DNA from: Cryobacterium sp.
GTDB lineage: Bacteria > Actinomycetota > Actinomycetes > Actinomycetales > Microbacteriaceae
DNA: 64,000 nt
NCBI RefSeq assembly: GCF_025463825.1
Contig: NZ_JAODBG010000059.1
Location: forward strand, 1 to 64,000
Direction: 5' to 3'
Below are positions 1 to 64,000 of the stretch, piece after piece. Numbering within the stretch: position 1 is the first letter of the stretch; every line of letters starts with the position of its first letter. Made by a program: the position numbers and the translations under genes. Under the pieces are notes generated by a model, which saw only the letters and a list, made by a program, of their open reading frames with translations, had not been told where the DNA came from and searched no databases.

Positions 1-315
<315 letters not shown>

Positions 316-330
316 CAGCACGCACGTCAT

Positions 331-359
331 CGGCCCGGCCCTCACGAGGGGCCGGGCCG
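331..359. terminator. Hairpin between convergent ilvC and protease genes
   Basis: There is a perfect 11-bp stem (CGGCCCGGCCC with GGGCCGGGCCG) around a 7-base loop, between the stop codons of two converging genes. It has no T-run, which is common for actinobacterial terminators. It probably works in both directions. Confidence 0.75.
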
Positions 360-369
360 CTGCCGTTGC

Positions 370-2703
370 CTAGCTCGCCGGGCCGAACCAGCCGCTCACG
401 TCGGCGAGCAGGGCGACTCGCCCGCCGCTGTTGCGCAGCCGCACCATGCGGTCGCCCAGCCGGACGACGACCAGGTCCGCCGCGGTCTGCGTCGGTGCCA
501 GGTTGAGGTTGCTCACCCGCGGCGGCTCGTTCGCCGTCGCCGGGTACACGCGCACGTCGGTGCTCGCCGTGGCGGCCACGCCCGTCACGTTCAGCACCGC
601 TGCTGTGGCCAGGCTCGGGACCTGCGCCTTCCCGCCGACGCGCAGCAGGACGCTCTCGGCCGGGCCGACCGTCGTGGCCGCGGTGGGGCTGGTGCCGAGC
701 CGGGTTCGGGTGTCGAGGATGCGTGAGGGGTTCACCGGCCGGAACAGCGAGCCGGAGCTGCTCGCGTCGTACCAGCCGGCCAGGTCGGCCAACAGGTGCA
801 CGCTGCCGGCCTGGTTCCGCAGCCGGACCCTCCCGTCCTGTCCCAGCCGCACGATGACGACGTTCGGGACAGGCGCGCCGGGCCCGGCGTTGATGTTGCT
901 GGCGCGGGGCGGTGCGGTGTCGACGAACGGCGTCGGGTAGGCGCGGACGTCGGTGCTCGTCGTGGGGCTGACGGCCGTCACGGTGAGGGCGACGGCTGAC
1001 GCGCCGAGCGGCACCGGGCTGCTGTCTCCGGTCACGGCGAGGTCGACGAACTCGCCGGGGCCCAGGCGGTCGGTGCGGGTCGTCCCGATCTGGGAGCGGG
1101 TGTCGAGCAGGCGCGTCGGGTCTGCGGGGGTGAAGGTCGAGCTGGCCGCCGGCGCGTAGTAGCCGGCCAGGTCGGCCAGCAGCGAGACCGCGCCGGCGGA
1201 GTTGCGGAGGCGGACCTTCCCGTCGTTGCCGATCGGCACCGTGACGAGGTTCGCGCGGGTGACGCCCTGGAGGAGGTTGAGGTTGGACACCTGGGGCACC
1301 GGCGAGAGCACGACGGGCGTCGGGTAGACGCGGATGTCGGTGGCCGCGGACGGGTCCACGCCCGTGACGTTGAGGACCACAGCGCGCGCGTCGAGAGGGA
1401 CGCCCTCGCGCCCCGCGACCAGCAGGTCCACCACGCCGCCGGCGCCCAGTCGGGCCTGCGGTGCTCCGAGGCCCTCCCGGGTGTCCAGGACGCGCACCGG
1501 GTCGAGCGCGGTGTACGGCGAACCGCGCACGGCCGGCACGGCGTACCCCATGTCCGCGAGCATCCCCATGGCGATCTGGCCGACGTCGCTGAAGGACTCG
1601 CCGTTCTCGATGAACGGGGTCATCAGGCCGTTCGGGTGCTCGTCCGGGTAGCTGGCCTCGTTCAGGTGGCCGTACGACGTGCCCTCGAGGAACTCGCTCG
1701 GCGCGTAGAGGCGGACCTCGTTGCTGCCGACGGCGCTGCGGGCCAGAGTCCCCGCCCAGTAGAGGTGGTTGCCGGTGAGCGCGTTCTTCAGCTCGGTCGA
1801 CCCGTCCGCCATGGACAGCAGGCGCTTGCCGCCGTTGCCGGCCTGCGCGGCTGTCGTGGCGTAGGTGAAGGTGTCGTAGGAGGTGCCGCTGCGGATGCCG
1901 GTCGCGCCGTTGACCTCGCGGTCGCCGATGGTCGCGCGGCCGTTCCCGTCGACCGAGGCCGTCCCCACCATCCCGAGCCCGTGGCCGATCTCGTGCAGCA
2001 CCACCGTGCGGAAGTCGACCTGGTCGGCCGGCGGGTTGCCGTCGAGGCCGAAGTACAGGCCGGTCAGGCTGGGGTTGAACTCGGCCACGATGTCCGGCTC
2101 GCCCGGCAGCGTGTCCACGCCACGGCGGGCGTTGGCCAGGGCGACCGGCTCGAAGACGTCGTCGGTCTGCGTGCTGGTGCCCATGTCGTTGCGGCGGAAG
2201 TCCTGCGGGCCGGCGCCTCCGAGGATCGACGGGTCCGAGAACGTCGTCGCTGTGGCGTCGACCAGGATCGGCTGGGACGACTCGATCGTGCGCTCCCAGA
2301 TGGCGACCGCCGAGTCGAAGGCGTCGCGTGCGGCCTGCGTCCACGTGGCGCCGTTCTGCCGGTAGGTCACCTGGATGTCGGAGACCGGCTGGGCCGTGAG
2401 GTTGCCGCGGGCCACCGGACCCGTCCCCTCCGCCGGTGCGCTGCTCGTGGTGCGCAGCCGGGCCGGCGCCGCCTGCCGGCGGACCACGCCGCTGGGCAGC
2501 GCGCTGTAGCTGCTGTCGCCGGCGGCGATGGCGGCGCGCAGGCTCACCGGCGCCGCGTGCAGCCCGTCCCCAGGAGCGGCGGTGGCGCTGCCGGCAAGGC
2601 CGCCGACGACGAGCGCCACGAGGACGAAGGCCGTCGTGAGGGGGCGGCGGGGAGTGCGGACCGGCACGGGCTGCTCCAGCAGGACGACGAGGGGGACGGC
2701 CAT
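370..2703 (-). CDS. Secreted zinc metalloprotease with three C-terminal VLDTR repeat domains
   Basis: The protein is 777 aa from the ATG at 2703. I chose this start over the track's upstream start because it is followed by a basic stretch and a hydrophobic signal peptide ending near ATAAP (about residues 20-43). A metzincin-like zinc motif HEIGHGLG lies near residue 237, but Gly stands where a third His would be expected three residues further on, so the third ligand must be elsewhere or absent. From about residue 440 to the end there are three copies of a roughly 110-residue module, each opening with DP.R(V/I/L)LDTR and closing with LLADL.G(W/Y), probably a surface or adhesion domain. The substrate is unknown. 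The gene is transcribed away from serA. Confidence 0.8.
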   Translation of the reverse strand: MAVPLVVLLEQPVPVRTPRRPLTTAFVLVALVVGGLAGSATAAPGDGLHAAPVSLRAAIAAGDSSYSALPSGVVRRQAAPARLRTTSSAPAEGTGPVARGNLTAQPVSDIQVTYRQNGATWTQAARDAFDSAVAIWERTIESSQPILVDATATTFSDPSILGGAGPQDFRRNDMGTSTQTDDVFEPVALANARRGVDTLPGEPDIVAEFNPSLTGLYFGLDGNPPADQVDFRTVVLHEIGHGLGMVGTASVDGNGRATIGDREVNGATGIRSGTSYDTFTYATTAAQAGNGGKRLLSMADGSTELKNALTGNHLYWAGTLARSAVGSNEVRLYAPSEFLEGTSYGHLNEASYPDEHPNGLMTPFIENGESFSDVGQIAMGMLADMGYAVPAVRGSPYTALDPVRVLDTREGLGAPQARLGAGGVVDLLVAGREGVPLDARAVVLNVTGVDPSAATDIRVYPTPVVLSPVPQVSNLNLLQGVTRANLVTVPIGNDGKVRLRNSAGAVSLLADLAGYYAPAASSTFTPADPTRLLDTRSQIGTTRTDRLGPGEFVDLAVTGDSSPVPLGASAVALTVTAVSPTTSTDVRAYPTPFVDTAPPRASNINAGPGAPVPNVVIVRLGQDGRVRLRNQAGSVHLLADLAGWYDASSSGSLFRPVNPSRILDTRTRLGTSPTAATTVGPAESVLLRVGGKAQVPSLATAAVLNVTGVAATASTDVRVYPATANEPPRVSNLNLAPTQTAADLVVVRLGDRMVRLRNSGGRVALLADVSGWFGPAS

Positions 2704-2812
2704 CGTGTCATCCCGCGCAGCGAGAAGGAGCGGGCCGAGGCCGCGCCGGTACCCTCGCCGCAGCCTGCCGCCGCGCGGGAGCACGTCCCCGCCGCCCGCC
2801 CGAAGGACCGCT

Positions 2813-4423
2813 GTGACCCGTCCCGCGACCGCCCCCTCCCGGCCCGTCGTCCTCATCGCCGAGGAGCTCGCGCCGTCCGTGCTCGCGGTGCTCGGCGAGG
2901 GCTTCGACGTCCGGCACGTCGACGGCGCCGACCGGGCGGCGCTGCTGCCCGCGCTGGCCGAGGCCGACGCCGTCCTGATCCGCAGCGCGACTCAGGTCGA
3001 CGCCGAGGCGCTCGCCGCCGCTCCCCGGCTGAAGGTCGTGGCGCGGGCCGGCATCGGCCTGGACAACGTTGACGTCCCCGCCGCCACCGCGCGGGGCGTC
3101 ATGGTCGTCAACGCGCCGCAGAGCAACATCGTCAGCGCGGCGGAGCAGGCGGTCGCGCTGCTGCTGGCCTGCGCCCGCAACCTCGCGCCGGCCAACACGG
3201 CGCTCAAGGCGGGGCGTTGGGAGCGCAGCCGCTGGACCGGGGTCGAGGTGGCGGACAAGGTCGTGGGCGTCGTGGGCCTGGGCCGGATCGGCGTGCTGTT
3301 CGCCCAGCGGATGTCGGCGTTCGGCACGCAGCTCATCGCCTACGACCCGTACGTCTCCCCGGCCCGCGCCGCCCAGATCGGCGTGCGGCTGGTCAGCCTG
3401 GAGGACCTGCTGCGCGAGAGCGACTTCATCTCCATCCACCTGCCGAAGACGCCGGAGACGGTGGGGCTCATCGGCGAGAAGGAGCTGGCGCTCTGCAAGC
3501 CGACGGTCCGCATCGTCAACGCGGCGCGCGGCGGGCTGCTCGACGAGACGGCGCTCGCCAAGGCGCTGGAGGCCGGGACCGTGGCAGGCGCCGGGCTGGA
3601 TGTCTTCGCCAACGAGCCGTGCACCGACTCGCCGCTGTTCGGCTTCGACTCCGTCGTGGTCGCACCGCACCTCGGGGCCTCCACGGTGGAGGCGCAGGAC
3701 AAGGCCGGCATCGCCGTCGCCCGCTCCGTGCGCCTGGCGCTGGAGGGTGACTTCGTGCCTGACGCGGTCAACGTCCAGGCCGCCGGAGCGGTCCCGGAGG
3801 AGCTGCGGCCGGCGCTGCCCCTGGTGGAGAAGCTGGGGCGCGTGTTCACCGCGCTGGCAGGGGGTCTTGCCGCGAGCATGGAGGTGGAGGTGCGCGGCGA
3901 AATCGCCTCGCTGGACGTCAGCGTGCTCCAGCTCGCTGCGCTCAAGGGCGTCTTCGCCGACGTGGTGGAGGAGCAGGTCACCTTCGTCAACGCGCCGACG
4001 CTGGCGGCCGAGCGCGGCCTGGAGGTCAGCCTCGCGACCGACCCGGAGAGCCCGGAGTACCGCAACGTCATCCGTGTCCACGGCGTCCTCCCGACGGGGG
4101 AGCTGGTGAGCGTGTCCGGCACCCTCACCGGGCCCCGCCAGGTGGAGAAGCTCGTGGAGGTCGACAGCTTCGACATCGAGCTCGTCGCCGAGAAGCACCT
4201 GCTGTTCTTCCGCTACCACGACCGGCCGGGCGTCGTCGGCGTCGTCGGCGCCGGCCTGGGTGACGCCGGCATCAACATCGCGGGCGCGCAGGTCAGCCGC
4301 ACCGCGCAGGGCGGTGACGCGCTGATGGCGCTCACCGTCGACAGCGCGCCGCCGCACGAGGTCCTCGAGCAGCTCGCCCGCGAGATCGGCGCCCACTCCG
4401 TCCGGTCGGCTGATCTCTCGTGA
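2813..4423 (+). CDS. serA: D-3-phosphoglycerate dehydrogenase
   Basis: SerA oxidises 3-phosphoglycerate to phosphohydroxypyruvate, the first step of serine synthesis. The 536-aa length fits the long actinobacterial type. The substrate domain contains ARAGIGLDNVDV, the NAD-binding motif is VGLGRIG, the catalytic region includes NAARGGLLDE and the acid-base His is in APHLGAST. An intervening allosteric domain and a C-terminal ACT domain (RYHDRPGVVG) suggest feedback by serine. I chose the GTG at 2813, preceded by GAAGGA, because the longer ORF upstream is not protein-like and runs into the divergent protease. A TACCCT box near 2749 could be the -10. Confidence 0.95.
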   Translation: MTRPATAPSRPVVLIAEELAPSVLAVLGEGFDVRHVDGADRAALLPALAEADAVLIRSATQVDAEALAAAPRLKVVARAGIGLDNVDVPAATARGVMVVNAPQSNIVSAAEQAVALLLACARNLAPANTALKAGRWERSRWTGVEVADKVVGVVGLGRIGVLFAQRMSAFGTQLIAYDPYVSPARAAQIGVRLVSLEDLLRESDFISIHLPKTPETVGLIGEKELALCKPTVRIVNAARGGLLDETALAKALEAGTVAGAGLDVFANEPCTDSPLFGFDSVVVAPHLGASTVEAQDKAGIAVARSVRLALEGDFVPDAVNVQAAGAVPEELRPALPLVEKLGRVFTALAGGLAASMEVEVRGEIASLDVSVLQLAALKGVFADVVEEQVTFVNAPTLAAERGLEVSLATDPESPEYRNVIRVHGVLPTGELVSVSGTLTGPRQVEKLVEVDSFDIELVAEKHLLFFRYHDRPGVVGVVGAGLGDAGINIAGAQVSRTAQGGDALMALTVDSAPPHEVLEQLAREIGAHSVRSADLS

Positions 4424-4502
4424 GCGGAGCATGTGTGCGGCTCCCCGCGACGCAGGAGCGGGCGAGCCGCGCGCTTGCGGAGCGAGCACAGCAGGTGTCG
4501 GC

Positions 4503-7173
<2,671 letters not shown>

Positions 7174-7197
7174 TCTGGGACACCCGTCCCAAGAACC

Positions 7198-7203
7198 TAG
7201 GCT
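7198..7203 (+). promoter_or_regulatory. -10 box of leuB (leaderless)
   Basis: TAGGCT ends 7 bases before the leuB ATG at 7211, so transcription would begin at the start codon itself. No Shine-Dalgarno sequence is present in the gap. Confidence 0.55.
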
Positions 7204-7210
7204 GCTGGGC

Positions 7211-8224
7211 ATGACGAAGCTGGCGGTCATCGGGGGCGACGGCATCGGCCCGGAGGTGGTTGAGGTCGGGCTGCAGGTGCTCGACGCCGTGCTGCCCGGG
7301 GTCGAGCGGACCGACTACGACCTCGGCGCCCGCGCCTACGCCCGCACCGGGGAGGCGCTGCCTGCCAGCGTGCTCGAGGAGCTGCGCGGACACGACGCCA
7401 TCCTGCTCGGGGCGATCGGCGACCCGAGCGTGCCGCCCGGCGTGCTGGAGCGCGGCCTGCTGCTGCGCCTGCGCTTCGCGCTGGACCACCACGTCAACCT
7501 GCGCCCGGTGCGGCTGTTCCCCGGCGTCGTCAGCCCGGTCGGCGACCAGCCGGTGGACATGGTGGTCGTGCGCGAGGGCACCGAGGGGCCGTACGTCGGC
7601 AACGGCGGCCGGCTACGCGAGGGCACCCCGCACGAGGTGGCCACCGAGGTCAGCCTCAACACGGCCTACGGCGTGGAGCGGGTCGTGCGCGACGCCTTCA
7701 CCCGCGCCGAGGCGCGCGAGCGCAGGCACGTGACGCTGGTGCACAAGACCAACGTGCTCGTGCACGCCGGCGGCCTCTGGAGGCGCGTCTTCGACCAGGT
7801 GGCTGCCGAGCACCCGGACGTCGCCACCGACTACGCGCACGTGGACGCGGCGTCGATGTACTTCGTGACCGACCCCGGCCGCTTCGACGTCGTCGTCACC
7901 GACAACCTGTTCGGCGACATCCTCACCGACATCGGCGCCGCCATCGCCGGCGGGATCGGCCTGGCCGCCAGCGGCAACATCGACGCGACCCGCACCAACC
8001 CGTCCATGTTCGAGCCGGTGCACGGCAGCGCCCCCGACATCGCCGGCCAGGGCAAGGCCGACCCCACGGCGACGGTGCTGTCGGTGGCCATGCTGCTCGC
8101 GCACCTGGGCGCGACGGCCGCCGCGCAGCGGGTCGAGGCGGCCGTCGCCGCCGACCTGGCCGGTCGCGGCACCGGTCCTCGTACGACCGCCGAGGTGGGG
8201 GAGTCGCTGCTCAGCCGGCTGTAG
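7211..8224 (+). CDS. leuB: 3-isopropylmalate dehydrogenase
   Basis: LeuB oxidatively decarboxylates 3-isopropylmalate with NAD in leucine synthesis. The protein is 337 aa, typical of the short actinobacterial form. The start [16 protein letters not shown] carries the family's N-terminal signature; the substrate Arg/Lys residues and the metal-binding [11 protein letters not shown] motif are present, as is the [23 protein letters not shown]-binding end. I moved the start from 7151 to 7211 because the upstream residues overlap leuA and a leaderless promoter fits 7211. Confidence 0.96.
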
Positions 8225-8303
8225 CGCCGGACCTGCTCGGGATACCTTCAGGGAGCGGCGCGGGCGGTCCCACGTCCCCGCCGGGACGGACGGAGAGCGC
8301 GAC

Positions 8304-9413
8304 ATGACCACCGCAGCCGACACCAAGGGCGGCATCGAGACCGTGCCCAGCACCTCGCGGCGCAGCGACGCCGAGCGCGAGGCCCTCATGGCCGACCCCG
8401 GCTTCGGACGCGTCCACACCGACCACATGGTGGCGATTCGGTGGAGCGTCGAGCAGGGCTGGCACGGCGCGAAACTCACCGCGTACGAGCCGCTGCAGCT
8501 CGACCCCTCCGCGATGGTCCTGCACTACGGGCAGGCGATCTTCGAGGGCCTCAAGGCGTACCGGCAGCCCGACGGCGGCGTGGCCGTGTTCCGGCCGGAG
8601 GAGAACGCCCACCGGTTCAACCGGTCCGCGGCGCGCCTGGCGATGCCCGAGCTGCCGGTCGAGCTGTTCATGGACGCCGTCGACGCGCTCGTCGACGCCG
8701 ACCGCGACTGGGTGCCGACGGCCGAGGGGCAGAGCCTCTACCTGCGCCCGTTCATGATCGCCACCGAGGCGCAGGTCGGCATGCGGCCGGCCCACGAGTA
8801 CCTCTTCCTGCTCATCGCCTTCCCCGTCACGCCGTTCTTCTCCGGCGAGATCAAGCCGGTGACCGTCTGGCTGTCCGACGAGTACGTCCGCGCGGCGCAG
8901 GGCGGCACCGGCGAGGCCAAGTGCGCCGGCAACTACGCCGGCAGCCTGCTCGCGCAGCGTCAGGCCGCCGAGAAGGGCTGCGACCAGGTCGTCTGGCTCG
9001 ACGCGGTGGAGCGGCGCTGGGTCGAGGAGATGGGCGGGATGAACCTGTTCTTCGTCTCCGACGGCGGCACCCGCCTCATGACGCCCGCCCTCACCGGGAC
9101 GCTGCTGCCTGGCGTCGTCCGCGACAGCCTGCTGCAGCTGGCCCCCGAGCTCGGCCTCACCGTCGAGGAGGGGCGCATCTCGGTCGACGACTGGCGCAAG
9201 GGCGCGGAGGACGGCTCGATCAGCGAGGTGTTCGCCTGCGGCACCGCCGCGGTCATCGCGCCGGTCGGCCACGCCAAGAGCAGCTCGGGCGAGTGGACGA
9301 TGGGCGACGGCAGCTCGGGGGAGGTCACCCTTCGGCTGCGCAGCGCGCTGCTCGACCTGCAGTACGGGCGCGCCGCGGACCCGCACGGGTGGATGCGCCG
9401 CGTCGGGTCGTAG
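8304..9413 (+). CDS. ilvE: Branched-chain amino acid aminotransferase
   Basis: IlvE is a PLP-dependent class IV aminotransferase that makes leucine, isoleucine and valine from their keto acids. The 369-aa protein has the actinobacterial length. The PLP Lys is in GEAKCAGNY (near residue 206), and FEGLKAYR, LYLRPFMIA and EVFACGTAAV are family motifs. A TACCTT box near 8242 may be the -10, leaving a leader of about 55 bases with GGAGAG near the start. Confidence 0.96.
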   Translation: MTTAADTKGGIETVPSTSRRSDAEREALMADPGFGRVHTDHMVAIRWSVEQGWHGAKLTAYEPLQLDPSAMVLHYGQAIFEGLKAYRQPDGGVAVFRPEENAHRFNRSAARLAMPELPVELFMDAVDALVDADRDWVPTAEGQSLYLRPFMIATEAQVGMRPAHEYLFLLIAFPVTPFFSGEIKPVTVWLSDEYVRAAQGGTGEAKCAGNYAGSLLAQRQAAEKGCDQVVWLDAVERRWVEEMGGMNLFFVSDGGTRLMTPALTGTLLPGVVRDSLLQLAPELGLTVEEGRISVDDWRKGAEDGSISEVFACGTAAVIAPVGHAKSSSGEWTMGDGSSGEVTLRLRSALLDLQYGRAADPHGWMRRVGS

Positions 9414-9467
9414 CCAGCACGCCTGCCGACGTCGTACGTTCCGGGTCCCCGACCTGCAGGAGCCAAC

Positions 9468-9860
9468 GTGCTGGTGCGCGACGTCATGAGCGAGTCCGTC
9501 CTGACGGTGGGGCCGACCCACACGATCCGCCAGGTGGCGCAGGCCATGCGCAGCCGCCACGTGGGTGCTGCGGTCGTGCACGACCCGGACAGCGAAGGCC
9601 CCGGCATCCTCACCGAGCGCGACGTCCTCGAAGCCGTGGCCGGGGGGCAGGACCTGGACCAGGAGCTGGCCGCCGACCACCTCACTCCCGACGCGGTCGT
9701 CGGCATGCCGGACTGGGACCTGGACAAGGCGGCCGCCGCCATGGTTGCCGGCGGGTTCCGGCACCTGGTGATCTGCGACGGCAGCGAGGTCGTCGGCGTC
9801 ATCTCGGTGCGCGACATCGTGCGCGTCTGGTCGCAGCAGCGCAGCGCTGCGCCTGCCTGA
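9468..9860 (+). CDS. CBS-pair domain protein
   Basis: This 130-aa protein consists almost only of two CBS motifs: VRDVMSESVLTV...GILTERDV, then DHLTPDAVV...GVISVRDIV. Stand-alone CBS pairs bind adenosine nucleotides and act as energy or redox sensors, but the partner is not identifiable here. The GTG at 9468 follows CAGGAGCC; an in-frame GTG two codons later is an alternative. It lies between ilvE and the esterase cassette. Confidence 0.85.
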   Translation: MLVRDVMSESVLTVGPTHTIRQVAQAMRSRHVGAAVVHDPDSEGPGILTERDVLEAVAGGQDLDQELAADHLTPDAVVGMPDWDLDKAAAAMVAGGFRHLVICDGSEVVGVISVRDIVRVWSQQRSAAPA

Positions 9861-9868
9861 CCTGCGGC

Positions 9869-9874
9869 TAGCCT
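9869..9874 (+). promoter_or_regulatory. -10 box of the esterase/ATP-grasp cassette
   Basis: TAGCCT lies 8 bases before the GTG at 9883, giving a leaderless or nearly leaderless start for the three-gene cassette. Confidence 0.5.
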
Positions 9875-9882
9875 CCCCGGGC

Positions 9883-10941
9883 GTGTCCGCCACCGTCGAC
9901 GGCGTCGAGCTCGTCTTCCGTCACCCCGACCCCTCAGGCGCGCTGTCGGGGGTGCGCCTCCAGCAGGACGTGCGGCTGCCCGGCGAAGCGCTGGGCTTCG
10001 TCCGCGAGGGCGACGACTGGGTGCTGCGCGTGCCCCGGCCCGAGGTCGACCGCTTGGAGTACTCCTTCGAGCTCCAGCGCGCGGACGGCGGCAGCGAGTG
10101 GGTCGTCGACGAGGGCAACCCGGTGCGGGTCGGCGGCGCCTTCGGCGACAAGTCTGTGCTGGAGATGCCCGAGTACGAGGCGCCGGCCTGGACCCGCGCC
10201 GACCCGCCGCGCGTGCCGCGCCGCGAGCTCTCGCTGTCCAGCCGCGGCCTGGAGCAGGACGTGCCGTGCGTCCTCTGGTCCGCGGTCGGTGCGGACGAGT
10301 CGGCCGAGCTGCCGCTGCTGGTCGTGCACGACGGGCCGGAGTACGACGCGCTGGCCGGCCTGACGCTCTTCCTGGACGCGATGGTCGAGGCGGACCGCCT
10401 GCCGGCCATGCGCGCGGCGCTGCTCGCGCCGGTCGACCGCAACGAGACCTACAGCGCCTCGCCGGTGTACGGCCGCGCGCTGGCGCTGGGCCTGGTGCCG
10501 GGGCTGCGGAAGGAGGTGCCGACGAGCGTCGTGCTCGGCATGGGCGCCTCGCTCGGCGGGTTGGCCATGCTGCAGGCGCAGCGGACGCACCCCGGCGTGT
10601 TCGCCGGCCTCTACCTGCAGAGCAGCAGCTTCTTCCACCGGGTGCTCGACGAGCAGGAGAGCGGTTTCGAGCGCTTCAACCGCATCACCGGCTTCGTCGA
10701 CAGCGTGCTGCGCGCGGGAGCGGCGACGGACCCCGTGCCGGTCGTCATGTCCTGCGGGCTCATCGAGGAGAACGTCGACAACAACCGCCTGATGACCCGC
10801 GCGCTGCAGGCCCAGGGCTACGACACGCGCCTGGTCGAGAACCGCGACGTGCACACCTACACCGGTTGGCGGGACACCTTCGACCCGAACCTGGTCGACC
10901 TCGTGCAGCGCGTCCTGCAGGGAGACGCGTATGCGGCGTGA
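9883..10941 (+). CDS. Enterochelin-esterase-like alpha/beta hydrolase
   Basis: The protein is 352 aa, cytoplasmic, with no signal peptide. The first 90-100 residues look like a beta-sandwich (early-set) domain of the kind that precedes the catalytic domain in Fes/IroE-type esterases. An alpha/beta hydrolase follows, with the nucleophile elbow GMGASLGG and a likely catalytic His in RDVHTYTGW. It overlaps the next gene by 11 bases and heads a cassette with a second esterase and an ATP-grasp enzyme. No siderophore genes are nearby, so the substrate is unknown and enterochelin itself is unlikely. Confidence 0.75.
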   Translation: MSATVDGVELVFRHPDPSGALSGVRLQQDVRLPGEALGFVREGDDWVLRVPRPEVDRLEYSFELQRADGGSEWVVDEGNPVRVGGAFGDKSVLEMPEYEAPAWTRADPPRVPRRELSLSSRGLEQDVPCVLWSAVGADESAELPLLVVHDGPEYDALAGLTLFLDAMVEADRLPAMRAALLAPVDRNETYSASPVYGRALALGLVPGLRKEVPTSVVLGMGASLGGLAMLQAQRTHPGVFAGLYLQSSSFFHRVLDEQESGFERFNRITGFVDSVLRAGAATDPVPVVMSCGLIEENVDNNRLMTRALQAQGYDTRLVENRDVHTYTGWRDTFDPNLVDLVQRVLQGDAYAA

Positions 10942-11671
10942 CGTCGTCGAGCTGTGCTCGCCCGAGCTCGGCTGGTCGCCGCGCGTCCTCGCCTACGGCT
11001 CGCACGGCCGGCCGGTCCTGGTCTTCCCTTCATCGGAGGGACGCGCCGAGGACTACGAGCAGAACGGGATGGTCGACGCGCTCCGCCCGCTGATCGACGC
11101 CGGGCGCCTGAAGCTCTACTGCCTCGACTCCTTCGACAGCGGCAGCTGGTACCGCGACGACCTCCCGCTGGAGGAGCGTGCGCGGCTGCACGAGGCGTAC
11201 GAGCGCTGGGTGGTCGAGGGCGTCGTGCCCTTCGTCGACGCCGACTGCGGCGGCCGCCAGGAGATGGCCGTCACCGGCTGCAGCTTCGGCGCGTACCACG
11301 CTGCGAACATCGCGCTGCGCCGCGCGGACCTGTTCCCGCTCGCGCTCTGCCTGTCCGGCGTCTACGACCTGTCGGTCCTGGGCTGGGGCGAGCGCGGGAC
11401 GTCGTTCCACCTCAACAACCCGCTCTGGTCGCTCGGTGCAGCGCAGGGCGACCACCTCGACTGGCTGCGCTCCCGGCTGTCCCTGCTGCTCGTCTGCGGG
11501 CAGGGGCAGTGGGAGGACACCACCGGCGCCCTCGACAGCACGAGGGCCTTCGGCCAGGTGTGCTCCGACAAGGGGCTGCGGGTGGAGGTCGACCTCTGGG
11601 GGCACGACGTCCCTCACGACTGGCCGTCCTGGCGCAACCAGATCGCCCACCACCTGCCGCGCTTCGTCTGA
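10931..11671 (+). CDS. Esterase-family (PF00756-like) protein
   Basis: The protein is 246 aa with a nucleophile elbow GCSFGAYHA and a C-terminal His in LWGHDVPHDW, as in the putative esterase / antigen-85-like fold, but without signal peptide or extra domains. Its start overlaps the previous esterase and it ends 15 bases before the ATP-grasp gene, so the three are almost certainly co-transcribed. The tight coupling of two hydrolases with a ligase suggests processing of one metabolite. Confidence 0.75.
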   Translation: MRRDVVELCSPELGWSPRVLAYGSHGRPVLVFPSSEGRAEDYEQNGMVDALRPLIDAGRLKLYCLDSFDSGSWYRDDLPLEERARLHEAYERWVVEGVVPFVDADCGGRQEMAVTGCSFGAYHAANIALRRADLFPLALCLSGVYDLSVLGWGERGTSFHLNNPLWSLGAAQGDHLDWLRSRLSLLLVCGQGQWEDTTGALDSTRAFGQVCSDKGLRVEVDLWGHDVPHDWPSWRNQIAHHLPRFV

Positions 11672-11686
11672 GAGAGGACTCTCCGC

Positions 11687-12931
11687 ATGGCTGACCAGAG
11701 GCACCTGCTGGGCCTGCTGCTGGGCACCGAGGAGGACTGGCCGAGCGCCTTCGAGACCCTGGTACGGCGGCTCGACCCGGCGCTGAGGGTGGGCGGCGAC
11801 ACCCATCGGTACGACGTGGAGCGCATCACCGTCGAGCCGTTCGACCTGCGCCAGCCGTCGCGGTACTCGCTGGTCGTCGACCGCCTCGCCTACTGGTACT
11901 ACGTGCCGCGCGAGTGGCTGAAGAAGGTCGCGCTGCTCGACGACGTCTACCTGCTCAACAACCCCTTCACGTTCCAGTCGATGGAGAAGCACGCCGCCTA
12001 CTGCGCGATGATCCGGCTCGGGCTGAAGGTCCCCGAGACGTGGCTCGTGCCGCACAAGCAGCCGCCGGACAACCCGCGCTTCCCCTACACCGCAGCCAAG
12101 TACAACAAGCCGTTCGACCTGCGCGAGGTCGCGGAGAAGGTCGGCTACCCGCTCTGGATGAAGCCGTACGACGGCGGCGCCTGGGTCGGCGTCTCGCGCA
12201 TCCAGGACGAGGCCGACCTGGTCCGCGCCTACGACGAGAGCGGCCAGCGGCTGATGCACCTGCAAGCCAGCGTCGAGGGCTTTGACGTCTTCGCGCGGTC
12301 GCTCTCGATCGGCGCCGAGACGATGGTCATGAAGTTCTCGCCGGACCGCCCGCAGCACGACCGCTACAGCGTCGAGCACGACTTCCTCGACGCCGCGACG
12401 GGGCAGGAGGTCGTCACGATCGGCAAGGTCGTGAACGCCTTCTTCAAGTGGGAGTTCAACTCCTGCGAGACGCTCGTGCGCGGCGGCCAGGTGCACCCGA
12501 TCGACTACGCGAACGCCTGCCCGGACGTCAGCCTCACCTCACTGCACTACTACTTCCCGTGGGCGATGACGTCGCTGGTGAAGTGGTCGCTGTTCTGCAC
12601 GGCGACCGGGCGCACGCCGCGCGTGGACCTCGACACCCGCCGCTGGTACGAGATCGCCGACTCCGACCGGTCGTACGAGGAGAAGCTCGGCGCGTACCGG
12701 ACGCTTGCGGACGGCTACTTCCAGCAGCAGCAGTACGACGAGTTCGTCAGCACGCAGCTGGGCGACCTGGACGCGGTGGCGCACGACTACTTCGCCAGCC
12801 GGGAGTTCGACGACCTGCTGGTGCAGACCGTGCGTGCGACGTTCCCGGCGCACGAGCACGACCAGTTCGTCGCGCACTACCGCGGACTGCTCGGCGCCTG
12901 GGTCTCGGACGCGGCTGCTGCGGCGACGTAG
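11687..12931 (+). CDS. ATP-grasp ligase of unknown substrate
   Basis: The protein is 414 aa. The central part has an ATP-grasp layout: LLNNPFTFQSMEKHAAY before the ATP-lid region, YPLWMKPYDGG with the nucleotide-binding Lys, and a metal site that may use the Glu of NSCETL and the Asp/Asn of DYANACPD. The family joins a carboxylate to an amine or thiol via an acyl phosphate. It follows the second esterase by 15 bases with a GAGAGGA ribosome site. Neither substrate is known; amide or ester bond formation opposed by the esterases is an inference. Confidence 0.75.
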   Translation: MADQRHLLGLLLGTEEDWPSAFETLVRRLDPALRVGGDTHRYDVERITVEPFDLRQPSRYSLVVDRLAYWYYVPREWLKKVALLDDVYLLNNPFTFQSMEKHAAYCAMIRLGLKVPETWLVPHKQPPDNPRFPYTAAKYNKPFDLREVAEKVGYPLWMKPYDGGAWVGVSRIQDEADLVRAYDESGQRLMHLQASVEGFDVFARSLSIGAETMVMKFSPDRPQHDRYSVEHDFLDAATGQEVVTIGKVVNAFFKWEFNSCETLVRGGQVHPIDYANACPDVSLTSLHYYFPWAMTSLVKWSLFCTATGRTPRVDLDTRRWYEIADSDRSYEEKLGAYRTLADGYFQQQQYDEFVSTQLGDLDAVAHDYFASREFDDLLVQTVRATFPAHEHDQFVAHYRGLLGAWVSDAAAAAT

Positions 12932-12932
12932 G

Positions 12933-12938
12933 TAGCCT
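12933..12938 (+). promoter_or_regulatory. -10 box of the FAA-hydrolase/gltX operon
   Basis: TAGCCT begins two bases after the ATP-grasp stop codon and ends 6 bases before the GTG at 12945, so the operon probably has a leaderless first gene. Confidence 0.5.
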
Positions 12939-12944
12939 CGCCGG

Positions 12945-13732
12945 GTGCGCATCGCCCGCTTCGCCCATGCCGGCGAGATCTCCTACGGGGTTGTCCAGGG
13001 CGACCCCGACGTCCCGGCCGAGCTCGTCCTCGCCCCGCTGCAGGGGCACCCGCTGTTCGACCCGACGCCGACCGGCGAGCTCGTGCCGCTGTCGGCCGTC
13101 CGGCTGCTCGCGCCGACGCAGCCCATCAACGTCGTCTGCATCGGCAAGAACTACGCCGACCACGTCGCGGAGATGAAGGACCTGACCTCGGCGGGCACCT
13201 CCGGTGAGCCGACGGTCTTCCTGAAGCCGGCCACCTCCGTCATCGGCCCTGACGACCCGATCCGGCTGCCGGCGGGAGTGGGCCGGGTGGACCACGAGGG
13301 CGAGCTCGCCGTCGTCATGGGCAAGCCGGCGCGCGACCTGACGCCGGCCGACGCCCTGTCGCACGTCTGGGGCTACACCGCCGCCAACGACGTGACCGCC
13401 CGCGACCAGCAGAAGAACGACGCGCAGTGGACCCGCGGCAAGGGCCACGACACGTTCTGCCCACTGGGCCCGTGGCTGGAGACCGACCTCGACCCGTTCG
13501 ACCTGCGGGTGCGCTGCGAGGTGGACGAGGTGCTGCGCCAGGACGGCCGCACCCGCGACCTGCTCACCGACGTGCCGGCGGTGCTGGCGTTCATCACGTC
13601 GTTCATGACGCTGCTGCCCGGAGACGTCGTGCTGACGGGCACGCCCGCCGGCGTCGGCCCACTCGAGCCCGGCAACGTCGTCCAGGTCTCCATCGAGGGC
13701 ATCGGCACGCTGCGCAACCCGGTGACCTCCCG

Positions 13733-13736
<4 letters not shown>
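12945..13736 (+). CDS. Fumarylacetoacetate hydrolase family protein
   Basis: The protein is 263 aa and has the FAH fold. CIGKNYADHVAEM, the metal-binding DHEGELAVVMG and AANDVTARD are family signatures, and the C-terminal LTGTPAGVGPL closes the active site. Members cleave or isomerise acylpyruvates (for example oxaloacetate decarboxylase or acylpyruvase activity); which applies here cannot be read from the sequence. The gene overlaps gltX by 4 bases (ATGA), an arrangement I recognise from other actinobacteria. Confidence 0.88.
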
Positions 13737-15190
<1,454 letters not shown>

Positions 15191-15229
15191 TCCGTCCTGC
15201 GGCGGTGCCGGCCCGACCACGCCGTCCGC

Positions 15230-15235
15230 TAGACT
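15230..15235 (+). promoter_or_regulatory. -10 box of the tRNA-Gln/tRNA-Glu unit
   Basis: TAGACT lies 39 bases before the mature 5' end of tRNA-Gln, a plausible promoter giving a short 5' leader. No clear -35 is seen. Confidence 0.45.
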
Positions 15236-15274
15236 TCTCGCCGGACCGCAGGGGCGACCCCCCGGCGGCCTCCA

Positions 15275-15346
15275 TGGGGTATGGGGTAATTGGCAGCCCG
15301 ACGGTTTCTGGTTCCGTTAGTCTTGGTTCGAGTCCAGGTACCCCAG
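15275..15346 (+). tRNA. tRNA-Gln (anticodon CUG)
   Basis: The 72-base cloverleaf has the acceptor TGGGGTA paired with TACCCCA and a G discriminator. The anticodon loop TTCTGGT contains CTG, and the T-arm has TTCGAGT. CCA is not encoded. Confidence 0.95.
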
Positions 15347-15382
15347 CGCACGACCGCTCGACAACTTCATCTGCACGCCTAG

Positions 15383-15455
15383 GGCCCCGTCGTCTAGCGG
15401 CCTAGGACGCCGCCCTCTCACGGCGGTAGCGAGGGTTCGAATCCCTTCGGGGCTA
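15383..15455 (+). tRNA. tRNA-Glu (anticodon CUC)
   Basis: The acceptor GGCCCCG pairs with CGGGGCT (one G-U at the end) with A as discriminator. The anticodon stem-loop CCGCCCTCTCACGGCGG contains CTC, and the T-loop TTCGAAT is present. It lies 36 bases after tRNA-Gln and is probably in the same transcript. Confidence 0.93.
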
Positions 15456-15463
15456 CGTAACGT

Positions 15464-15496
15464 GACTGTCCGACCACATCATGTGGTCGGACAGTC
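15464..15496. terminator. Perfect 16-bp inverted repeat after tRNA-Glu
   Basis: GACTGTCCGACCACAT and its exact complement are separated by a single C. The stem lies 9 bases after tRNA-Glu, and the TGA stop codon of the converging HNH gene sits at its centre. It probably terminates both transcripts. Confidence 0.75.
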
Positions 15497-16198
15497 GCCG
15501 TTCGGGAGACCTGTCTCCGGGTCCAGGTCCAGACCCAGGGCGCTCACGGCTTCCACGTCGTAACGGCGCAGCATCGCCCATGCCCAGTCCAGCTCATCCG
15601 CCACGCGTTGCCCCTTCGGCTGCGCTGTCGACCACAGCTCGAGGTTCTCGAGCCGGTTGTCGAGGCGCTCGCCGTTGACGTGATGCACCACTTCGTCCGG
15701 CCTCAGCGGGCGGCCGAGCGAAGCCGCCAACACGAGCCGGTGCTCGAACTCGGCCCGACGCCCGGGCGGCACCAGGTGCCGCTCGTCCGGTCGGACGGCA
15801 CGCCACCAGTAGCCGTGGCTGATCGAGCCGTCGCCTGTGATCGTGCGGAGCGGCCCGCCTGCAGTCGGATCGCCGTGCTTGCGGCGACGCTCGCTGTGCG
15901 ACCGGCACAGGCCAGCGCTGACGGCGCCGCGGGGGCAGCCTTCGACCTGGCAGGTGTCCGCCTTCGGCCGGGTCAACGGCACGTCCGCGCGCACGTCGCC
16001 CGTGCGGCTCCAGCGCAGGTAGTGGCCGTGGCACCAGCCCCGGGTGACCGCTGCACGCCCGCAGCTGCTCACGGCGCAGGTGGTCGGCGCCCGGTCCGGC
16101 TGCACCTGACCGTGTCGCAGCAGCTGCTTGTAGTGCCGCCCGCAGTGCCCGCGCGCGTAGACCTCGCGGTCGCAGTCGAGGGTCTCGCAGATCCGCAT
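15479..16198 (-). CDS. HNH endonuclease with three N-terminal zinc motifs
   Basis: The protein is 239 aa. Three tandem motifs of exactly the same spacing, C-x4-C-x9-C-x2-H, occupy about residues 4-105 (CETLDC.../GHCGRH, CAVSSC.../GWCHGH, CQVEGC.../GLCRSH). An HNH core follows: EHRLVLAASLGRPL, then VVHHVNGERLDNRLENLEL. This resembles phage and free-standing homing-type HNH nucleases, with the fingers giving DNA binding. It lies antisense to and directly downstream of tRNA-Glu. The spread of such genes next to tRNA loci suggests mobility, but no ends or partner genes are visible. Confidence 0.85.
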   Translation of the reverse strand: MRICETLDCDREVYARGHCGRHYKQLLRHGQVQPDRAPTTCAVSSCGRAAVTRGWCHGHYLRWSRTGDVRADVPLTRPKADTCQVEGCPRGAVSAGLCRSHSERRRKHGDPTAGGPLRTITGDGSISHGYWWRAVRPDERHLVPPGRRAEFEHRLVLAASLGRPLRPDEVVHHVNGERLDNRLENLELWSTAQPKGQRVADELDWAWAMLRRYDVEAVSALGLDLDPETGLPNGDCPTT

Positions 16199-16261
16199 GC
16201 GGTCAGGCTGGCTCCAGGGTCCGACAAGCCGACGCGAGCATCCACAGGCGGCAGGTGGCGC

Positions 16262-16486
16262 TCAGCCGGCGACGACGTGCAGGCGGCGCTGCGGGGCGAG
16301 CCCGAGCTCCTCCGGCGTGCCCCAGGACCCCAGCAGGGCGTCCAGGAGCTCCGCCGGCAGGTGCTGCACGGGCGCCGCGGACACGGCCGTGACCACGTCC
16401 TCGTTCCGCACGCGGAGAGCCTCGAGGTCGGCGACGGGTGCCGGGCGGCGGGAGGTGCGGGTGGCGGCGTGCAGCGAGGGGGTCAC
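16262..16486 (-). CDS. Small hypothetical protein
   Basis: This is a 74-aa ORF from GTG at 16486 (VTPSLHAATR), shorter than the 111-aa track entry, whose first part is Pro/Arg/Ser shadow. It has an Ala/Leu-rich, probably helical middle (AELLDALLG) and no recognisable domain. It lies between the HNH gene and the IclR gene on the same strand. Coding status is uncertain; if it is not a gene, 16199-16565 holds nothing else I can identify. Confidence 0.4.
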   Translation of the reverse strand: MTPSLHAATRTSRRPAPVADLEALRVRNEDVVTAVSAAPVQHLPAELLDALLGSWGTPEELGLAPQRRLHVVAG

Positions 16487-16565
16487 GGGTCGACAGTGCC
16501 GCCCAACTGCGGCGGGCGCCATGGCCCGTTGTGACCGTTCTTGGGGTAGTTCGCCCCGGTCCCCG

Positions 16566-17258
16566 CTAGTCGGCGGCGAGCTCGGCGGCCGCGGCAAGGA
16601 CGGCAGGGGCGTGCAGGCGCCCGGGGGAGCGGGTCAGCCGCTCCAGCGGCCCGCTCACGCTCACCGCGGCCACCACGGCTCCGCCGCGGGTGCGGACCGG
16701 CGCCGACACCGAGGCCACGCCGGACTCGCGCTCGGCCACCGAGTGGGCCCAGCCCCGACGCCGGACCTCGGCCAGGGTCCGCGGGGTGAAGGCCGCTGTC
16801 CGCACCAGCGGGTCCTCGGGCGCCCAGGCGAGCAGCACCTGGGCCGCGGAACCGGCCGTCATCGGCAGCGAGCTCCCGACGGGCACGGTGTCCCGCAGGC
16901 CGCTGCCGCGCTCGGCCGCCGCGACGCAGACCCGCTGCTCGCCCTGTCGCCGGTACAGCTGGGCGCTCTCGCCCGTCGTGTCCCGCAGCCGCGGGAGCAC
17001 CCCGGCAGCCCGCTCCAGCAGGTCGTCGCCGACGGGTCCGCCGGCGAGCTCGCCGAGCCGGGGTCCGAGCCGCCAGCGCCCGTGGCGGTCCCGGGCCAGC
17101 AGCCGGTGCACCTCGAGCGCCACGGCCAGCCGGTGCACCGTGGCCCGCGACAGCCCCGTCCGCTCCACCAGGGCGGCCAGCGAGGTGGCGCCGGACTCCA
17201 CCGCCTCCAGCACGAGGACGGACTTGTCCAGGACGCCGACTCCGCTACTCTGTTCCAC
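16566..17258 (-). CDS. IclR-family regulator of leucine genes (NdgR/LtbR type)
   Basis: The protein is 230 aa. An N-terminal winged helix-turn-helix (about residues 8-60, with [22 protein letters not shown]) is followed by an IclR effector domain ([25 protein letters not shown]). Divergence from leuC is the conserved position of NdgR/LtbR, which controls leuCD and other amino acid genes in actinobacteria. The GTG at 17258 lies 6 bases after a TAGTGT box on this strand, so the mRNA may be leaderless and autoregulated through the shared spacer. Confidence 0.9.
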
Positions 17259-17287
17259 GTAGTGACACTAACTTCTCACATGCTGGG
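17259..17287. promoter_or_regulatory. iclR-leuC divergent promoter/operator
   Basis: The spacer is only 29 bases. It contains the perfect palindrome TAGTGACACTA (17260-17270), which includes the -10 box TAGTGT of the regulator gene on the minus strand. Binding there would affect both genes, so it is the likely site for the IclR protein. Confidence 0.55.
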
Positions 17288-18748
17288 ATGGCAACGATGG
17301 GTCGCACGCTCGCCGAGAAGGTCTGGGACGCGCACGTCGTCCGTCGCGCCGAGGGCGAGCCGGACCTCGTCTACATCGACCTGCACCTCGTCCACGAGGT
17401 CACCAGCCCGCAGGCCTTCGACGGCCTGCGCCTGGCCGGCCGCACCGTCCGCCGGCCGGACCTCACCCTCGCCACCGAGGACCACAACGTCCCGACGACC
17501 GGGCTCGTCATCGAGGACCCCGTCAGCCGCACGCAGGTGGAGACGCTGCGCAAGAACTGCGCCGAGTTCGGCATCCGCCTGCATTCGCTGGGCGACATCG
17601 AGCAGGGCATCGTCCACGTGGTCGGCCCGCAGTTGGGCCTCACCCAGCCCGGCATCACCGTCGTCTGCGGCGACTCGCACACCTCCACGCACGGAGCCTT
17701 CGGCGCGATGGCGCTGGGCATCGGCACCAGCGAGGTGGAGCACGTCATGGCCACGCAGACCCTGCCGCTGAAGCCATTCAAGACCATGGCCATCACCGTG
17801 AACGGCACCCTGCGCCCCGGCGTCACCGCCAAGGACATCATCCTCGCCGTGATCGCGAAGATCGGCACCGGCGGCGGCCAGGGCTACGTGCTCGAATACC
17901 GTGGCAGCGCCATCCGGGCCCTCTCCATGGAGGGCCGCATGACCATCTGCAACATGTCGATCGAAGCCGGCGCCCGCGCCGGCATGGTCGCCCCCGACGC
18001 AACCACCTACGCGTACCTCGAGGGCCGCGCACACGCGCCACAGGGCGCGGACTGGGACGACGCAGTGGCGTACTGGGACACCCTGGCCACGGACGAAGGC
18101 GCCACCTTCGACGCGGAGGTGATCCTCGACGCCGACGCCCTGGAGCCGTTCGTCACCTGGGGCACCAACCCCGGCCAGGGCGTTTCGTTGAGCGATACCG
18201 TGCCCGACCCCGCCGAGATCGACGACGCCAACGAGCGCAGCGCCGCCGAACGCGCCCTCGAGTACATGGACCTGGCCGCCGGCACCGCAATGAAGGACAT
18301 CCACGTCGACACCGTGTTCCTGGGCTCCTGTACCAACAGCCGGGTTGAAGACCTGCGCGCCGCCGCCGGGATCATCAAGGGCAAGACCATCGCCGATGGT
18401 GTGCGAATGCTCGTGGTGCCCGGGTCCGCCCGTGTGCGCATCGAAGCCGAGGCCGAGGGTCTCGACAAGATCTTCCTGGCCTTCGGCGCCGAATGGCGTT
18501 TCGCCGGTTGCTCCATGTGCCTGGGCATGAACCCCGACCAGCTCGCACCGGGGGAGCGCTGCGCCTCCACCAGCAACCGCAACTTCGAGGGTCGGCAGGG
18601 AAAGGGCGGGCGCACCCACCTGGTGTCGCCGCTGGTGGCCGCGGCCACCGCCATCCGTGGCACCCTGTCCAGCCCCTGGGACCTCGTGCAGGACGGCACC
18701 ATCCCCGCCGACGCCGTGCCGGCCGATCTCATCCCCGTGAAGCTGTAG
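17288..18748 (+). CDS. leuC: 3-isopropylmalate dehydratase large subunit
   Basis: LeuC, with LeuD, isomerises 2- to 3-isopropylmalate using a 4Fe-4S cluster. The 486-aa protein has the cluster Cys in FLGSCTNSR (near 348) and the pair in [10 protein letters not shown] (near 408 and 411). The reading frame is intact, but composition is not uniform: the first ~155 codons use GAG for all 12 or so Glu, while the rest uses GAA for about 7 of 17. The protein also turns Microbacteriaceae-like at [11 protein letters not shown]. The gene therefore looks hybrid. The start is ATG 17288, or possibly ATG 17297 ([10 protein letters not shown]). Confidence 0.93.
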
Positions 18749-18759
18749 GAGCACCGAAC

Positions 18760-19368
18760 ATGCAGAAATTCACCACCGTCACCGGCGTGGGCGTACCCAT
18801 GCGCCGCTCCAACGTGGACACTGACCAGATCATCCCCGCCGTGTTCCTCAAGCGGGTCACCAAGACCGGATTCGAAGACGCCCTGTTCTACGGATGGCGG
18901 CAGGATCCTGAGTTCATTCTCAACCAGCCCACCTACCAGAGCCCCAGGGTCCTCGTCGTCGGCGCCGACTTCGGCACCGGATCCTCCCGCGAACACGCCG
19001 TCTGGGCGCTTCGCGACTTCGGCTTCGACGTGGTGCTCAGCCCCCGGTTCGGCGACATCTTCCGGGGCAACTCGGGCAAGCAGGGCCTGCTCGCCGGGCA
19101 GATCAGTGAGGACGACGCGGAGACCCTCTGGGAAATTCTCGAGGCGCAACCCGGAATAGAAGTGACCGTGGATCTGGTTGCCTGTACCGCCAGTGTCGGT
19201 GACCTCACAGTCTCATTCGAGGTCGACGAATACACTAGATGGCGACTGCTGGAAGGCCTGGACGACATCGGCCTCACGCTGCGCGACGAAGCGCGGATCG
19301 CAGAATTCGAAACCCACAGGGAGCCCTGGCGCCCCCGCACTCTCCCCGCAAGGCAGGTAAATTCTTGA
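18760..19368 (+). CDS. leuD: 3-isopropylmalate dehydratase small subunit
   Basis: The 202-aa swivelling subunit partners LeuC. The start [14 protein letters not shown] and the motifs [12 protein letters not shown] and [13 protein letters not shown] are diagnostic. The ATG at 18760 follows TAGGAGCACC, which also carries the leuC stop, so the two are an operon. The short C-terminal tail overlaps the region upstream of murA. Confidence 0.96.
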
Positions 19369-19457
19369 TCATCGTCGGCGAAAACGAGCAGGTCCGCGAA
19401 GAAGATCGCGTACGCGACAACGCACAGCGCGGCAACGCGCAAAGTCATGGAGCGAAC

Positions 19458-20786
19458 GTGGGCCTGATGGGCGACAAGATCACCATCCGCGGCGGACGCC
19501 CGCTGATCGGCCGCATCGAGGTCAAGGGCGCGAAGAACCTGGTCACCAAGGCCATGGTCGCGGCCCTCCTCGGTGAGACCCCGAGCATCCTGCGAGATGT
19601 GCCGAACATCAGCGATGTGCGCATCGTGCGCGGGCTGCTCGAAGCGCACGGCGTGAAGGTGTCCGAGGGCGACGAGCCCGGCAGCCTGCTGCTGGACCCC
19701 GTCGACGTCGAGAGCGCCCACTACGCCGACATCGACGCTCACGCCGGCTCCTCCCGCATCCCGATCCTGTTCTGCGGCCCGCTGCTGCACCGCCTCGGCG
19801 AAGCGTTTATCCCCGACCTCGGCGGTTGCCGCATCGGCGATCGCCCGATCGACTACCACCTCGAGGTGCTGCGCCAGTTCGGCGCCGTCGTCGAGAAGCA
19901 GGTCAACGGCATCCGCATGTCGGCGCCGAACGGCCTCAAGGGCACCAAGGTGGAGCTGCCGTACCCGAGCGTCGGCGCCACCGAGCAGGTGCTCCTCACC
20001 GCCGTGCGCGCCGAGGGCATCACCGAACTGAAGAACGCGGCCATCGAGCCGGAGATCATGGATCTCATCAACATCCTGCAGAAGATGGGCGCTATCATCA
20101 CGGTCGACACCGACCGGGTGATCCGCATCGAGGGTGTCGCGAGCCTGCAGGGCTACCAGCACCGCGCCCTGTTCGACCGCAACGAGGCCGCCAGCTGGGC
20201 CGCGGCCGCGCTGGCCACCGACGGCGACATCTTCGTCGGCGGCGCCAAGCAGGCCGAGATGCTCACCTTCCTCAACGTCTTCCGCAAGGTCGGCGGCGCC
20301 TTCGACATCCACGACGACGGCATCCGGTTCTACCACCCAGGCGGCGACCTCAAGCCCGTCATCATAGAGACGGATGTCCACCCCGGCTTCATGACCGACT
20401 GGCAGCAGCCGCTCGTGATCGCCCTCACCCACGCCCACGGCGTGTCGATCGTGCACGAGACCGTGTACGAACAGCGCTTTGGCTTCGTCGACGCACTGGT
20501 CGAAATGGGTGCCACCATCCAGATCCACCGCGAATGCCTCGGCGGCCACCCGTGCCGCTTCGGCCAGCGCAACTTCAACCACTCCGCCGTCATCGCCGGC
20601 CCCACCAAGCTCGTGGGAGCCGACATCGAGGTTCCCGACCTGCGCGGTGGCTTCAGCCACCTGATCGCGGCCCTGACGGCCGAGGGCACCTCCACGGTGA
20701 GCAATGTGGGAATCATCAGCCGCGGATACGAGAACTTCATCACCAAGCTGCGTCTGTTGGGAGCTGACTTCGATCTCGCAGGATAA
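19458..20786 (+). CDS. murA: UDP-N-acetylglucosamine 1-carboxyvinyltransferase
   Basis: MurA adds enolpyruvate to UDP-GlcNAc, the first committed step of peptidoglycan synthesis. The 442-aa protein has the N-terminal KGAKNLVTKAMVAALL and the fosfomycin-target Cys in LGGCRIGDRP (near residue 124). I chose the GTG at 19458 because GGAG precedes it by 6 bases; ATG 19467 and an upstream TTG at 19365 overlapping leuD are alternatives. It is probably co-transcribed with leuCD. Confidence 0.94.
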   Translation: MGLMGDKITIRGGRPLIGRIEVKGAKNLVTKAMVAALLGETPSILRDVPNISDVRIVRGLLEAHGVKVSEGDEPGSLLLDPVDVESAHYADIDAHAGSSRIPILFCGPLLHRLGEAFIPDLGGCRIGDRPIDYHLEVLRQFGAVVEKQVNGIRMSAPNGLKGTKVELPYPSVGATEQVLLTAVRAEGITELKNAAIEPEIMDLINILQKMGAIITVDTDRVIRIEGVASLQGYQHRALFDRNEAASWAAAALATDGDIFVGGAKQAEMLTFLNVFRKVGGAFDIHDDGIRFYHPGGDLKPVIIETDVHPGFMTDWQQPLVIALTHAHGVSIVHETVYEQRFGFVDALVEMGATIQIHRECLGGHPCRFGQRNFNHSAVIAGPTKLVGADIEVPDLRGGFSHLIAALTAEGTSTVSNVGIISRGYENFITKLRLLGADFDLAG

Positions 20787-20787
20787 T
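20782..20787 (+). promoter_or_regulatory. -10 box of plsC
   Basis: GATAAT overlaps the murA stop codon and lies 6 bases before the plsC GTG at 20794, consistent with a leaderless start inside the operon. Confidence 0.45.
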
Positions 20788-20793
20788 GGCACC

Positions 20794-21615
20794 GTGCCAG
20801 ACTCAAACGTGCCAGAATCCCGTCCGCCCGAACCCAGCAAGCCCGCATCGACCCCGCCGGTGAAGTCCGGCACGGTGAGAAGCGAAAAGAGCTCCCCGTC
20901 GATCTTCTGGCTGTTGGCGGTGCTTGTGGTGCCGGTGATGAACGTGGTTGCCCGGTACCGCATCACCGACGGCGACAAGTTCCCGCGGCAGGGCGCGTTC
21001 GTCTTCGCCCCCAACCACTACAGCGAGATCGACCCGATCGTGATGGGCATGGTGAGCTGGAAGCTCGGCCGCCTGCCGCGCTTCCTGGCCAAGGCGTCCC
21101 TGTTCAAGCTGCCGGTGGCGGGCTGGTTGCTGACCAAGTCGGGGCAGATTCCCGTGCAGCGCGGCGGCTCGGTTCGCGGCAGCGAACCCGTCAAGGCGGC
21201 CCGCACCCTGGTTGAACGCGGCCAGATGGTGGTCGTGTACCCGGAGGGGTCGCTCACCCGCGACCCGGAGCTGTGGCCGATGCGCGGCAAAACCGGCGCG
21301 GTGCGGATCGCCCTCGAACAGGGCATCCCCATCGTGCCGGCCGCCCACTGGGGCACCCAGCAGATCATGCCGCGGTACTCCAAGAAGCTGAACGTGTTTC
21401 CCCGCAAAACCATCCTGGTGAAGATCGGCGACCCGATCGACCTGGCCGAGTTCCGCGACCGCACCCTCAACACGGCCACGCTGAATGAGGCGACCGCCGT
21501 GGTGATGGATGCCATCACCGCCCTGCTCGAGGACCTCCGAAACGAGACCGCACCGGTCAAACGCTGGAATCCCTCTGACCACAATCAGGAAGAGACCGGC
21601 CGTTTTGAAGCCTAA
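20794..21615 (+). CDS. plsC: 1-acyl-sn-glycerol-3-phosphate acyltransferase
   Basis: The 273-aa membrane-associated acyltransferase makes phosphatidate from lysophosphatidate. The catalytic HX4D motif is NHYSEIDP, and YPEGSLTRD is the substrate-binding block. A Pro/Ser-rich N-terminal tail precedes a hydrophobic segment (IFWLLAVLVVPVMNVV). The GTG at 20794 follows murA by 7 bases. gpsA starts within its 3' end, linking two phospholipid genes. Confidence 0.9.
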   Translation: MPDSNVPESRPPEPSKPASTPPVKSGTVRSEKSSPSIFWLLAVLVVPVMNVVARYRITDGDKFPRQGAFVFAPNHYSEIDPIVMGMVSWKLGRLPRFLAKASLFKLPVAGWLLTKSGQIPVQRGGSVRGSEPVKAARTLVERGQMVVVYPEGSLTRDPELWPMRGKTGAVRIALEQGIPIVPAAHWGTQQIMPRYSKKLNVFPRKTILVKIGDPIDLAEFRDRTLNTATLNEATAVVMDAITALLEDLRNETAPVKRWNPSDHNQEETGRFEA

Positions 21616-22732
21616 AGTCCAGCCAGGCACCCGGGTAGCCGTTCTCGGCGCGGGAAGCTGGGGCACCACCTTTGCCAAGATCCTCACCGACGGGGGAGCC
21701 GACGTCGTGCTCTGGGCCCGGCGGCCCGAACTGGCGCGGGAGATCACCGAGGGCCGCCGCAACAGCGACTACCTGCCCGGTATCAACCTTCCCGTCGGGC
21801 TGCGGGCGACGTCCCGGCTCGACCTGGCCCTGGCCGGGGCCGAGCAGGTCTTCGTGTCGGTACCGAGCCAGTCGCTGCGGGAGAACCTGATCGCCGCCGA
21901 ACCGTTCCTGGCCCCCAACGCGATCATCGTGTCGCTCATGAAGGGCGTCGAACGCGCATCCGGCCTGCGGATGAGCGAGGTCATCGAAGAGATCCTGCCG
22001 ATCGACCCGTCCCGCATCGCGGCCATCTCCGGGCCGAACCTGGCCCTTGAGATCGCCAAGGAGCAGCCCACGGCCGCCGTGGTGTCCTCGTCCAGCCTGG
22101 AGACCGCCCACGCGGTGGCCCTGCTGGCCACGACGAAGTACTTCCGCTCCTATGTGAACACCGACGTCATCGGCACCGAGTTCGGCGGCGTGCTGAAGAA
22201 CCTCATCGCCGTCGCGATCGGCATCGTCGACGGTGTCGGCTACGGCGAGAACACCAAGGCGTCGATCATCACCCGCGGACTCGTGGAGATGACCGACTTC
22301 GCCGTGGCCTACGGTGCGCAGCCGGAGACGCTGGCCGGCCTGGCCGGCCTCGGCGACCTCATCGCCACCTGCCAGTCGCCGTTGTCCCGCAACAACACCG
22401 CTGGGCGACTGCTCGGCCAGGGCTACAGCTACAACGACGTCATCGCGCAGATGCACCAGACCACCGAAGGCCTCGCCTCCGTGGGCCCGATCCTCGAGCT
22501 GGCCGGCGCCAAGGGTGTCGACATGCCCATCGTCGAACAGGTGCGACAGGTGCTGGCCGGTACGCTGAAGCCGCGGGATATCGCGCCCCACCTCACGACT
22601 GACTCCGGCGCACCGCAGGGTGAAAGGACCATTGATGACGGACAAACTCACGGTAGCGCTGCTGTTTGGGGGGCGTTCAAGCGAACATTCGATCAGCTGC
22701 GCCACAGCGGGCGGAGTACTGGCCGCAATTGA
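21605..22732 (+). CDS. gpsA: Glycerol-3-phosphate dehydrogenase [NAD(P)+]
   Basis: GpsA makes sn-glycerol-3-phosphate for phospholipids. The N-terminal nucleotide motif VLGAGSWGTTFA, the region SGPNLALEIA and the catalytic stretch LKNLIAVAIG are present. The likely start is TTG 21605, overlapping the plsC stop by 11 bases. The ORF is 375 aa, longer than usual (about 330-350): after APHLTTDSGAPQ about 35 residues continue in a different frame over the start of ddl, a 98-base overlap. The extra tail looks unselected and may reflect loss of an earlier stop. Confidence 0.92.
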   Translation: MKPKVQPGTRVAVLGAGSWGTTFAKILTDGGADVVLWARRPELAREITEGRRNSDYLPGINLPVGLRATSRLDLALAGAEQVFVSVPSQSLRENLIAAEPFLAPNAIIVSLMKGVERASGLRMSEVIEEILPIDPSRIAAISGPNLALEIAKEQPTAAVVSSSSLETAHAVALLATTKYFRSYVNTDVIGTEFGGVLKNLIAVAIGIVDGVGYGENTKASIITRGLVEMTDFAVAYGAQPETLAGLAGLGDLIATCQSPLSRNNTAGRLLGQGYSYNDVIAQMHQTTEGLASVGPILELAGAKGVDMPIVEQVRQVLAGTLKPRDIAPHLTTDSGAPQGERTIDDGQTHGSAAVWGAFKRTFDQLRHSGRSTGRN

Positions 22733-23762
22733 CCGCGACCGGTACACCGTCATCCCGGTCGGCATCACCCGGGGCGGCGCGTTCGTGCTCGAGGACGACG
22801 ACCCGACAAAGTTCACGTTGTCCGCGGCGGCCCTGCCGGAAGTAATCGACAACGGCACCCGGGTGCTCTGGCCCGACAGCGCCGCCAGCCGGGAACTGAG
22901 CGTCGTCGACGCATCCGGCCGGCGGAGCCTGGGCAGCATCGACCTGGTCTTCCCGATCCTGCACGGCCCCTACGGCGAGGACGGCACGGTGCAGGGGATG
23001 CTCGAACTCGTCGACCTGCCGTTCGTCGGCTCCGGCGTGCTCGCCTCCGCCATCGGCATGGACAAGCACTTCACCAAGACCGTGCTGCAGCAGGCGTCGC
23101 TGGCCGTGGCGCCGTGGCGCACCATTTCAGCGGATGACTGGGCGGAGGCCCCCGGGATGGCCTACGCCGCGCTCGAAGACCTCGGCCTGCCCGCCTTCGT
23201 CAAGCCCGCCCGCGCCGGCTCCAGCGTCGGTGTCAGCCGGGTCACCTCGGCGGACCAGCTGGCCGAGGCCATGACCGTCGCGCTGTCCGAGGACGACAAA
23301 GTGCTCATCGAGACCGGCCTGGTCGGCCGGGAACTCGAGGTCGCCGTGCTGCAGGGCCGCCCCGGCGAGCCCGCCCACGCCTCCGTCGCCGGCGAGGTCG
23401 TCGTCACCGGCCGCGACTTCTACGACTTCGCCGCCAAGTACCTCGACGCCGCCGGCATCGACCTGGTCTGCCCGGCGAACCTCGCCGCGGCCGACCTGGC
23501 CGAAATGCAGCGCATCGCGGTGCGGGCCTTCGAGGCAATCGACGCCGGCGGCCTGGCCCGGGTGGACTTCTTCCTGACCGCGGAGGGCTGGGTGATCAAC
23601 GAGATCAACACGATGCCCGGCTTCACACCGATCTCGATGTTCCCCAGCTGCTGGTTGGCCAGCGGGTACACCTACCCGCAGCTGATCGACGAGCTCATCG
23701 ACGTGGCCCTGGCCCGTGCGGCGCACCGCCGCCGCCGCACATCCGCCGTCGTCGCCGACTAG
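22635..23762 (+). CDS. ddl: D-alanine--D-alanine ligase
   Basis: The 375-aa ATP-grasp enzyme joins two D-alanines for peptidoglycan. LFGGRSSEHSIS, HGPYGEDGTVQG, the ATP-lid Lys/Ser region KPARAGSSVGVSR and the metal motif EINTMPGFTPISMFP are present. I prefer the ATG at 22635 (MTDKLTVAL), preceded by GAAAGGACC, to the GTG at 22620. Its first 98 bases overlap the gpsA ORF. Confidence 0.95.
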   Translation: MTDKLTVALLFGGRSSEHSISCATAGGVLAAIDRDRYTVIPVGITRGGAFVLEDDDPTKFTLSAAALPEVIDNGTRVLWPDSAASRELSVVDASGRRSLGSIDLVFPILHGPYGEDGTVQGMLELVDLPFVGSGVLASAIGMDKHFTKTVLQQASLAVAPWRTISADDWAEAPGMAYAALEDLGLPAFVKPARAGSSVGVSRVTSADQLAEAMTVALSEDDKVLIETGLVGRELEVAVLQGRPGEPAHASVAGEVVVTGRDFYDFAAKYLDAAGIDLVCPANLAAADLAEMQRIAVRAFEAIDAGGLARVDFFLTAEGWVINEINTMPGFTPISMFPSCWLASGYTYPQLIDELIDVALARAAHRRRRTSAVVAD

Positions 23763-23791
23763 CGCTTTCCCGCCCGCCCGCGACTTGCCGG

Positions 23792-23826
23792 TTGAGGCCC
23801 CCTCAGAGCGTCTGAATGGGCCTCAA
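23792..23826. terminator. Hairpin between convergent ddl and DUF3515 genes
   Basis: The outer arms TTGAGGCCC and GGGCCTCAA enclose a second stem, TCAGA-GCG-TCTGA. It lies 30 bases after the ddl stop and 44 bases from the stop of the converging gene, so it probably terminates both. Confidence 0.65.
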
Positions 23827-23869
23827 GTGTCATCTCACGACGGAGGGGCGCTTCCGAAGGAGCGGGGTG

Positions 23870-24436
23870 TTACGGGGCCGGGGTCTCGGTCGGCAGGGTG
23901 ACGTCGGCGGCGTCCAGGCACTGGGAGGTGGCGGGAATGTATCCGATGGCGTCGGCCAGGTCGACCATCGTGGTCGAGCCGCTGACCAGCTCGGAATCGA
24001 TGTAGACCTCGGTGGCGGGGTCACGGCCGTACGTCGTGTACCGGTAGTTGGGCGCCTCCGAGTCGTCTTCGATCCAGTCGATGCCATTGATGTTCACACA
24101 GGGCAGCGTAGTGGGCCCCGGCACCGTGACCCCGCAGGTGAGCAGCACGGCGGTCGGGTCGCCCCAGGCGCCCGTGGCCTGGGCGTTGGTCTCGCGCTCC
24201 GGCTGGTCGGCGACCGAGGCGGGCAGGTGCACGATGACATCGGCGCAGTCCGGATTCACGGCATCGTCTGCGGCCTGCATGGGAACGGCGGCGGAGCATC
24301 CGGCCAGCGCTACGGCGGCGACGCTGAGCAGCACCGCCCCGGCGGTGCGGACTGAGCGAGCGGTGCGGTGCCGGGCGGCGCCGGCTTCGGGGCGGGGCGC
24401 GCTGTCGGTGTGCAGGTGCGTGAGCGGGGGAGTCAT
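23870..24436 (-). CDS. DUF3515-family lipoprotein
   Basis: The 188-aa protein has a type II signal peptide with lipobox LAGC near residue 48, after a long basic N-terminus. The mature part contains four or more conserved Cys (PDCADV, LLTCGV, LPCVN, SQCLD), consistent with disulphides outside the membrane. I recognise the family as the actinobacterial DUF3515 proteins found next to ddl and thiL; the function is unknown. The start ATG 24436 is 7 bases from a TAACCT -10 box. Confidence 0.85.
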   Translation of the reverse strand: MTPPLTHLHTDSAPRPEAGAARHRTARSVRTAGAVLLSVAAVALAGCSAAVPMQAADDAVNPDCADVIVHLPASVADQPERETNAQATGAWGDPTAVLLTCGVTVPGPTTLPCVNINGIDWIEDDSEAPNYRYTTYGRDPATEVYIDSELVSGSTTMVDLADAIGYIPATSQCLDAADVTLPTETPAP

Positions 24437-24443
24437 CGCATTC

Positions 24444-24453
24444 AGGTTACCGT
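24444..24453. promoter_or_regulatory. Overlapping divergent -10 boxes, DUF3515 gene and thiL
   Basis: On the minus strand TAACCT (complement of 24444-24449) lies 7 bases from the DUF3515 ATG. On the plus strand TACCGT (24448-24453) lies 7 bases from the thiL ATG. The two boxes share two bases, so polymerase binding should be mutually exclusive. Confidence 0.5.
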
Positions 24454-24460
24454 TTGAAGT

Positions 24461-25471
24461 ATGACGAATGCAGCGGCCGCGATGCCGGCGCCGGCCGAGA
24501 AGACCCTGGCGGACCTGACCGAGGGTGAGGTCCTCGCCCAGATTTTCCCGCGGCTGCCGCACGCCGACACCGAGCTGCTCGGCCCGGGCGACGACGCCGC
24601 CGTGCTCTCCGCCGCGGACGGCCGGTTCGTCGTCACCTGCGACATGATGGTGCAGGGACCGGACTTCCGCCTGGCCTGGTCGACCCCGCACAACCTGGGC
24701 TGGAAGGCCGCCGCCACCAACCTCTCCGACGTGGCAGCGATGGGCGCCCGGCCGACGGCGCTGGTGGTGGCGATCGCCGCACCGCCGTCCACCCCGATCT
24801 CGGTGATCCTGGGCATCGCCGACGGGCTGCGGGACGGCTGTGCGGCGCTCGCCCCCGGGTGCGGCGTCGTGGGCGGCGACCTCTCGGCCTCCGACGCGCT
24901 GACCCTGTCGATCACCGCGTTCGGCGACCTCGAGGGCCGACCTCCGGTGCTGCGCTCGGGGGCCTCCGTCGGGGACGTCGTCGCGCACGCCGGTCGGCTC
25001 GGTGACGCCGGGATCGGCCTCGGCTTGCTGTTCCGCCACGGGGTCGACTCCGACGGTGTACCCAGCAGCGTGCACGCCGACGCGCTCAAGGCCCAGCAAC
25101 GGCAGTTCGTCGACGCCCAGCTGGCACCGGAGCCGCCAATCCACCTGGGGCCGGTTGCGGCGCTGGCCGGCGCGACAGCCATGCTCGACGTGTCCGACGG
25201 CCTGGCCATCGACGCGGGCCGGCTCGCCCGGGCCAGCCGGGTCGGCGTGAACTTCGACTCAGCGGCCCTGGGCGCCCGGCCGGAGCTCGCGCTCGGCGGC
25301 GGCGAGGATCACGGCCTCCTCGCCACGTTCCCGCCCGACGCGGCGCTCCCGGCGGGATTTCGGCGCCTCGGCGAAGTCACCGACCAGGCGGGCGTCGTCC
25401 TGGTGGACGGCCGACCGCACACGCAGGGCGGCTGGGACCCGTACCTGGGCTGGGACGGCGCCGTCGGCTGA
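24461..25471 (+). CDS. thiL: Thiamine-monophosphate kinase
   Basis: ThiL phosphorylates thiamine monophosphate to thiamine diphosphate. The 336-aa protein shows the PurM-like fold with GPGDDAAVL, NLSDVAAMGA, GGDLSAS, VSDGLAID and GGGEDHGLLAT. There are no other thiamine genes in the window; the location beside ddl is conserved in Microbacteriaceae. Confidence 0.94.
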   Translation: MTNAAAAMPAPAEKTLADLTEGEVLAQIFPRLPHADTELLGPGDDAAVLSAADGRFVVTCDMMVQGPDFRLAWSTPHNLGWKAAATNLSDVAAMGARPTALVVAIAAPPSTPISVILGIADGLRDGCAALAPGCGVVGGDLSASDALTLSITAFGDLEGRPPVLRSGASVGDVVAHAGRLGDAGIGLGLLFRHGVDSDGVPSSVHADALKAQQRQFVDAQLAPEPPIHLGPVAALAGATAMLDVSDGLAIDAGRLARASRVGVNFDSAALGARPELALGGGEDHGLLATFPPDAALPAGFRRLGEVTDQAGVVLVDGRPHTQGGWDPYLGWDGAVG

Positions 25472-25539
25472 GCCGGCTGCAAGGTGGGGGCGCCGCTTAG
25501 GTGCGGCCCGCGGGGCCCGGGTCGCGGCACCGAGGCCAA

Positions 25540-26082
25540 CTAGCGCGGGGCCTTGACGAGGGTGCGGGCGATGTCGCGGGCCCAGGCTTCGATCTCGGGC
25601 CAGTTCCGGAAGTAGCCGGCCGGGATCTTCTCGGCGGCACCAGGGAACTTGCGAATCATGCGGTGCGGCAGACTCAACGCTCCAGGGTCGATGGCGCCGA
25701 AGAAAACGCGGTCCTCGACGGGCCGCACCGTGGTGCTGAAGTCGGCGATTTCGGCCGGGACGTTGATCTCGCGCAGGTCGACACCGTCCGCATCGGTGTC
25801 CGCGGTACCGAGCGGGCCGCTGCTGAACAACCACACGAGATGCTCCAGCAACGTGGGCTGGTGGTGTCGTACGAAGGTCGACGCGGCCGCCAGCCAGTGC
25901 CCCAGGTAGACGGCGCTCCCCACGACGAAGGCGTCGAATCCCGCGACCTTCTCGGCGTGCGGCGGCTCCGCCGCGTCGAACACTTCGGTGTCGATGCCGG
26001 CGAGCCTGAGTTCGGCGCCGATCCGTTCCGCGATGCCCTTCGTGGCGCCGTAATGGCTTGCACAGACAACCGCTACGCGCAC
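25540..26082 (-). CDS. Flavodoxin-domain protein
   Basis: The 180-aa protein has an N-terminal FMN-binding loop ASHYGATKGIAERI, the second loop region GSAVYLGHWL, and a C-terminal motif FFGAIDP seen in HemG-like menaquinone-dependent protoporphyrinogen oxidases and related flavodoxins. Activity is not assignable. The GTG at 26082 (VRVAVVCASHYG) is preceded by GAAAGG; the track's longer start adds 48 implausible residues. The spacer 25472-25539 toward thiL shows only weak GC-rich repeats. Confidence 0.8.
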   Translation of the reverse strand: MRVAVVCASHYGATKGIAERIGAELRLAGIDTEVFDAAEPPHAEKVAGFDAFVVGSAVYLGHWLAAASTFVRHHQPTLLEHLVWLFSSGPLGTADTDADGVDLREINVPAEIADFSTTVRPVEDRVFFGAIDPGALSLPHRMIRKFPGAAEKIPAGYFRNWPEIEAWARDIARTLVKAPR

Positions 26083-26179
26083 GGAGTCGACCTTTCGCTC
26101 GCGGTGGCCGGGATTTGGCCGCACAGCCCACGCTATGCCTGAAATTACGTTCTGACCAGCCCTCCCGGCGATGGCCGCG

Positions 26180-26755
26180 TCAGGAGGGGCTGGCGACCGC
26201 GGCGTACCAGAGGGTCGTGTCGCCATAGCTCTTGCGCCGCTCCCGTTCGAGGCCGGGGCCCCACATGGGTTCGGGGGACCGGGAGGACCGTTCCACCACC
26301 ACGAGGGCGTCGCGGTCGAGCAACGGGGTCAGGGCGGCGAGATTCGCGGCCAGTTCGCTGTCGGGAAGGTCGTACGGCGGGTCGAGGAAGACCAGGTCGA
26401 AGCCGTCCGGGGTGGAGGCCAGGAACGACGCCACCGCCTGGCTGGACACGGAGATGGACAGCTCGGTTCCCTGGGGCGCGGCCTTGTGCACGGCCGCGGC
26501 GTTCTTGCGGCAGGACTGGCTGGCGGCGAAGCCGTTCTCCACCAGGGTGACCACCCGGGCGCCCCGGCTGGCGGCCTCGAGGCCGAGCGCCCCAGAGCCG
26601 GCATAGAGGTCGAGCACCCGGTAGCCGCGCACGGCGTCGCGCGCATCGAGGGCGGAGAACATCGCCTCGCGGACCTGGTCGCTGGTGGGGCGGGTGCCCT
26701 TCGCCGGCACGGTGAGGGTGAGGGAGCCGGCGAACCCGGCGATAATTCGCGTCAT
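26180..26755 (-). CDS. rsmD: 16S rRNA (guanine(966)-N(2))-methyltransferase
   Basis: The 191-aa class I methyltransferase has the SAM motif DLYAGSGALGLEA and the catalytic FLDPPYDLP (N6/N2 amino-methyltransferase type). N-terminal MTRIIAG and TRPTSDQVREAMFSAL are RsmD signatures. It modifies G966 of 16S rRNA. It diverges from recG; TAGGCT lies 8 bases upstream of its ATG. Confidence 0.93.
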   Translation of the reverse strand: MTRIIAGFAGSLTLTVPAKGTRPTSDQVREAMFSALDARDAVRGYRVLDLYAGSGALGLEAASRGARVVTLVENGFAASQSCRKNAAAVHKAAPQGTELSISVSSQAVASFLASTPDGFDLVFLDPPYDLPDSELAANLAALTPLLDRDALVVVERSSRSPEPMWGPGLERERRKSYGDTTLWYAAVASPS

Positions 26756-26763
26756 TTGCTTCG

Positions 26764-26810
26764 AGCCTAGCGGCCGGGCTGCATCCGCTGTCGGTGGGGA
26801 CGTTTAGCAT
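26764..26810. promoter_or_regulatory. Divergent leaderless promoters of rsmD and recG
   Basis: The minus-strand TAGGCT (complement of 26764-26769) is 8 bases from the rsmD ATG. The plus-strand TAGCAT (26805-26810) is 6 bases from the recG ATG. Confidence 0.5.
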
Positions 26811-26816
26811 CGAAGT

Positions 26817-29054
26817 ATGACCGGTTCGGATGCCGCCGCCACCCCGCGCGACCCTTTCGACGACCCCACCCCGCTGACCCTGGACTCCCCGTTGCGCGTC
26901 GTCCTGGCCGCTGGCCCCGCCACCGTGCTGGCCAAGGCCTTCGGCATGGCCACGGTGGCCGACCTGCTCAGCCACTACCCGCGCCGTTACGCCCGGCGCG
27001 GCGAGCTCACCACCCTGGCCGAACTGCCCCTCGACGAATCCGTCACCGTGCTGGCCGAGGTGATCTCGGTCAGCGTTCAGGACTACGGCCGCGCGCAGCC
27101 GGGCAAGAAGGCGCTGCACCGCACCAAGGTCGTGATCTCCGACGGCCACGGCATGCTCCCGCTCACCTTCTTCAACAAACCGTGGCTGATCAAGACCCTG
27201 CGCCCGGGCATGCGCGGGATGTTCTCCGGCAAGGTCACGGTCTTCAACAAATCCCGCCAGCTCGCCCAGCCCGACTACCAGATCGTGCCCGGCAGTGACG
27301 ACCCGATGGATGCCACGATCTCGACGGCCGATGCGGCGGAGGCCCGGCTCTGGGGGCAGCGGCCCATCCCCATTTACCCGGCCACCGCGGCCATGACCAG
27401 CTGGCAGATCGCCAAGATCATCGTGGACGTGCTGGGGCAGCTCGGCCCGGTCGACGACCCGATCCCGGAGCAGATGCGCCTGGAGCGGTCCCTCCTCGGA
27501 CACCGCGACGCGCTCACCCTCATCCACCGCCCCGTCACCGACGAAGAATGGAACGCGGCCAGGGCGACGCTGCGGTTCACCGAGGCCTTCGTGCTGCAGT
27601 GCGTGCTCGTGCAGCAGCACACCGAGCACCGGGCCCTGCGTACCACGGTGCGGTTGCCGGTACCCGGCGGGTACCTGGAGCGCTTCGACGCGGCTCTGCC
27701 CTTCGCGCTCACCGTCGACCAGGAGGTCACCGGCGCCGAGATTGCGCGGGACATGGGGCTGACCGCGCCCATGAACCGGCTCGTGCAGGGTGAGGTGGGC
27801 TCCGGAAAGACCGTCGTCGCCTTACGGGCCATGCTCGCCGTGGCGGACTCGGGCGGCCAGGCGGCGCTGCTCGCCCCCACCGAGGTGCTCGCCGGGCAAC
27901 ACCTGCGCTCGATGACCAGCATCCTGGGGCCCGACCTGGCGGCCGAACTGATGCCTACGCTGCTGACCGGCCAGCTGCCCGCAGCCGCCCGGCGCAAGGC
28001 GCTGCTGCGCACGGTGTCCGGGCAGGCGCGCATCGTCATCGGTACCCACGCCCTGCTCAGCGATGCCGTGCAGTTCTTCGACCTCGGGCTCGTCGTGATC
28101 GACGAACAGCACCGGTTCGGCGTCGACCAGCGGGAAGCCCTCCGGCTCAAGGCCGAGCTGCCGCCGCACGTGCTCGTTCTCACCGCCACCCCCATTCCCC
28201 GCACCATCGCCATGACGGTTTTCGGCGACCTCGACGTGAGCACCATCGCCATGCTCCCCGCCGGGCGGCCGGGCATCGAGAGCTTCGTCGTGCCGCTCGA
28301 CGAGAAACCGGCCTGGGTGATGCGGGTCTGGCAGCGTCTGTCGGAGGAACTTGCGCTGGGCCGGCAGTGTTTCGTGGTGTGCCCGGCCATCGCTCCGAAG
28401 AAGCTTGAGCAGGGCGAGGAGATCGACTTCGACGCCGCTCCGATGACCACCGTCGAGGAGTTGCTCGCCGATCTTCGCCGGCATCCGCTGCTGAGGGCCG
28501 CCCGCATCGAAGGGCTGCACGGCGCCATGAGCACCGACGAGAAGGACGCCACCATGCAGGCGTTCGCGGCCGGCGACATCCAGGTGCTCGTGGCCACCAC
28601 CGTGATCGAGGTGGGTGTCGACGTGCCCAACGCCTCCGCGATGGTGGTGATGGACGCGGACCGGTTCGGGGTCTCGCAGCTGCACCAGCTGCGCGGCCGG
28701 GTCGGCCGCGGCGGTGTCCCCGGCCTGTGCCTGCTCGTGACGACCGCGCCGATCGGCTCGCCGGCCCGGGAACGGATCGAGGCGGTCGCCAAGACACTCG
28801 ACGGATTCGAGCTGGCCCAGGTGGACCTCGAGCAACGCCAGGAGGGCGATGTCCTGGGGCGGTTCCAGTCCGGCGGGCAGTCCTCGCTCCGGCTGCTCCG
28901 GGTGGCGACCGACGGCGACATCATTTCCGACGCGCGCACCGCGGCTCGGGAACTCATCGGGGGAGACCCGGAGATCCGCACGATCCCCGCGTTGCGGGCC
29001 GCCGTGCGACGTCGCCTCGACGACTCGGAGCGGGCCGCGCTGTCCAAGGGCTGA
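26817..29054 (+). CDS. recG: ATP-dependent DNA helicase RecG
   Basis: RecG remodels stalled forks and Holliday junctions. The 745-aa protein has an N-terminal OB/wedge domain (about 1-260), then superfamily 2 helicase motifs: [12 protein letters not shown] (Walker A), [10 protein letters not shown] (DEQH box), TATPIPRT, and motif [12 protein letters not shown]. The C-terminal region is complete. A leaderless start at ATG 26817 is supported by TAGCAT. Confidence 0.95.
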
Positions 29055-29138
29055 ACCGGACCAGACCGGGCTTGCTGGCAATCGTCCCGACGTCCACCCA
29101 ATCCGGCGGCCCGGGCAGCGGGCGCTCCGGGCTGGCGC

Positions 29139-29144
29139 TAGGGT
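29139..29144 (+). promoter_or_regulatory. -10 box of coaD
   Basis: TAGGGT ends 7 bases before the coaD ATG at 29152, with no ribosome-binding sequence between. The remaining spacer after recG (29055-29138) holds nothing recognisable. Confidence 0.55.
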
Positions 29145-29151
29145 GAACCGT

Positions 29152-29640
29152 ATGCGCCGGATCGCCGTTGTCCCTGGTTCCTTCGACCCCGTCACCCTGG
29201 GGCATCTTGACGTGATCCAGCGAGCGGCGGGCCTGTTCGACGAGCTTCATGTTCTCGTGGTGCACAACCCGGCCAAGTCGGCACTGCTCCCCATCACGCA
29301 GCGGGTGTCCCTCATCGAACGGTCCATCGCCGAGGGCGATCTGCCGTCGAACATCGTCGTGAGCTCGTGGAGCGTCGGGCTGCTCGTGGACTACTGCATC
29401 GACGTGGGGGCCAGCGTTCTGGTCAAGGGCATCCGCTCGCAGATCGACGTGGCCTATGAGACACCGATGGCGATCGTCAACCGCAATCTGGCGGCGGTCG
29501 AGACCGTGTTCATGTTGCCGGATCCGGCGCACGCACACGTCTCGAGCTCGCTGGTGCGGCAGGTCGCAGCCCTGGGCGGTGACATCGCGCCATACGTGCC
29601 GCCGTCGGTGGCGGCCTTCCTGAATCGACCGCTCGCATGA
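29152..29640 (+). CDS. coaD: Phosphopantetheine adenylyltransferase
   Basis: CoaD transfers AMP to 4'-phosphopantetheine in coenzyme A synthesis. The 162-aa protein has the nucleotidyltransferase motif [11 protein letters not shown], the substrate-binding [13 protein letters not shown] and the second ATP motif HVSSSLVR. The start at 29152 is fixed by this N-terminus and the leaderless promoter. Its TGA overlaps the ATG of the moxR gene. Confidence 0.96.
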
Positions 29641-30722
29641 ACGCGAATCCGGGGCGGCTGATCACCGGCGGAGTCTCGACCGGAACCGCCCCCGTTCACC
29701 AGAGCGGTGGGGCCGACGCCTACGGGCGGGCGGACGGCGACGAGACCGTTTCCCTCGACGATGTGCAGCGCGCCGCGCTGGCGATCATGCGCAATGTCGA
29801 GTCGGTCATCGACGGGAAGCATTCCGCGGTGCAGATCGCGCTGACCGTGTTGCTTGCGGAGGGACATCTCCTTATCGAGGACGTTCCGGGGGTCGGTAAG
29901 ACCATGCTCGCCAAGGCCCTGGCCAGGTCGGTGGATTCCAGCGTCACCCGTATCCAGTTCACGCCCGACCTGCTGCCCTCCGACGTGACGGGTGTGTCGG
30001 TGTACAACCAGATCGATCGCCGGTTCGAGTTCAAACCCGGCCCCATCTTCGCCAACATCGTGATCGGCGATGAGATCAACCGGGCCAGTCCGAAGACCCA
30101 GTCTGCGCTGCTCGAGTGCATGGAGGAACGCCAGGTCACTGTGGACGGCCACAGCTACCGGCTCGAGCGCCCCTTCACGGTGGTGGCCACGCAGAACCCG
30201 ATCGAGATGGAAGGCACCTACGCGCTGCCCGAAGCGCAGCGCGACCGGTTCATGGCGCGTATCTCGATGGGCTACCCGGACTCCGCGTCCGAATTGGCGA
30301 TGCTGGACTCCCGTGACATCAGCAGCCCGCTCGCCCAGATCGACGCCGTGGTGACCGCGGGTCAACTGCGTGGCATGATGACGGCCGCCCGTGCCGTGTT
30401 CGCGTCCAGTGCGGTCAAGGAATACGCCGTGGCGGTGGTGCGCGCCACGAGGGACGACCGTGACCTGCGGCTGGGCGCCAGCCCGCGCGCGACCCTGCAG
30501 CTGATCCGAGCCGCGAAGGCGCAGGCCGCGCTGCACGGCCGGGAGTATGTCCTCCCCGACGACATCGACACCCTTGCCGTAGCGGTCCTCGGCCACCGGC
30601 TGGTACCGACCACCCGGGCCCTCGGGCATCGCTCCCAGGACAGCGCCCTGCTCATCGAGGAGACGGTGCGCCGGATCCTGGCATCGACGCCGGTGCCGAC
30701 GGGTTCGCAGGGCCGGTTGTAG
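29637..30722 (+). CDS. MoxR-family AAA+ ATPase
   Basis: The 361-aa protein has Walker [10 protein letters not shown], Walker [18 protein letters not shown] and the sensor region [20 protein letters not shown], all typical of the MoxR branch. These ATPases act as chaperones and are encoded with DUF58 and transglutaminase-like proteins, as here. The ATG overlaps coaD by 4 bases. The client is probably the DUF58 protein or a complex containing it. Confidence 0.92.
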
Positions 30723-30784
30723 CCGGTGGGCTGGGCCGCGGCGGGTATCGGCGTCATGATGGATGAGACGCAGAGGAACGGGCC

Positions 30785-32317
30785 GTGGCGCCAGTGGGCG
30801 CGGCGCAGCCGAGCGTTGCTTCGAACATGACGGAAATCACCGCGGGCCAGGCACGTCCGGGTCGACCGCCCATCGCGCGGTCGACCTATATTTCGCCGCG
30901 CACCGCGCGCGGGGATACCCGCGCCAGAAGATTGGTGCGCCCCACCCTGCGCGGCGGGCTATTCCTGGCCACGGGAGCGGCGCTGTTCGTCGGCGCGTGG
31001 TCCTATGACCAGCGCGACCTTCTCTTCGTCGCCGGGGTGCTGCTGCTCGTGCCGCTGGCGTCACTGGGTTATGTCCTGGTGCATCCGGTTCGGGTCGCTG
31101 TCACCCGCACGTTCCGGCCGGCCAGCGTCTCAGCGGGGCTCACTGCGACCGTGACGCTGCAGATCCGCAACCTTTCCGCCGTGCCCCTCTCCGGCTTGCG
31201 GTGGCGTGACACTGCCGTTGGCGGCGTGGTGCCTCCTGCGGGGCAACCGATGCGGAGGCTCGGCTCGGCCAGGCCCGGCCGCCCGACTCCCACCGACACG
31301 GCGGTGGTAAGTTACCCGGTGCGCGCGGCGAGGCGGGGAAGCTATCCCATCGGCCCGGTCTTGCTCGGCAGGGTCGACCCGTTCGGGCTCGCCTACGGCG
31401 AATGGCCGGTGGGCACCCCCCACGACTTCACCGTCACCCCCCGGGTGACCCCGCTTCCGGGCGGTGGAGTGTCCATCAGCCGGGGTGAGGGGTCTCGGCA
31501 CGAGCGCCTGAGGCACCTCAACAATGACTCCGACGAGCTCATTGCCAGGGAGTACCGGCCGGGAGACCCGCTGCGCCGGGTGAACTGGCCCGCCACCGCC
31601 CGGCACGGCGAGATCATGGTCCGTCAGGAGGAACAACGCAGTCACCCCGAGGCCAGGGTGCTGCTGGACACCACCCGCGGTGGCATCGGCCCCGTGGAAC
31701 GCGGTGGACCGCACGGACGGGGCGGGCACCGAGCGGAGTTCGAGCGCGCCATCGAGCTGACCGCATCGATAGCCGTGCACCTTCTCGAGGGCGGGTTCCG
31801 GGTGGAGATGGTCGAGATCGGCCCCGCCCAGCTGGTGCCGTCCCCGCTGGCGTCGGCCCGGCCCGGCCCGGGGCAGAGTTCCCTCGGCGCGGACCCCGAT
31901 GCGGGCAGGCGCGGCGGCCTCCGTGGCGATGAGCAATTGTCGTTCACGGGGCCGGAGGGGACTCGGGCGCTCCTGGACGCCTTAGCACGACTCGAGCAAC
32001 GCGACCCGGCAGCACCGATCGACGCGGCATCGGAGCTCGCGGGTCCCCGGAACCACAGGGCCGGTATCAGCGGGGCGCAGATTCCCACGTTCGCGGTGCT
32101 CGTGAACACCGGCGCCCGGGACACGTCCGACGTGGTCACCCTGCGGTCCCTGTGCCAGCCGGCCGTCGCCTTCGTCTTCGACACCATGGGCGCGGCTGCT
32201 CTCGATCGTCTCGGCGAGGCCGGGTGGCAGTGTGTTCCGACGACCGCACTCACCTCAGTGGAGGCGGCGTGGCAGCTGGCAGGCCAGGACCGAGGGGATC
32301 CCAGTGACCAGAACTAG
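30785..32317 (+). CDS. DUF58-domain membrane protein
   Basis: The protein is 510 aa from GTG 30785; ATG 30827 is an alternative. Two hydrophobic segments (LFLATGAALFVGAW and LLFVAGVLLLVPLASLGYVLV) are followed by an extracytoplasmic-type beta domain and then the DUF58 signature region YRPGDPLRRVNWPATARHGEIMVRQEE. The C-terminal part may be von Willebrand A-like. It lies between MoxR and the transglutaminase and overlaps the latter by 14 bases. Confidence 0.88.
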   Translation: MAPVGAAQPSVASNMTEITAGQARPGRPPIARSTYISPRTARGDTRARRLVRPTLRGGLFLATGAALFVGAWSYDQRDLLFVAGVLLLVPLASLGYVLVHPVRVAVTRTFRPASVSAGLTATVTLQIRNLSAVPLSGLRWRDTAVGGVVPPAGQPMRRLGSARPGRPTPTDTAVVSYPVRAARRGSYPIGPVLLGRVDPFGLAYGEWPVGTPHDFTVTPRVTPLPGGGVSISRGEGSRHERLRHLNNDSDELIAREYRPGDPLRRVNWPATARHGEIMVRQEEQRSHPEARVLLDTTRGGIGPVERGGPHGRGGHRAEFERAIELTASIAVHLLEGGFRVEMVEIGPAQLVPSPLASARPGPGQSSLGADPDAGRRGGLRGDEQLSFTGPEGTRALLDALARLEQRDPAAPIDAASELAGPRNHRAGISGAQIPTFAVLVNTGARDTSDVVTLRSLCQPAVAFVFDTMGAAALDRLGEAGWQCVPTTALTSVEAAWQLAGQDRGDPSDQN

Positions 32318-34736
32318 TCCGGCCACCAGCACCGACCGGCCCGCCCGACCCGACCCGGCGGCGGGCACCGGTCCCGCCGGCCGCGCCCCCCGGACCGGTT
32401 CCGGTCCTGGTCGGCCGGGCGCCGTACGCTGGCCGTTGTCGCTGATGCTGCTGGTACTCCTCCTGGCCGGCTGCACCGCCCTGGGCCCGGTGCTGGCCGG
32501 ATCGGCGTGGTGGTGGGTACTCCTCGTCGTCGCCGGCGTCGTCTTCGCCTCGGCCGCCGGCATCCGGCGGGCACGGGCCCCGGTCGCGCTCGTGCCGTTC
32601 CTGACGGCCGGCGTGCTGGTGATCCTGCTCACGCTGCTCTTCGGCGGTGGCACCGGGCTGCTGTGGCTCATCCCGACCGGCGACACGCTGTCGGGTTTCG
32701 GCGACCAGGCCAGGGCCGGCATCCTGTCGATCCAATCACAGGACACCCCCGCAACGGTGGAAGGCGGCATCCTGTTCCTGCTGGCCGTGGGCGTGGGTGT
32801 TCTCGCGATCCTGATGGACACCCTCGCGATCGGCCTCCGATGGCCGGCGCTGGCCGGGATACCGGTGCTGGTGCCTGTCATGGTGCCCGGTTTCGTGGTG
32901 ACGGACGGCGCAGACTGGACCGCCCTGGTCGCGACGACGATCGCCTACCTCGTGCTCCTGCGGGTCGAAGTGCATCTGCGCCCGGCGCCGGGCTCGGAAC
33001 GCGGTGCTCCCGGCGGCGGCCCGGGCTCCGGCGTCATGATGCGCAGCACCGTCACCATCGCCGCTCTCGGCATCATCGCCGCACTCGTCGTCAGTGCCAG
33101 TGTGCCCCCGAACGCCGGGGGCGGACCCAACGGGTCGTCGGCCAGCGGCCTGTTCGGTTCGGGAATCACCCCGATGATCGACCTCGGCCAGGACCTGCGC
33201 CGGCCGAAGCCGGGGCCCGCCCTGCACTACCGCACCACAGCGACCGAGCAACCGTATCTGGCGGTGCTCACCCTGGACGACATCAGGGGCACCACCTGGT
33301 TGCCGCGGGCGGTGGCCGTGGACCCGGACAAGACCGTCGCGGACATCGCCGACCCACCCGGGCTCTCCGACCGGGTGGCCAGGACGACGGTGACCACGGT
33401 CATCGGCATCGACGGACTGCGCACCTTCCGGTTGCCCGTCCCCGTTCCGGCCAAGAGCGTGGCCGGGTTGACAGGCGACTGGTTCTGGAGCAACAGCACC
33501 CGGGTGATTTCGAGTGCGGGCAGCAACACGTGGGGCCAGCGCTACACCGTGACGTCCCTCGAGGTGCAACCGACGAGGGAACAGCTCCGGGAATCCGGCG
33601 GCCGTTATCCCGTGGGCATCGAGCCCAGTCTGGGCCTGCCCGAGGACACCCCGGAGATCGTCGGGCAGACCGCGCGCACCGTCACGGCCGGCGCGGGATC
33701 GAAGTACGACGCCGCAGTGGCGTTGCAGGACTACCTGCGGGGGAACGACTTCAGCTACGACACCGAAGCGCCGGTCGAGGACGACTTCGACGGGGGCGGC
33801 GCGGATGTGATCGGCACCTTCCTCGAGACGAAACGCGGCTACTGCGTGCATTTCTCCTCAGCCATGGCGATGATGGCGCGAGCCCTCGATATTCCGTCGC
33901 GAATCACCCTGGGGTATCTGCCGGGCACCCGCACGACAACGGTCATCGGCGGCTATAACCGCTACGAGGTGGATTCGCACGACCTGCACGCCTGGCCGGA
34001 GCTCTACTTCGTCGGCATCGGCTGGGTGCCGTTCGAGCCGACACCGGGACGAGGGACCGTTCCGGACTACGCGCTGCCGGAGAGCCTGACGGCGCCGGGT
34101 CAACCCGCCGGGGGTGCCGCATCACCGGTCGCACCGCTGACGGACCCGACCAGGGGACTCACGCCGGAGGGCCTCGACGCCGGGGCGGCGGCCGAGGAAG
34201 ACGCCACGGGAACCCTCACCCGCATCTCGCTGGTCGCTGGGGGCCTGCTGGTGGTGCTGCTGATCCCGGCCGTGTGGCGGCGGCTGCGGCGCCAGCGCCG
34301 GCGGGCGCTGCTGGGGGCCGGCCGGGCGGATGCGTCCCTGGCCTGGCGAGAACTGGCCGACACCGCCCTCGACCATGGAATCGCCGTCGCCGAGACGGTG
34401 ACCGCCAGGGCACTGGCCGCAGGAATCCGGGAGCGCCCAGGCGTGGGCGACACGCCGGAGGTGCTGGAAGCGCTCGAGCGACTACTGGTCGCCACCGAAC
34501 GCATCCGGTACGGCAGGAGCGCGGCTGCCACGGAGGCCGGGGCAGCCCCGCTCCTGGCCGACCTCGACGTCGTGCTGCGGGCCGTCCGCGGCGGCGCAAG
34601 CATCCTGGAGCGGGCGCGGGCGCTGCTGGTTCCGACCTCGTTGAGCTCACCCATCCTGCGCCGGATGGGCCTGGCCAGGGATGCGACCTACGCGCAGGAC
34701 GGGACGGGGAACGTTCGCACCCCAACGGACGCGTAG
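32304..34736 (+). CDS. Membrane transglutaminase-like protein (TgpA type)
   Basis: The protein is 810 aa. The first ~270 residues form a cluster of transmembrane helices. An external region follows, with the transglutaminase-like core: catalytic Cys in KRGYCVHFSSAM (near 514) and His in DLHAWPELYF (near 562). One more helix (LVAGGLLVVLLIPAVW) precedes a cytoplasmic C-terminal DUF4129-like segment. With MoxR and DUF58 it forms a conserved envelope cluster of unknown substrate. The GTG at 32304 is chosen because earlier codons overlap DUF58 and are Arg-rich shadow. Confidence 0.88.
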   Translation: MTRTSPATSTDRPARPDPAAGTGPAGRAPRTGSGPGRPGAVRWPLSLMLLVLLLAGCTALGPVLAGSAWWWVLLVVAGVVFASAAGIRRARAPVALVPFLTAGVLVILLTLLFGGGTGLLWLIPTGDTLSGFGDQARAGILSIQSQDTPATVEGGILFLLAVGVGVLAILMDTLAIGLRWPALAGIPVLVPVMVPGFVVTDGADWTALVATTIAYLVLLRVEVHLRPAPGSERGAPGGGPGSGVMMRSTVTIAALGIIAALVVSASVPPNAGGGPNGSSASGLFGSGITPMIDLGQDLRRPKPGPALHYRTTATEQPYLAVLTLDDIRGTTWLPRAVAVDPDKTVADIADPPGLSDRVARTTVTTVIGIDGLRTFRLPVPVPAKSVAGLTGDWFWSNSTRVISSAGSNTWGQRYTVTSLEVQPTREQLRESGGRYPVGIEPSLGLPEDTPEIVGQTARTVTAGAGSKYDAAVALQDYLRGNDFSYDTEAPVEDDFDGGGADVIGTFLETKRGYCVHFSSAMAMMARALDIPSRITLGYLPGTRTTTVIGGYNRYEVDSHDLHAWPELYFVGIGWVPFEPTPGRGTVPDYALPESLTAPGQPAGGAASPVAPLTDPTRGLTPEGLDAGAAAEEDATGTLTRISLVAGGLLVVLLIPAVWRRLRRQRRRALLGAGRADASLAWRELADTALDHGIAVAETVTARALAAGIRERPGVGDTPEVLEALERLLVATERIRYGRSAAATEAGAAPLLADLDVVLRAVRGGASILERARALLVPTSLSSPILRRMGLARDATYAQDGTGNVRTPTDA

Positions 34737-34739
34737 AAT
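34734..34739 (+). promoter_or_regulatory. -10 box of the DUF177-rpmF unit
   Basis: TAGAAT overlaps the stop of the transglutaminase gene and ends 8 bases before the GTG at 34748. Confidence 0.55.
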
Positions 34740-34747
34740 TTTCTCTT

Positions 34748-35320
34748 GTGAACAAGTTCCAGAAGACCCCGTACAAGGTTGACGTCCGCGACGTCATCAA
34801 CCGCCCGGGAACGATGTATGAGCGCAACATCGACATCGTCGTCCCCCACGACCTCGGTGAAGCGCTCGTTGCCGTGAAAGCCGGCTCCACCCTCGAAGCC
34901 GATCTGCGACTCGAATGCATCCACGAGGGCATCCTGGTGACCGCCGATGTGACCGGAAAAGCCGCCGGAGAGTGCGGAAGATGCCTGATTGACATCGAAT
35001 TGCCTGTCCGAGTTCATTTTGTCGAGCTTTTCGCGTACGATCTAGACGAAGCTTATGAGTGTGCGGTTCAAGATGACCACGTGGATCTTGAACCACTAAT
35101 CAGGGATGCAGTGGTGTTGTCACTGCCGTTCCAGCCGGTTTGCCGGCGGGATTGCCCAGGTCTCGACCCAGAGACCGGGGAACGGCGTGCCACTTCCCCT
35201 GAACTTGAACCGAGTGACGTGCAGGATCCCCGCTGGTCCGCACTATTGGAATTCCAAGCTTCCGAAAGCATCAGCATGGATGAAGACATCCAGGCTGTAC
35301 CGGATAGAGAAGAGAAGTAG
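34748..35320 (+). CDS. DUF177 (YceD) family protein
   Basis: The 190-aa protein has a four-Cys arrangement (GECGRC ... VCRRDCPGL) that probably binds zinc. YceD proteins are encoded directly before rpmF throughout bacteria and have been linked to 23S rRNA maturation or L32 supply. The gene ends 2 bases before rpmF, so translation is coupled. The GTG at 34748 follows a leaderless promoter. Confidence 0.92.
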
Positions 35321-35322
35321 TC

Positions 35323-35526
35323 ATGGCAGTCCCGAAGCGCAAGCAATCACGCTCCAACACCCGCTCACGCCGTTCCTGCTGGAAGGCCGAAGCCCCCACC
35401 CTGGTGAAGACCATGGAAAACGGCAAGGTCGTCTACAGCCTCCCGCACCGCGCGAAGGTTGTCACCGACGCCGCCGGCACGGCACTCTTCATGGAGTACA
35501 AGGGCCGCAAGGTCGCTGACATTTAG
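35323..35526 (+). CDS. rpmF: 50S ribosomal protein L32
   Basis: The 67-aa protein starts [18 protein letters not shown], the L32 signature. It lacks the paired Cys zinc knuckles found in some L32 forms (one Cys only), so it is the zinc-independent type. It has the ribosome site GAGAAG within the DUF177 3' end. Confidence 0.97.
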
Positions 35527-35548
35527 TCAGAGGGTGGTGCGCGCAACC

Positions 35549-36334
35549 GTGTCAGGTTCTGACGCCGATCCCACCACAGCCGCTACTCCTGCAGGCACGA
35601 ACGCTGCAGGAGTTTCTGCTGTCCGGGGGACGGGTTCGACAGCTACCGCCTCGGCGTCCCTGGCGGCGCTGCAGGAGGTTCTCGGTCTCCGGATCGATGA
35701 GAGCCTGCTCGAACTCGCGCTGACGCACCGCTCCTTCGCGTACGAAAACGGCGGCCTGCCCACCAACGAACGCTTGGAATTCCTCGGCGATTCGATCCTG
35801 GGCCAGGCCGTCACGGTGATGTTATACCGCGAATACCCACACCTGCCGGAGGGTGACCTGGCTAAGCGCCGGGCCAGCCTGGTCTCCAGCGCCGCACTGG
35901 CCGAAATCGCCCGCGGGATCGGGCTGGGCGCATTCGTGCGCCTGGGAAAAGGGGAAACCCTCACCGGCGGCCGGGACAAGTCCTCGATCCTGGCCGACAC
36001 CGTCGAAGCGGTCATCGGCGCGGTCTACCTCGATACCGGGGCCGACTCGGCGACGGCGTTCGTGCTACGCCTCGTGCAGCCGCTTCTGGCCGACCCCGGG
36101 CACTTCGGAGTGTCCATGGACCCCAAGACCAGCCTGCAGGAAGCCGCCGCCCGCCTCGGCGCCGGGGTCCCGGTGTATTCCGTCGCCGAGAGCGGTCCCG
36201 ACCATTCGAAGGTCTTTATCGCCACGGTCACGGTGGGCACCAGCGTGAGCGCGACAGGCCAGGGCACCAGCAAGAAGCACGCCGAGATGTCCGCGGCCCT
36301 GCAGGCCTGGAGCAGCCTGCGCTCCCGGCGCTGA
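35549..36334 (+). CDS. rnc: Ribonuclease III
   Basis: RNase III cleaves double-stranded RNA in rRNA processing. The 261-aa protein has the signature NERLEFLGDSILG, the metal-site segment DTVEAVIGAVYLD and a C-terminal dsRNA-binding domain (DPKTSLQEAA ... GTSKKHAEMSAA). The N-terminal 40 residues are low-complexity Ala/Thr. I favour GTG 35549, with GAGGG upstream; GTG 35534 and 35537 are alternatives. Confidence 0.94.
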   Translation: MSGSDADPTTAATPAGTNAAGVSAVRGTGSTATASASLAALQEVLGLRIDESLLELALTHRSFAYENGGLPTNERLEFLGDSILGQAVTVMLYREYPHLPEGDLAKRRASLVSSAALAEIARGIGLGAFVRLGKGETLTGGRDKSSILADTVEAVIGAVYLDTGADSATAFVLRLVQPLLADPGHFGVSMDPKTSLQEAAARLGAGVPVYSVAESGPDHSKVFIATVTVGTSVSATGQGTSKKHAEMSAALQAWSSLRSRR

Positions 36335-36349
36335 CGAAAAGGGCTGCCC

Positions 36350-37306
36350 GTGCCAGAACTCCCCGAGGTGGAGGCCGTCCGCGCCGGCCTTGAGCCGGCC
36401 GTGTCGGGCTCGACCGTCACCGGCGTCGAGGTCTTCGACGAACGGTCGTTGCGCCGCCACGACCGCACCCTGGGCGATTTCGAAGCCCTGCTGACCGGTG
36501 CGCGCATCGACTCCGCCGTGCGACGGGGCAAGTTCCTCTGGTTCCCCCTCGCTGCCGCGCCAGGCGACGAGCCGCCGACACGAGCGCTGGTGGCCCACCT
36601 GGGCATGAGCGGCCAGGTCCTGCTGCGGGCACCCGGCATCGAACCCGAGAAGCTGCTGCGCATAAGGCTGATGTTGCAGCACCCGGAGCATGGCGAGCTG
36701 GCCCTGCACTTCGTGGACCAGCGCATCTTCGGCAGCATGGCCGTCGACCGGCTGCAGACCACCCGGGACGGCCGTGCGGCCGGATACTCCGGCCCCGGCC
36801 TGGCCCCCGGGCCGCCCGCCGCTGGCACTGCCGCCTCGGCGTCGGCGCTGATTCCGAGCCAGGTGGCACACATCGGCCGGGACCCGCTCGATGCGAACTT
36901 CTCGGCGCCGGAGTTCTACCGGGCGCTCACCCGGACCAGGTCCGGCATCAAGCGGGTGCTCCTGGACCAGCAGACGGTCAGCGGCATCGGCAACATCTAC
37001 GCCGACGAGGCCCTGTACGAGGCCCGGGTGCACTTCGACCAGCCGGCAGCGTCACTGTCGGCCGCGACCGCCCGACGGTTGCTCGCCGCGGTCCGCGCGA
37101 TCCTGTTGCGAGCCCTGGCCGAGGGCGGCACCAGCTTCGACGCCACGTACGTCAACGTCAACGGCCAGTCCGGGTACTTCTCGCACAGCCTTAACGCTTA
37201 CGGGCAGCACGGTCGCCCGTGCCCCCGCTGCGGGACCGAACTCGTGCGAATGAAATTCATGAATCGGTCGTCGCACCTCTGTCCGCGCTGCCAACGGTTG
37301 CGGTGA
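36350..37306 (+). CDS. mutM: Formamidopyrimidine-DNA glycosylase
   Basis: MutM excises oxidised purines such as 8-oxoguanine. The 318-aa protein begins PELPEVE after the GTG-encoded Met, giving the catalytic Pro and Glu. The H2TH region has GIGNIYADEALYEA, and the C-terminal zinc finger is CPRCGTEL ... CPRCQRL. A Gly/Pro/Ala-rich insertion (about residues 140-165) separates the two domains and makes it longer than usual. Its 3' end overlaps the converging GNAT gene by 50 bases. Confidence 0.95.
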   Translation: MPELPEVEAVRAGLEPAVSGSTVTGVEVFDERSLRRHDRTLGDFEALLTGARIDSAVRRGKFLWFPLAAAPGDEPPTRALVAHLGMSGQVLLRAPGIEPEKLLRIRLMLQHPEHGELALHFVDQRIFGSMAVDRLQTTRDGRAAGYSGPGLAPGPPAAGTAASASALIPSQVAHIGRDPLDANFSAPEFYRALTRTRSGIKRVLLDQQTVSGIGNIYADEALYEARVHFDQPAASLSAATARRLLAAVRAILLRALAEGGTSFDATYVNVNGQSGYFSHSLNAYGQHGRPCPRCGTELVRMKFMNRSSHLCPRCQRLR

Positions 37307-38444
37307 TCTTGCGCCAGGCGCCTTCGTACCCCATCGGCACGAATCCGAGGGCCTCGTTCACGTCCAGCATGTGCCGGTTCTCCTCGGCGTTGAAGGTGGT
37401 CACCGACGGAACCTCGGGGAACGTCTGCGCGAGCTGATGCAGGTTGGCGAGCTTCAGCAGCATGCCCAGTCGGCGGCCGCGGTGTTCCCGCAACATCAGT
37501 GTGTCTTCCTGACTGGCGGCCCGGCCGGTCCCCGAAGGGACCGATAACTCGGTGAAGCCGGCCAGGTGACCGCTCGGCCGGTGCAGGGCTGCCGTGACCA
37601 GTGTGGTGCGGGGCCCGGTGGCGGCGGCGGCCTGGTCGGCGATCAGTCGCTCGACGCTCCAGTGATCTTCCGGTTCCTCGAGCCCAGCGGTCGGGGCGTC
37701 CGTTGACATGCGGGTGTACAGCGCCGCGAAATCCTCGAGCCAGCGTTCCGGTGTCCGGCCGGCCCAGGTCACCATCGAGTAGTCGTCCCCGGCTCGCTCG
37801 GCGGCGGTGCGGTTCAGCTCGGCGAGTACCCCGGGATCGACCGGCAGGGCCAGCCGGCTGCCGCGCTCGACCTGCTCGAGCCGGTACCCACGATGCAGCA
37901 GGAACAGCACCTCCGGGTTGTCCAGTGGAATCGAACCGAAGCCCGTCGGCGTAGTGAGGCGTGCGGCGGTCGAGCCTCCGGCAGTAACGGAAGGGTCGGC
38001 CGGGACGGCGGATGGAGCGGCCTCGTCCGTGTCGGAGCGCTCAGGCGATACGGCGTACACCACCCGGTTCGGCCGATTCTCGGCGTCGGCGATGGCTTCC
38101 AACTGTGTAGCCAGAGAACTCCCGATGCCGCGCAGCCTGAACTCCGGCAGCACTTCCGCGGTGAACCAGGCATAACCCGACGCGGGATCGGCGAGCGTCT
38201 CATAGACGGCGCGGCCCACGACGGCGCCGTGCAGCCGGGCGATCAGCAGTCGCCGGGGTGCGTGCTCGAGAGTGTGCCAGCCGGGCAGCAGCTCCTCGGC
38301 CGTGAAGGCGAGTTCCTCGGTGCCGTAGGCGGCAGCCTCCACGGTGTTCTTCACGTCGACCGAGGCGGCAAAATCCGGCCAGCCCGCACCGTGCGGCTCC
38401 GCGGGGATGGGGAGCTCCTCGATTGTGAACACGTCACCGGTCAT
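37257..38444 (-). CDS. Tandem GNAT acetyltransferase-like protein
   Basis: The 395-aa protein has two GNAT-like halves. The first contains the acetyl-CoA-type loop LPEFRLRGIGSSLA, the second LMLREHRGRRLGMLLKLAN and the typical ending FNAEENRHMLDVNEALGFVP. Such double-GNAT proteins resemble mycothiol synthase-like enzymes, but the substrate is not clear. A Ser/Ala/Thr-rich insert sits in the first half. TACGCT (complement of 38453-38458) lies 8 bases from the ATG. Confidence 0.85.
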   Translation of the reverse strand: MTGDVFTIEELPIPAEPHGAGWPDFAASVDVKNTVEAAAYGTEELAFTAEELLPGWHTLEHAPRRLLIARLHGAVVGRAVYETLADPASGYAWFTAEVLPEFRLRGIGSSLATQLEAIADAENRPNRVVYAVSPERSDTDEAAPSAVPADPSVTAGGSTAARLTTPTGFGSIPLDNPEVLFLLHRGYRLEQVERGSRLALPVDPGVLAELNRTAAERAGDDYSMVTWAGRTPERWLEDFAALYTRMSTDAPTAGLEEPEDHWSVERLIADQAAAATGPRTTLVTAALHRPSGHLAGFTELSVPSGTGRAASQEDTLMLREHRGRRLGMLLKLANLHQLAQTFPEVPSVTTFNAEENRHMLDVNEALGFVPMGYEGAWRKITATVGSADRGATTDS

Positions 38445-38601
38445 GCTCGATCAGCGTACCCTCGCGGTACCGCACGCAATAGGCTGGATCTCGCACATCC
38501 ACCTCGCCCGAAGGCGGGCCGATCCCAGTGAATCAGCGCCAGTCGGGTACCGTTAGCCGTGACCAGGCGGTGATGGTCCGGGACAAGGAAAGGCGGGCGG
38601 G

Positions 38602-41600
38602 GTGTATCTGAAGAGTCTCACCCTCAAGGGGTTCAAGTCTTTCGCCCAGCCGACGACCTTCGCGTTCGAACCCGGCGTGACCTGCGTCGTCGGACCGAAC
38701 GGCTCCGGCAAGTCCAACGTCGTCGACGCGCTCGCCTGGGTGATGGGCGAGCAGGGTGTGAAGACCCTGCGTGGCGGCAAGATGGAAGACGTCATTTTCG
38801 CCGGTACGTCCACCAGAGGGCCGCTGGGCCGGGCTGAGGTCACCCTCTCGATCGACAACAGCGATGGTGCCCTGCCCATCGAGTACGCCGAGGTGACCAT
38901 CTCGCGCACCCTGTTCCGCAATGGCGCCAGCGAGTACGCGATCAACGGCCGCACCTGCCGGCTGCTGGACGTGCAGGAACTGCTCAGCGACTCCGGCCTC
39001 GGCCGGGAGATGCACGTCATCGTCGGCCAGGGACAGCTGGACGCGGTGCTGCGCGCGAGCCCGGAGGAACGACGCGGCTTCATCGAGGAGGCCGCCGGGA
39101 TCCTCAAGCACCGTCGCCGCAAAGAGAAGACGGTGCGGAAGCTCGAGGCCATGCAAGCCAACCTCACGCGGCTCAGCGACCTCGCCGGGGAAATCCGCCG
39201 TCAGCTCAAACCGCTGGGCCAGCAGGCGCAGGTGGCCAGGCAGGCGCAACAGATCGCGGCGACCGTGCGCGACGCGCGTGCCCGGCTGCTTGCCGACGAC
39301 GTCGTCGTGCTGCGCCGCGCCCTGGATGCCCACGGGCGTACCGAGAGCGAGCGGCACTCGGAGCGCCTCGTGATCCAGGAACAACTCGACCACAACCAGG
39401 TGCGCGTGCGCCGGTTGGAGGACGCGCAAGTCGGCGACGCCGTCGACGGCGCCCGGCGCACCGCGTTCGGGCTTGAGTCCGGTCAGGAACGGCTGCGCGG
39501 GCTGTACACCCTCGCCAACCAGCGCCTGGCCCTGCTGGGCAGCCAGGCCGAACCGGGGGAGCGGGCAGGCGGCGTGACGCCGCACCGCGTAGCCGAGGCC
39601 ACCGCGGAGGTGGAGCGGCTGCGGGCGGGCATCGCCACCGCCGAGAGCGCCTGGACGACCGCGCGCACGGCGGCAGCGTCGGTTCGCCGGGACCTCGATG
39701 CCGCGGACGAGGAGATCTCGGCGCAATCCGCCCTGGTCTCCCGCCACGATCTCCGGGTGGCGCAGCTCGCCGGGGAAGCCGACACCGCGGCATCCAGGCT
39801 GGCGGCCGTCCGGGGCGAAGTGCTGCGCCAGCACGGCGCCCTCGACGCGGCCCGTGATCGGTTGGCCGCCGCGCTGGCCCAGCTCGCGGATCTCGACGAC
39901 CACGAGGACGCCGAGGCGATCGAGGTTGACCTGGCCGGGGTCGCCGACCGTGCCGAGGCACAGGTCGTGCAGGCCGGTGCCGAGATCGACGGGCTCAGAG
40001 AGTTGCTACACGGCCACGAGCGCGAACGGGAGGCGCTTGCGGCCCGCACCGGCGCCCTGAGCCTGGCGCTCGGCCAAAAGGACGGGTCGTCCGGCCTGAT
40101 CGACGCGGGCCTGCCCGGCGTCCGCGGCCTGGTCGCCGAGGGCATGAGCGTGCAGCCCGGGTTCGAGCGCGCGATTGCCGCGGCGCTCGGATCACTCGCC
40201 GACGCTGTCGCCGCCGACGACCGGGATGCCGCCGTCGCCGCCGTCCGGCACGCCGAGGCCCTGGACCTGGGCCGGGTGGAACTGGTGCTCACCGGGGTTG
40301 CTGGAGAGGCGGCCCCCGCGCGGTCCGGCCTGTCCGGAGCGGTCGCCGCTTCCACCGTGGTCGACGCGCCGGCCGGAGTCCTCGCGCTTCTGGCCGGCAC
40401 CATCATCGTGGCCGATCTCGCGGCTGCCGTGGCAGCATCCGACGCCCGTGCCGCGTCGGCATCGGGGGAGTCCGGCCTCCCGTCGATCATCGTCACCCGC
40501 GCCGGCGACGTCCTCACCGCGTGTTCGCTGCGCGGAGGAGCCGGTGCTCCGCCGAGCAAGCTCGAGCTCGTCACCGAACGGGACACGGCCGAACACCGTC
40601 TGGGCGAGGTGACCTCGCTCATCGAGCGGGTCGCCGGTGACCTCGGCGAACGTCGCGGCCTGCTGGCCACCGTGCGCGAGCAGGCCACCTCGGCCCAGGC
40701 CGCCCTCCGCGAGCGCCGAAGCCTGCAGGCGGCGCGCACCGACCGGCGCAACCGCCTCACCGTGCAGGCCGACGCCGCGTCGGCCGAATTCGATCGGCTG
40801 TCGGCCGCCGCGGACCTCGCCGCCGCCGGCGTCGCCGAAGCCGAGGGCGCCGCGGCCGCCAGCGCCGCCGCACTGGACACCGCGCGCTCACAGCCGAGAC
40901 CGATCCTCGATGTCAGCGCACGTGACTCCCTCTTCGCCGAGCTCGAGCGGGCCAGGGAAACCGAGATCGAGGCCCGCCTGCAAGTAGACACCGCCAAGGA
41001 GCGCTTGCGTGTCGGGCAGGGCCGGGTCATCACGCTGACCAGGCAACTCGAAGCCGACCAGGCCGAGGCCGATGCCGCCGCCCGGCGGGCCGTCCTCCGA
41101 CGACGGCAGGTGGCCGCCGCATCCGCTGTCGCCGATGCGTTGCCGCCGGTGCTCACCTCGGTCGATGCCGCCGTGGCCGAGTCGCGCCAGCGCCTGGCCG
41201 CCGCCGAGGCCCAGCGCGCCAGCCAGAACGCCGAGCTCAGCGCCCTCCGGCGGGCGGATAGCGATCTGCGCACCAGGCTGCAGGCCATCACGGAGAACGT
41301 GCACGGGCTCGAACTGGCGATCTACGAGAAGAAACTGCAGGTCTCGGCGCTGCTCGAGCGGGCCGCCAGCGAGCTCGGCCTGGTGGAGGACGTGCTCGTC
41401 AGCGAGTACGGGCCGGACCAACCGGTGCCGGCCGAGGACGAAACGGGCGCAACAGATGCCACCGTGACCCGGCGGTACGACCGGGCGGCCCAGCAGGCCA
41501 GGCTCGCGGCCGCGGAGCGCAGCTATGCCCGCCTGGGGCGGATCAACCCGCTCGCGCTCGAGGAATTCGCGGCGCTTGAGCAACGCCACAAGTTCCTCAC

Positions 41601-42147
41601 CGAGCAGCTCACCGACCTCACCACCACCCGGACCGACCTCCTGAGCATCATCGACGACATCGACCTGAGGATGGGCGCCATCTTTGCCAGCGCCTTCGAC
41701 GACACCCAGGCGGCGTTCGCCGAGGTGTTCCCGGTGCTGTTCCCCGGCGGCAGCGGCAGCATTCGGCTCACCGACCCGGAGAACATGCTGACTACCGGTA
41801 TCGAGGTGTCGGTGAAACCGGCGGGCAAGAAGATCGAACGGCTCTCGCTGCTCTCCGGCGGCGAACGGTCACTCGCGGCGGTGGCGCTGCTCATCGCAAT
41901 TTTCAAGGCCCGGCCGAGCCCGTTCTACATCATGGACGAGGTCGAGGCCGCGCTCGACGACGCCAACCTGGGCCGGCTCCTGACCATCTTCGAGGACCTG
42001 CGGGCCACGAGCCAGCTGATCGTGATCACGCACCAGAAACGCACCATGGAGATCGCGGATGCGCTCTACGGAGTCTCGATGCGCCAGGACGGCGTGTCGG
42101 CCGTTGTGGGCCAGCGCATCGTCCGCGAGGCCGAACAGGCCTCCTGA
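38602..42147 (+). CDS. smc: Chromosome segregation protein SMC
   Basis: The 1181-aa condensin ATPase organises chromosomes together with ScpA and ScpB. Walker A is GPNGSGKSN (residues 31-39), followed by long Ala/Arg/Glu coiled coils, a hinge near residues 490-640, the ABC signature LLSGGERSLAAVALL and Walker B FYIMDEVEAALDD. The GTG at 38602 follows AAGGAAAGG. The spacer 38445-38601 contains TAGGCT and TACCGT boxes that may be its promoters. Confidence 0.96.
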   Translation: MYLKSLTLKGFKSFAQPTTFAFEPGVTCVVGPNGSGKSNVVDALAWVMGEQGVKTLRGGKMEDVIFAGTSTRGPLGRAEVTLSIDNSDGALPIEYAEVTISRTLFRNGASEYAINGRTCRLLDVQELLSDSGLGREMHVIVGQGQLDAVLRASPEERRGFIEEAAGILKHRRRKEKTVRKLEAMQANLTRLSDLAGEIRRQLKPLGQQAQVARQAQQIAATVRDARARLLADDVVVLRRALDAHGRTESERHSERLVIQEQLDHNQVRVRRLEDAQVGDAVDGARRTAFGLESGQERLRGLYTLANQRLALLGSQAEPGERAGGVTPHRVAEATAEVERLRAGIATAESAWTTARTAAASVRRDLDAADEEISAQSALVSRHDLRVAQLAGEADTAASRLAAVRGEVLRQHGALDAARDRLAAALAQLADLDDHEDAEAIEVDLAGVADRAEAQVVQAGAEIDGLRELLHGHEREREALAARTGALSLALGQKDGSSGLIDAGLPGVRGLVAEGMSVQPGFERAIAAALGSLADAVAADDRDAAVAAVRHAEALDLGRVELVLTGVAGEAAPARSGLSGAVAASTVVDAPAGVLALLAGTIIVADLAAAVAASDARAASASGESGLPSIIVTRAGDVLTACSLRGGAGAPPSKLELVTERDTAEHRLGEVTSLIERVAGDLGERRGLLATVREQATSAQAALRERRSLQAARTDRRNRLTVQADAASAEFDRLSAAADLAAAGVAEAEGAAAASAAALDTARSQPRPILDVSARDSLFAELERARETEIEARLQVDTAKERLRVGQGRVITLTRQLEADQAEADAAARRAVLRRRQVAAASAVADALPPVLTSVDAAVAESRQRLAAAEAQRASQNAELSALRRADSDLRTRLQAITENVHGLELAIYEKKLQVSALLERAASELGLVEDVLVSEYGPDQPVPAEDETGATDATVTRRYDRAAQQARLAAAERSYARLGRINPLALEEFAALEQRHKFLTEQLTDLTTTRTDLLSIIDDIDLRMGAIFASAFDDTQAAFAEVFPVLFPGGSGSIRLTDPENMLTTGIEVSVKPAGKKIERLSLLSGGERSLAAVALLIAIFKARPSPFYIMDEVEAALDDANLGRLLTIFEDLRATSQLIVITHQKRTMEIADALYGVSMRQDGVSAVVGQRIVREAEQAS

Positions 42148-42201
42148 GGTGCCGGGTTCGGCAACCGGTGTTCGGCACCGGCCGGTTGCAGCGCAGACGG
42201 C

Positions 42202-43671
42202 TCAGTCCAGTGCGGAGGTCGCACCGCCGCCGGGCTGCGAACCGCCGGGCGTTGTGCCACCGGGCAGTACTCCACTCGGCAACGGCCGGTTGCTGCGAAA
42301 CAGGTTCTCCGGGTCCACCCGGCGCTTGAGGCCGGCCAGGCGGTCCAATTCCGCCGGGGTGAAGGCGCTGCCCAGATCCTGGCCGCTCGTGAGCATCGAC
42401 GGGACAACCCGCGGAACACCGACGGCTTGAACCGTGTCGTCCAACGGCTGGAAGAGCAGATGGCGATCCGAGGCGGGCGGCTGCGGAGCGCCCGGCGGCA
42501 GGATCGCCGCCGCGAAGAGCAGAAAACCGGCGTCGAGGTGGCCGACCAGTCCGTCGTCGCCCACGGTGGCATCGCCGATCATCCCTCCCAGCGGGCGCAG
42601 CTGCAGCATGGTGAGCCCGGCGTAGCTCGCGGTGTGGAAACCCTCGACAAGCGACGCGATCGTGGCAGGGTCGAGGTCGCTGACGGTCCGCGACCAGTCA
42701 AGCGATCTCGAGGGCTCCTGCGGTTCCCCGGACACGTCACCCAGGTGGCTGATCGGGAAGGTGCCGCACAGATTGGCGATGACCGGCGCGATCGACAGGA
42801 GCGGCGCCAGGAGATCCTCCCCGGCGTCCGCCGGCCCCACGAAGACCGCATCCACCTGGGTGAAGCTGCGGCCGCGGAGGAGTTGGGGCACCCCCTCGAC
42901 GTCGGGCAGATTGATCAGGCCCAGGAACAGGCTCAACTCCGGCGGCGCATCCAGCAGGATCTCGGCGGCGGCGCCGAAGACAACTTCGGCCGCCTCCGCA
43001 GGGAACAGGATCTTGCCGCCGAAGAGCTCCGGCGCCGGATACAGGTCGACTTCGAGGGTGGTCACCACACCGAACAGCCCGCCGGCGCCACGCACGGCCC
43101 AGAGCAACTCCGCGTCGCTGTCCCTGGTGACCCGGCGCAGCGCCCCGGTGGCATCGACGAGTTCGACAGCCCGAATCGAGTGGGCCGCGAGCCCCTTCCA
43201 CCGGCTGAACCAGGAATGCCCGCCGGACAGCAGAAAGCCGGCGACGCTCACGTCGGGGTTGCTGCCGGCCAGGGCAACCAGGCCGGTGCCGTCGAGGCGG
43301 TTCAGCAGCGTGCCCCACGGCACCCCGGCGCCGACGCGCGCGAACCGGGCGACGACGTTCACGGTGACCTCGTCGAAGGCGGTGGTGCGCACGAGGATCC
43401 GGCCGACGAGGTCATCGCTGGCACCGTGCCCCCTGGGTTGCACGGTCACACCCAGGCCGGCCTCCCGTGCGGCGACGATGACTTTCCGGAGGTCCCGGAC
43501 GGACCTCGGCCGCACGACGGCGCTCGGCCGCTGGTCGACGGCGAGATTCCAGGCTGCGCGGGCGGCATCCCAGCCCGGATCGTCGGGCAACACGATCGTG
43601 CCCTCCAGCGTTTCGGACAGGGCCGTCAGGACCTGGTGGGGGCCGGACGTCGAAGCAGGAGTGGGGCTCAT
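42202..43671 (-). CDS. FAD-linked oxidoreductase (BBE type)
   Basis: The 489-aa protein has a PCMH-type FAD-binding domain (SAVVRPRSVRDLRKVI, then VQPRGHGAS with the His that may carry FAD covalently, and LSGGHSWFSR) and a C-terminal berberine-bridge-like end RVDPENLFRSN. It probably oxidises an alcohol or sugar-like substrate; none is identifiable. ATG 43671 is chosen for its GAAAGGA ribosome site; the upstream 55 codons are shadow. It sits antisense between smc and ftsY. Confidence 0.87.
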   Translation of the reverse strand: MSPTPASTSGPHQVLTALSETLEGTIVLPDDPGWDAARAAWNLAVDQRPSAVVRPRSVRDLRKVIVAAREAGLGVTVQPRGHGASDDLVGRILVRTTAFDEVTVNVVARFARVGAGVPWGTLLNRLDGTGLVALAGSNPDVSVAGFLLSGGHSWFSRWKGLAAHSIRAVELVDATGALRRVTRDSDAELLWAVRGAGGLFGVVTTLEVDLYPAPELFGGKILFPAEAAEVVFGAAAEILLDAPPELSLFLGLINLPDVEGVPQLLRGRSFTQVDAVFVGPADAGEDLLAPLLSIAPVIANLCGTFPISHLGDVSGEPQEPSRSLDWSRTVSDLDPATIASLVEGFHTASYAGLTMLQLRPLGGMIGDATVGDDGLVGHLDAGFLLFAAAILPPGAPQPPASDRHLLFQPLDDTVQAVGVPRVVPSMLTSGQDLGSAFTPAELDRLAGLKRRVDPENLFRSNRPLPSGVLPGGTTPGGSQPGGGATSALD

Positions 43672-43835
43672 GACGGTCCTTTCGCGAGGGGCGCGGCCCG
43701 GCCGCGCTGCGACTACCGTGACGATACCCAGCACCGGCCGGATCCCGCGACCCCTCCGGTGGTCGGAGTGACGAACACGCCGCGGCCGCTTGGGTGGAAG
43801 TCGTCGTGCCGCGGTCCGCCCGGCCGGTCGAGCCA

Positions 43836-43841
43836 TAGGCT
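43836..43841 (+). promoter_or_regulatory. -10 box of ftsY
   Basis: TAGGCT ends 6 bases before the ftsY ATG at 43848, so the mRNA is likely leaderless. Confidence 0.55.
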
Positions 43842-43847
43842 AGGGGC

Positions 43848-44723
43848 ATGGCAGAACGCACCCCGTGGTCCCTCTCCGGCGCATTGCGCGGAGTATTCGC
43901 GAAGAAGACGATCGACGCAGATACCTGGGATGACCTCGAGGACTCGCTCATCACGGCCGACTTCGGACCGGACATCACCGACGCGATCGTCACCGAGCTG
44001 CGGGCGAAGGTGGCCAGGTACAGCACCACGGACCCCAAGGACCTGCACCGGATGCTCCGTGAGGGCATCGAGGAACGCCTGTCGAAGCTGGACCCCACCC
44101 TGAACCTCAGCGCCCGGCCCGCCGTGGTGCTCGTCGTGGGTGTCAACGGGGTCGGCAAGACCACCACCATCGGCAAGTTCGCCAAGTTCCTGCGTGTCTA
44201 CGACCGCAGCGTGCTGATCGGCGCCGCGGACACCTTCCGGGCAGCCGCCGTCGAACAGCTGGCCACCTGGGCCGAGCGGGCCGGCGCCGACATCGTGAAG
44301 CCGCAGGCGCAGGGCCAGGATCCCGCGTCGGTGGCCTTCCAGACCGTTGAACGGGCCATCAACACGGGCACCGAAATCGTCATCATCGACACCGCGGGCC
44401 GGCTGCAGACCAAGGGCGGCCTGATGGACGAACTCACCAAGATCCGCCGGGTCATCGAGAAGCAGACCGCGATCTCGGAGGTGCTGCTGGTGCTGGACGC
44501 CACGACCGGGCAGAACGGCCTCGCCCAGGCCGAGGCGTTCATCGAGCACGCCGGGGTCACCGGCCTGGTGCTGACCAAGCTCGACGGGTCGGCCAAGGGC
44601 GGGTTCGTCCTGGCGGTCCAGGAGAAGACCGGCATTCCCATCAAACTCGTCGGGCAGGGTGAGGGCATCAACGACCTCACCGGCTTCACCCCGCACGTCT
44701 TCGCACAAAAACTCGTCGGATAG
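43848..44723 (+). CDS. ftsY: Signal recognition particle receptor FtsY
   Basis: FtsY is the membrane receptor GTPase for SRP (Ffh is encoded at 47.9 kb). The 291-aa protein is a bare NG domain with G1 GVNGVGKTTT, G2 DTFRAAAVEQL, G3 DTAGRLQTK and G4 TKLDGSAKGG. The acidic A domain of the E. coli protein is missing, as in many actinobacteria, so membrane binding must rely on the N-terminal helices. Confidence 0.95.
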   Translation: MAERTPWSLSGALRGVFAKKTIDADTWDDLEDSLITADFGPDITDAIVTELRAKVARYSTTDPKDLHRMLREGIEERLSKLDPTLNLSARPAVVLVVGVNGVGKTTTIGKFAKFLRVYDRSVLIGAADTFRAAAVEQLATWAERAGADIVKPQAQGQDPASVAFQTVERAINTGTEIVIIDTAGRLQTKGGLMDELTKIRRVIEKQTAISEVLLVLDATTGQNGLAQAEAFIEHAGVTGLVLTKLDGSAKGGFVLAVQEKTGIPIKLVGQGEGINDLTGFTPHVFAQKLVG

Positions 44724-44731
44724 GACGTCCC

Positions 44732-45238
44732 ATGACCATCGAACACGATTTCTTCGGCATTCTCGGCAGCGACGACGACAGCGGTGACGTGTACTGGTCC
44801 GACACCGCCGAACTGGGCGACCAGAACATCGAGATCGACGTCAGTTCCCCCGATGAGGAATCGGTGTCCGCCGAGGCCTTGGACATCGTCGCCGCGATGA
44901 TCAATGCCCTGGAAGACCTGGACTCGCAGGCCCGGGAATCGCTCGTCGCCGACCTGAGCGCCGAGGTCTCCGTGACGAGCCAGTTCATCCTCGCCCAGTT
45001 CGAGGAACTCGACGGTGAGGTGCTCGAGGACGCCCTCATCTGGGACTCCGGCGACAAGCAGATCGACTTCCTGCGCTCCATCCAGTTGCAGCGCATCGGG
45101 TTCCACCCGCACCACATCGGAAGCGACCAGCACTTCGCCGTGCTCGACTACTCGATCAGCCCGCACGAGACGGACGCCCTGCTCGTGGTCACCCTTGACG
45201 TGCACGGCGACACGATCGTCATCGCCGCCGACAGCTGA
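44732..45238 (+). CDS. DUF2004-like hypothetical protein
   Basis: The 168-aa acidic, soluble protein (opening MTIEHDFFGIL) resembles the DUF2004 family, which has no known function. The Asp/Glu-rich composition and lack of signal or membrane segments suggest a cytoplasmic protein. It starts 8 bases after ftsY and is probably in its transcript. Confidence 0.7.
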   Translation: MTIEHDFFGILGSDDDSGDVYWSDTAELGDQNIEIDVSSPDEESVSAEALDIVAAMINALEDLDSQARESLVADLSAEVSVTSQFILAQFEELDGEVLEDALIWDSGDKQIDFLRSIQLQRIGFHPHHIGSDQHFAVLDYSISPHETDALLVVTLDVHGDTIVIAADS

Positions 45239-45283
45239 CCCCGGCGCGCCCACGACGGCAGCGCCGACGCCCCACCCACGAGA

Positions 45284-45309
45284 AGGCCCCCGGATTTCTC
45301 CGGGGGCCT
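45284..45309 (+). terminator. Terminator of the ftsY unit
   Basis: AGGCCCCCGG and CCGGGGGCCT form a perfect 10-bp stem around ATTTCT, 45 bases after the stop codon and 21 bases before the remnant end of the converging MFS gene. Confidence 0.8.
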
Positions 45310-45330
45310 GTCCAGTGCGGCGAGCCACTA

Positions 45331-46772
45331 TCAGCCCAGGTGCACGGCCGCTTCCTTACCCAGCAGGTCCTCGGCACGCGGGCGCACCATGACCTACGCC
45401 ACCGGAGCGGCCAGGAACACGCCGACCGCGGCCCAGAAGAACGCGGCCTGGTAGCCGTCGACGAACGCCTGCAGCTGCGCGACGGGGGTGCCGTCGCCGC
45501 CGGCGAGGGAGGCGGCGACCGCCGACGTGTAGAGCACGGTGAACACCGCGGAACCGATCGACCCGCCGATCTGCTGCACCGCGGTGACGGCGGCGCTGGC
45601 CGCGCCGGCGTCATGCGCATCGATCCCGGCGAAATCGACGTTCTGCAACGGCACGAAGATCATGGCCAGGCCCAGCCCCATCAGGAGCAGTCCGGGCAGC
45701 ACCTCGACGGCGTAGCTGCCGCCGACGGTGATGCGCGACAGGTACAGGAGCCCGGCCGCGACGGCAACGGGTCCGACGGTCATCGGCAGGGAGGCCAGCC
45801 CGGACTCCAGGGGCGAGAAACCCAGCACGATCTGCAGGTGGAAGGTCAGGAATAGCAGGCCGCCGAGCAGGGCGGCACCGGTCAGCGTTCCGGTGATGAA
45901 CGCGCCGCCGCGCACCTTGTCGGCCAGGATCCGCAAGGGCAGCAGCGGGTGGTTCGAGCGGCTCTCCACGAGCACGAAGAGGGCGAGCATCAGGACGCCC
46001 AGCGGGATGAAGACGAGCACCTGCCACGACGACCAGCCGTTCTCGGCCTGGGCGAAGCCGAAGACCAGCGACCCGAGTCCGAGGGCGACGAGGATGGCGC
46101 CGGGCACGTCGTAACGGGTGTTGCCGTGTGCCTTGCTCTCCTTGATGATCGGGACGGCGGCCGCGATCGCGACGATGGCGATCGGCACGTTCACGAGGAG
46201 GCACCAGCGCCAGCTGGCGTACTCGGTGAGCACGCCGCCGAGCACCAGTCCCACCGCGGCGCCACCACCGGCGATCGCGCCCTAGACCGAGAACGCCTTG
46301 ATGCGGTCCTTGCCGCCGGGGAAGTTCACGGTCAACAGCGCCAACGAGGCGGGCGCGAGGAGCGCGGTGAACAGGCCCTGCAGGCCGCGGGCGGCGAGGA
46401 GCTCCCAGGTGCTCTGCGCCATGCCGCCGACAGTGGACGCTACGGCGAAACCGGCCGTACCGACGATGAAGGAGCGTTTGCGGCCCCAGTAGTCGGCGAT
46501 CCGGCCGCCGAGCAGGAGCAGGGCGCCGAAGACCAGTGCATAGAGGGTGACGACCCAGGTGCGGTCGCCGTCGCTCATGCCGAGGTCGGACTGGGCGTGG
46601 GGGAGCGCGATGTTGACGATGGTGCCGTCGAGCACGACGGTGAGCTGGGCGAGGGCGACGATGGCGGGCAGCCACCACCGGCGCGGGTTGTAGGCTTCGG
46701 CCGCGGGGGAAAGGACTCGGGGACTGACGGGGTGGAAACCGGAAGGACGCCGGTCGCGCTCGTCTTTAACAT
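45331..46772 (-). pseudogene. Decayed MFS (DHA2/EmrB-type) drug exporter
   Basis: The remnant encodes a 14-TM-type major facilitator, with VLDGTIVNIALP (motif typical of DHA2), GGRIADYWGRKRSF (motif A) and GPVAVA in later helices. Three lesions are visible. The natural ATG at 46772 is out of frame with helix 1 and is joined to it only if one base is restored in the C-run at 46705-46709. An in-frame TAG lies at 46282-46284 (FSV*GAIAGG). A second TAG lies at 45394-45396, and the frame then runs 20 codons to TGA. The neighbouring TetR gene is intact. Sequencing error for all three is unlikely but not excluded. Confidence 0.8.
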
Positions 46773-46779
46773 GCCGAGA

Positions 46780-46814
46780 ACTCTACCAAACGAACTAGTT
46801 CGTTTTGATACACT
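46780..46814. promoter_or_regulatory. TetR operator and divergent promoters
   Basis: AAACGAACTAGTTCGTTT (46788-46805) is an 18-bp perfect palindrome. It is flanked by the -10 box of the exporter remnant (TAGAGT, complement of 46780-46785, 7 bases from its ATG) and that of tetR (TACACT, 46809-46814, 7 bases from its ATG). A repressor bound here would block both promoters. Confidence 0.75.
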
Positions 46815-46821
46815 CGCGGCC

Positions 46822-47439
46822 ATGGATACCGCCGATCTCCCCACCGGAGCGCCCCCGAAGGACCTGGAACCCACCCGCCAGCGCATCCTCGAGGCGGCCA
46901 GGGCCGAATTCGCAGCGTTCGGCCTCGCCGGCGCCCGCATCGACCGGATCGCCCGGAACGCATCCGCGAGCAAGGAACGCCTCTACACCTATTACCGCAA
47001 GAAGGAGGAGCTCTTCAGCGCGGTGCTGGAGCTCAATCTGACCGAGTTCGCCGCGGCCGTCGCCCACCAGGGAGCGGACCTGGCCGAGTTCGCGGGCATC
47101 CTGTACGACCATTCCGTCGCGCATCCCGAGCACTTGCGAATCATCGACTGGGCACGCCTGGAGCGCCAGGAGGCGAGCGACCCGCCCAACGCGCTGGTCG
47201 ACACGTTCCACGCCGAACAGGTCAGGGGAATCCTGTCCCTCCAGGCGGCCGGCAGCGTCGATCGTGCCTGGGCCGCCGACCACCTCAGCGCGCTGGTCTT
47301 CGGAATCGTCTCCTGCTGGGTCCACGAGCCGGCGTCGGCGTTCTCCCCCCAGCCTGCGTCCGGCGGCGCCGTGATCGCCGCCCGCCGCGCGAGTGTGGTG
47401 CGCGCCGTCCGGCGACTGATCGAACCGGCGGCCGGTTAA
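46822..47439 (+). CDS. TetR-family transcriptional regulator
   Basis: The 205-aa protein has an N-terminal helix-turn-helix (RQRILEAARAEFAAFGLAGARIDRIARNASASKERLYTYY compresses the usual pattern, residues about 18-60) and a ligand-binding helical C-terminus with a TetR_C-like segment. It is divergent from the exporter remnant and should repress it and itself through the palindrome between them. The start ATG 46822 is fixed by the leaderless promoter. Confidence 0.9.
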   Translation: MDTADLPTGAPPKDLEPTRQRILEAARAEFAAFGLAGARIDRIARNASASKERLYTYYRKKEELFSAVLELNLTEFAAAVAHQGADLAEFAGILYDHSVAHPEHLRIIDWARLERQEASDPPNALVDTFHAEQVRGILSLQAAGSVDRAWAADHLSALVFGIVSCWVHEPASAFSPQPASGGAVIAARRASVVRAVRRLIEPAAG

Positions 47440-47454
47440 CCGACGGCTCGGCCG

Positions 47455-47766
47455 CTACGGGATGGCGCCCTTGGCGGGGTCTCCCAGCGGCACGTTCTCG
47501 AGCACGCTCACCTCCGCCGGGCCGGTCACATGCCCGGCAAGCAGCGCGTTGAGCTCGCCGATCGGCGCGCCGGAGGAGTGCGCGGCCAGGTCGGCCCCGG
47601 TGGTCCACCGTTCGACCATGATCACTCGGGCGGCATCGTGGTGCAGGGCGTAGAGTTCGCAGCCGGCCTCCTCGTGTACCTTCGGCGCCACGATCGAGAA
47701 CGCGTCGATGACGTCCTGGTTGTGCCCGTTGAGCGGGGTGATGACGGCGACGACGACAACTGGCAT
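47455..47766 (-). CDS. Antibiotic biosynthesis monooxygenase (ABM) domain protein
   Basis: The 103-aa protein has the dimeric ferredoxin-like ABM fold (VVVVAVITPLNG, EEAGCELYALHHD, VMVERWTTGADLAAH). Relatives include YgiN-type quinol monooxygenases. A strong AAGGAG ribosome site precedes the ATG. It converges on tetR with only 15 bases between the stops. Confidence 0.85.
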   Translation of the reverse strand: MPVVVVAVITPLNGHNQDVIDAFSIVAPKVHEEAGCELYALHHDAARVIMVERWTTGADLAAHSSGAPIGELNALLAGHVTGPAEVSVLENVPLGDPAKGAIP

Positions 47767-47854
47767 TGGTTCTCCTTCAGATCACGAAGCACTCACGGTA
47801 CGCCGTTGAGTCGCCCAATCGCGGCAATGAGCAGCGATGCGTCCGCGAGCCGGT

Positions 47855-47860
47855 TAAACT
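47855..47860 (+). promoter_or_regulatory. -10 box of ffh
   Basis: TAAACT lies 9 bases before the ffh ATG at 47870; the short leader has no clear ribosome site. Confidence 0.5.
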
Positions 47861-47869
47861 AGGTTCATA

Positions 47870-49438
47870 ATGGCTACTTTTGGAAACCTCTCAGATCGCC
47901 TCGCCGAGACGTTTAAAAATCTCCGCACCAAGGGCAAGCTCAGCGCGGCGGATGTCGACGGCACCGTGCGCGAAATCCGTCGCGCCCTCCTCGACGCCGA
48001 CGTGGCGCTCGAGGTCGTCAAGGACTTCACCGGCAAGGTGCGCGAACGCGCCCTCGGTGACGAGGTCAGCAAAGCGCTGAACCCGGCCCAGCAGGTCGTG
48101 CAGATCGTCAACGAGGAACTCATCCAGATCCTCGGCGGCCAACAGCGCCGCCTCGAGTTCGCCAAGAAGCCGCCGACCATCATCATGCTGGCCGGGTTGC
48201 AGGGTGCCGGTAAGACCACCCTCGCCGGCAAGCTGGCGAAGTGGCTGGCCAAGGACGGCCACACGCCGATCCTCGTGGCCGCCGACCTGCAGCGCCCCAA
48301 CGCCGTCACCCAGCTCGAGGTCGTCGCGGCCCAGGCGGGTGTCGCGGTGTACGCCCCCGAGCCCGGCAACGGCGTCGGCAATCCGGTCAAGGTGGCCCGC
48401 GACGGCGTGAAGTTCGCCCAGCAGAAGTTGCACGACGTGGTCATCGTCGACACGGCCGGGCGTCTGGGTGTGGACGCCGAGATGATGAAGCAGGCGGCGG
48501 ACATCCGCAAGGCCATCGACCCCGACGAGGTGCTCTTCGTCATCGACGCCATGATCGGCCAGGACGCCGTGGTCACGGCCAGGGCGTTCCAGGACGGTGT
48601 CGATTTCACCGGTGTGGTGCTCTCCAAGCTGGATGGTGACGCCCGCGGTGGCGCGGCTCTGTCGGTCGCCTCCATCACCGGGCGCCCGATCATGTTCGCG
48701 TCGACCGGTGAAGGCCTGGACGACTTCGAACCTTTCCACCCCGACCGCATGGCCAGCCGCATCCTCGACCTCGGTGACATCCTCACCCTGATCGAGCAGG
48801 CGCAGGGCGCGTTCGATGAGGACGAAGCCCGCAAGATGGCGGAGAAGTTCTCCACCGACTCATTCACCCTCGACGACTTCCTCGGCCAGATGCAGCAACT
48901 TCGCAACATGGGCTCGATCAAGAAGATGATGGGCATGCTGCCCGGCGCCGGCGCCATGAAGCAGCAGCTGGACGACTTCGACGAGCGCGAGATCGTTCGT
49001 ACCGAAGCCATCATCCAGTCGATGACCAAGGCGGAGCGGGTTACCCCGAAGCTGCTCAACGGCTCTCGTCGCCTGCGCATCGCGCGAGGCTCCGGCTCCA
49101 GCGTCACCGAGGTCAACCAGCTCGTGCAGCGCTTCGAGCAGGCCGCCAAGATGATGAAGACCGTCGCGAAGGGCGGCATGCCCAATATCCCCGGCATGGG
49201 CCCGATCCCCGGCGGCATGGGCGGCAAGCGCCCCCAGGTGCAGCAGAAGAAGAAAGGCTCGAAATCGGGCAACCCGGCCAAGCGGGCCGCGGAGAACGCC
49301 GCGATCGCCTCGGGTGAGAAGCTCGGCGGCGCACCCGCAGGCGGCTCCGGGTTCGGCCTCGGCGGGGGCGCCAAGGCGCCAGCGGGCGGGCCGACGCCCG
49401 AGGAGATGGCTGCCCTGCAGAAGATGCTGGGCCGGTAG
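47870..49438 (+). CDS. ffh: Signal recognition particle protein Ffh
   Basis: Ffh binds signal peptides and 4.5S/SRP RNA and docks with FtsY. The 522-aa protein has an N domain, a G domain with AGLQGAGKTTLAGKL, DTAGRLGVD and SKLDGDARGG, and a Met-rich M domain (from about 300) with GMLPGAGAMK and GSGSSVTEVNQL. The C-terminus carries a Gly/Ala/Pro/Lys-rich tail beyond the usual end. Confidence 0.96.
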   Translation: MATFGNLSDRLAETFKNLRTKGKLSAADVDGTVREIRRALLDADVALEVVKDFTGKVRERALGDEVSKALNPAQQVVQIVNEELIQILGGQQRRLEFAKKPPTIIMLAGLQGAGKTTLAGKLAKWLAKDGHTPILVAADLQRPNAVTQLEVVAAQAGVAVYAPEPGNGVGNPVKVARDGVKFAQQKLHDVVIVDTAGRLGVDAEMMKQAADIRKAIDPDEVLFVIDAMIGQDAVVTARAFQDGVDFTGVVLSKLDGDARGGAALSVASITGRPIMFASTGEGLDDFEPFHPDRMASRILDLGDILTLIEQAQGAFDEDEARKMAEKFSTDSFTLDDFLGQMQQLRNMGSIKKMMGMLPGAGAMKQQLDDFDEREIVRTEAIIQSMTKAERVTPKLLNGSRRLRIARGSGSSVTEVNQLVQRFEQAAKMMKTVAKGGMPNIPGMGPIPGGMGGKRPQVQQKKKGSKSGNPAKRAAENAAIASGEKLGGAPAGGSGFGLGGGAKAPAGGPTPEEMAALQKMLGR

Positions 49439-49490
49439 TCCCGAGCCGCACAACGGCGCCATCGGTGCCGTGCCCGGTGCGGGCGGGGAA

Positions 49491-49496
49491 TAGGAT
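49491..49496 (+). promoter_or_regulatory. -10 box of the LLM oxidoreductase gene
   Basis: TAGGAT ends 6 bases before the ATG at 49503, another leaderless arrangement. Confidence 0.5.
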
Positions 49497-49502
49497 TCTG
49501 CA

Positions 49503-50291
49503 ATGACCTCTCCCTCCGCCCGCCCGGTGCGCCTCGGCGTACAGATTGCCCCGCAGCACGCCGACTACACCTCCATTCGCGACACCGTCTCTGCAATCGA
49601 GGCCCTCGGCGTGGACATCGCCTTCAATTGGGACCACTTCTACCCGCTTAGTGGTGACCCGGAGGGGCAGCACTTCGAGTCGTGGACGCTGCTGGCCGCG
49701 TGGGCCGAGCAGACCAGCGTCATCGAGGTGGGCGCCCTGGTGAACTGCAGCAGCTACCGCAACGCCGACCTCCAGGCCGACATGGCCCGCACGATCGACC
49801 ACATCAGCGGCGGCCGCTTCATCTTCGGCACCGGCTCCGGTTGGTTCGAGCGCGACTACGACGAGTACGGGTTCGATTTCGGTACCGCCGGCACCCGCCT
49901 GGACGCCCTGGCCGACGACCTGCCCAGGGTCGAGGCCCGCTGGGCCAAGCTCAACCCCGCACCCGTCCGGGACATCCCCGTGCTGATCGGCGGCGGTGGC
50001 GAGAAGAAGACCCTGCGCATCGTGGCGAAGCACGCCGACATCTGGCACTCGTTCTCGACACCGGACGTGCTTGTCCACAAGCTCGGGGTGCTCGGCACCT
50101 GGTGCGACACCGTGGGCCGCGACATCACCGAGATCGAGATCTCCACCGAGCTTCGCGGCAAGACCACCGAGGAGGCCGACGAACTCTACGAGCTCGGCAC
50201 CACCCTGTTCACGCTGGGCATCTCCGGGCCCGCCCACGACCTCTCTCCGGTAGAAGACTGGCTCGCCTGGCGAGACGCCAAAAACGCCTGA
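49503..50291 (+). CDS. LLM-class F420-dependent oxidoreductase
   Basis: The 262-aa protein has the luciferase-like TIM-barrel fold with VDIAFNWDHFYPL, the RTIDHISGGRFIFGTGSGW segment and IPVLIGGGGEKKTLRIVAKHAD. This subfamily in actinobacteria uses F420 rather than FMN; that cofactor choice is from the family, not visible here. Substrate unknown. Confidence 0.87.
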   Translation: MTSPSARPVRLGVQIAPQHADYTSIRDTVSAIEALGVDIAFNWDHFYPLSGDPEGQHFESWTLLAAWAEQTSVIEVGALVNCSSYRNADLQADMARTIDHISGGRFIFGTGSGWFERDYDEYGFDFGTAGTRLDALADDLPRVEARWAKLNPAPVRDIPVLIGGGGEKKTLRIVAKHADIWHSFSTPDVLVHKLGVLGTWCDTVGRDITEIEISTELRGKTTEEADELYELGTTLFTLGISGPAHDLSPVEDWLAWRDAKNA

Positions 50292-50316
50292 TCCGTCTAC
50301 GCGAGAGCGGGGAAAC

Positions 50317-50341
50317 GGTTGCTTCCCGGGTGGGAGGCAAC
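50317..50341. terminator. Hairpin between convergent LLM and ligase genes
   Basis: GTTGCTTCCC pairs with GGGAGGCAAC (one G-T) around a 4-base loop (GGGT), 27 bases after the LLM stop and 27 bases from the stop of the converging gene. Confidence 0.6.
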
Positions 50342-50367
50342 AGTTACGCCGCTTTCGAGGGCTGGAT

Positions 50368-51528
50368 TCAGGGGGTTGCGGGGAGCAGGCCCTCTCGGAG
50401 CTCGCGGGCAAGGGAGGCCACTACGGCGGGAAGGTCTCCGTCGTTCAAGGCCGCGACAGCCAGCTGTCGCTGATAGCTGGCGCCGTGGTCGAGGATCAGG
50501 TTCAGCTGTCGCAACTCCGGAAGGCAGCCCAGGCGCTCGGCGGTGGGGGAGAGCACCTCGACCAGGCGGCGCACCTCGTCGGTGACCATTCGTTCGGTGC
50601 CGGTGGAGTTCACGATGATCTCGGCCGCCAACCCGTAGCGGGCCGCCCGCCACTTGTTCTCCCGCACGAACCAGGGCTGCATGGTGGGCACCGGGCGCCC
50701 GTTGTCGATCTCGGTCGACATCCACTCGACCAGGCACTGGATGAATGCGGCGATCCCGCCGAGCTCCTCGACGGTGGAGACTCCGTCGCAGGCGCGCACC
50801 TCGATGGTGCCCCAGCGCGGGGAGGGGCGGATGTCCCACCGCACCTCGGTGGCGTCCTCGATGATCCCGGTGACCGTGAGGTCGTTGACGTAGTCTTCCC
50901 ACGCCGACCAGTCCTCGAGCCGCCACGGCAGGCCGGCGGTGGGCAACTGCTGGAACATCTGCGCTCGATTGGAGGCGTATCCGGTGTTGACGCCCGCCCA
51001 GAACGGGCTCGATGCGCTCAACGCCTGCAGGTGCGGCACGAAGCTGAGCAGACCGTTGAGGATCGGGATGACCTTGTCGCGGTCCTCGATGCCCACGTGC
51101 ACGTGGATGCCCCAGATCATCATGTTCCGGCCCCACCACTGGGTGCGGTCGATGAGCTTGTGGTAGCGCTCCTTGTCGGTGACCGTCTGGTCGAACCACT
51201 GGCCGAATGGGTGCGAGCCCGAGCAGATCGGGTCAACACCCCGCGGCTCGGTTATGGCGCGCACCTCGGCGGCCTGGTCGGCGACGTCCGCGACGGCGCC
51301 GGCCACGGTGTGGTGCACTCCGGAGACAAGCTCAACGGTGTTCAACAGGAGCTCCCCGGTGATGTGCGGGTGCGGGGAGCCATCCGGGCCGCGGAGGGCG
51401 TCGAGGACCTCGTCGGCGATCGAGACGAGGTCGCCGGTTTCACGATCGACCAGGGCGAGTTCCCACTCGATGCCGACCGTCGATCGCTCGGAGCGAGCGA
51501 ACTCGATTCCCACGGTTTCGCGTCCCAC
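50368..51528 (-). CDS. YbdK-type glutamate--cysteine ligase family protein
   Basis: The protein is 386 aa from GTG 51528 (403 aa from the upstream track start). Motifs are STVGIEWELALVD at the N-terminus, the region GSHPFGQW, NMMIWGIHVHVGI and MQPWFVRENKWRAARYGL. The family is the GCS2/carboxylate-amine ligase group; some members have weak glutamate-cysteine ligase activity, but actinobacteria use mycothiol rather than glutathione, so the real substrate is open. I chose GTG 51528 because AAGGG precedes it and VGRETVGIEFARSERS reads as a natural start. Confidence 0.87.
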   Translation of the reverse strand: MGRETVGIEFARSERSTVGIEWELALVDRETGDLVSIADEVLDALRGPDGSPHPHITGELLLNTVELVSGVHHTVAGAVADVADQAAEVRAITEPRGVDPICSGSHPFGQWFDQTVTDKERYHKLIDRTQWWGRNMMIWGIHVHVGIEDRDKVIPILNGLLSFVPHLQALSASSPFWAGVNTGYASNRAQMFQQLPTAGLPWRLEDWSAWEDYVNDLTVTGIIEDATEVRWDIRPSPRWGTIEVRACDGVSTVEELGGIAAFIQCLVEWMSTEIDNGRPVPTMQPWFVRENKWRAARYGLAAEIIVNSTGTERMVTDEVRRLVEVLSPTAERLGCLPELRQLNLILDHGASYQRQLAVAALNDGDLPAVVASLARELREGLLPATP

Positions 51529-51579
51529 AGTGCTGCCCTTCGTGCTTCGGTGTCCCGGAGGGGGGACGATCTGGCCCAA

Positions 51580-51815
51580 TCCTGACAGCTAATCGGCTTC
51601 CGCGCCGCCCGGCGCGCGCGACGGGGTCATCACGCGACACGGTACTTCGGAACTCGATTATCACAAAGTGGGTGATGTCTGACACAATGATTAGTCGAGT
51701 TCTGTTGCGCCCGACCCTCTAATCCGGCGTAGCAAGAACCTTATTGAGCTTGTGCCGAGTGTGCCCCCACGCTCACGGCTGTCAGTTCGCCAAACATCTA
51801 AATCACAGGAGAATT
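51580..51815 (+). promoter_or_regulatory. rpsP operon leader and promoter region
   Basis: The spacer between the ligase gene and rpsP is lower in G+C than its surroundings. GAACTCGA (51649-51656) is complementary to TCGAGTTC about 35 bases later, giving a possible imperfect hairpin around CTGACACAATGATTA, where a promoter may lie. The rpsP ribosome site CAGGAGAATT ends the region. Exact promoter elements are uncertain. Confidence 0.35.
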
Positions 51816-52232
51816 GTGGCTGTCAAAATCCGTCTGAAGCGCATGGGCAAGATTCGTGCGCCGTACTACCGCATCGTTGTCGCCGACTCGCGCACCAAGC
51901 GTGATGGTCGTGTCATCGAAGAGATCGGCATCTACCACCCCACGCAGGAGCCTTCGGTCATCGAGGTCAAGTCCGAGCGTGCCCAGTACTGGCTCTCCGT
52001 CGGCGCCCAGCCGACCGAGCAGGTCGCGGCACTCCTCAAGCTGACCGGCGACTGGGGCATCTTCAAGGGCGACAAGAACGCCGTCTCCACCGTCAAGTTC
52101 AAGGAACCGAAGGCCGCCTTCGTCGCCGACGAGAAGAAGAAGCCGGTTCTCAAGCCCAAGGCCGAGAAGCCCGCGGACAAGGCCCCGACCGAAGAAGTTG
52201 CCGCTGAGGCAACCGAAGAGGACAAGGCGTAA
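51816..52232 (+). CDS. rpsP: 30S ribosomal protein S16
   Basis: The 138-aa protein starts with GTG at 51816 ([21 protein letters not shown]), the S16 signature, after AGGAG. The C-terminal ~40 residues form a Lys/Glu/Ala-rich extension common in actinobacterial S16. It heads rpsP-khpA-rimM. Confidence 0.96.
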
Positions 52233-52234
52233 TT

Positions 52235-52471
52235 TTGCTCGCTCCCGCGCTTGAGCACCTCGTCAAGGGAATCGTTGATCACCCGGACGATGTGCACGTT
52301 GTAGCCCAGAACTCACCCCGTGGTGAGGTCCTCGAGGTTCGTGTGAACCCCGAGGACCTCGGCCGGGTGATCGGCCGCGCCGGTCGCACCGCCAAGGCGT
52401 TGCGTACTCTCGTGGCCGCTCTGGCCGATGGCAAGCGCGTGCGGGTCGACGTTGTCGACACCGACTTCTGA
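52235..52471 (+). CDS. khpA: KH-domain RNA-binding protein KhpA
   Basis: The 78-aa protein is a single KH domain with the GXXG-type loop VIGRAGRTAKALRTL. It usually pairs with KhpB and binds many RNAs. The TTG start at 52235 lies 2 bases after the rpsP stop, so translation is coupled. Confidence 0.93.
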   Translation: MLAPALEHLVKGIVDHPDDVHVVAQNSPRGEVLEVRVNPEDLGRVIGRAGRTAKALRTLVAALADGKRVRVDVVDTDF

Positions 52472-52478
52472 GCGGGCA

Positions 52479-53144
52479 GTGGACCAGCCCCTCATGAGCG
52501 ACGACAGCATCACCCCGGCCACCCAATTACGGGTGGGGCGCCTCACCAAGGCTCACGGCCTCAAGGGCGCCATCAAGCTGGAGCTGTTCACGGACGACCC
52601 GGGACGACGTTTCGTCCCGGGCGCCGTGTTCACCCTCCAGGTGCCGACCAGCTCACCCTGGCACGGCAAGACCATCGAACTCGTCGAGCTGCGCTGGTAC
52701 AACCAGCACGCCGTCGGGTTCTTCAAGGGAGTGCCGGACCGCGAGGCCGCCGAGACCCTGGCCAAGGCCATTCTCTGGATCGACCAGGACTCCGCCGAGC
52801 AGACGGACGAAGAAGACGCCTGGTACGACCACCAGCTGGTCGGCCTCGCCGTCGTGCGGGACGGCGTTCAGATCGGCACGCTCACGCGCCTCGAACACCT
52901 GCCCGCCCAGGACCTCCTCATTGTGAAGACCGCCAACGGCGAGGTGATGATCCCGTTCGTCAAGGCGATCGTCCCCTCGGTCGACGTGACGGCAGGCATC
53001 ATCACGATCACCCCGCCACCCGGCCTGCTCGAAGAGCTCCCGGACGAGCCGGACACGGACGAAACGGACGCCGTCGAACCGGCAGCGGACCCCGAATCCC
53101 CGGAGCAGGCAGCGACGCCGACTCCCGACGGTCAGGGCGCATAG
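52479..53144 (+). CDS. rimM: Ribosome maturation factor RimM
   Basis: RimM assists 30S head assembly with S19. The 221-aa protein opens with LRVGRLTKAHGLKGAIKLEL, has the PRC-barrel half DLLIVKTANGEVMIPFV, and ends in an acidic Asp/Glu/Pro tail. GTG 52479 (after GAGCGGG) is my choice; ATG 52494 is an alternative. It follows khpA by 7 bases. Confidence 0.94.
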   Translation: MDQPLMSDDSITPATQLRVGRLTKAHGLKGAIKLELFTDDPGRRFVPGAVFTLQVPTSSPWHGKTIELVELRWYNQHAVGFFKGVPDREAAETLAKAILWIDQDSAEQTDEEDAWYDHQLVGLAVVRDGVQIGTLTRLEHLPAQDLLIVKTANGEVMIPFVKAIVPSVDVTAGIITITPPPGLLEELPDEPDTDETDAVEPAADPESPEQAATPTPDGQGA

Positions 53145-53236
53145 CCGCCCCTGACCCAGTTCACGGGGAGAGGCGCGCCGCGCCACACCTACTTCACGTT
53201 CGTTGACACGCGGCCGTTGAAGAGGAGTACCGCCGC

Positions 53237-54094
53237 ATGTCCTACGTGAATCCGGACCACCTGATCGATGAACTCGTTCACTCGGGGGTCGTCAAGTCCA
53301 ACCTCACCGCCCGACAGATGTTCCTGCGCGGCGCCCTGTCCGGGGCGATCCTCGGCGCGGCGACGTCACTGGCGCTCACCGCGGCCGCCCAGACCGGGCT
53401 GCCCATCGTGGGCGCCATCCTGTTCCCCGTCGGTTTCTGCGTGATCCTGATGCTGGGCCTCGAACTGGTCACGGGCAGCTTCGCGCTGATCCCGCTGGCG
53501 GTCCTCGAGGGCCGTACCACGGTCGCCAAGGCGCTCAAGAACTTCGCCATCGTCATCCCGGCGCACATCGTGGGCGCCGGCCTGTTCGCGGTGCTCTATG
53601 TGGGCGTGATCACCTACCTCGGTACCGACACGACCGACCCGGTGATCCAGGCGATCATCCATATGGCCGAGCACAAGGTCCTGCCCTACGAAGCCGTCGG
53701 CGCCGGCGGCATCCTGGTCGCCGTCATCAAGGCCATGCTGTGCAATTGGATGGTGGCGCTGGGCACGATCATGTTCTACACGTCGACCTCGGCTGCGGGC
53801 AAGATCGCCGGCATGTGGCTGCCCGTGCTCACCTTCTTCGGCCTGGGCCTGGAGCACGCCGTGGTGAACATGTTCGTCATCCCTGCGGGCATGCTGCTCG
53901 GGGCGGACATCAGCTTCGGCGACTGGTGGGGCTGGAACACCGGCCCGGTCCTGATCGGTAACTTCATGGGCGCCGTGCTGTTCACCGCCCTGCCCCTGTA
54001 CTTCTCGCACCGCAACACGGTCAACCGCGACGCCGTGAGCCACGACGAGGCCGACGCGGCCCGTCCGACGGAACTCGCCGCCAGCCACTCGTAG
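53237..54094 (+). CDS. Formate/nitrite transporter (FNT) family channel
   Basis: The 285-aa pentameric channel protein has six membrane helices. The family motifs are [19 protein letters not shown] and the gating-site [17 protein letters not shown] with the central His. It moves formate, nitrite or related monovalent anions; no formate or nitrite enzyme genes are nearby, so the cargo is open. GAGGAG lies 10 bases before the ATG. It interrupts the usual rimM-trmD adjacency. Confidence 0.9.
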
Positions 54095-54097
54095 ACT
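54092..54097 (+). promoter_or_regulatory. -10 box of trmD
   Basis: TAGACT contains the stop codon of the FNT gene and ends 7 bases before the trmD ATG at 54105, so trmD has its own leaderless start. Confidence 0.55.
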
Positions 54098-54104
54098 TGC
54101 CGAT

Positions 54105-54887
54105 ATGCGCATCGACATCATCAGTATTTTTCCGGAATTCTTCGGTGTGCTGGACATCTCCCTCCTCGGCCGCGCCCGGCAGGCCGGCCTGATCGACCTC
54201 GCCGTGCACAACCTGCGCGACTTCACCCACGACCGGCACAGCACCGTCGACGACACCCCGTACGGCGGCGGCGCCGGCATGGTGATGAAGCCGGAGCCCT
54301 GGGGCGAGGCGCTGGACAGCATCCTTCCCGCGGCGCCGGAACCGGGCGTCATGCCAACGGGAGCCGGCACCGGCCCCGTGTTGATCTTCCCCTCACCCGC
54401 CGGCGAACAGTTCACCCAGGCCATGGCCAGGGAACTGGCAGCCGAGCCGCACCTGGTCTTCGGCTGCGGTCGCTACGAGGGAATCGACCAGCGCGTCGTG
54501 GACCACTTCGCCGGCCGGGGCCGCGTGCGGCTGGTGAGCCTGGGCGACTACGTCCTGAACGGGGGAGAGGTGGCCGTGATGGCCATGATCGAGGCCATCG
54601 GTCGGCTCATCCCCGGCGTGGTCGGCAACCCGGAGAGCCTCGTCGAGGAATCGCACGAGGATGGCCTGCTCGAGTACCCGAGCTACACCAAGCCCGCCAG
54701 CTGGCGCGGCCTCGACGTGCCGCCCGTTCTGCTCAGCGGCAACCACGGCGCGATCGCGACGTGGCGCCGTGAGAAGCAGCTCGAGCGCACCAGGGCGGTC
54801 CGGCCCGACCTCCTCCCGGCAGACATGGCCGATGCGGAGCTTCTGCCTCCAGCGAACTCCAAGGCTCGGCGGGGCTCGCGCGGGTAA
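54105..54887 (+). CDS. trmD: tRNA (guanine(37)-N(1))-methyltransferase
   Basis: TrmD methylates G37 of tRNAs to prevent frameshifting. The 260-aa SPOUT enzyme has [40 protein letters not shown] and [12 protein letters not shown] of the trefoil knot. Neighbours rpsP, rimM and rplS are the usual ones. Confidence 0.96.
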
Positions 54888-54890
54888 TCT
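54885..54890 (+). promoter_or_regulatory. -10 box of the membrane-protein gene
   Basis: TAATCT contains the trmD stop codon and ends 7 bases before the GTG at 54898. Confidence 0.5.
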
Positions 54891-54897
54891 GGGCACT

Positions 54898-55452
54898 GTG
54901 ATTCTCCGCAGGGTCTTCTACTACTGGCAGTTCGTGGCCGTCGGCGTGCTGCCGCTCTGGCTGATGATCGCCGCGTCCATTTTCGGGACCTCCGCCTGGC
55001 AGGTGCTCGGCGCGGCGTTCGGGGCCATCGCCATCGGCTTCGGGTTGCTCGTCGTGGCCTCGCTGTTCCTGGCCCGCAAGGAGGTGCGCCTGGCCAAGGC
55101 CGTCTCCTGGGCCGACGTGGGCGTGCTCACGCTATGGCACCTGATGATCGTCCTCATGGGCGTCTTCTCGGTGACCGCGCCCTGGCTGTCGGTCCTGGTG
55201 GTCCTGGTCGGCATCGGCGCCTTCTGGTTCGCGGCCTGGGAACTCTACGCCGCCGCCCGCAAGCGCGTGCGGGAGGCCTTGGCGTACCTCGACGAGACGG
55301 CCCGTTACGGTACAGTTCCGGCCGGTGGGTCCCCGTTCCCGACGGTGTCGAACCCCGCTGCGAACCCGGCCGCATCGCGCTCCCAGCCGGCCAGCCCGGC
55401 ATCCGCCGACCCGAGCGTGATCATCATCCAGGAGAAGCCCGGCGAACGCTGA
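54898..55452 (+). CDS. Hypothetical membrane protein
   Basis: The 184-aa protein has four probable membrane helices (FVAVGVLPLWLMIAA, LGAAFGAIAIGFGLLVVASLF, ADVGVLTLWHLMIVLMGVF, LSVLVVLVGIGAFWFAAWEL) and a cytoplasmic Pro/Ala/Ser-rich tail ending IIIQEKPGER. I do not recognise a functional family. It sits between trmD and rplS, starting from a leaderless GTG. Confidence 0.8.
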   Translation: MILRRVFYYWQFVAVGVLPLWLMIAASIFGTSAWQVLGAAFGAIAIGFGLLVVASLFLARKEVRLAKAVSWADVGVLTLWHLMIVLMGVFSVTAPWLSVLVVLVGIGAFWFAAWELYAAARKRVREALAYLDETARYGTVPAGGSPFPTVSNPAANPAASRSQPASPASADPSVIIIQEKPGER

Positions 55453-55482
55453 GCACGCCCTGTTGGCGCGCCGCGGCATTTC

Positions 55483-55626
55483 GTGGCAGAATAAGCGTTT
55501 GTGCCGCGGCAAGTCTCTGCCACAGGGGAGCTGCATCGACATCGGCACGCACACACTCAATTGGTCGCCACCAGCTCACAGAACGTGAGCGGGCGGGGCG
55601 CCACTAAAACGTCCTCGACCTGTGGC
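55483..55626 (+). promoter_or_regulatory. rplS leader with alternative RNA pairings
   Basis: The roughly 190-base spacer before rplS is rich in complementary segments. GTGGCAGA (55483-55490) pairs with TCTGCCAC (55516-55523). The overlapping GCCACAGG (55519-55526) instead pairs with CCTGTGGC (55619-55626), so the two helices exclude each other. GCTCAC-AGAAC-GTGAGC (55574-55590) is a local hairpin between them. This is consistent with ribosomal-protein autoregulation of L19, which is an inference. Confidence 0.5.
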
Positions 55627-55646
55627 GGGTACAGAGAGCGAATAAC

Positions 55647-55991
55647 ATGCATATTCTCGACCAGGTGGACGCAGCATCGCTGCGTTCAGACATCCCGGAG
55701 TTCCGCGCGGGCGACACCGTCAAGGTCCACGTCAACATCGTTGAAGGCGCACGCTCGCGTGTCCAGGTCTTCCAGGGCGTCGTCATCGGCCGCTCCGGCG
55801 AAGGCGTTCGCGAGACCTTCTGCGTCCGTAAGGTCAGCTTCCAGGTCGGCGTCGAGCGTACCTTCCCGGTGCACTCCCCGGTGATCGACCACATCGAGGT
55901 CGTCGTCCGCGGTGACGTGCGTCGCGCCAAGCTGTACTACCTGCGCGGTCTGCGCGGCAAGAAGGCCAAGATCAAGGAAAAGCGCGACTAA
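55647..55991 (+). CDS. rplS: 50S ribosomal protein L19
   Basis: The 114-aa protein has the L19 signatures [16 protein letters not shown] and [10 protein letters not shown], ending in the Lys-rich [12 protein letters not shown]. It contacts the 30S-50S interface. A possible ribosome site (AGAGAGCG) precedes the ATG, and the structured leader described above lies upstream. Confidence 0.97.
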
Positions 55992-56055
55992 CAGCGCCCG
56001 CCTCGAATCCGCTTCGGCTCGTGCCTGAGCGTCTTCGCAGCCCGCTGGATTTCCC

Positions 56056-56094
56056 CCTGAGCTCCTCCCCGCTAAACTGGGCGAGGAGCTCAGG
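56056..56094. promoter_or_regulatory. 12-bp inverted repeat over the lepB promoter
   Basis: CCTGAGCTCCTC and GAGGAGCTCAGG form a perfect 12-bp stem. Its 15-base loop holds TAAACT (56072-56077), a likely -10 box for lepB, and the right arm holds the GAGGAG that could be its ribosome site. It may act as rplS terminator, as operator, or as RNA hairpin masking translation. Confidence 0.55.
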
Positions 56095-56101
56095 CGGTTA
56101 A

Positions 56102-56848
56102 ATGACAGACAACATTCTGCCCTCGCGATCGCATCGCCTGGAATCAGATTCGCCGCGCAAGAAGCGCGGCATCGCGATATTCATTCGCGACCTTCTCATC
56201 ATCTTCGTGGTGGCATTGCTCATCTCGTTCCTGATCAAGACGTTCCTGGTGCGCTCGTTCTACATCCCGTCGGGGTCGATGGAGAACACCCTGCTGGTGC
56301 AGGACCGCATCATCGTCAACCAGCTCGAACCCGGCCTGGTGCCGGTGTCCCGGGGCGATGTCGTCGTCTTCCGGGACCCGGGCGGATGGCTGCCCCCGCA
56401 GGCGCCACTCGAGCAGAACCCCGTCGTCGCGGCCCTGGATTGGACCATGTCGGTGGTGGGCCTGTCCGCCCCGGACAGCAACGACCACCTCATCAAGCGG
56501 ATCATCGGGCTGCCCGGTGACCACGTCGTGTGCTGCAACGCCCTCGGCCAGATGAGCGTCAACGACGTTCCGCTCAACGAGCCCTATGTGCTGTTGCCCG
56601 CCGGCCAGACCAGCGCCTCCAAGGACGCCTTCGACGTCGTGGTGCCCGAGGACTCCCTCTGGGTGATGGGCGACAACCGCTACGACTCGCTCGACTCCCG
56701 CTACCACCCGGACACTCCCGGGAAGGGTTTCGTGCCCATGGACAACGTCGTAGGCCGCGCCATGGTGATCAGCTGGCCGCTGAACCGCTTGAGTTGGCTC
56801 GGCGATTACCCGGACGTCTTCAGAGGGGTCGAAGAGGCCGAGAAGTGA
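56102..56848 (+). CDS. lepB: Signal peptidase I
   Basis: The 248-aa membrane protease removes signal peptides. A basic N-terminus and one helix (IFVVALLISFLIKTFLV) are followed by the catalytic Ser in PSGSMENTL (near 59) and Lys in LIKRIIGLPGD (near 132), and the GDNRYDSLDSR box. It lies between rplS and rnhB as in related genomes. Confidence 0.95.
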   Translation: MTDNILPSRSHRLESDSPRKKRGIAIFIRDLLIIFVVALLISFLIKTFLVRSFYIPSGSMENTLLVQDRIIVNQLEPGLVPVSRGDVVVFRDPGGWLPPQAPLEQNPVVAALDWTMSVVGLSAPDSNDHLIKRIIGLPGDHVVCCNALGQMSVNDVPLNEPYVLLPAGQTSASKDAFDVVVPEDSLWVMGDNRYDSLDSRYHPDTPGKGFVPMDNVVGRAMVISWPLNRLSWLGDYPDVFRGVEEAEK

Positions 56849-56864
56849 TGGAGCAGGGCCGAGA

Positions 56865-57512
56865 ATGATGGCTGTCGTCGAACCCACCCTCGAGGTGGAA
56901 CTCGCCATGCTCGCCGGCGGCGCCAGCTGCGTCATAGGCTGCGACGAAGTGGGCCGTGGCGCCCTCGCCGGCCCGGTCGCGGTGGGCGTGGCCGTGGTGA
57001 CGGCGGCCGTGGGCGCATTCCCGGTCGGGCTGCGGGACTCGAAGCTGCTCAGCGAACCACGCCGGGAACTGCTCGCTCCGCTGGCCGCCGCCTGGGCGCA
57101 GCACAGCGCCGTCGGTCTGGCCTCCCCGCAGGAGGTGGACGCGGTGGGCATCATCGCCGCGTTGGGCCTGGCCGGCAAGCGCGCCCTGGCGCAGCTGCAC
57201 AGCGCCGGCGTCGACATCCGGAACGCCGTGGTGCTGCTGGACGGCAACGACGACTGGCTGAACAAGGCACTGACCACTCCACTGGCCGTCGTTACCCGCA
57301 TCAAGGCCGACCAGGATTGCGCGTCGGTTTCGGCGGCATCCGTCATCGCGAAGGTCCATCGGGACCGGCTCATGATCGAGGCCGACGTCAGCACGCCGGG
57401 CTACGGCTGGAAGGGCAACAAGGGTTACGGGAGCGCCGAGCACATGGCGGCCATCGGAACCCTCGGAGCCAGCGGGCAGCACCGTCTGAGCTGGCTCAAA
57501 ATTTCGCCGTAG
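56865..57512 (+). CDS. rnhB: Ribonuclease HII
   Basis: RNase HII nicks RNA in RNA-DNA hybrids and at misincorporated ribonucleotides. The 215-aa protein has the catalytic DEVGRG motif with GALAGPV, the DSKLLS segment, and KADQDCASVSAASVIAKVHRD. It starts 16 bases after lepB; ATG 56868 is equally possible. Confidence 0.95.
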   Translation: MMAVVEPTLEVELAMLAGGASCVIGCDEVGRGALAGPVAVGVAVVTAAVGAFPVGLRDSKLLSEPRRELLAPLAAAWAQHSAVGLASPQEVDAVGIIAALGLAGKRALAQLHSAGVDIRNAVVLLDGNDDWLNKALTTPLAVVTRIKADQDCASVSAASVIAKVHRDRLMIEADVSTPGYGWKGNKGYGSAEHMAAIGTLGASGQHRLSWLKISP

Positions 57513-57522
57513 CTTCAGCGCG

Positions 57523-57528
57523 TAAGAT
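57523..57528 (+). promoter_or_regulatory. -10 box of the DUF2469 gene
   Basis: TAAGAT lies 9 bases before the ATG at 57538. Confidence 0.5.
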
Positions 57529-57537
57529 TGACTCACC

Positions 57538-57861
57538 ATGGAAGAAGACGAATTCGAGGACTACGACCGCGAGGTCGAGTTGGCCCTGTACCGCGAGTAC
57601 CGAGACGTAGTTGGCCAGTTCCAGTACGTCGTCGAGACCGAACGCCGGTTCTACCTCGCGAACGAGGTCGAGCTGGTGCGGCGGGACACCGAGCACGACT
57701 TCTACTTCGAGCTGACGATGAAAGACGTCTGGGTGTGGGATGTCTACCGCTCCGACCGGTTCGTGAAGTCCGTGCGCGTGCTGACCTTCAAGGACGTGAA
57801 CGTGGAGGAGCTCGCCTCCAAGGAGTTCGAGCTGCCTAAGGAACTCGCGCTCGACGAGTAG
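57538..57861 (+). CDS. DUF2469 family protein
   Basis: The 107-aa acidic protein (start EEDEFEDYDREVELALYREY) belongs to the actinobacterial DUF2469 family, nearly always found after rnhB. It has no membrane segment or known motif. The function is not known to me. Confidence 0.9.
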   Translation: MEEDEFEDYDREVELALYREYRDVVGQFQYVVETERRFYLANEVELVRRDTEHDFYFELTMKDVWVWDVYRSDRFVKSVRVLTFKDVNVEELASKEFELPKELALDE

Positions 57862-57887
57862 CCCGTGACGGTCCGGCGCCGGGCTGC

Positions 57888-57893
57888 TAGCGT
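57888..57893 (+). promoter_or_regulatory. -10 box of the dipeptidase gene
   Basis: TAGCGT ends 6 bases before the ATG at 57900. Confidence 0.5.
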
Positions 57894-57899
57894 GTCGGG

Positions 57900-59000
57900 A
57901 TGACCGCAGGCCCGAACTCCGACCGTACCGCTGGCCAGTCCACGGTTGACGAGGCGCTCGAGCTCGCACCGCTGATCGACGGCCACAACGACTGGGCCTG
58001 GGAGTGCCGCGAGAACCGCGGCTACTCGGTGGAGGGCCTGGACGGTGCCCTCGACACGGACACCGACATCGACCGGTTGCGCGCCGGCCGGGTCGGTGGC
58101 CAATTCTGGTCGGTGTATGTGGCGGACACCCTGCCGGGTGCGGACGCCGTGCAGGGCACCCTGGAGCAGATCGACTGGGTGTACCGGCTCGCCGCGCGCT
58201 ACCCGGAGACCTTCCAGATCGCCACCAGCGCCGCCGGGGTGGAGGCCGCCAGGGCCAGCGGGCGCATCGCGTCGCTGCTGGGCGCCGAGGGGGCGCACAG
58301 CCTCAACGACTCGCCCGCCGTGCTGCGGATGCTTGCCAGGCTCGGGGTGCGCTACCTCACCCTCACCCACGTGCACAACGCCAGCTGGGCCGACTCCGGC
58401 ACAGACGAACCGGTGCACGGCGGCCTGAGCGACCGGGGGGTGGAGTACATCCGGGAACTCAACCGGCTGGGCATGCTCATCGACCTGTCCCACGTCTCCC
58501 CGGCCACCGCGCACGCCGCCCTGGACGTCACGACGGCCCCGGTCATCTTCAGCCACAGCTCCTGCGCCGCCGTCACGGCGCATCCGCGCAATGTGCCCGA
58601 CGACGTCTTGCGGCGCCTGGCGACAAACGACGGGGTGCTGATGGTCACCTTCGTGCCGCAGTTCGTCTCGGCCGAGCACGCGGCCTGGTTCGACGGCGAC
58701 CGGTCCGGGCCCGAACCCCGGGTCACCCTTGACCAGGTGGCCGACCACGTTGAGCACGCCCGCATCGTCGCCGGCGTGCGGCACATCGGCCTGGGCGGCG
58801 ACTTCGACGGTACCGATGAGTTCCCCGACCAGCTCGAGGGCGTCGACGGATATCCCGCCCTGCTGGAAGAACTCGCCCGGCGCGGCTGGAGCGCCGCGGA
58901 ACTGGCCGCCCTCGCCGGCGCTAACGTCCTGCGGGTGTTGCGGGCCACGGATGCCGCCTTCGCCGGGAACGATCCAACCCTCACCGCACTGCCGGTCTGA
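57900..59000 (+). CDS. Membrane dipeptidase family (M19) peptidase
   Basis: The 366-aa amidohydrolase-fold protein has zinc ligands in IDGHNDWAWE, the bridging Glu in LLGAEGAHSL, and His residues in FSHSSCAAV and VRHIGLGGDFDG. It hydrolyses dipeptides, possibly including D-amino acid substrates. No signal peptide is seen, so it is cytoplasmic. Confidence 0.93.
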   Translation: MTAGPNSDRTAGQSTVDEALELAPLIDGHNDWAWECRENRGYSVEGLDGALDTDTDIDRLRAGRVGGQFWSVYVADTLPGADAVQGTLEQIDWVYRLAARYPETFQIATSAAGVEAARASGRIASLLGAEGAHSLNDSPAVLRMLARLGVRYLTLTHVHNASWADSGTDEPVHGGLSDRGVEYIRELNRLGMLIDLSHVSPATAHAALDVTTAPVIFSHSSCAAVTAHPRNVPDDVLRRLATNDGVLMVTFVPQFVSAEHAAWFDGDRSGPEPRVTLDQVADHVEHARIVAGVRHIGLGGDFDGTDEFPDQLEGVDGYPALLEELARRGWSAAELAALAGANVLRVLRATDAAFAGNDPTLTALPV

Positions 59001-59092
59001 CTGCATCCGATTGGTTATTTTCCGCCCGTGTCGAAGCGGAGGCTCCGGCGTAAAATCCGTCGTAAGTTCTCTTCTCGAAGGAGTGGATCGCA

Positions 59093-59635
59093 ATGAAGCG
59101 TTCCGTTGCACTCATTCTGAGCGCAATAATGGGTGCCGTATTTCTCACCGCCGGCACGTCCGCCGCGACGGCCGCCCCGTACTGCGGGATCACCTGGGGG
59201 TCTTTAGCCGATGTCCAGAGAGTCGCATCCGAGGCGGCGGTCACCAACGTTCGTGCCGGCGAGCACGCGTGCTTCGATCGCCTCGTGATCGACGTTCGCG
59301 GCGACCTCGCTGGCTTCGATGTCGCCTACACCTCGGTGGTCATCAAGGACGGGTCGGGTATCCCCGTCCCGCTCCGCGGTGCCGCCGACCTGCAGGTCAT
59401 CGCGTACGCCAACCCCTACGACAACAGTGGCACAACCTACGACCCCGCGAACGACAGCGAGGCAGTCAACGTCACCGGCTACGACACGTTCCGCCAGGTC
59501 GCCTATGCCAACGGCTGTGAAGGGCAGACCAGGTTCGGGCTCGGTGTTCGCGCCCGGCTGCCGTTCCGCACGTTCATCCTCGACGGCCCCGGGAACGGAA
59601 GCCGGCTCGTGGTGGGCGTCGCGCACCGGTGGTAG
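59093..59635 (+). CDS. Secreted AMIN-like domain protein
   Basis: The 180-aa protein has a clear signal peptide (KRSVALILSAIMGAVFLTAG, cleavage near ATAAP). The mature part matches the actinobacterial AMIN-like domain: ITWGSL, VTNVRAGEHACFDRLVIDVRG and TRFGLGVRARLPFRTFIL. Two to three Cys may form a disulphide. The role may be cell-wall binding. AAGGAG precedes the ATG and TAAAAT near 59052 is a possible -10. Confidence 0.8.
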   Translation: MKRSVALILSAIMGAVFLTAGTSAATAAPYCGITWGSLADVQRVASEAAVTNVRAGEHACFDRLVIDVRGDLAGFDVAYTSVVIKDGSGIPVPLRGAADLQVIAYANPYDNSGTTYDPANDSEAVNVTGYDTFRQVAYANGCEGQTRFGLGVRARLPFRTFILDGPGNGSRLVVGVAHRW

Positions 59636-59656
59636 CCGATTCGGCACCGCCCTCGA

Positions 59657-60133
59657 TCAGGAGCTCTGCGCAGTGGGGTGCGGCCCTCGTGACGGCGTGC
59701 GCGGCTCGCAGATGACGACCGGGATGTCCCTGGTCGTCCTGCGCTGGTAGGCGGCGTAACCGGGATACGCGCGCACGATCCTCGGCCAGAGTTCGGCCTT
59801 CTCGGCGGCGCTGGCCGTGCGAGCACGCATCGGGCGGGTGACGCCGCGCTCGGACAGCTCCACGTCGGGCTGGGCGACGAGGTTGAGGTACCAGGTCGGG
59901 TTGCGGTCGTCGCCGCCCTTCGACGCGACCAGGACCGCGCGGTCCTGGTCGTGGATCGGGGCGGTGAGCATGGTGGAACGCTGCACGCCGCTCTTCCGCC
60001 CAGTGGTATGCAACTCCACCACCGCCATCGGCCCCACCCGCCAGCCCACCCGACCGCGCGAGAGCGCCAGCACGGCCCGGTGCACACCGTTCATCACCCG
60101 CATCGACAGGTCGGTGACGCGGTTGCGGATCAT
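59657..60133 (-). CDS. DDN-family deazaflavin (F420)-dependent nitroreductase
   Basis: The 158-aa protein has the split-barrel DDN signature ELHTTGRKSGVQRSTMLTAP and GGDDRNPTWYLNLVAQPDVEL. Relatives use F420H2, for example for quinone reduction. It fits with the LLM oxidoreductase at 49.5 kb in suggesting an F420-using organism. TAGGCT (complement of 60140-60145) lies 6 bases from its ATG. Confidence 0.9.
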   Translation of the reverse strand: MIRNRVTDLSMRVMNGVHRAVLALSRGRVGWRVGPMAVVELHTTGRKSGVQRSTMLTAPIHDQDRAVLVASKGGDDRNPTWYLNLVAQPDVELSERGVTRPMRARTASAAEKAELWPRIVRAYPGYAAYQRRTTRDIPVVICEPRTPSRGPHPTAQSS

Positions 60134-60285
60134 GGGACCAGCCTACGACCGTGTCCGTTGCGCTCCGGGACGGTCGCTGCAGGGCCACTCCTCCACAGGG
60201 AGCCGAGCTCCTTCGCGCCGCACAGGATCGCTCTGCGGTCCCTCGCAGCAGTGCCCGCCGACGCACGCTGGTGGCGGAGGTGCTC

Positions 60286-60642
60286 ATGGCGCTCAAGGAC
60301 GAAGTGGGCCGACGCGGTGAAGACTGCGCGGCGGAATACCTGTTGGAGGCCGGTTACACGCTGGTGGAGCGCAACTGGCGCTGCGACCGTGGGGAGATCG
60401 ATCTGATCGCGACTCGGAACGGCGACATCGTCTTCGTCGAGGTGAAGACCCGCTCCGGCATCGGGTACGGGCACCCGTTTGAGGCGATCACGGTGGCGAA
60501 ACTGGCCCGGTTACGGCGTCTGGCCGGTACCTGGTGCCGCCAGTCCGGGCTGCGTGCCCGCCACATCCGCATTGACGCGATCGCCGTGATCAACCGGCCG
60601 GGCCGAGACCCCCTCATCGAACACCTCGAGGGTGTCCTCTGA
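60286..60642 (+). CDS. yraN: UPF0102 (YraN) endonuclease-like protein
   Basis: The 118-aa protein has the restriction-endonuclease-like fold with GRRGEDCAAEYL, RGEIDLIA and VFVEVKTRSG (E..D..ExK). The ATG at 60286 is preceded by GGAGG at 5 bases, so the track's 45 extra residues are rejected. It overlaps comM by one base and forms yraN-comM-dprA. Confidence 0.92.
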   Translation: MALKDEVGRRGEDCAAEYLLEAGYTLVERNWRCDRGEIDLIATRNGDIVFVEVKTRSGIGYGHPFEAITVAKLARLRRLAGTWCRQSGLRARHIRIDAIAVINRPGRDPLIEHLEGVL

Positions 60643-62192
60643 TGGGCCTGGCCCGCACCCACTCCGTCGCCCTGGTCGGACTGGCCGGTTCACTGGTCGA
60701 AGTGGAGGCTGACATTTCCAGCCAGCTGCCGGGGATGAAGCTGATCGGCCTGCCGGATGCGGCCCTGGCCGAGGCCGCTGAGCGAGTGCGAGCGGCGGCG
60801 AAGAATTCGGGCTGCGCCCTGAACGGGCACAAGCTCACCGTGAATCTTTCGCCCGCCGCCCTGCGGAAGCACGGCTCCGGGTTCGACCTCGCCATCGCAG
60901 TGGCCTGCCTTGCGGCGGACGATGTCATTCCCGCGGACTCCGTGGCGGGGGTCGTGCACATCGGCGAGCTTGCGCTCGACGGGCGGCTTCGGCCCACGCC
61001 GGGCATCCTTCCCGCGGTGATCGCCGCCGCCCGGGTCGGGCGGCGCACGGTGATGGTACCGACCGGCAACGCCGACGAGGCTGCCCTGGTGCCGGGCGTC
61101 CGGGTGATCGGGGTGGCCTCGCTTCGCGACGCCCTGATCTGGCACGGCGCGCCGCTGGAGCCCGTCGACGTCGACGTGCTCCGCGCACCGGCCGAGGACG
61201 AGCGGGTCGATGACACGCTCGACCTCCTCGACGTCATCGGAAATGACGAGGCGATCCTCGCGCTGCAGGTTGCGGCGGCCGGCGGCCACCACGTCTTCAT
61301 GCTCGGCCCGCCCGGGGCCGGCAAGACCATGCTCGCCGCACGGCTACCCGGCCTGCTTCCCGACCTCGGCCCGGCCGCCTCCCTTGAGGTGAGTTCGCTG
61401 CGTTCGCTGAGCGGCCGCCCGGTCGGTCGGTCCCTGATCACCCGGCCGCCGCTGGAGGCACCGCACCACACCATCACGGCCGCCGCGATGGTCGGCGGCG
61501 GCACGGGGCAGATTCGGCCGGGTGCGGCGGCGCGGGCGTCGCACGGGGTGCTCTTCCTCGATGAGGCACCCGAGTTCAGCGCCGCCGTGCTCGACGCGCT
61601 CCGGCAGCCACTGGAATCCGGGCAGATCAGCATCCACCGGGCGAACGCCGTCGCCCACTTCCCGGCACGGTTCCAGCTGATCCTGGCGGCGAATCCCTGC
61701 CCGTGCGGCCAGTACGGCGCCGGGCGGGCCGGCCCCGGCGACCCGGAGTGCAGTTGTCCGCCGCAGGCGAGGCGACGCTACCTCGCCCGGCTGTCCGGTC
61801 CGTTGCTGGACCGCATCGACATCCAGCTCACCGTCAAGCGGGTGAGCATCGCCGAGCTGCGGCTGGCGGTCGACGGCGGCCGGCTCTCCAGCGCCGTCGC
61901 GCGCGAACGGGTTCTCGCGGCCAGGACCGCCGCCGCGAAGCGGCTCGCCGCCACGCCGTGGGCCCTCAACTCAGAGGTGCCGGGGCCGTGGCTGCGGGGC
62001 GTCGACACGCGGTTGGGCGGCCAGGTCACGGCGATGCTCGACCGGGCTCTGGAGCGCGGCGCGATCACCATGCGCGGGTACGACCGCATCTTGCGGGTGG
62101 CCTGGTCGATCGCCGACCTCGCCGGGGCGGCCCGGCCGGGACCGGACGAAGTGGGGCAGGCACTGTACCTGCGGAAGGGAATGACGTCATGA
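60642..62192 (+). CDS. comM: ComM/YifB family Mg-chelatase-like AAA+ helicase
   Basis: The 516-aa protein has an N-terminal Lon-protease-like ChlI domain, Walker A GPPGAGKTMLAARL, Walker B LFLDEAPEF and a Cys-rich CPCGQYG...PECSCP loop. ComM promotes branch migration of D-loops during natural transformation. It is linked to dprA by an ATGA overlap. Confidence 0.93.
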   Translation: MGLARTHSVALVGLAGSLVEVEADISSQLPGMKLIGLPDAALAEAAERVRAAAKNSGCALNGHKLTVNLSPAALRKHGSGFDLAIAVACLAADDVIPADSVAGVVHIGELALDGRLRPTPGILPAVIAAARVGRRTVMVPTGNADEAALVPGVRVIGVASLRDALIWHGAPLEPVDVDVLRAPAEDERVDDTLDLLDVIGNDEAILALQVAAAGGHHVFMLGPPGAGKTMLAARLPGLLPDLGPAASLEVSSLRSLSGRPVGRSLITRPPLEAPHHTITAAAMVGGGTGQIRPGAAARASHGVLFLDEAPEFSAAVLDALRQPLESGQISIHRANAVAHFPARFQLILAANPCPCGQYGAGRAGPGDPECSCPPQARRRYLARLSGPLLDRIDIQLTVKRVSIAELRLAVDGGRLSSAVARERVLAARTAAAKRLAATPWALNSEVPGPWLRGVDTRLGGQVTAMLDRALERGAITMRGYDRILRVAWSIADLAGAARPGPDEVGQALYLRKGMTS

Positions 62193-63463
62193 CCGTGTTC
62201 GGGCTGGATGAAGCCGTGGTGCGGAATGCCACCGCGCCCGTGCGCCCGGATGTCGCTGGGGCCGCCCAGGATGATCCGGACGGACCCGAGAACCCGGGGG
62301 AGGTGTTCGCCCGCGCAGCCTGGACCAGCATCGCCGAACCGGGCGACGGGGTGGCCGGCGCGGTGGTGGGGATCCTCGGCGCCGCCAGGGCGCTGACTGC
62401 CGTGGTGGAGGCGTGGCCGGCCGAACGCCTCACCCGGAGCCTGGCGGCGACGGTCGACGAGAACGGGGCGGGTGATGCCGGGGGGCTGCGACTCGGCCTC
62501 GAACAGGCGCTGGCCCGCTGGCGGCCCCGGTTGTCCTCCGCCGAGGTGATCCGGTCGCTACGGCAGGCGCAGCGCACCGGCACCCGCTTGCTCCTGCCCG
62601 GCGACCCGCAGTGGCCGACCGGCGTGGACGACCTCGGTCAGCACGCCCCGCTCGCCCTGTGGTGGCGCGGCCGCACCGAGGCGCTCGACGCGCTGTGCCA
62701 CTCGATAGCGCTCGTGGGCGCTCGCGCGGCGACCGGATACGGCGAACACGTGGCGATGGAAGCCGCCGCGGGGCTGGTCGACCGGGGGCTCGCCATCGTG
62801 TCTGGAGCGGCCTACGGCATCGACGGCATGGCACATCGATCCGCGTTGGCCAGCAAGGGCACCACCGTGGCGTTCCTGGCCGGGGGAGTCGACCGCTTCT
62901 ATCCCAGCGGCCACGACGCCCTGCTCACCCGAATCGTGGAGGCCGGCGCCGTGCTGAGCGAGCTGCCCTGCGGCGCGGCGCCCACCAAATGGCGATTCTT
63001 GCAGCGCAACCGGTTGATTGCGGCGGTGAGCGGGGCCACGGTGGTGCTCGAAGCCGGCTGGCGCTCCGGGTCGCTGAACACCGCCGGGCACGCGGCAGCC
63101 CTTGGCCGACCGTTGGGCGCGGTGCCCGGACCCGTCACCTCGCCCACCTCCGCGGGCTGCCACCGGCTGCTGCGCGACTACGACGCCATCTGTGTGACCA
63201 CGGCCGCCGAGATGGCGGAACTGATCGGGGTGGGGGTCGAGCTGAAACTCGACCTGACCGGCGCCGACGGTGCGGTGCCGCGAGAACGCACGAGCGAGCA
63301 GGTGCGGGTGTTCGACGCCTTGAGCGTGCGGGCGCCCCGGGTGCCGGCGGACATCGCCCGGCGCTCCGGACTGTCCACCGCCGCGGTGCTCGGCGCCCTG
63401 GGCACCCTGGACTTCGAGGGCTCCGCGCGGGAACGGGCCACGGGCTGGGTGCGCGTGACCTGA
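62189..63463 (+). CDS. dprA: DNA-processing protein DprA
   Basis: DprA loads RecA on incoming single-stranded DNA. The 424-aa protein has a divergent 150-residue N-terminus, then the Rossmann-like core ALVGARAATGYG, SGAAYGIDGMAHR, FLAGGVDRFYPSGH and RNRLIAAVS, and a C-terminal winged-helix (VRVFDALS...SGLSTAAVLGALGTL). The ATG at 62189 overlaps the comM stop. Confidence 0.94.
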   Translation: MTVFGLDEAVVRNATAPVRPDVAGAAQDDPDGPENPGEVFARAAWTSIAEPGDGVAGAVVGILGAARALTAVVEAWPAERLTRSLAATVDENGAGDAGGLRLGLEQALARWRPRLSSAEVIRSLRQAQRTGTRLLLPGDPQWPTGVDDLGQHAPLALWWRGRTEALDALCHSIALVGARAATGYGEHVAMEAAAGLVDRGLAIVSGAAYGIDGMAHRSALASKGTTVAFLAGGVDRFYPSGHDALLTRIVEAGAVLSELPCGAAPTKWRFLQRNRLIAAVSGATVVLEAGWRSGSLNTAGHAAALGRPLGAVPGPVTSPTSAGCHRLLRDYDAICVTTAAEMAELIGVGVELKLDLTGADGAVPRERTSEQVRVFDALSVRAPRVPADIARRSGLSTAAVLGALGTLDFEGSARERATGWVRVT

Positions 63464-63481
63464 CCGGGGCCGACTCATCGC

Positions 63482-63551
63482 GCAACTGTTCCCCATCCGG
63501 GCAATTGCACCCGGCGCACGGGGACCAGTTGTCCGGTGCGGTAACAGTTGC
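63482..63551. terminator. Nested inverted repeats after dprA
   Basis: GCAACTGTT and AACAGTTGC bracket 51 bases that contain CCGGG...CCCGG and CCCC...GGGG pairs. It lies 18 bases after dprA and is probably its terminator. The rest of the spacer to 63678 holds a TAGGGT box near 63613, a candidate promoter for the next gene. Confidence 0.5.
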
Positions 63552-63678
63552 GGGCGACGGGGCCGGGGCGACGCGTCGGGGCGCCGTGGCGGGTGGGGTC
63601 GGTGGGTGGCCGTAGGGTGATTCGTGACGGCGTGACACCTGGCACGCCGGTACCGGAGCCCGCCGAGAGGGGTCAGTC

Positions 63679-64000
63679 ATGACGGGAACTACACCGACCG
63701 CCGCGCAGAACACAGGCCTGCCGGCTCCAGCCGAGCAATGGGGCCAGTACCCGGCGGCCACCCACCTCCTCGCCCACCTCAGCGACACGCACTTCCTCGG
63801 CACGGCCGCAGACGGCAGCGGCCGTCTGCTCTACGACACCGTCGACACCGACAGCACCGTGCACCGCGCCATGGCGCAACTCGAGCGCTCCGGGCTCGGC
63901 ATCGATGCGCTCGTGTTCACCGGCGATATCGCGGACCTCGGCGAACCGGATGCCTACCGTCGGGTGCGCGACATCGTCGAAGCCGCTGCCGACCGGATGG
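63679..64000 (+). CDS. CpdA-like metallophosphoesterase (3' truncated by window)
   Basis: The first 107 residues of a calcineurin-like phosphoesterase are visible, with HLSDTHFLG and VFTGDIADLGEPDAY, the first two metal motifs. The layout matches class III cyclic-nucleotide phosphodiesterases such as CpdA. GAGAGGGG precedes the ATG at 63679. Confidence 0.85.
   Translation, partial: MTGTTPTAAQNTGLPAPAEQWGQYPAATHLLAHLSDTHFLGTAADGSGRLLYDTVDTDSTVHRAMAQLERSGLGIDALVFTGDIADLGEPDAYRRVRDIVEAAADRM

What the first reader, a model, noticed from the sequence alone, without database searches (positions are those of the whole stretch)
9883..12931. Compact esterase / esterase / ATP-grasp cassette
Two different alpha/beta hydrolases and an ATP-grasp ligase are packed with an 11-base overlap and a 15-base gap behind one leaderless promoter. 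A ligase paired with two hydrolases suggests making and trimming of an amide- or ester-linked metabolite. No transporter, NRPS or siderophore gene is present, so this may be a small uncharacterised pathway.
Basis: partly seen in the sequence, partly recalled or inferred. Interest (0 to 1): 0.6.

Follow-up and report, generated by a model that had tools for sequence, protein, structure and literature searches.

The report
Conserved ligase-plus-two-hydrolases operon in actinobacteria
Three neighbouring genes, one ligase and two ester-type hydrolases, are kept together as a unit across many distantly related actinobacteria, so they probably make and trim an unknown amide or peptide-like small molecule; no described pathway was found for them.

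Summary
EstA (9883-10941), EstB (10931-11671) and ATPg (11687-12931) lie on + with an 11-base overlap and a 15-base gap, behind a TAGCCT box 8 nt before EstA's GTG. In another order the same three genes recur as EstA-ATPg-EstB (18 of 18), and nothing else is conserved there. Across 297 Actinomycetota genomes the three are present or absent together (p about 1e-27, not tree-corrected). Where ATPg stands alone, a divergent esterase pair often lies elsewhere, beside three more ATP-grasp ligases found only in ATPg genomes. EstA folds like enterobactin esterase Fes; ATPg is a remote D-Ala-D-Ala ligase/RimK-type ATP-grasp with a C-terminal helical domain and no Pfam family. Best reading: a cytoplasmic carboxylate-amine ligase plus two serine hydrolases making and trimming an amide/peptide-like metabolite; substrate unknown. 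The window is chimeric: bases 1 to about 17,560 match a Frankiales MAG at about 99.8%, the rest belongs to the host genus, so the cassette belongs to the Frankiales organism.

The parts
9869..9874 (+). TAGCCT, -10-like box of a leaderless promoter, 8 nt before the EstA start
   Evidence: such a box is found in 30 of 65 EstA orthologues against 0.8% background
9883..10941 (+). EstA, 352 aa, Fes-like serine hydrolase: N-terminal beta domain plus alpha/beta hydrolase; S223, E295 and H324 invariant
10931..11671 (+). EstB, 246 aa, PF00756 alpha/beta hydrolase; S118, E195 and H229 invariant; overlaps EstA by 11 bases
11675..11678 (+). AGGA, Shine-Dalgarno-like motif of ATPg
   Evidence: SD-like in 73 of 87 orthologues
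11687..12931 (+). ATPg, 414 aa, ATP-grasp ligase with a C-terminal helical domain (about residues 279-414); K159, E261, D273 and N276 invariant in 47 orthologues

Best explanation
The trio is one operon and one functional module. ATPg is most likely an active ATP-grasp ligase that turns a carboxylate into an acyl phosphate with ATP and joins it to an amine, giving an amide or peptide-like small molecule in the cytoplasm. EstA and EstB are two serine hydrolases with Ser-acid-His residues that act on the same molecule, hydrolysing or transferring an acyl group, so that the product is trimmed, matured or turned over. In some lineages three further amino-acid-ligase-like ATP-grasps and an S51-like (cyanophycinase/peptidase-E-type) protein are added, which suggests that the product can be a longer, peptide-like compound. 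Shown by computation: operon-like structure, conservation, co-occurrence, fold families, conserved catalytic-type residues. Inferred: ligase chemistry, amide product, order of steps, cytoplasmic site (no signal peptide seen by eye). Unknown: both substrates.
For: Co-directional EstA-EstB-ATPg in 52 of 88 loci, median gaps -4 and +14 nt, flanks unrelated between lineages. In another order the trio recurs as EstA-ATPg-EstB in 18 of 18 loci, the only genes shared by more than 3 of them. In 297 genomes EstB is in 21 of 24 ATPg genomes and 2 others; EstA in 20 of 24 and no others (Fisher p 6e-27 and 2e-27, not tree-corrected). Tree-distance correlation 0.70-0.77, permutation maximum 0.34. 7 of 13 checked genomes without adjacent EstA carry a divergent EstA elsewhere. 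ATP-grasp B is in 5 of 297 genomes, all ATPg carriers, chance about 2e-6 (probability worked out by hand, not tree-corrected). Partner proteins are ligases or peptidases: ATP-grasps, GCS2, M20. EstA model pLDDT 95, best PDB match Fes at 8e-21; ATPg matches D-Ala-D-Ala ligase, RimK and ArgX.
Against: No assay; no substrate can be named. In the window's own lineage no second amidoligase or peptidase lies beside the trio. The GCS2-type ligase is only weakly associated (11 of 24 carriers against 35 of 273; p 2e-4). Nine Nonomuraea loci keep ATPg with DUF2252 and no esterase nearby; 4 of 4 Nonomuraea genomes checked have no EstA at all. ATPg model confidence is moderate (pLDDT 79) and its PDB matches are partial (TM by query length 0.3-0.4). 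Ester, thioester or acyl-transfer chemistry is not excluded.
Confidence: 0.5

Rival explanations
1. The module modifies or serves alpha-glucan (glycogen) metabolism: EstA binds a glucan through its N-terminal beta domain and the ligase/hydrolases add or remove an acyl or amino-acyl group.
For: In one lineage ATPg, EstB and glycogen synthase GlgA overlap as one operon beside GlgC, GlgB and a GH57 gene (L152; L160 the same trio plus GlgA and GlgC). In family f18 pgm and glgB, in two genomes also a maltokinase-like gene, lie within about 7 kb (L026, L027, L029, L031). EstA also resembles CBM48-CE1 esterases. These glycogen gene names are from motif recognition, not from a family scan.
Against: The glycogen genes are absent from most loci: glgA in 2, glgB in 5, glgC in 4 of 116. 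Of the 18 further loci of that order only L160 has them. Fes, not a glucan enzyme, is EstA's best match.
Confidence: 0.15
2. The trio releases iron or processes a siderophore: EstA is a Fes-type esterase.
For: EstA's best relatives by sequence and fold are Fes.
Against: No siderophore-type gene was recognised among the recurring neighbours; identity to Fes is 20%; a second esterase and a ligase are not part of Fes systems.
Confidence: 0.06
3. Graspetide (RiPP) pathway: ATPg cross-links a small precursor peptide and the hydrolases process it.
For: ATPg's model also matches a graspetide ligase (7mgv); some graspetide loci carry alpha/beta hydrolases (PMC8939145).
Against: No room for a precursor gene in the window: gaps 22, -11, 15 and 13 bases; no conserved further gene of 60 aa or more in 18 loci of the second order.
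Confidence: 0.05
4. Accidental neighbours held together by local synteny.
For: None beyond the short distances.
Against: Flanks differ, order is permuted, presence is correlated across genomes.
Confidence: 0.01

Closest known systems
Enterobactin (enterochelin) esterase Fes, with PF00756 and CBM48-CE1 feruloyl esterases
   Same: EstA fold and domain order: N-terminal beta domain plus alpha/beta hydrolase with Ser/acid/His
   Different: 20% identity, no siderophore genes recognised nearby, tied to an ATP-grasp and usually to a second esterase
D-Ala-D-Ala ligase, RimK, LysX/ArgX-type ATP-grasp ligases
   Same: ATP-grasp fold and Lys-containing ATP-binding strand region; acidic/Asn metal-type residues
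   Different: Below every Pfam/NCBIfam cut-off; DxxN instead of ExN (my reading); extra C-terminal helical domain of about 135 residues
Predicted amidoligase gene networks (ATP-grasp, GCS2, peptidases; Iyer et al. 2009, from memory, paper not held)
   Same: Ligases of several folds beside peptidases/hydrolases in extended clusters
   Different: The core here is one ATP-grasp plus two PF00756 hydrolases; whether Iyer et al. list this family could not be checked
Graspetide clusters (PMC8939145)
   Same: ATP-grasp with alpha/beta hydrolase in some loci
   Different: No precursor peptide gene found

Membership tests
PF00756 / Fes-type serine hydrolase (EstA, EstB) | alpha/beta hydrolase fold with Ser-acid-His | tested here: met
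   EstA S223, E295, H324 and EstB S118, E195, H229 invariant; EstA fold match Fes 8e-21. Triad assignment is by motif position. EstB fold by profile only
Enterobactin esterase (Fes) proper | siderophore gene context and full-family score | tested here: not met
   no recurring siderophore genes recognised; NCBIfam Fes score 52.6 against cut-off 222
ATP-grasp superfamily (ATPg) | ATP-grasp fold | tested here: met
   129 PDB matches at E<=0.001, top hits ATP-grasp ligases; model pLDDT 79
ATP-grasp superfamily (ATPg) | conserved ATP Lys and metal residues | tested here: inconclusive
   K159, E261, D273, N276 invariant in 47 sequences; equivalence to Ddl residues is inferred from spacing
ATP-grasp superfamily (ATPg) | ATP-dependent carboxylate ligation | not testable with these tools
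   needs enzyme assay
Graspetide clusters | adjacent precursor peptide gene | tested here: not met
   gaps of 22, -11, 15 and 13 bases leave no room beside or within the trio
Multi-ligase amidoligase clusters | further ligase and peptidase genes beside the core | tested here: inconclusive
   met in extended clusters such as L053, L149-L152, L155, L156; not met in the window's lineage

The most novel reading that the evidence does not exclude
A previously unrecognised pathway, tied to glycogen metabolism in some lineages, in which a new ATP-grasp ligase family and a Fes-like glucan-binding hydrolase attach and remove an amino-acid or peptide group on an alpha-glucan or a companion storage polymer.
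Probability: 0.1. Interest if true: 0.8.

Novelty: new variant of a known kind. Interest (0 to 1): 0.5.

Why it matters
A three-gene module, with its ligase in about 8% of sampled Actinomycetota (24 of 297 genomes), no named family for that ligase and no described pathway found, is a compact target: three probably soluble enzymes, carriers in cultured genera (Asanoa, Actinophytocola, Virgisporangium, Solirubrobacter), and extended versions that hint at the product. Solving it would name a new ligase family and probably a new cytoplasmic metabolite.

Tried and rejected
Chance synteny: refuted. Graspetide: no space for a precursor. Siderophore esterase: no context. Phage or plasmid carriage: no ATPg match in phages, plasmids or viral contigs. 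Anti-phage defence: no PADLOC match. GCS2-type ligase as an obligate partner: only weak association. Glycogen link: real in two lineages but not general, kept as a rival. An empty-site comparison in the same genus failed because the window's first 17.5 kb does not come from that genus. Literature searches gave no paper on this trio; most subscription papers are not held.

Full report
Observation. The three genes are exactly where described: EstA 9883-10941 (352 aa, GTG), EstB 10931-11671 (246 aa, ATG), ATPg 11687-12931 (414 aa, ATG), all +, with an 11-base overlap and a 15-base gap. A coding-potential model trained on these genes and their relatives picks all three (partly circular). TAGCCT lies 8 nt before the EstA start. 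Across orthologues, 30 of 65 EstA genes have a TANNNT box 4-10 nt before the start, against 1 of 61 EstB, 0 of 87 ATPg and 0.8% of random start-like codons; ATPg has an SD-like motif in 73 of 87. This is the pattern of a leaderless first gene, a coupled second and an SD-led third. The FAA-hydrolase gene downstream has its own TAGCCT box.

Conservation. A search of 149 genomes of the host's order gave eight orthologues of ATPg at 59-62% identity; a collection of 84,980 species genomes gave 425 stretches encoding relatives, of which the best 80 were read. In 88 loci the order EstA-EstB-ATPg, same strand and consecutive, occurs 52 times; EstA-ATPg 6, EstB-ATPg 3, esterases elsewhere in the locus 7, none in the locus 20. 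Median gaps are -4 and +14 nt. Flanking genes are shared only among close relatives. The CBS, ilvE, leuB and FAA-hydrolase neighbours of the window recur only in Frankiales relatives, apart from a 40% FAA-hydrolase match in L027.

In the order around genome G322, 21 of 138 genomes carry ATPg. In the 18 further regions read, the trio stands as EstA-ATPg-EstB in all (EstA 0.6-2 kb off in two), and no other gene is shared by more than three of them. A changed order with the same membership is strong evidence for a functional unit.

Co-occurrence. In 297 Actinomycetota genomes ATPg is in 24, EstB in 23 (21 shared), EstA in 20 (all shared). Two of the ATPg-only cases, G160 and G302, are matches cut off on contigs of fragmented assemblies. 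These p-values (about 1e-27) ignore phylogeny, but the carriers fall in ten families. Pairwise distances of the three proteins over 48 loci correlate at 0.70-0.77, permutation maximum 0.34; shared species history accounts for part of this.

Extended versions. Of 13 genomes whose ATPg has no EstA in the locus, 7 carry a divergent EstA elsewhere (31-33% identical to the window's); four Nonomuraea and two others do not (L053 and L098 in that call have EstA in the locus and are not counted). In the genomes where its surroundings were read, the divergent pair lies in a second cluster with three more ATP-grasp ligases, an unnamed protein with an AWSAGAM motif like the S51/peptidase-E nucleophile (my reading, no Pfam hit), and in G017 an M20 dipeptidase-like protein. 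One of these ligases occurs in 5 of 297 genomes, all of them ATPg carriers. Two more genomes have a short ATPg-like gene beside a circularly-permuted-ATP-grasp-like gene (below Pfam cut-off) and a GCS2 carboxylate-amine ligase, with EstB adjacent (L155) or EstB and EstA next to it in convergent orientation (L156). In two small genomes an EstB-like protein is paired with an ATP-grasp of the other type (L153, L154). So esterase plus ATP-grasp is a recurring pairing, and the other recurring partners are ligases and peptidases.

Enzymes. EstA: AlphaFold model pLDDT 95; closest solved structures Fes, then CBM48-CE1 feruloyl esterases. EstB: PF00756, profile relatives CE1 esterases and antigen-85-type acyltransferases. 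The Ser, acid and His expected of a triad are invariant in both. ATPg: 74% mean column identity in 47 sequences, model pLDDT 79, matches D-Ala-D-Ala ligase, RimK and ArgX, with a confident helical C-terminal domain that these seem to lack (the lack is my reading of target lengths). K159, E261, D273 and N276 are invariant and sit where ATP and metal residues are expected; that mapping is inferred.

Mechanism. The best reading is ATP-driven amide formation by ATPg and hydrolysis or transfer by EstA and EstB on the same molecule. The family names and partner genes point to amide/peptide chemistry; they do not give the substrate.

Glycogen rival. In L152 ATPg, EstB and GlgA overlap (4 and 1 nt) as an operon between GlgC and GlgB-GH57; L160 has EstA-ATPg-EstB-GlgA with GlgC convergent. 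In f18 genomes pgm and glgB lie nearby. This is intriguing but restricted: glgA occurs in 2 of 116 loci, glgB in 5.

Chimera. Window bases 1687 to 17,000 match a Frankiales MAG contig (JAOPWK010000218.1, L034) with 30 mismatches; the match runs on to about 17,560, where identity falls to about 75% (first mismatches 17,562-17,584), inside leuC. From leuC onward most genes match same-genus genome G125, mostly at 60-95% in collinear order, whereas gltX before it is only 42% identical to G125. The simplest explanation is a misjoined contig; a very recent recombination is not excluded. The trio is therefore to be credited to the Frankiales organism. It is present in the seven Frankiales loci L034-L040, so the finding itself is not an artefact.

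Verdict. A real, widely conserved, apparently uncharacterised enzyme module; ordinary in its parts, unusual in its constancy.

Noticed in passing
window 17562-17584: Chimeric junction inside leuC: upstream about 99.8% identical to Frankiales MAG RYN_172 (L034), downstream belongs to the host genus (G125). Probable misassembly; affects every finding that spans it.
   Followed up: yes
L152:2748-16748 and L160:3886-9559: ATPg-EstB(-EstA) in one operon with glycogen synthase glgA, beside glgC and, in L152, glgB and GH57.
   Followed up: partly
L053:14785-20653, L149:7693-13132, L150:4447-10977, L151:4395-11037: Second cluster: L-amino-acid-ligase-like ATP-grasps (up to three), an S51-like protein and a divergent EstA, mostly with EstB; the ligase tested was found only in ATPg genomes in the sample.
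   Followed up: partly
L155:6501-10594 and L156:6845-12126: Short ATPg-like protein, circularly-permuted-ATP-grasp-like protein and GCS2 carboxylate-amine ligase in a row; EstB directly upstream in L155, EstB/EstA pair convergent in L156.
   Followed up: partly
L153:7573-10296, L154:7657-10293: EstB-like protein with a C-terminal extension of about 240 residues without Pfam match, paired at no gap with an ATP-grasp.
   Followed up: no
L077, L081, L085, L092, L093, L096, L105, L107, L112: Nonomuraea: ATPg directly behind a DUF2252 gene, no esterases nearby; some with a small extra ATP-grasp downstream.
   Followed up: partly
L063: Contig labelled Spirochaetaceae MAG carries an actinobacterial-type trio; probably a contaminant contig.
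   Followed up: no
L053:11314-12795 (and 22 other loci): A 493-aa GCS2-like ligase, often convergent downstream of ATPg; common in actinobacteria without ATPg too.
   Followed up: partly
window 50368-51513: A GCS2 glutamate-cysteine-ligase-type gene in the host-genus part of the contig, unrelated in position to the trio.
   Followed up: no
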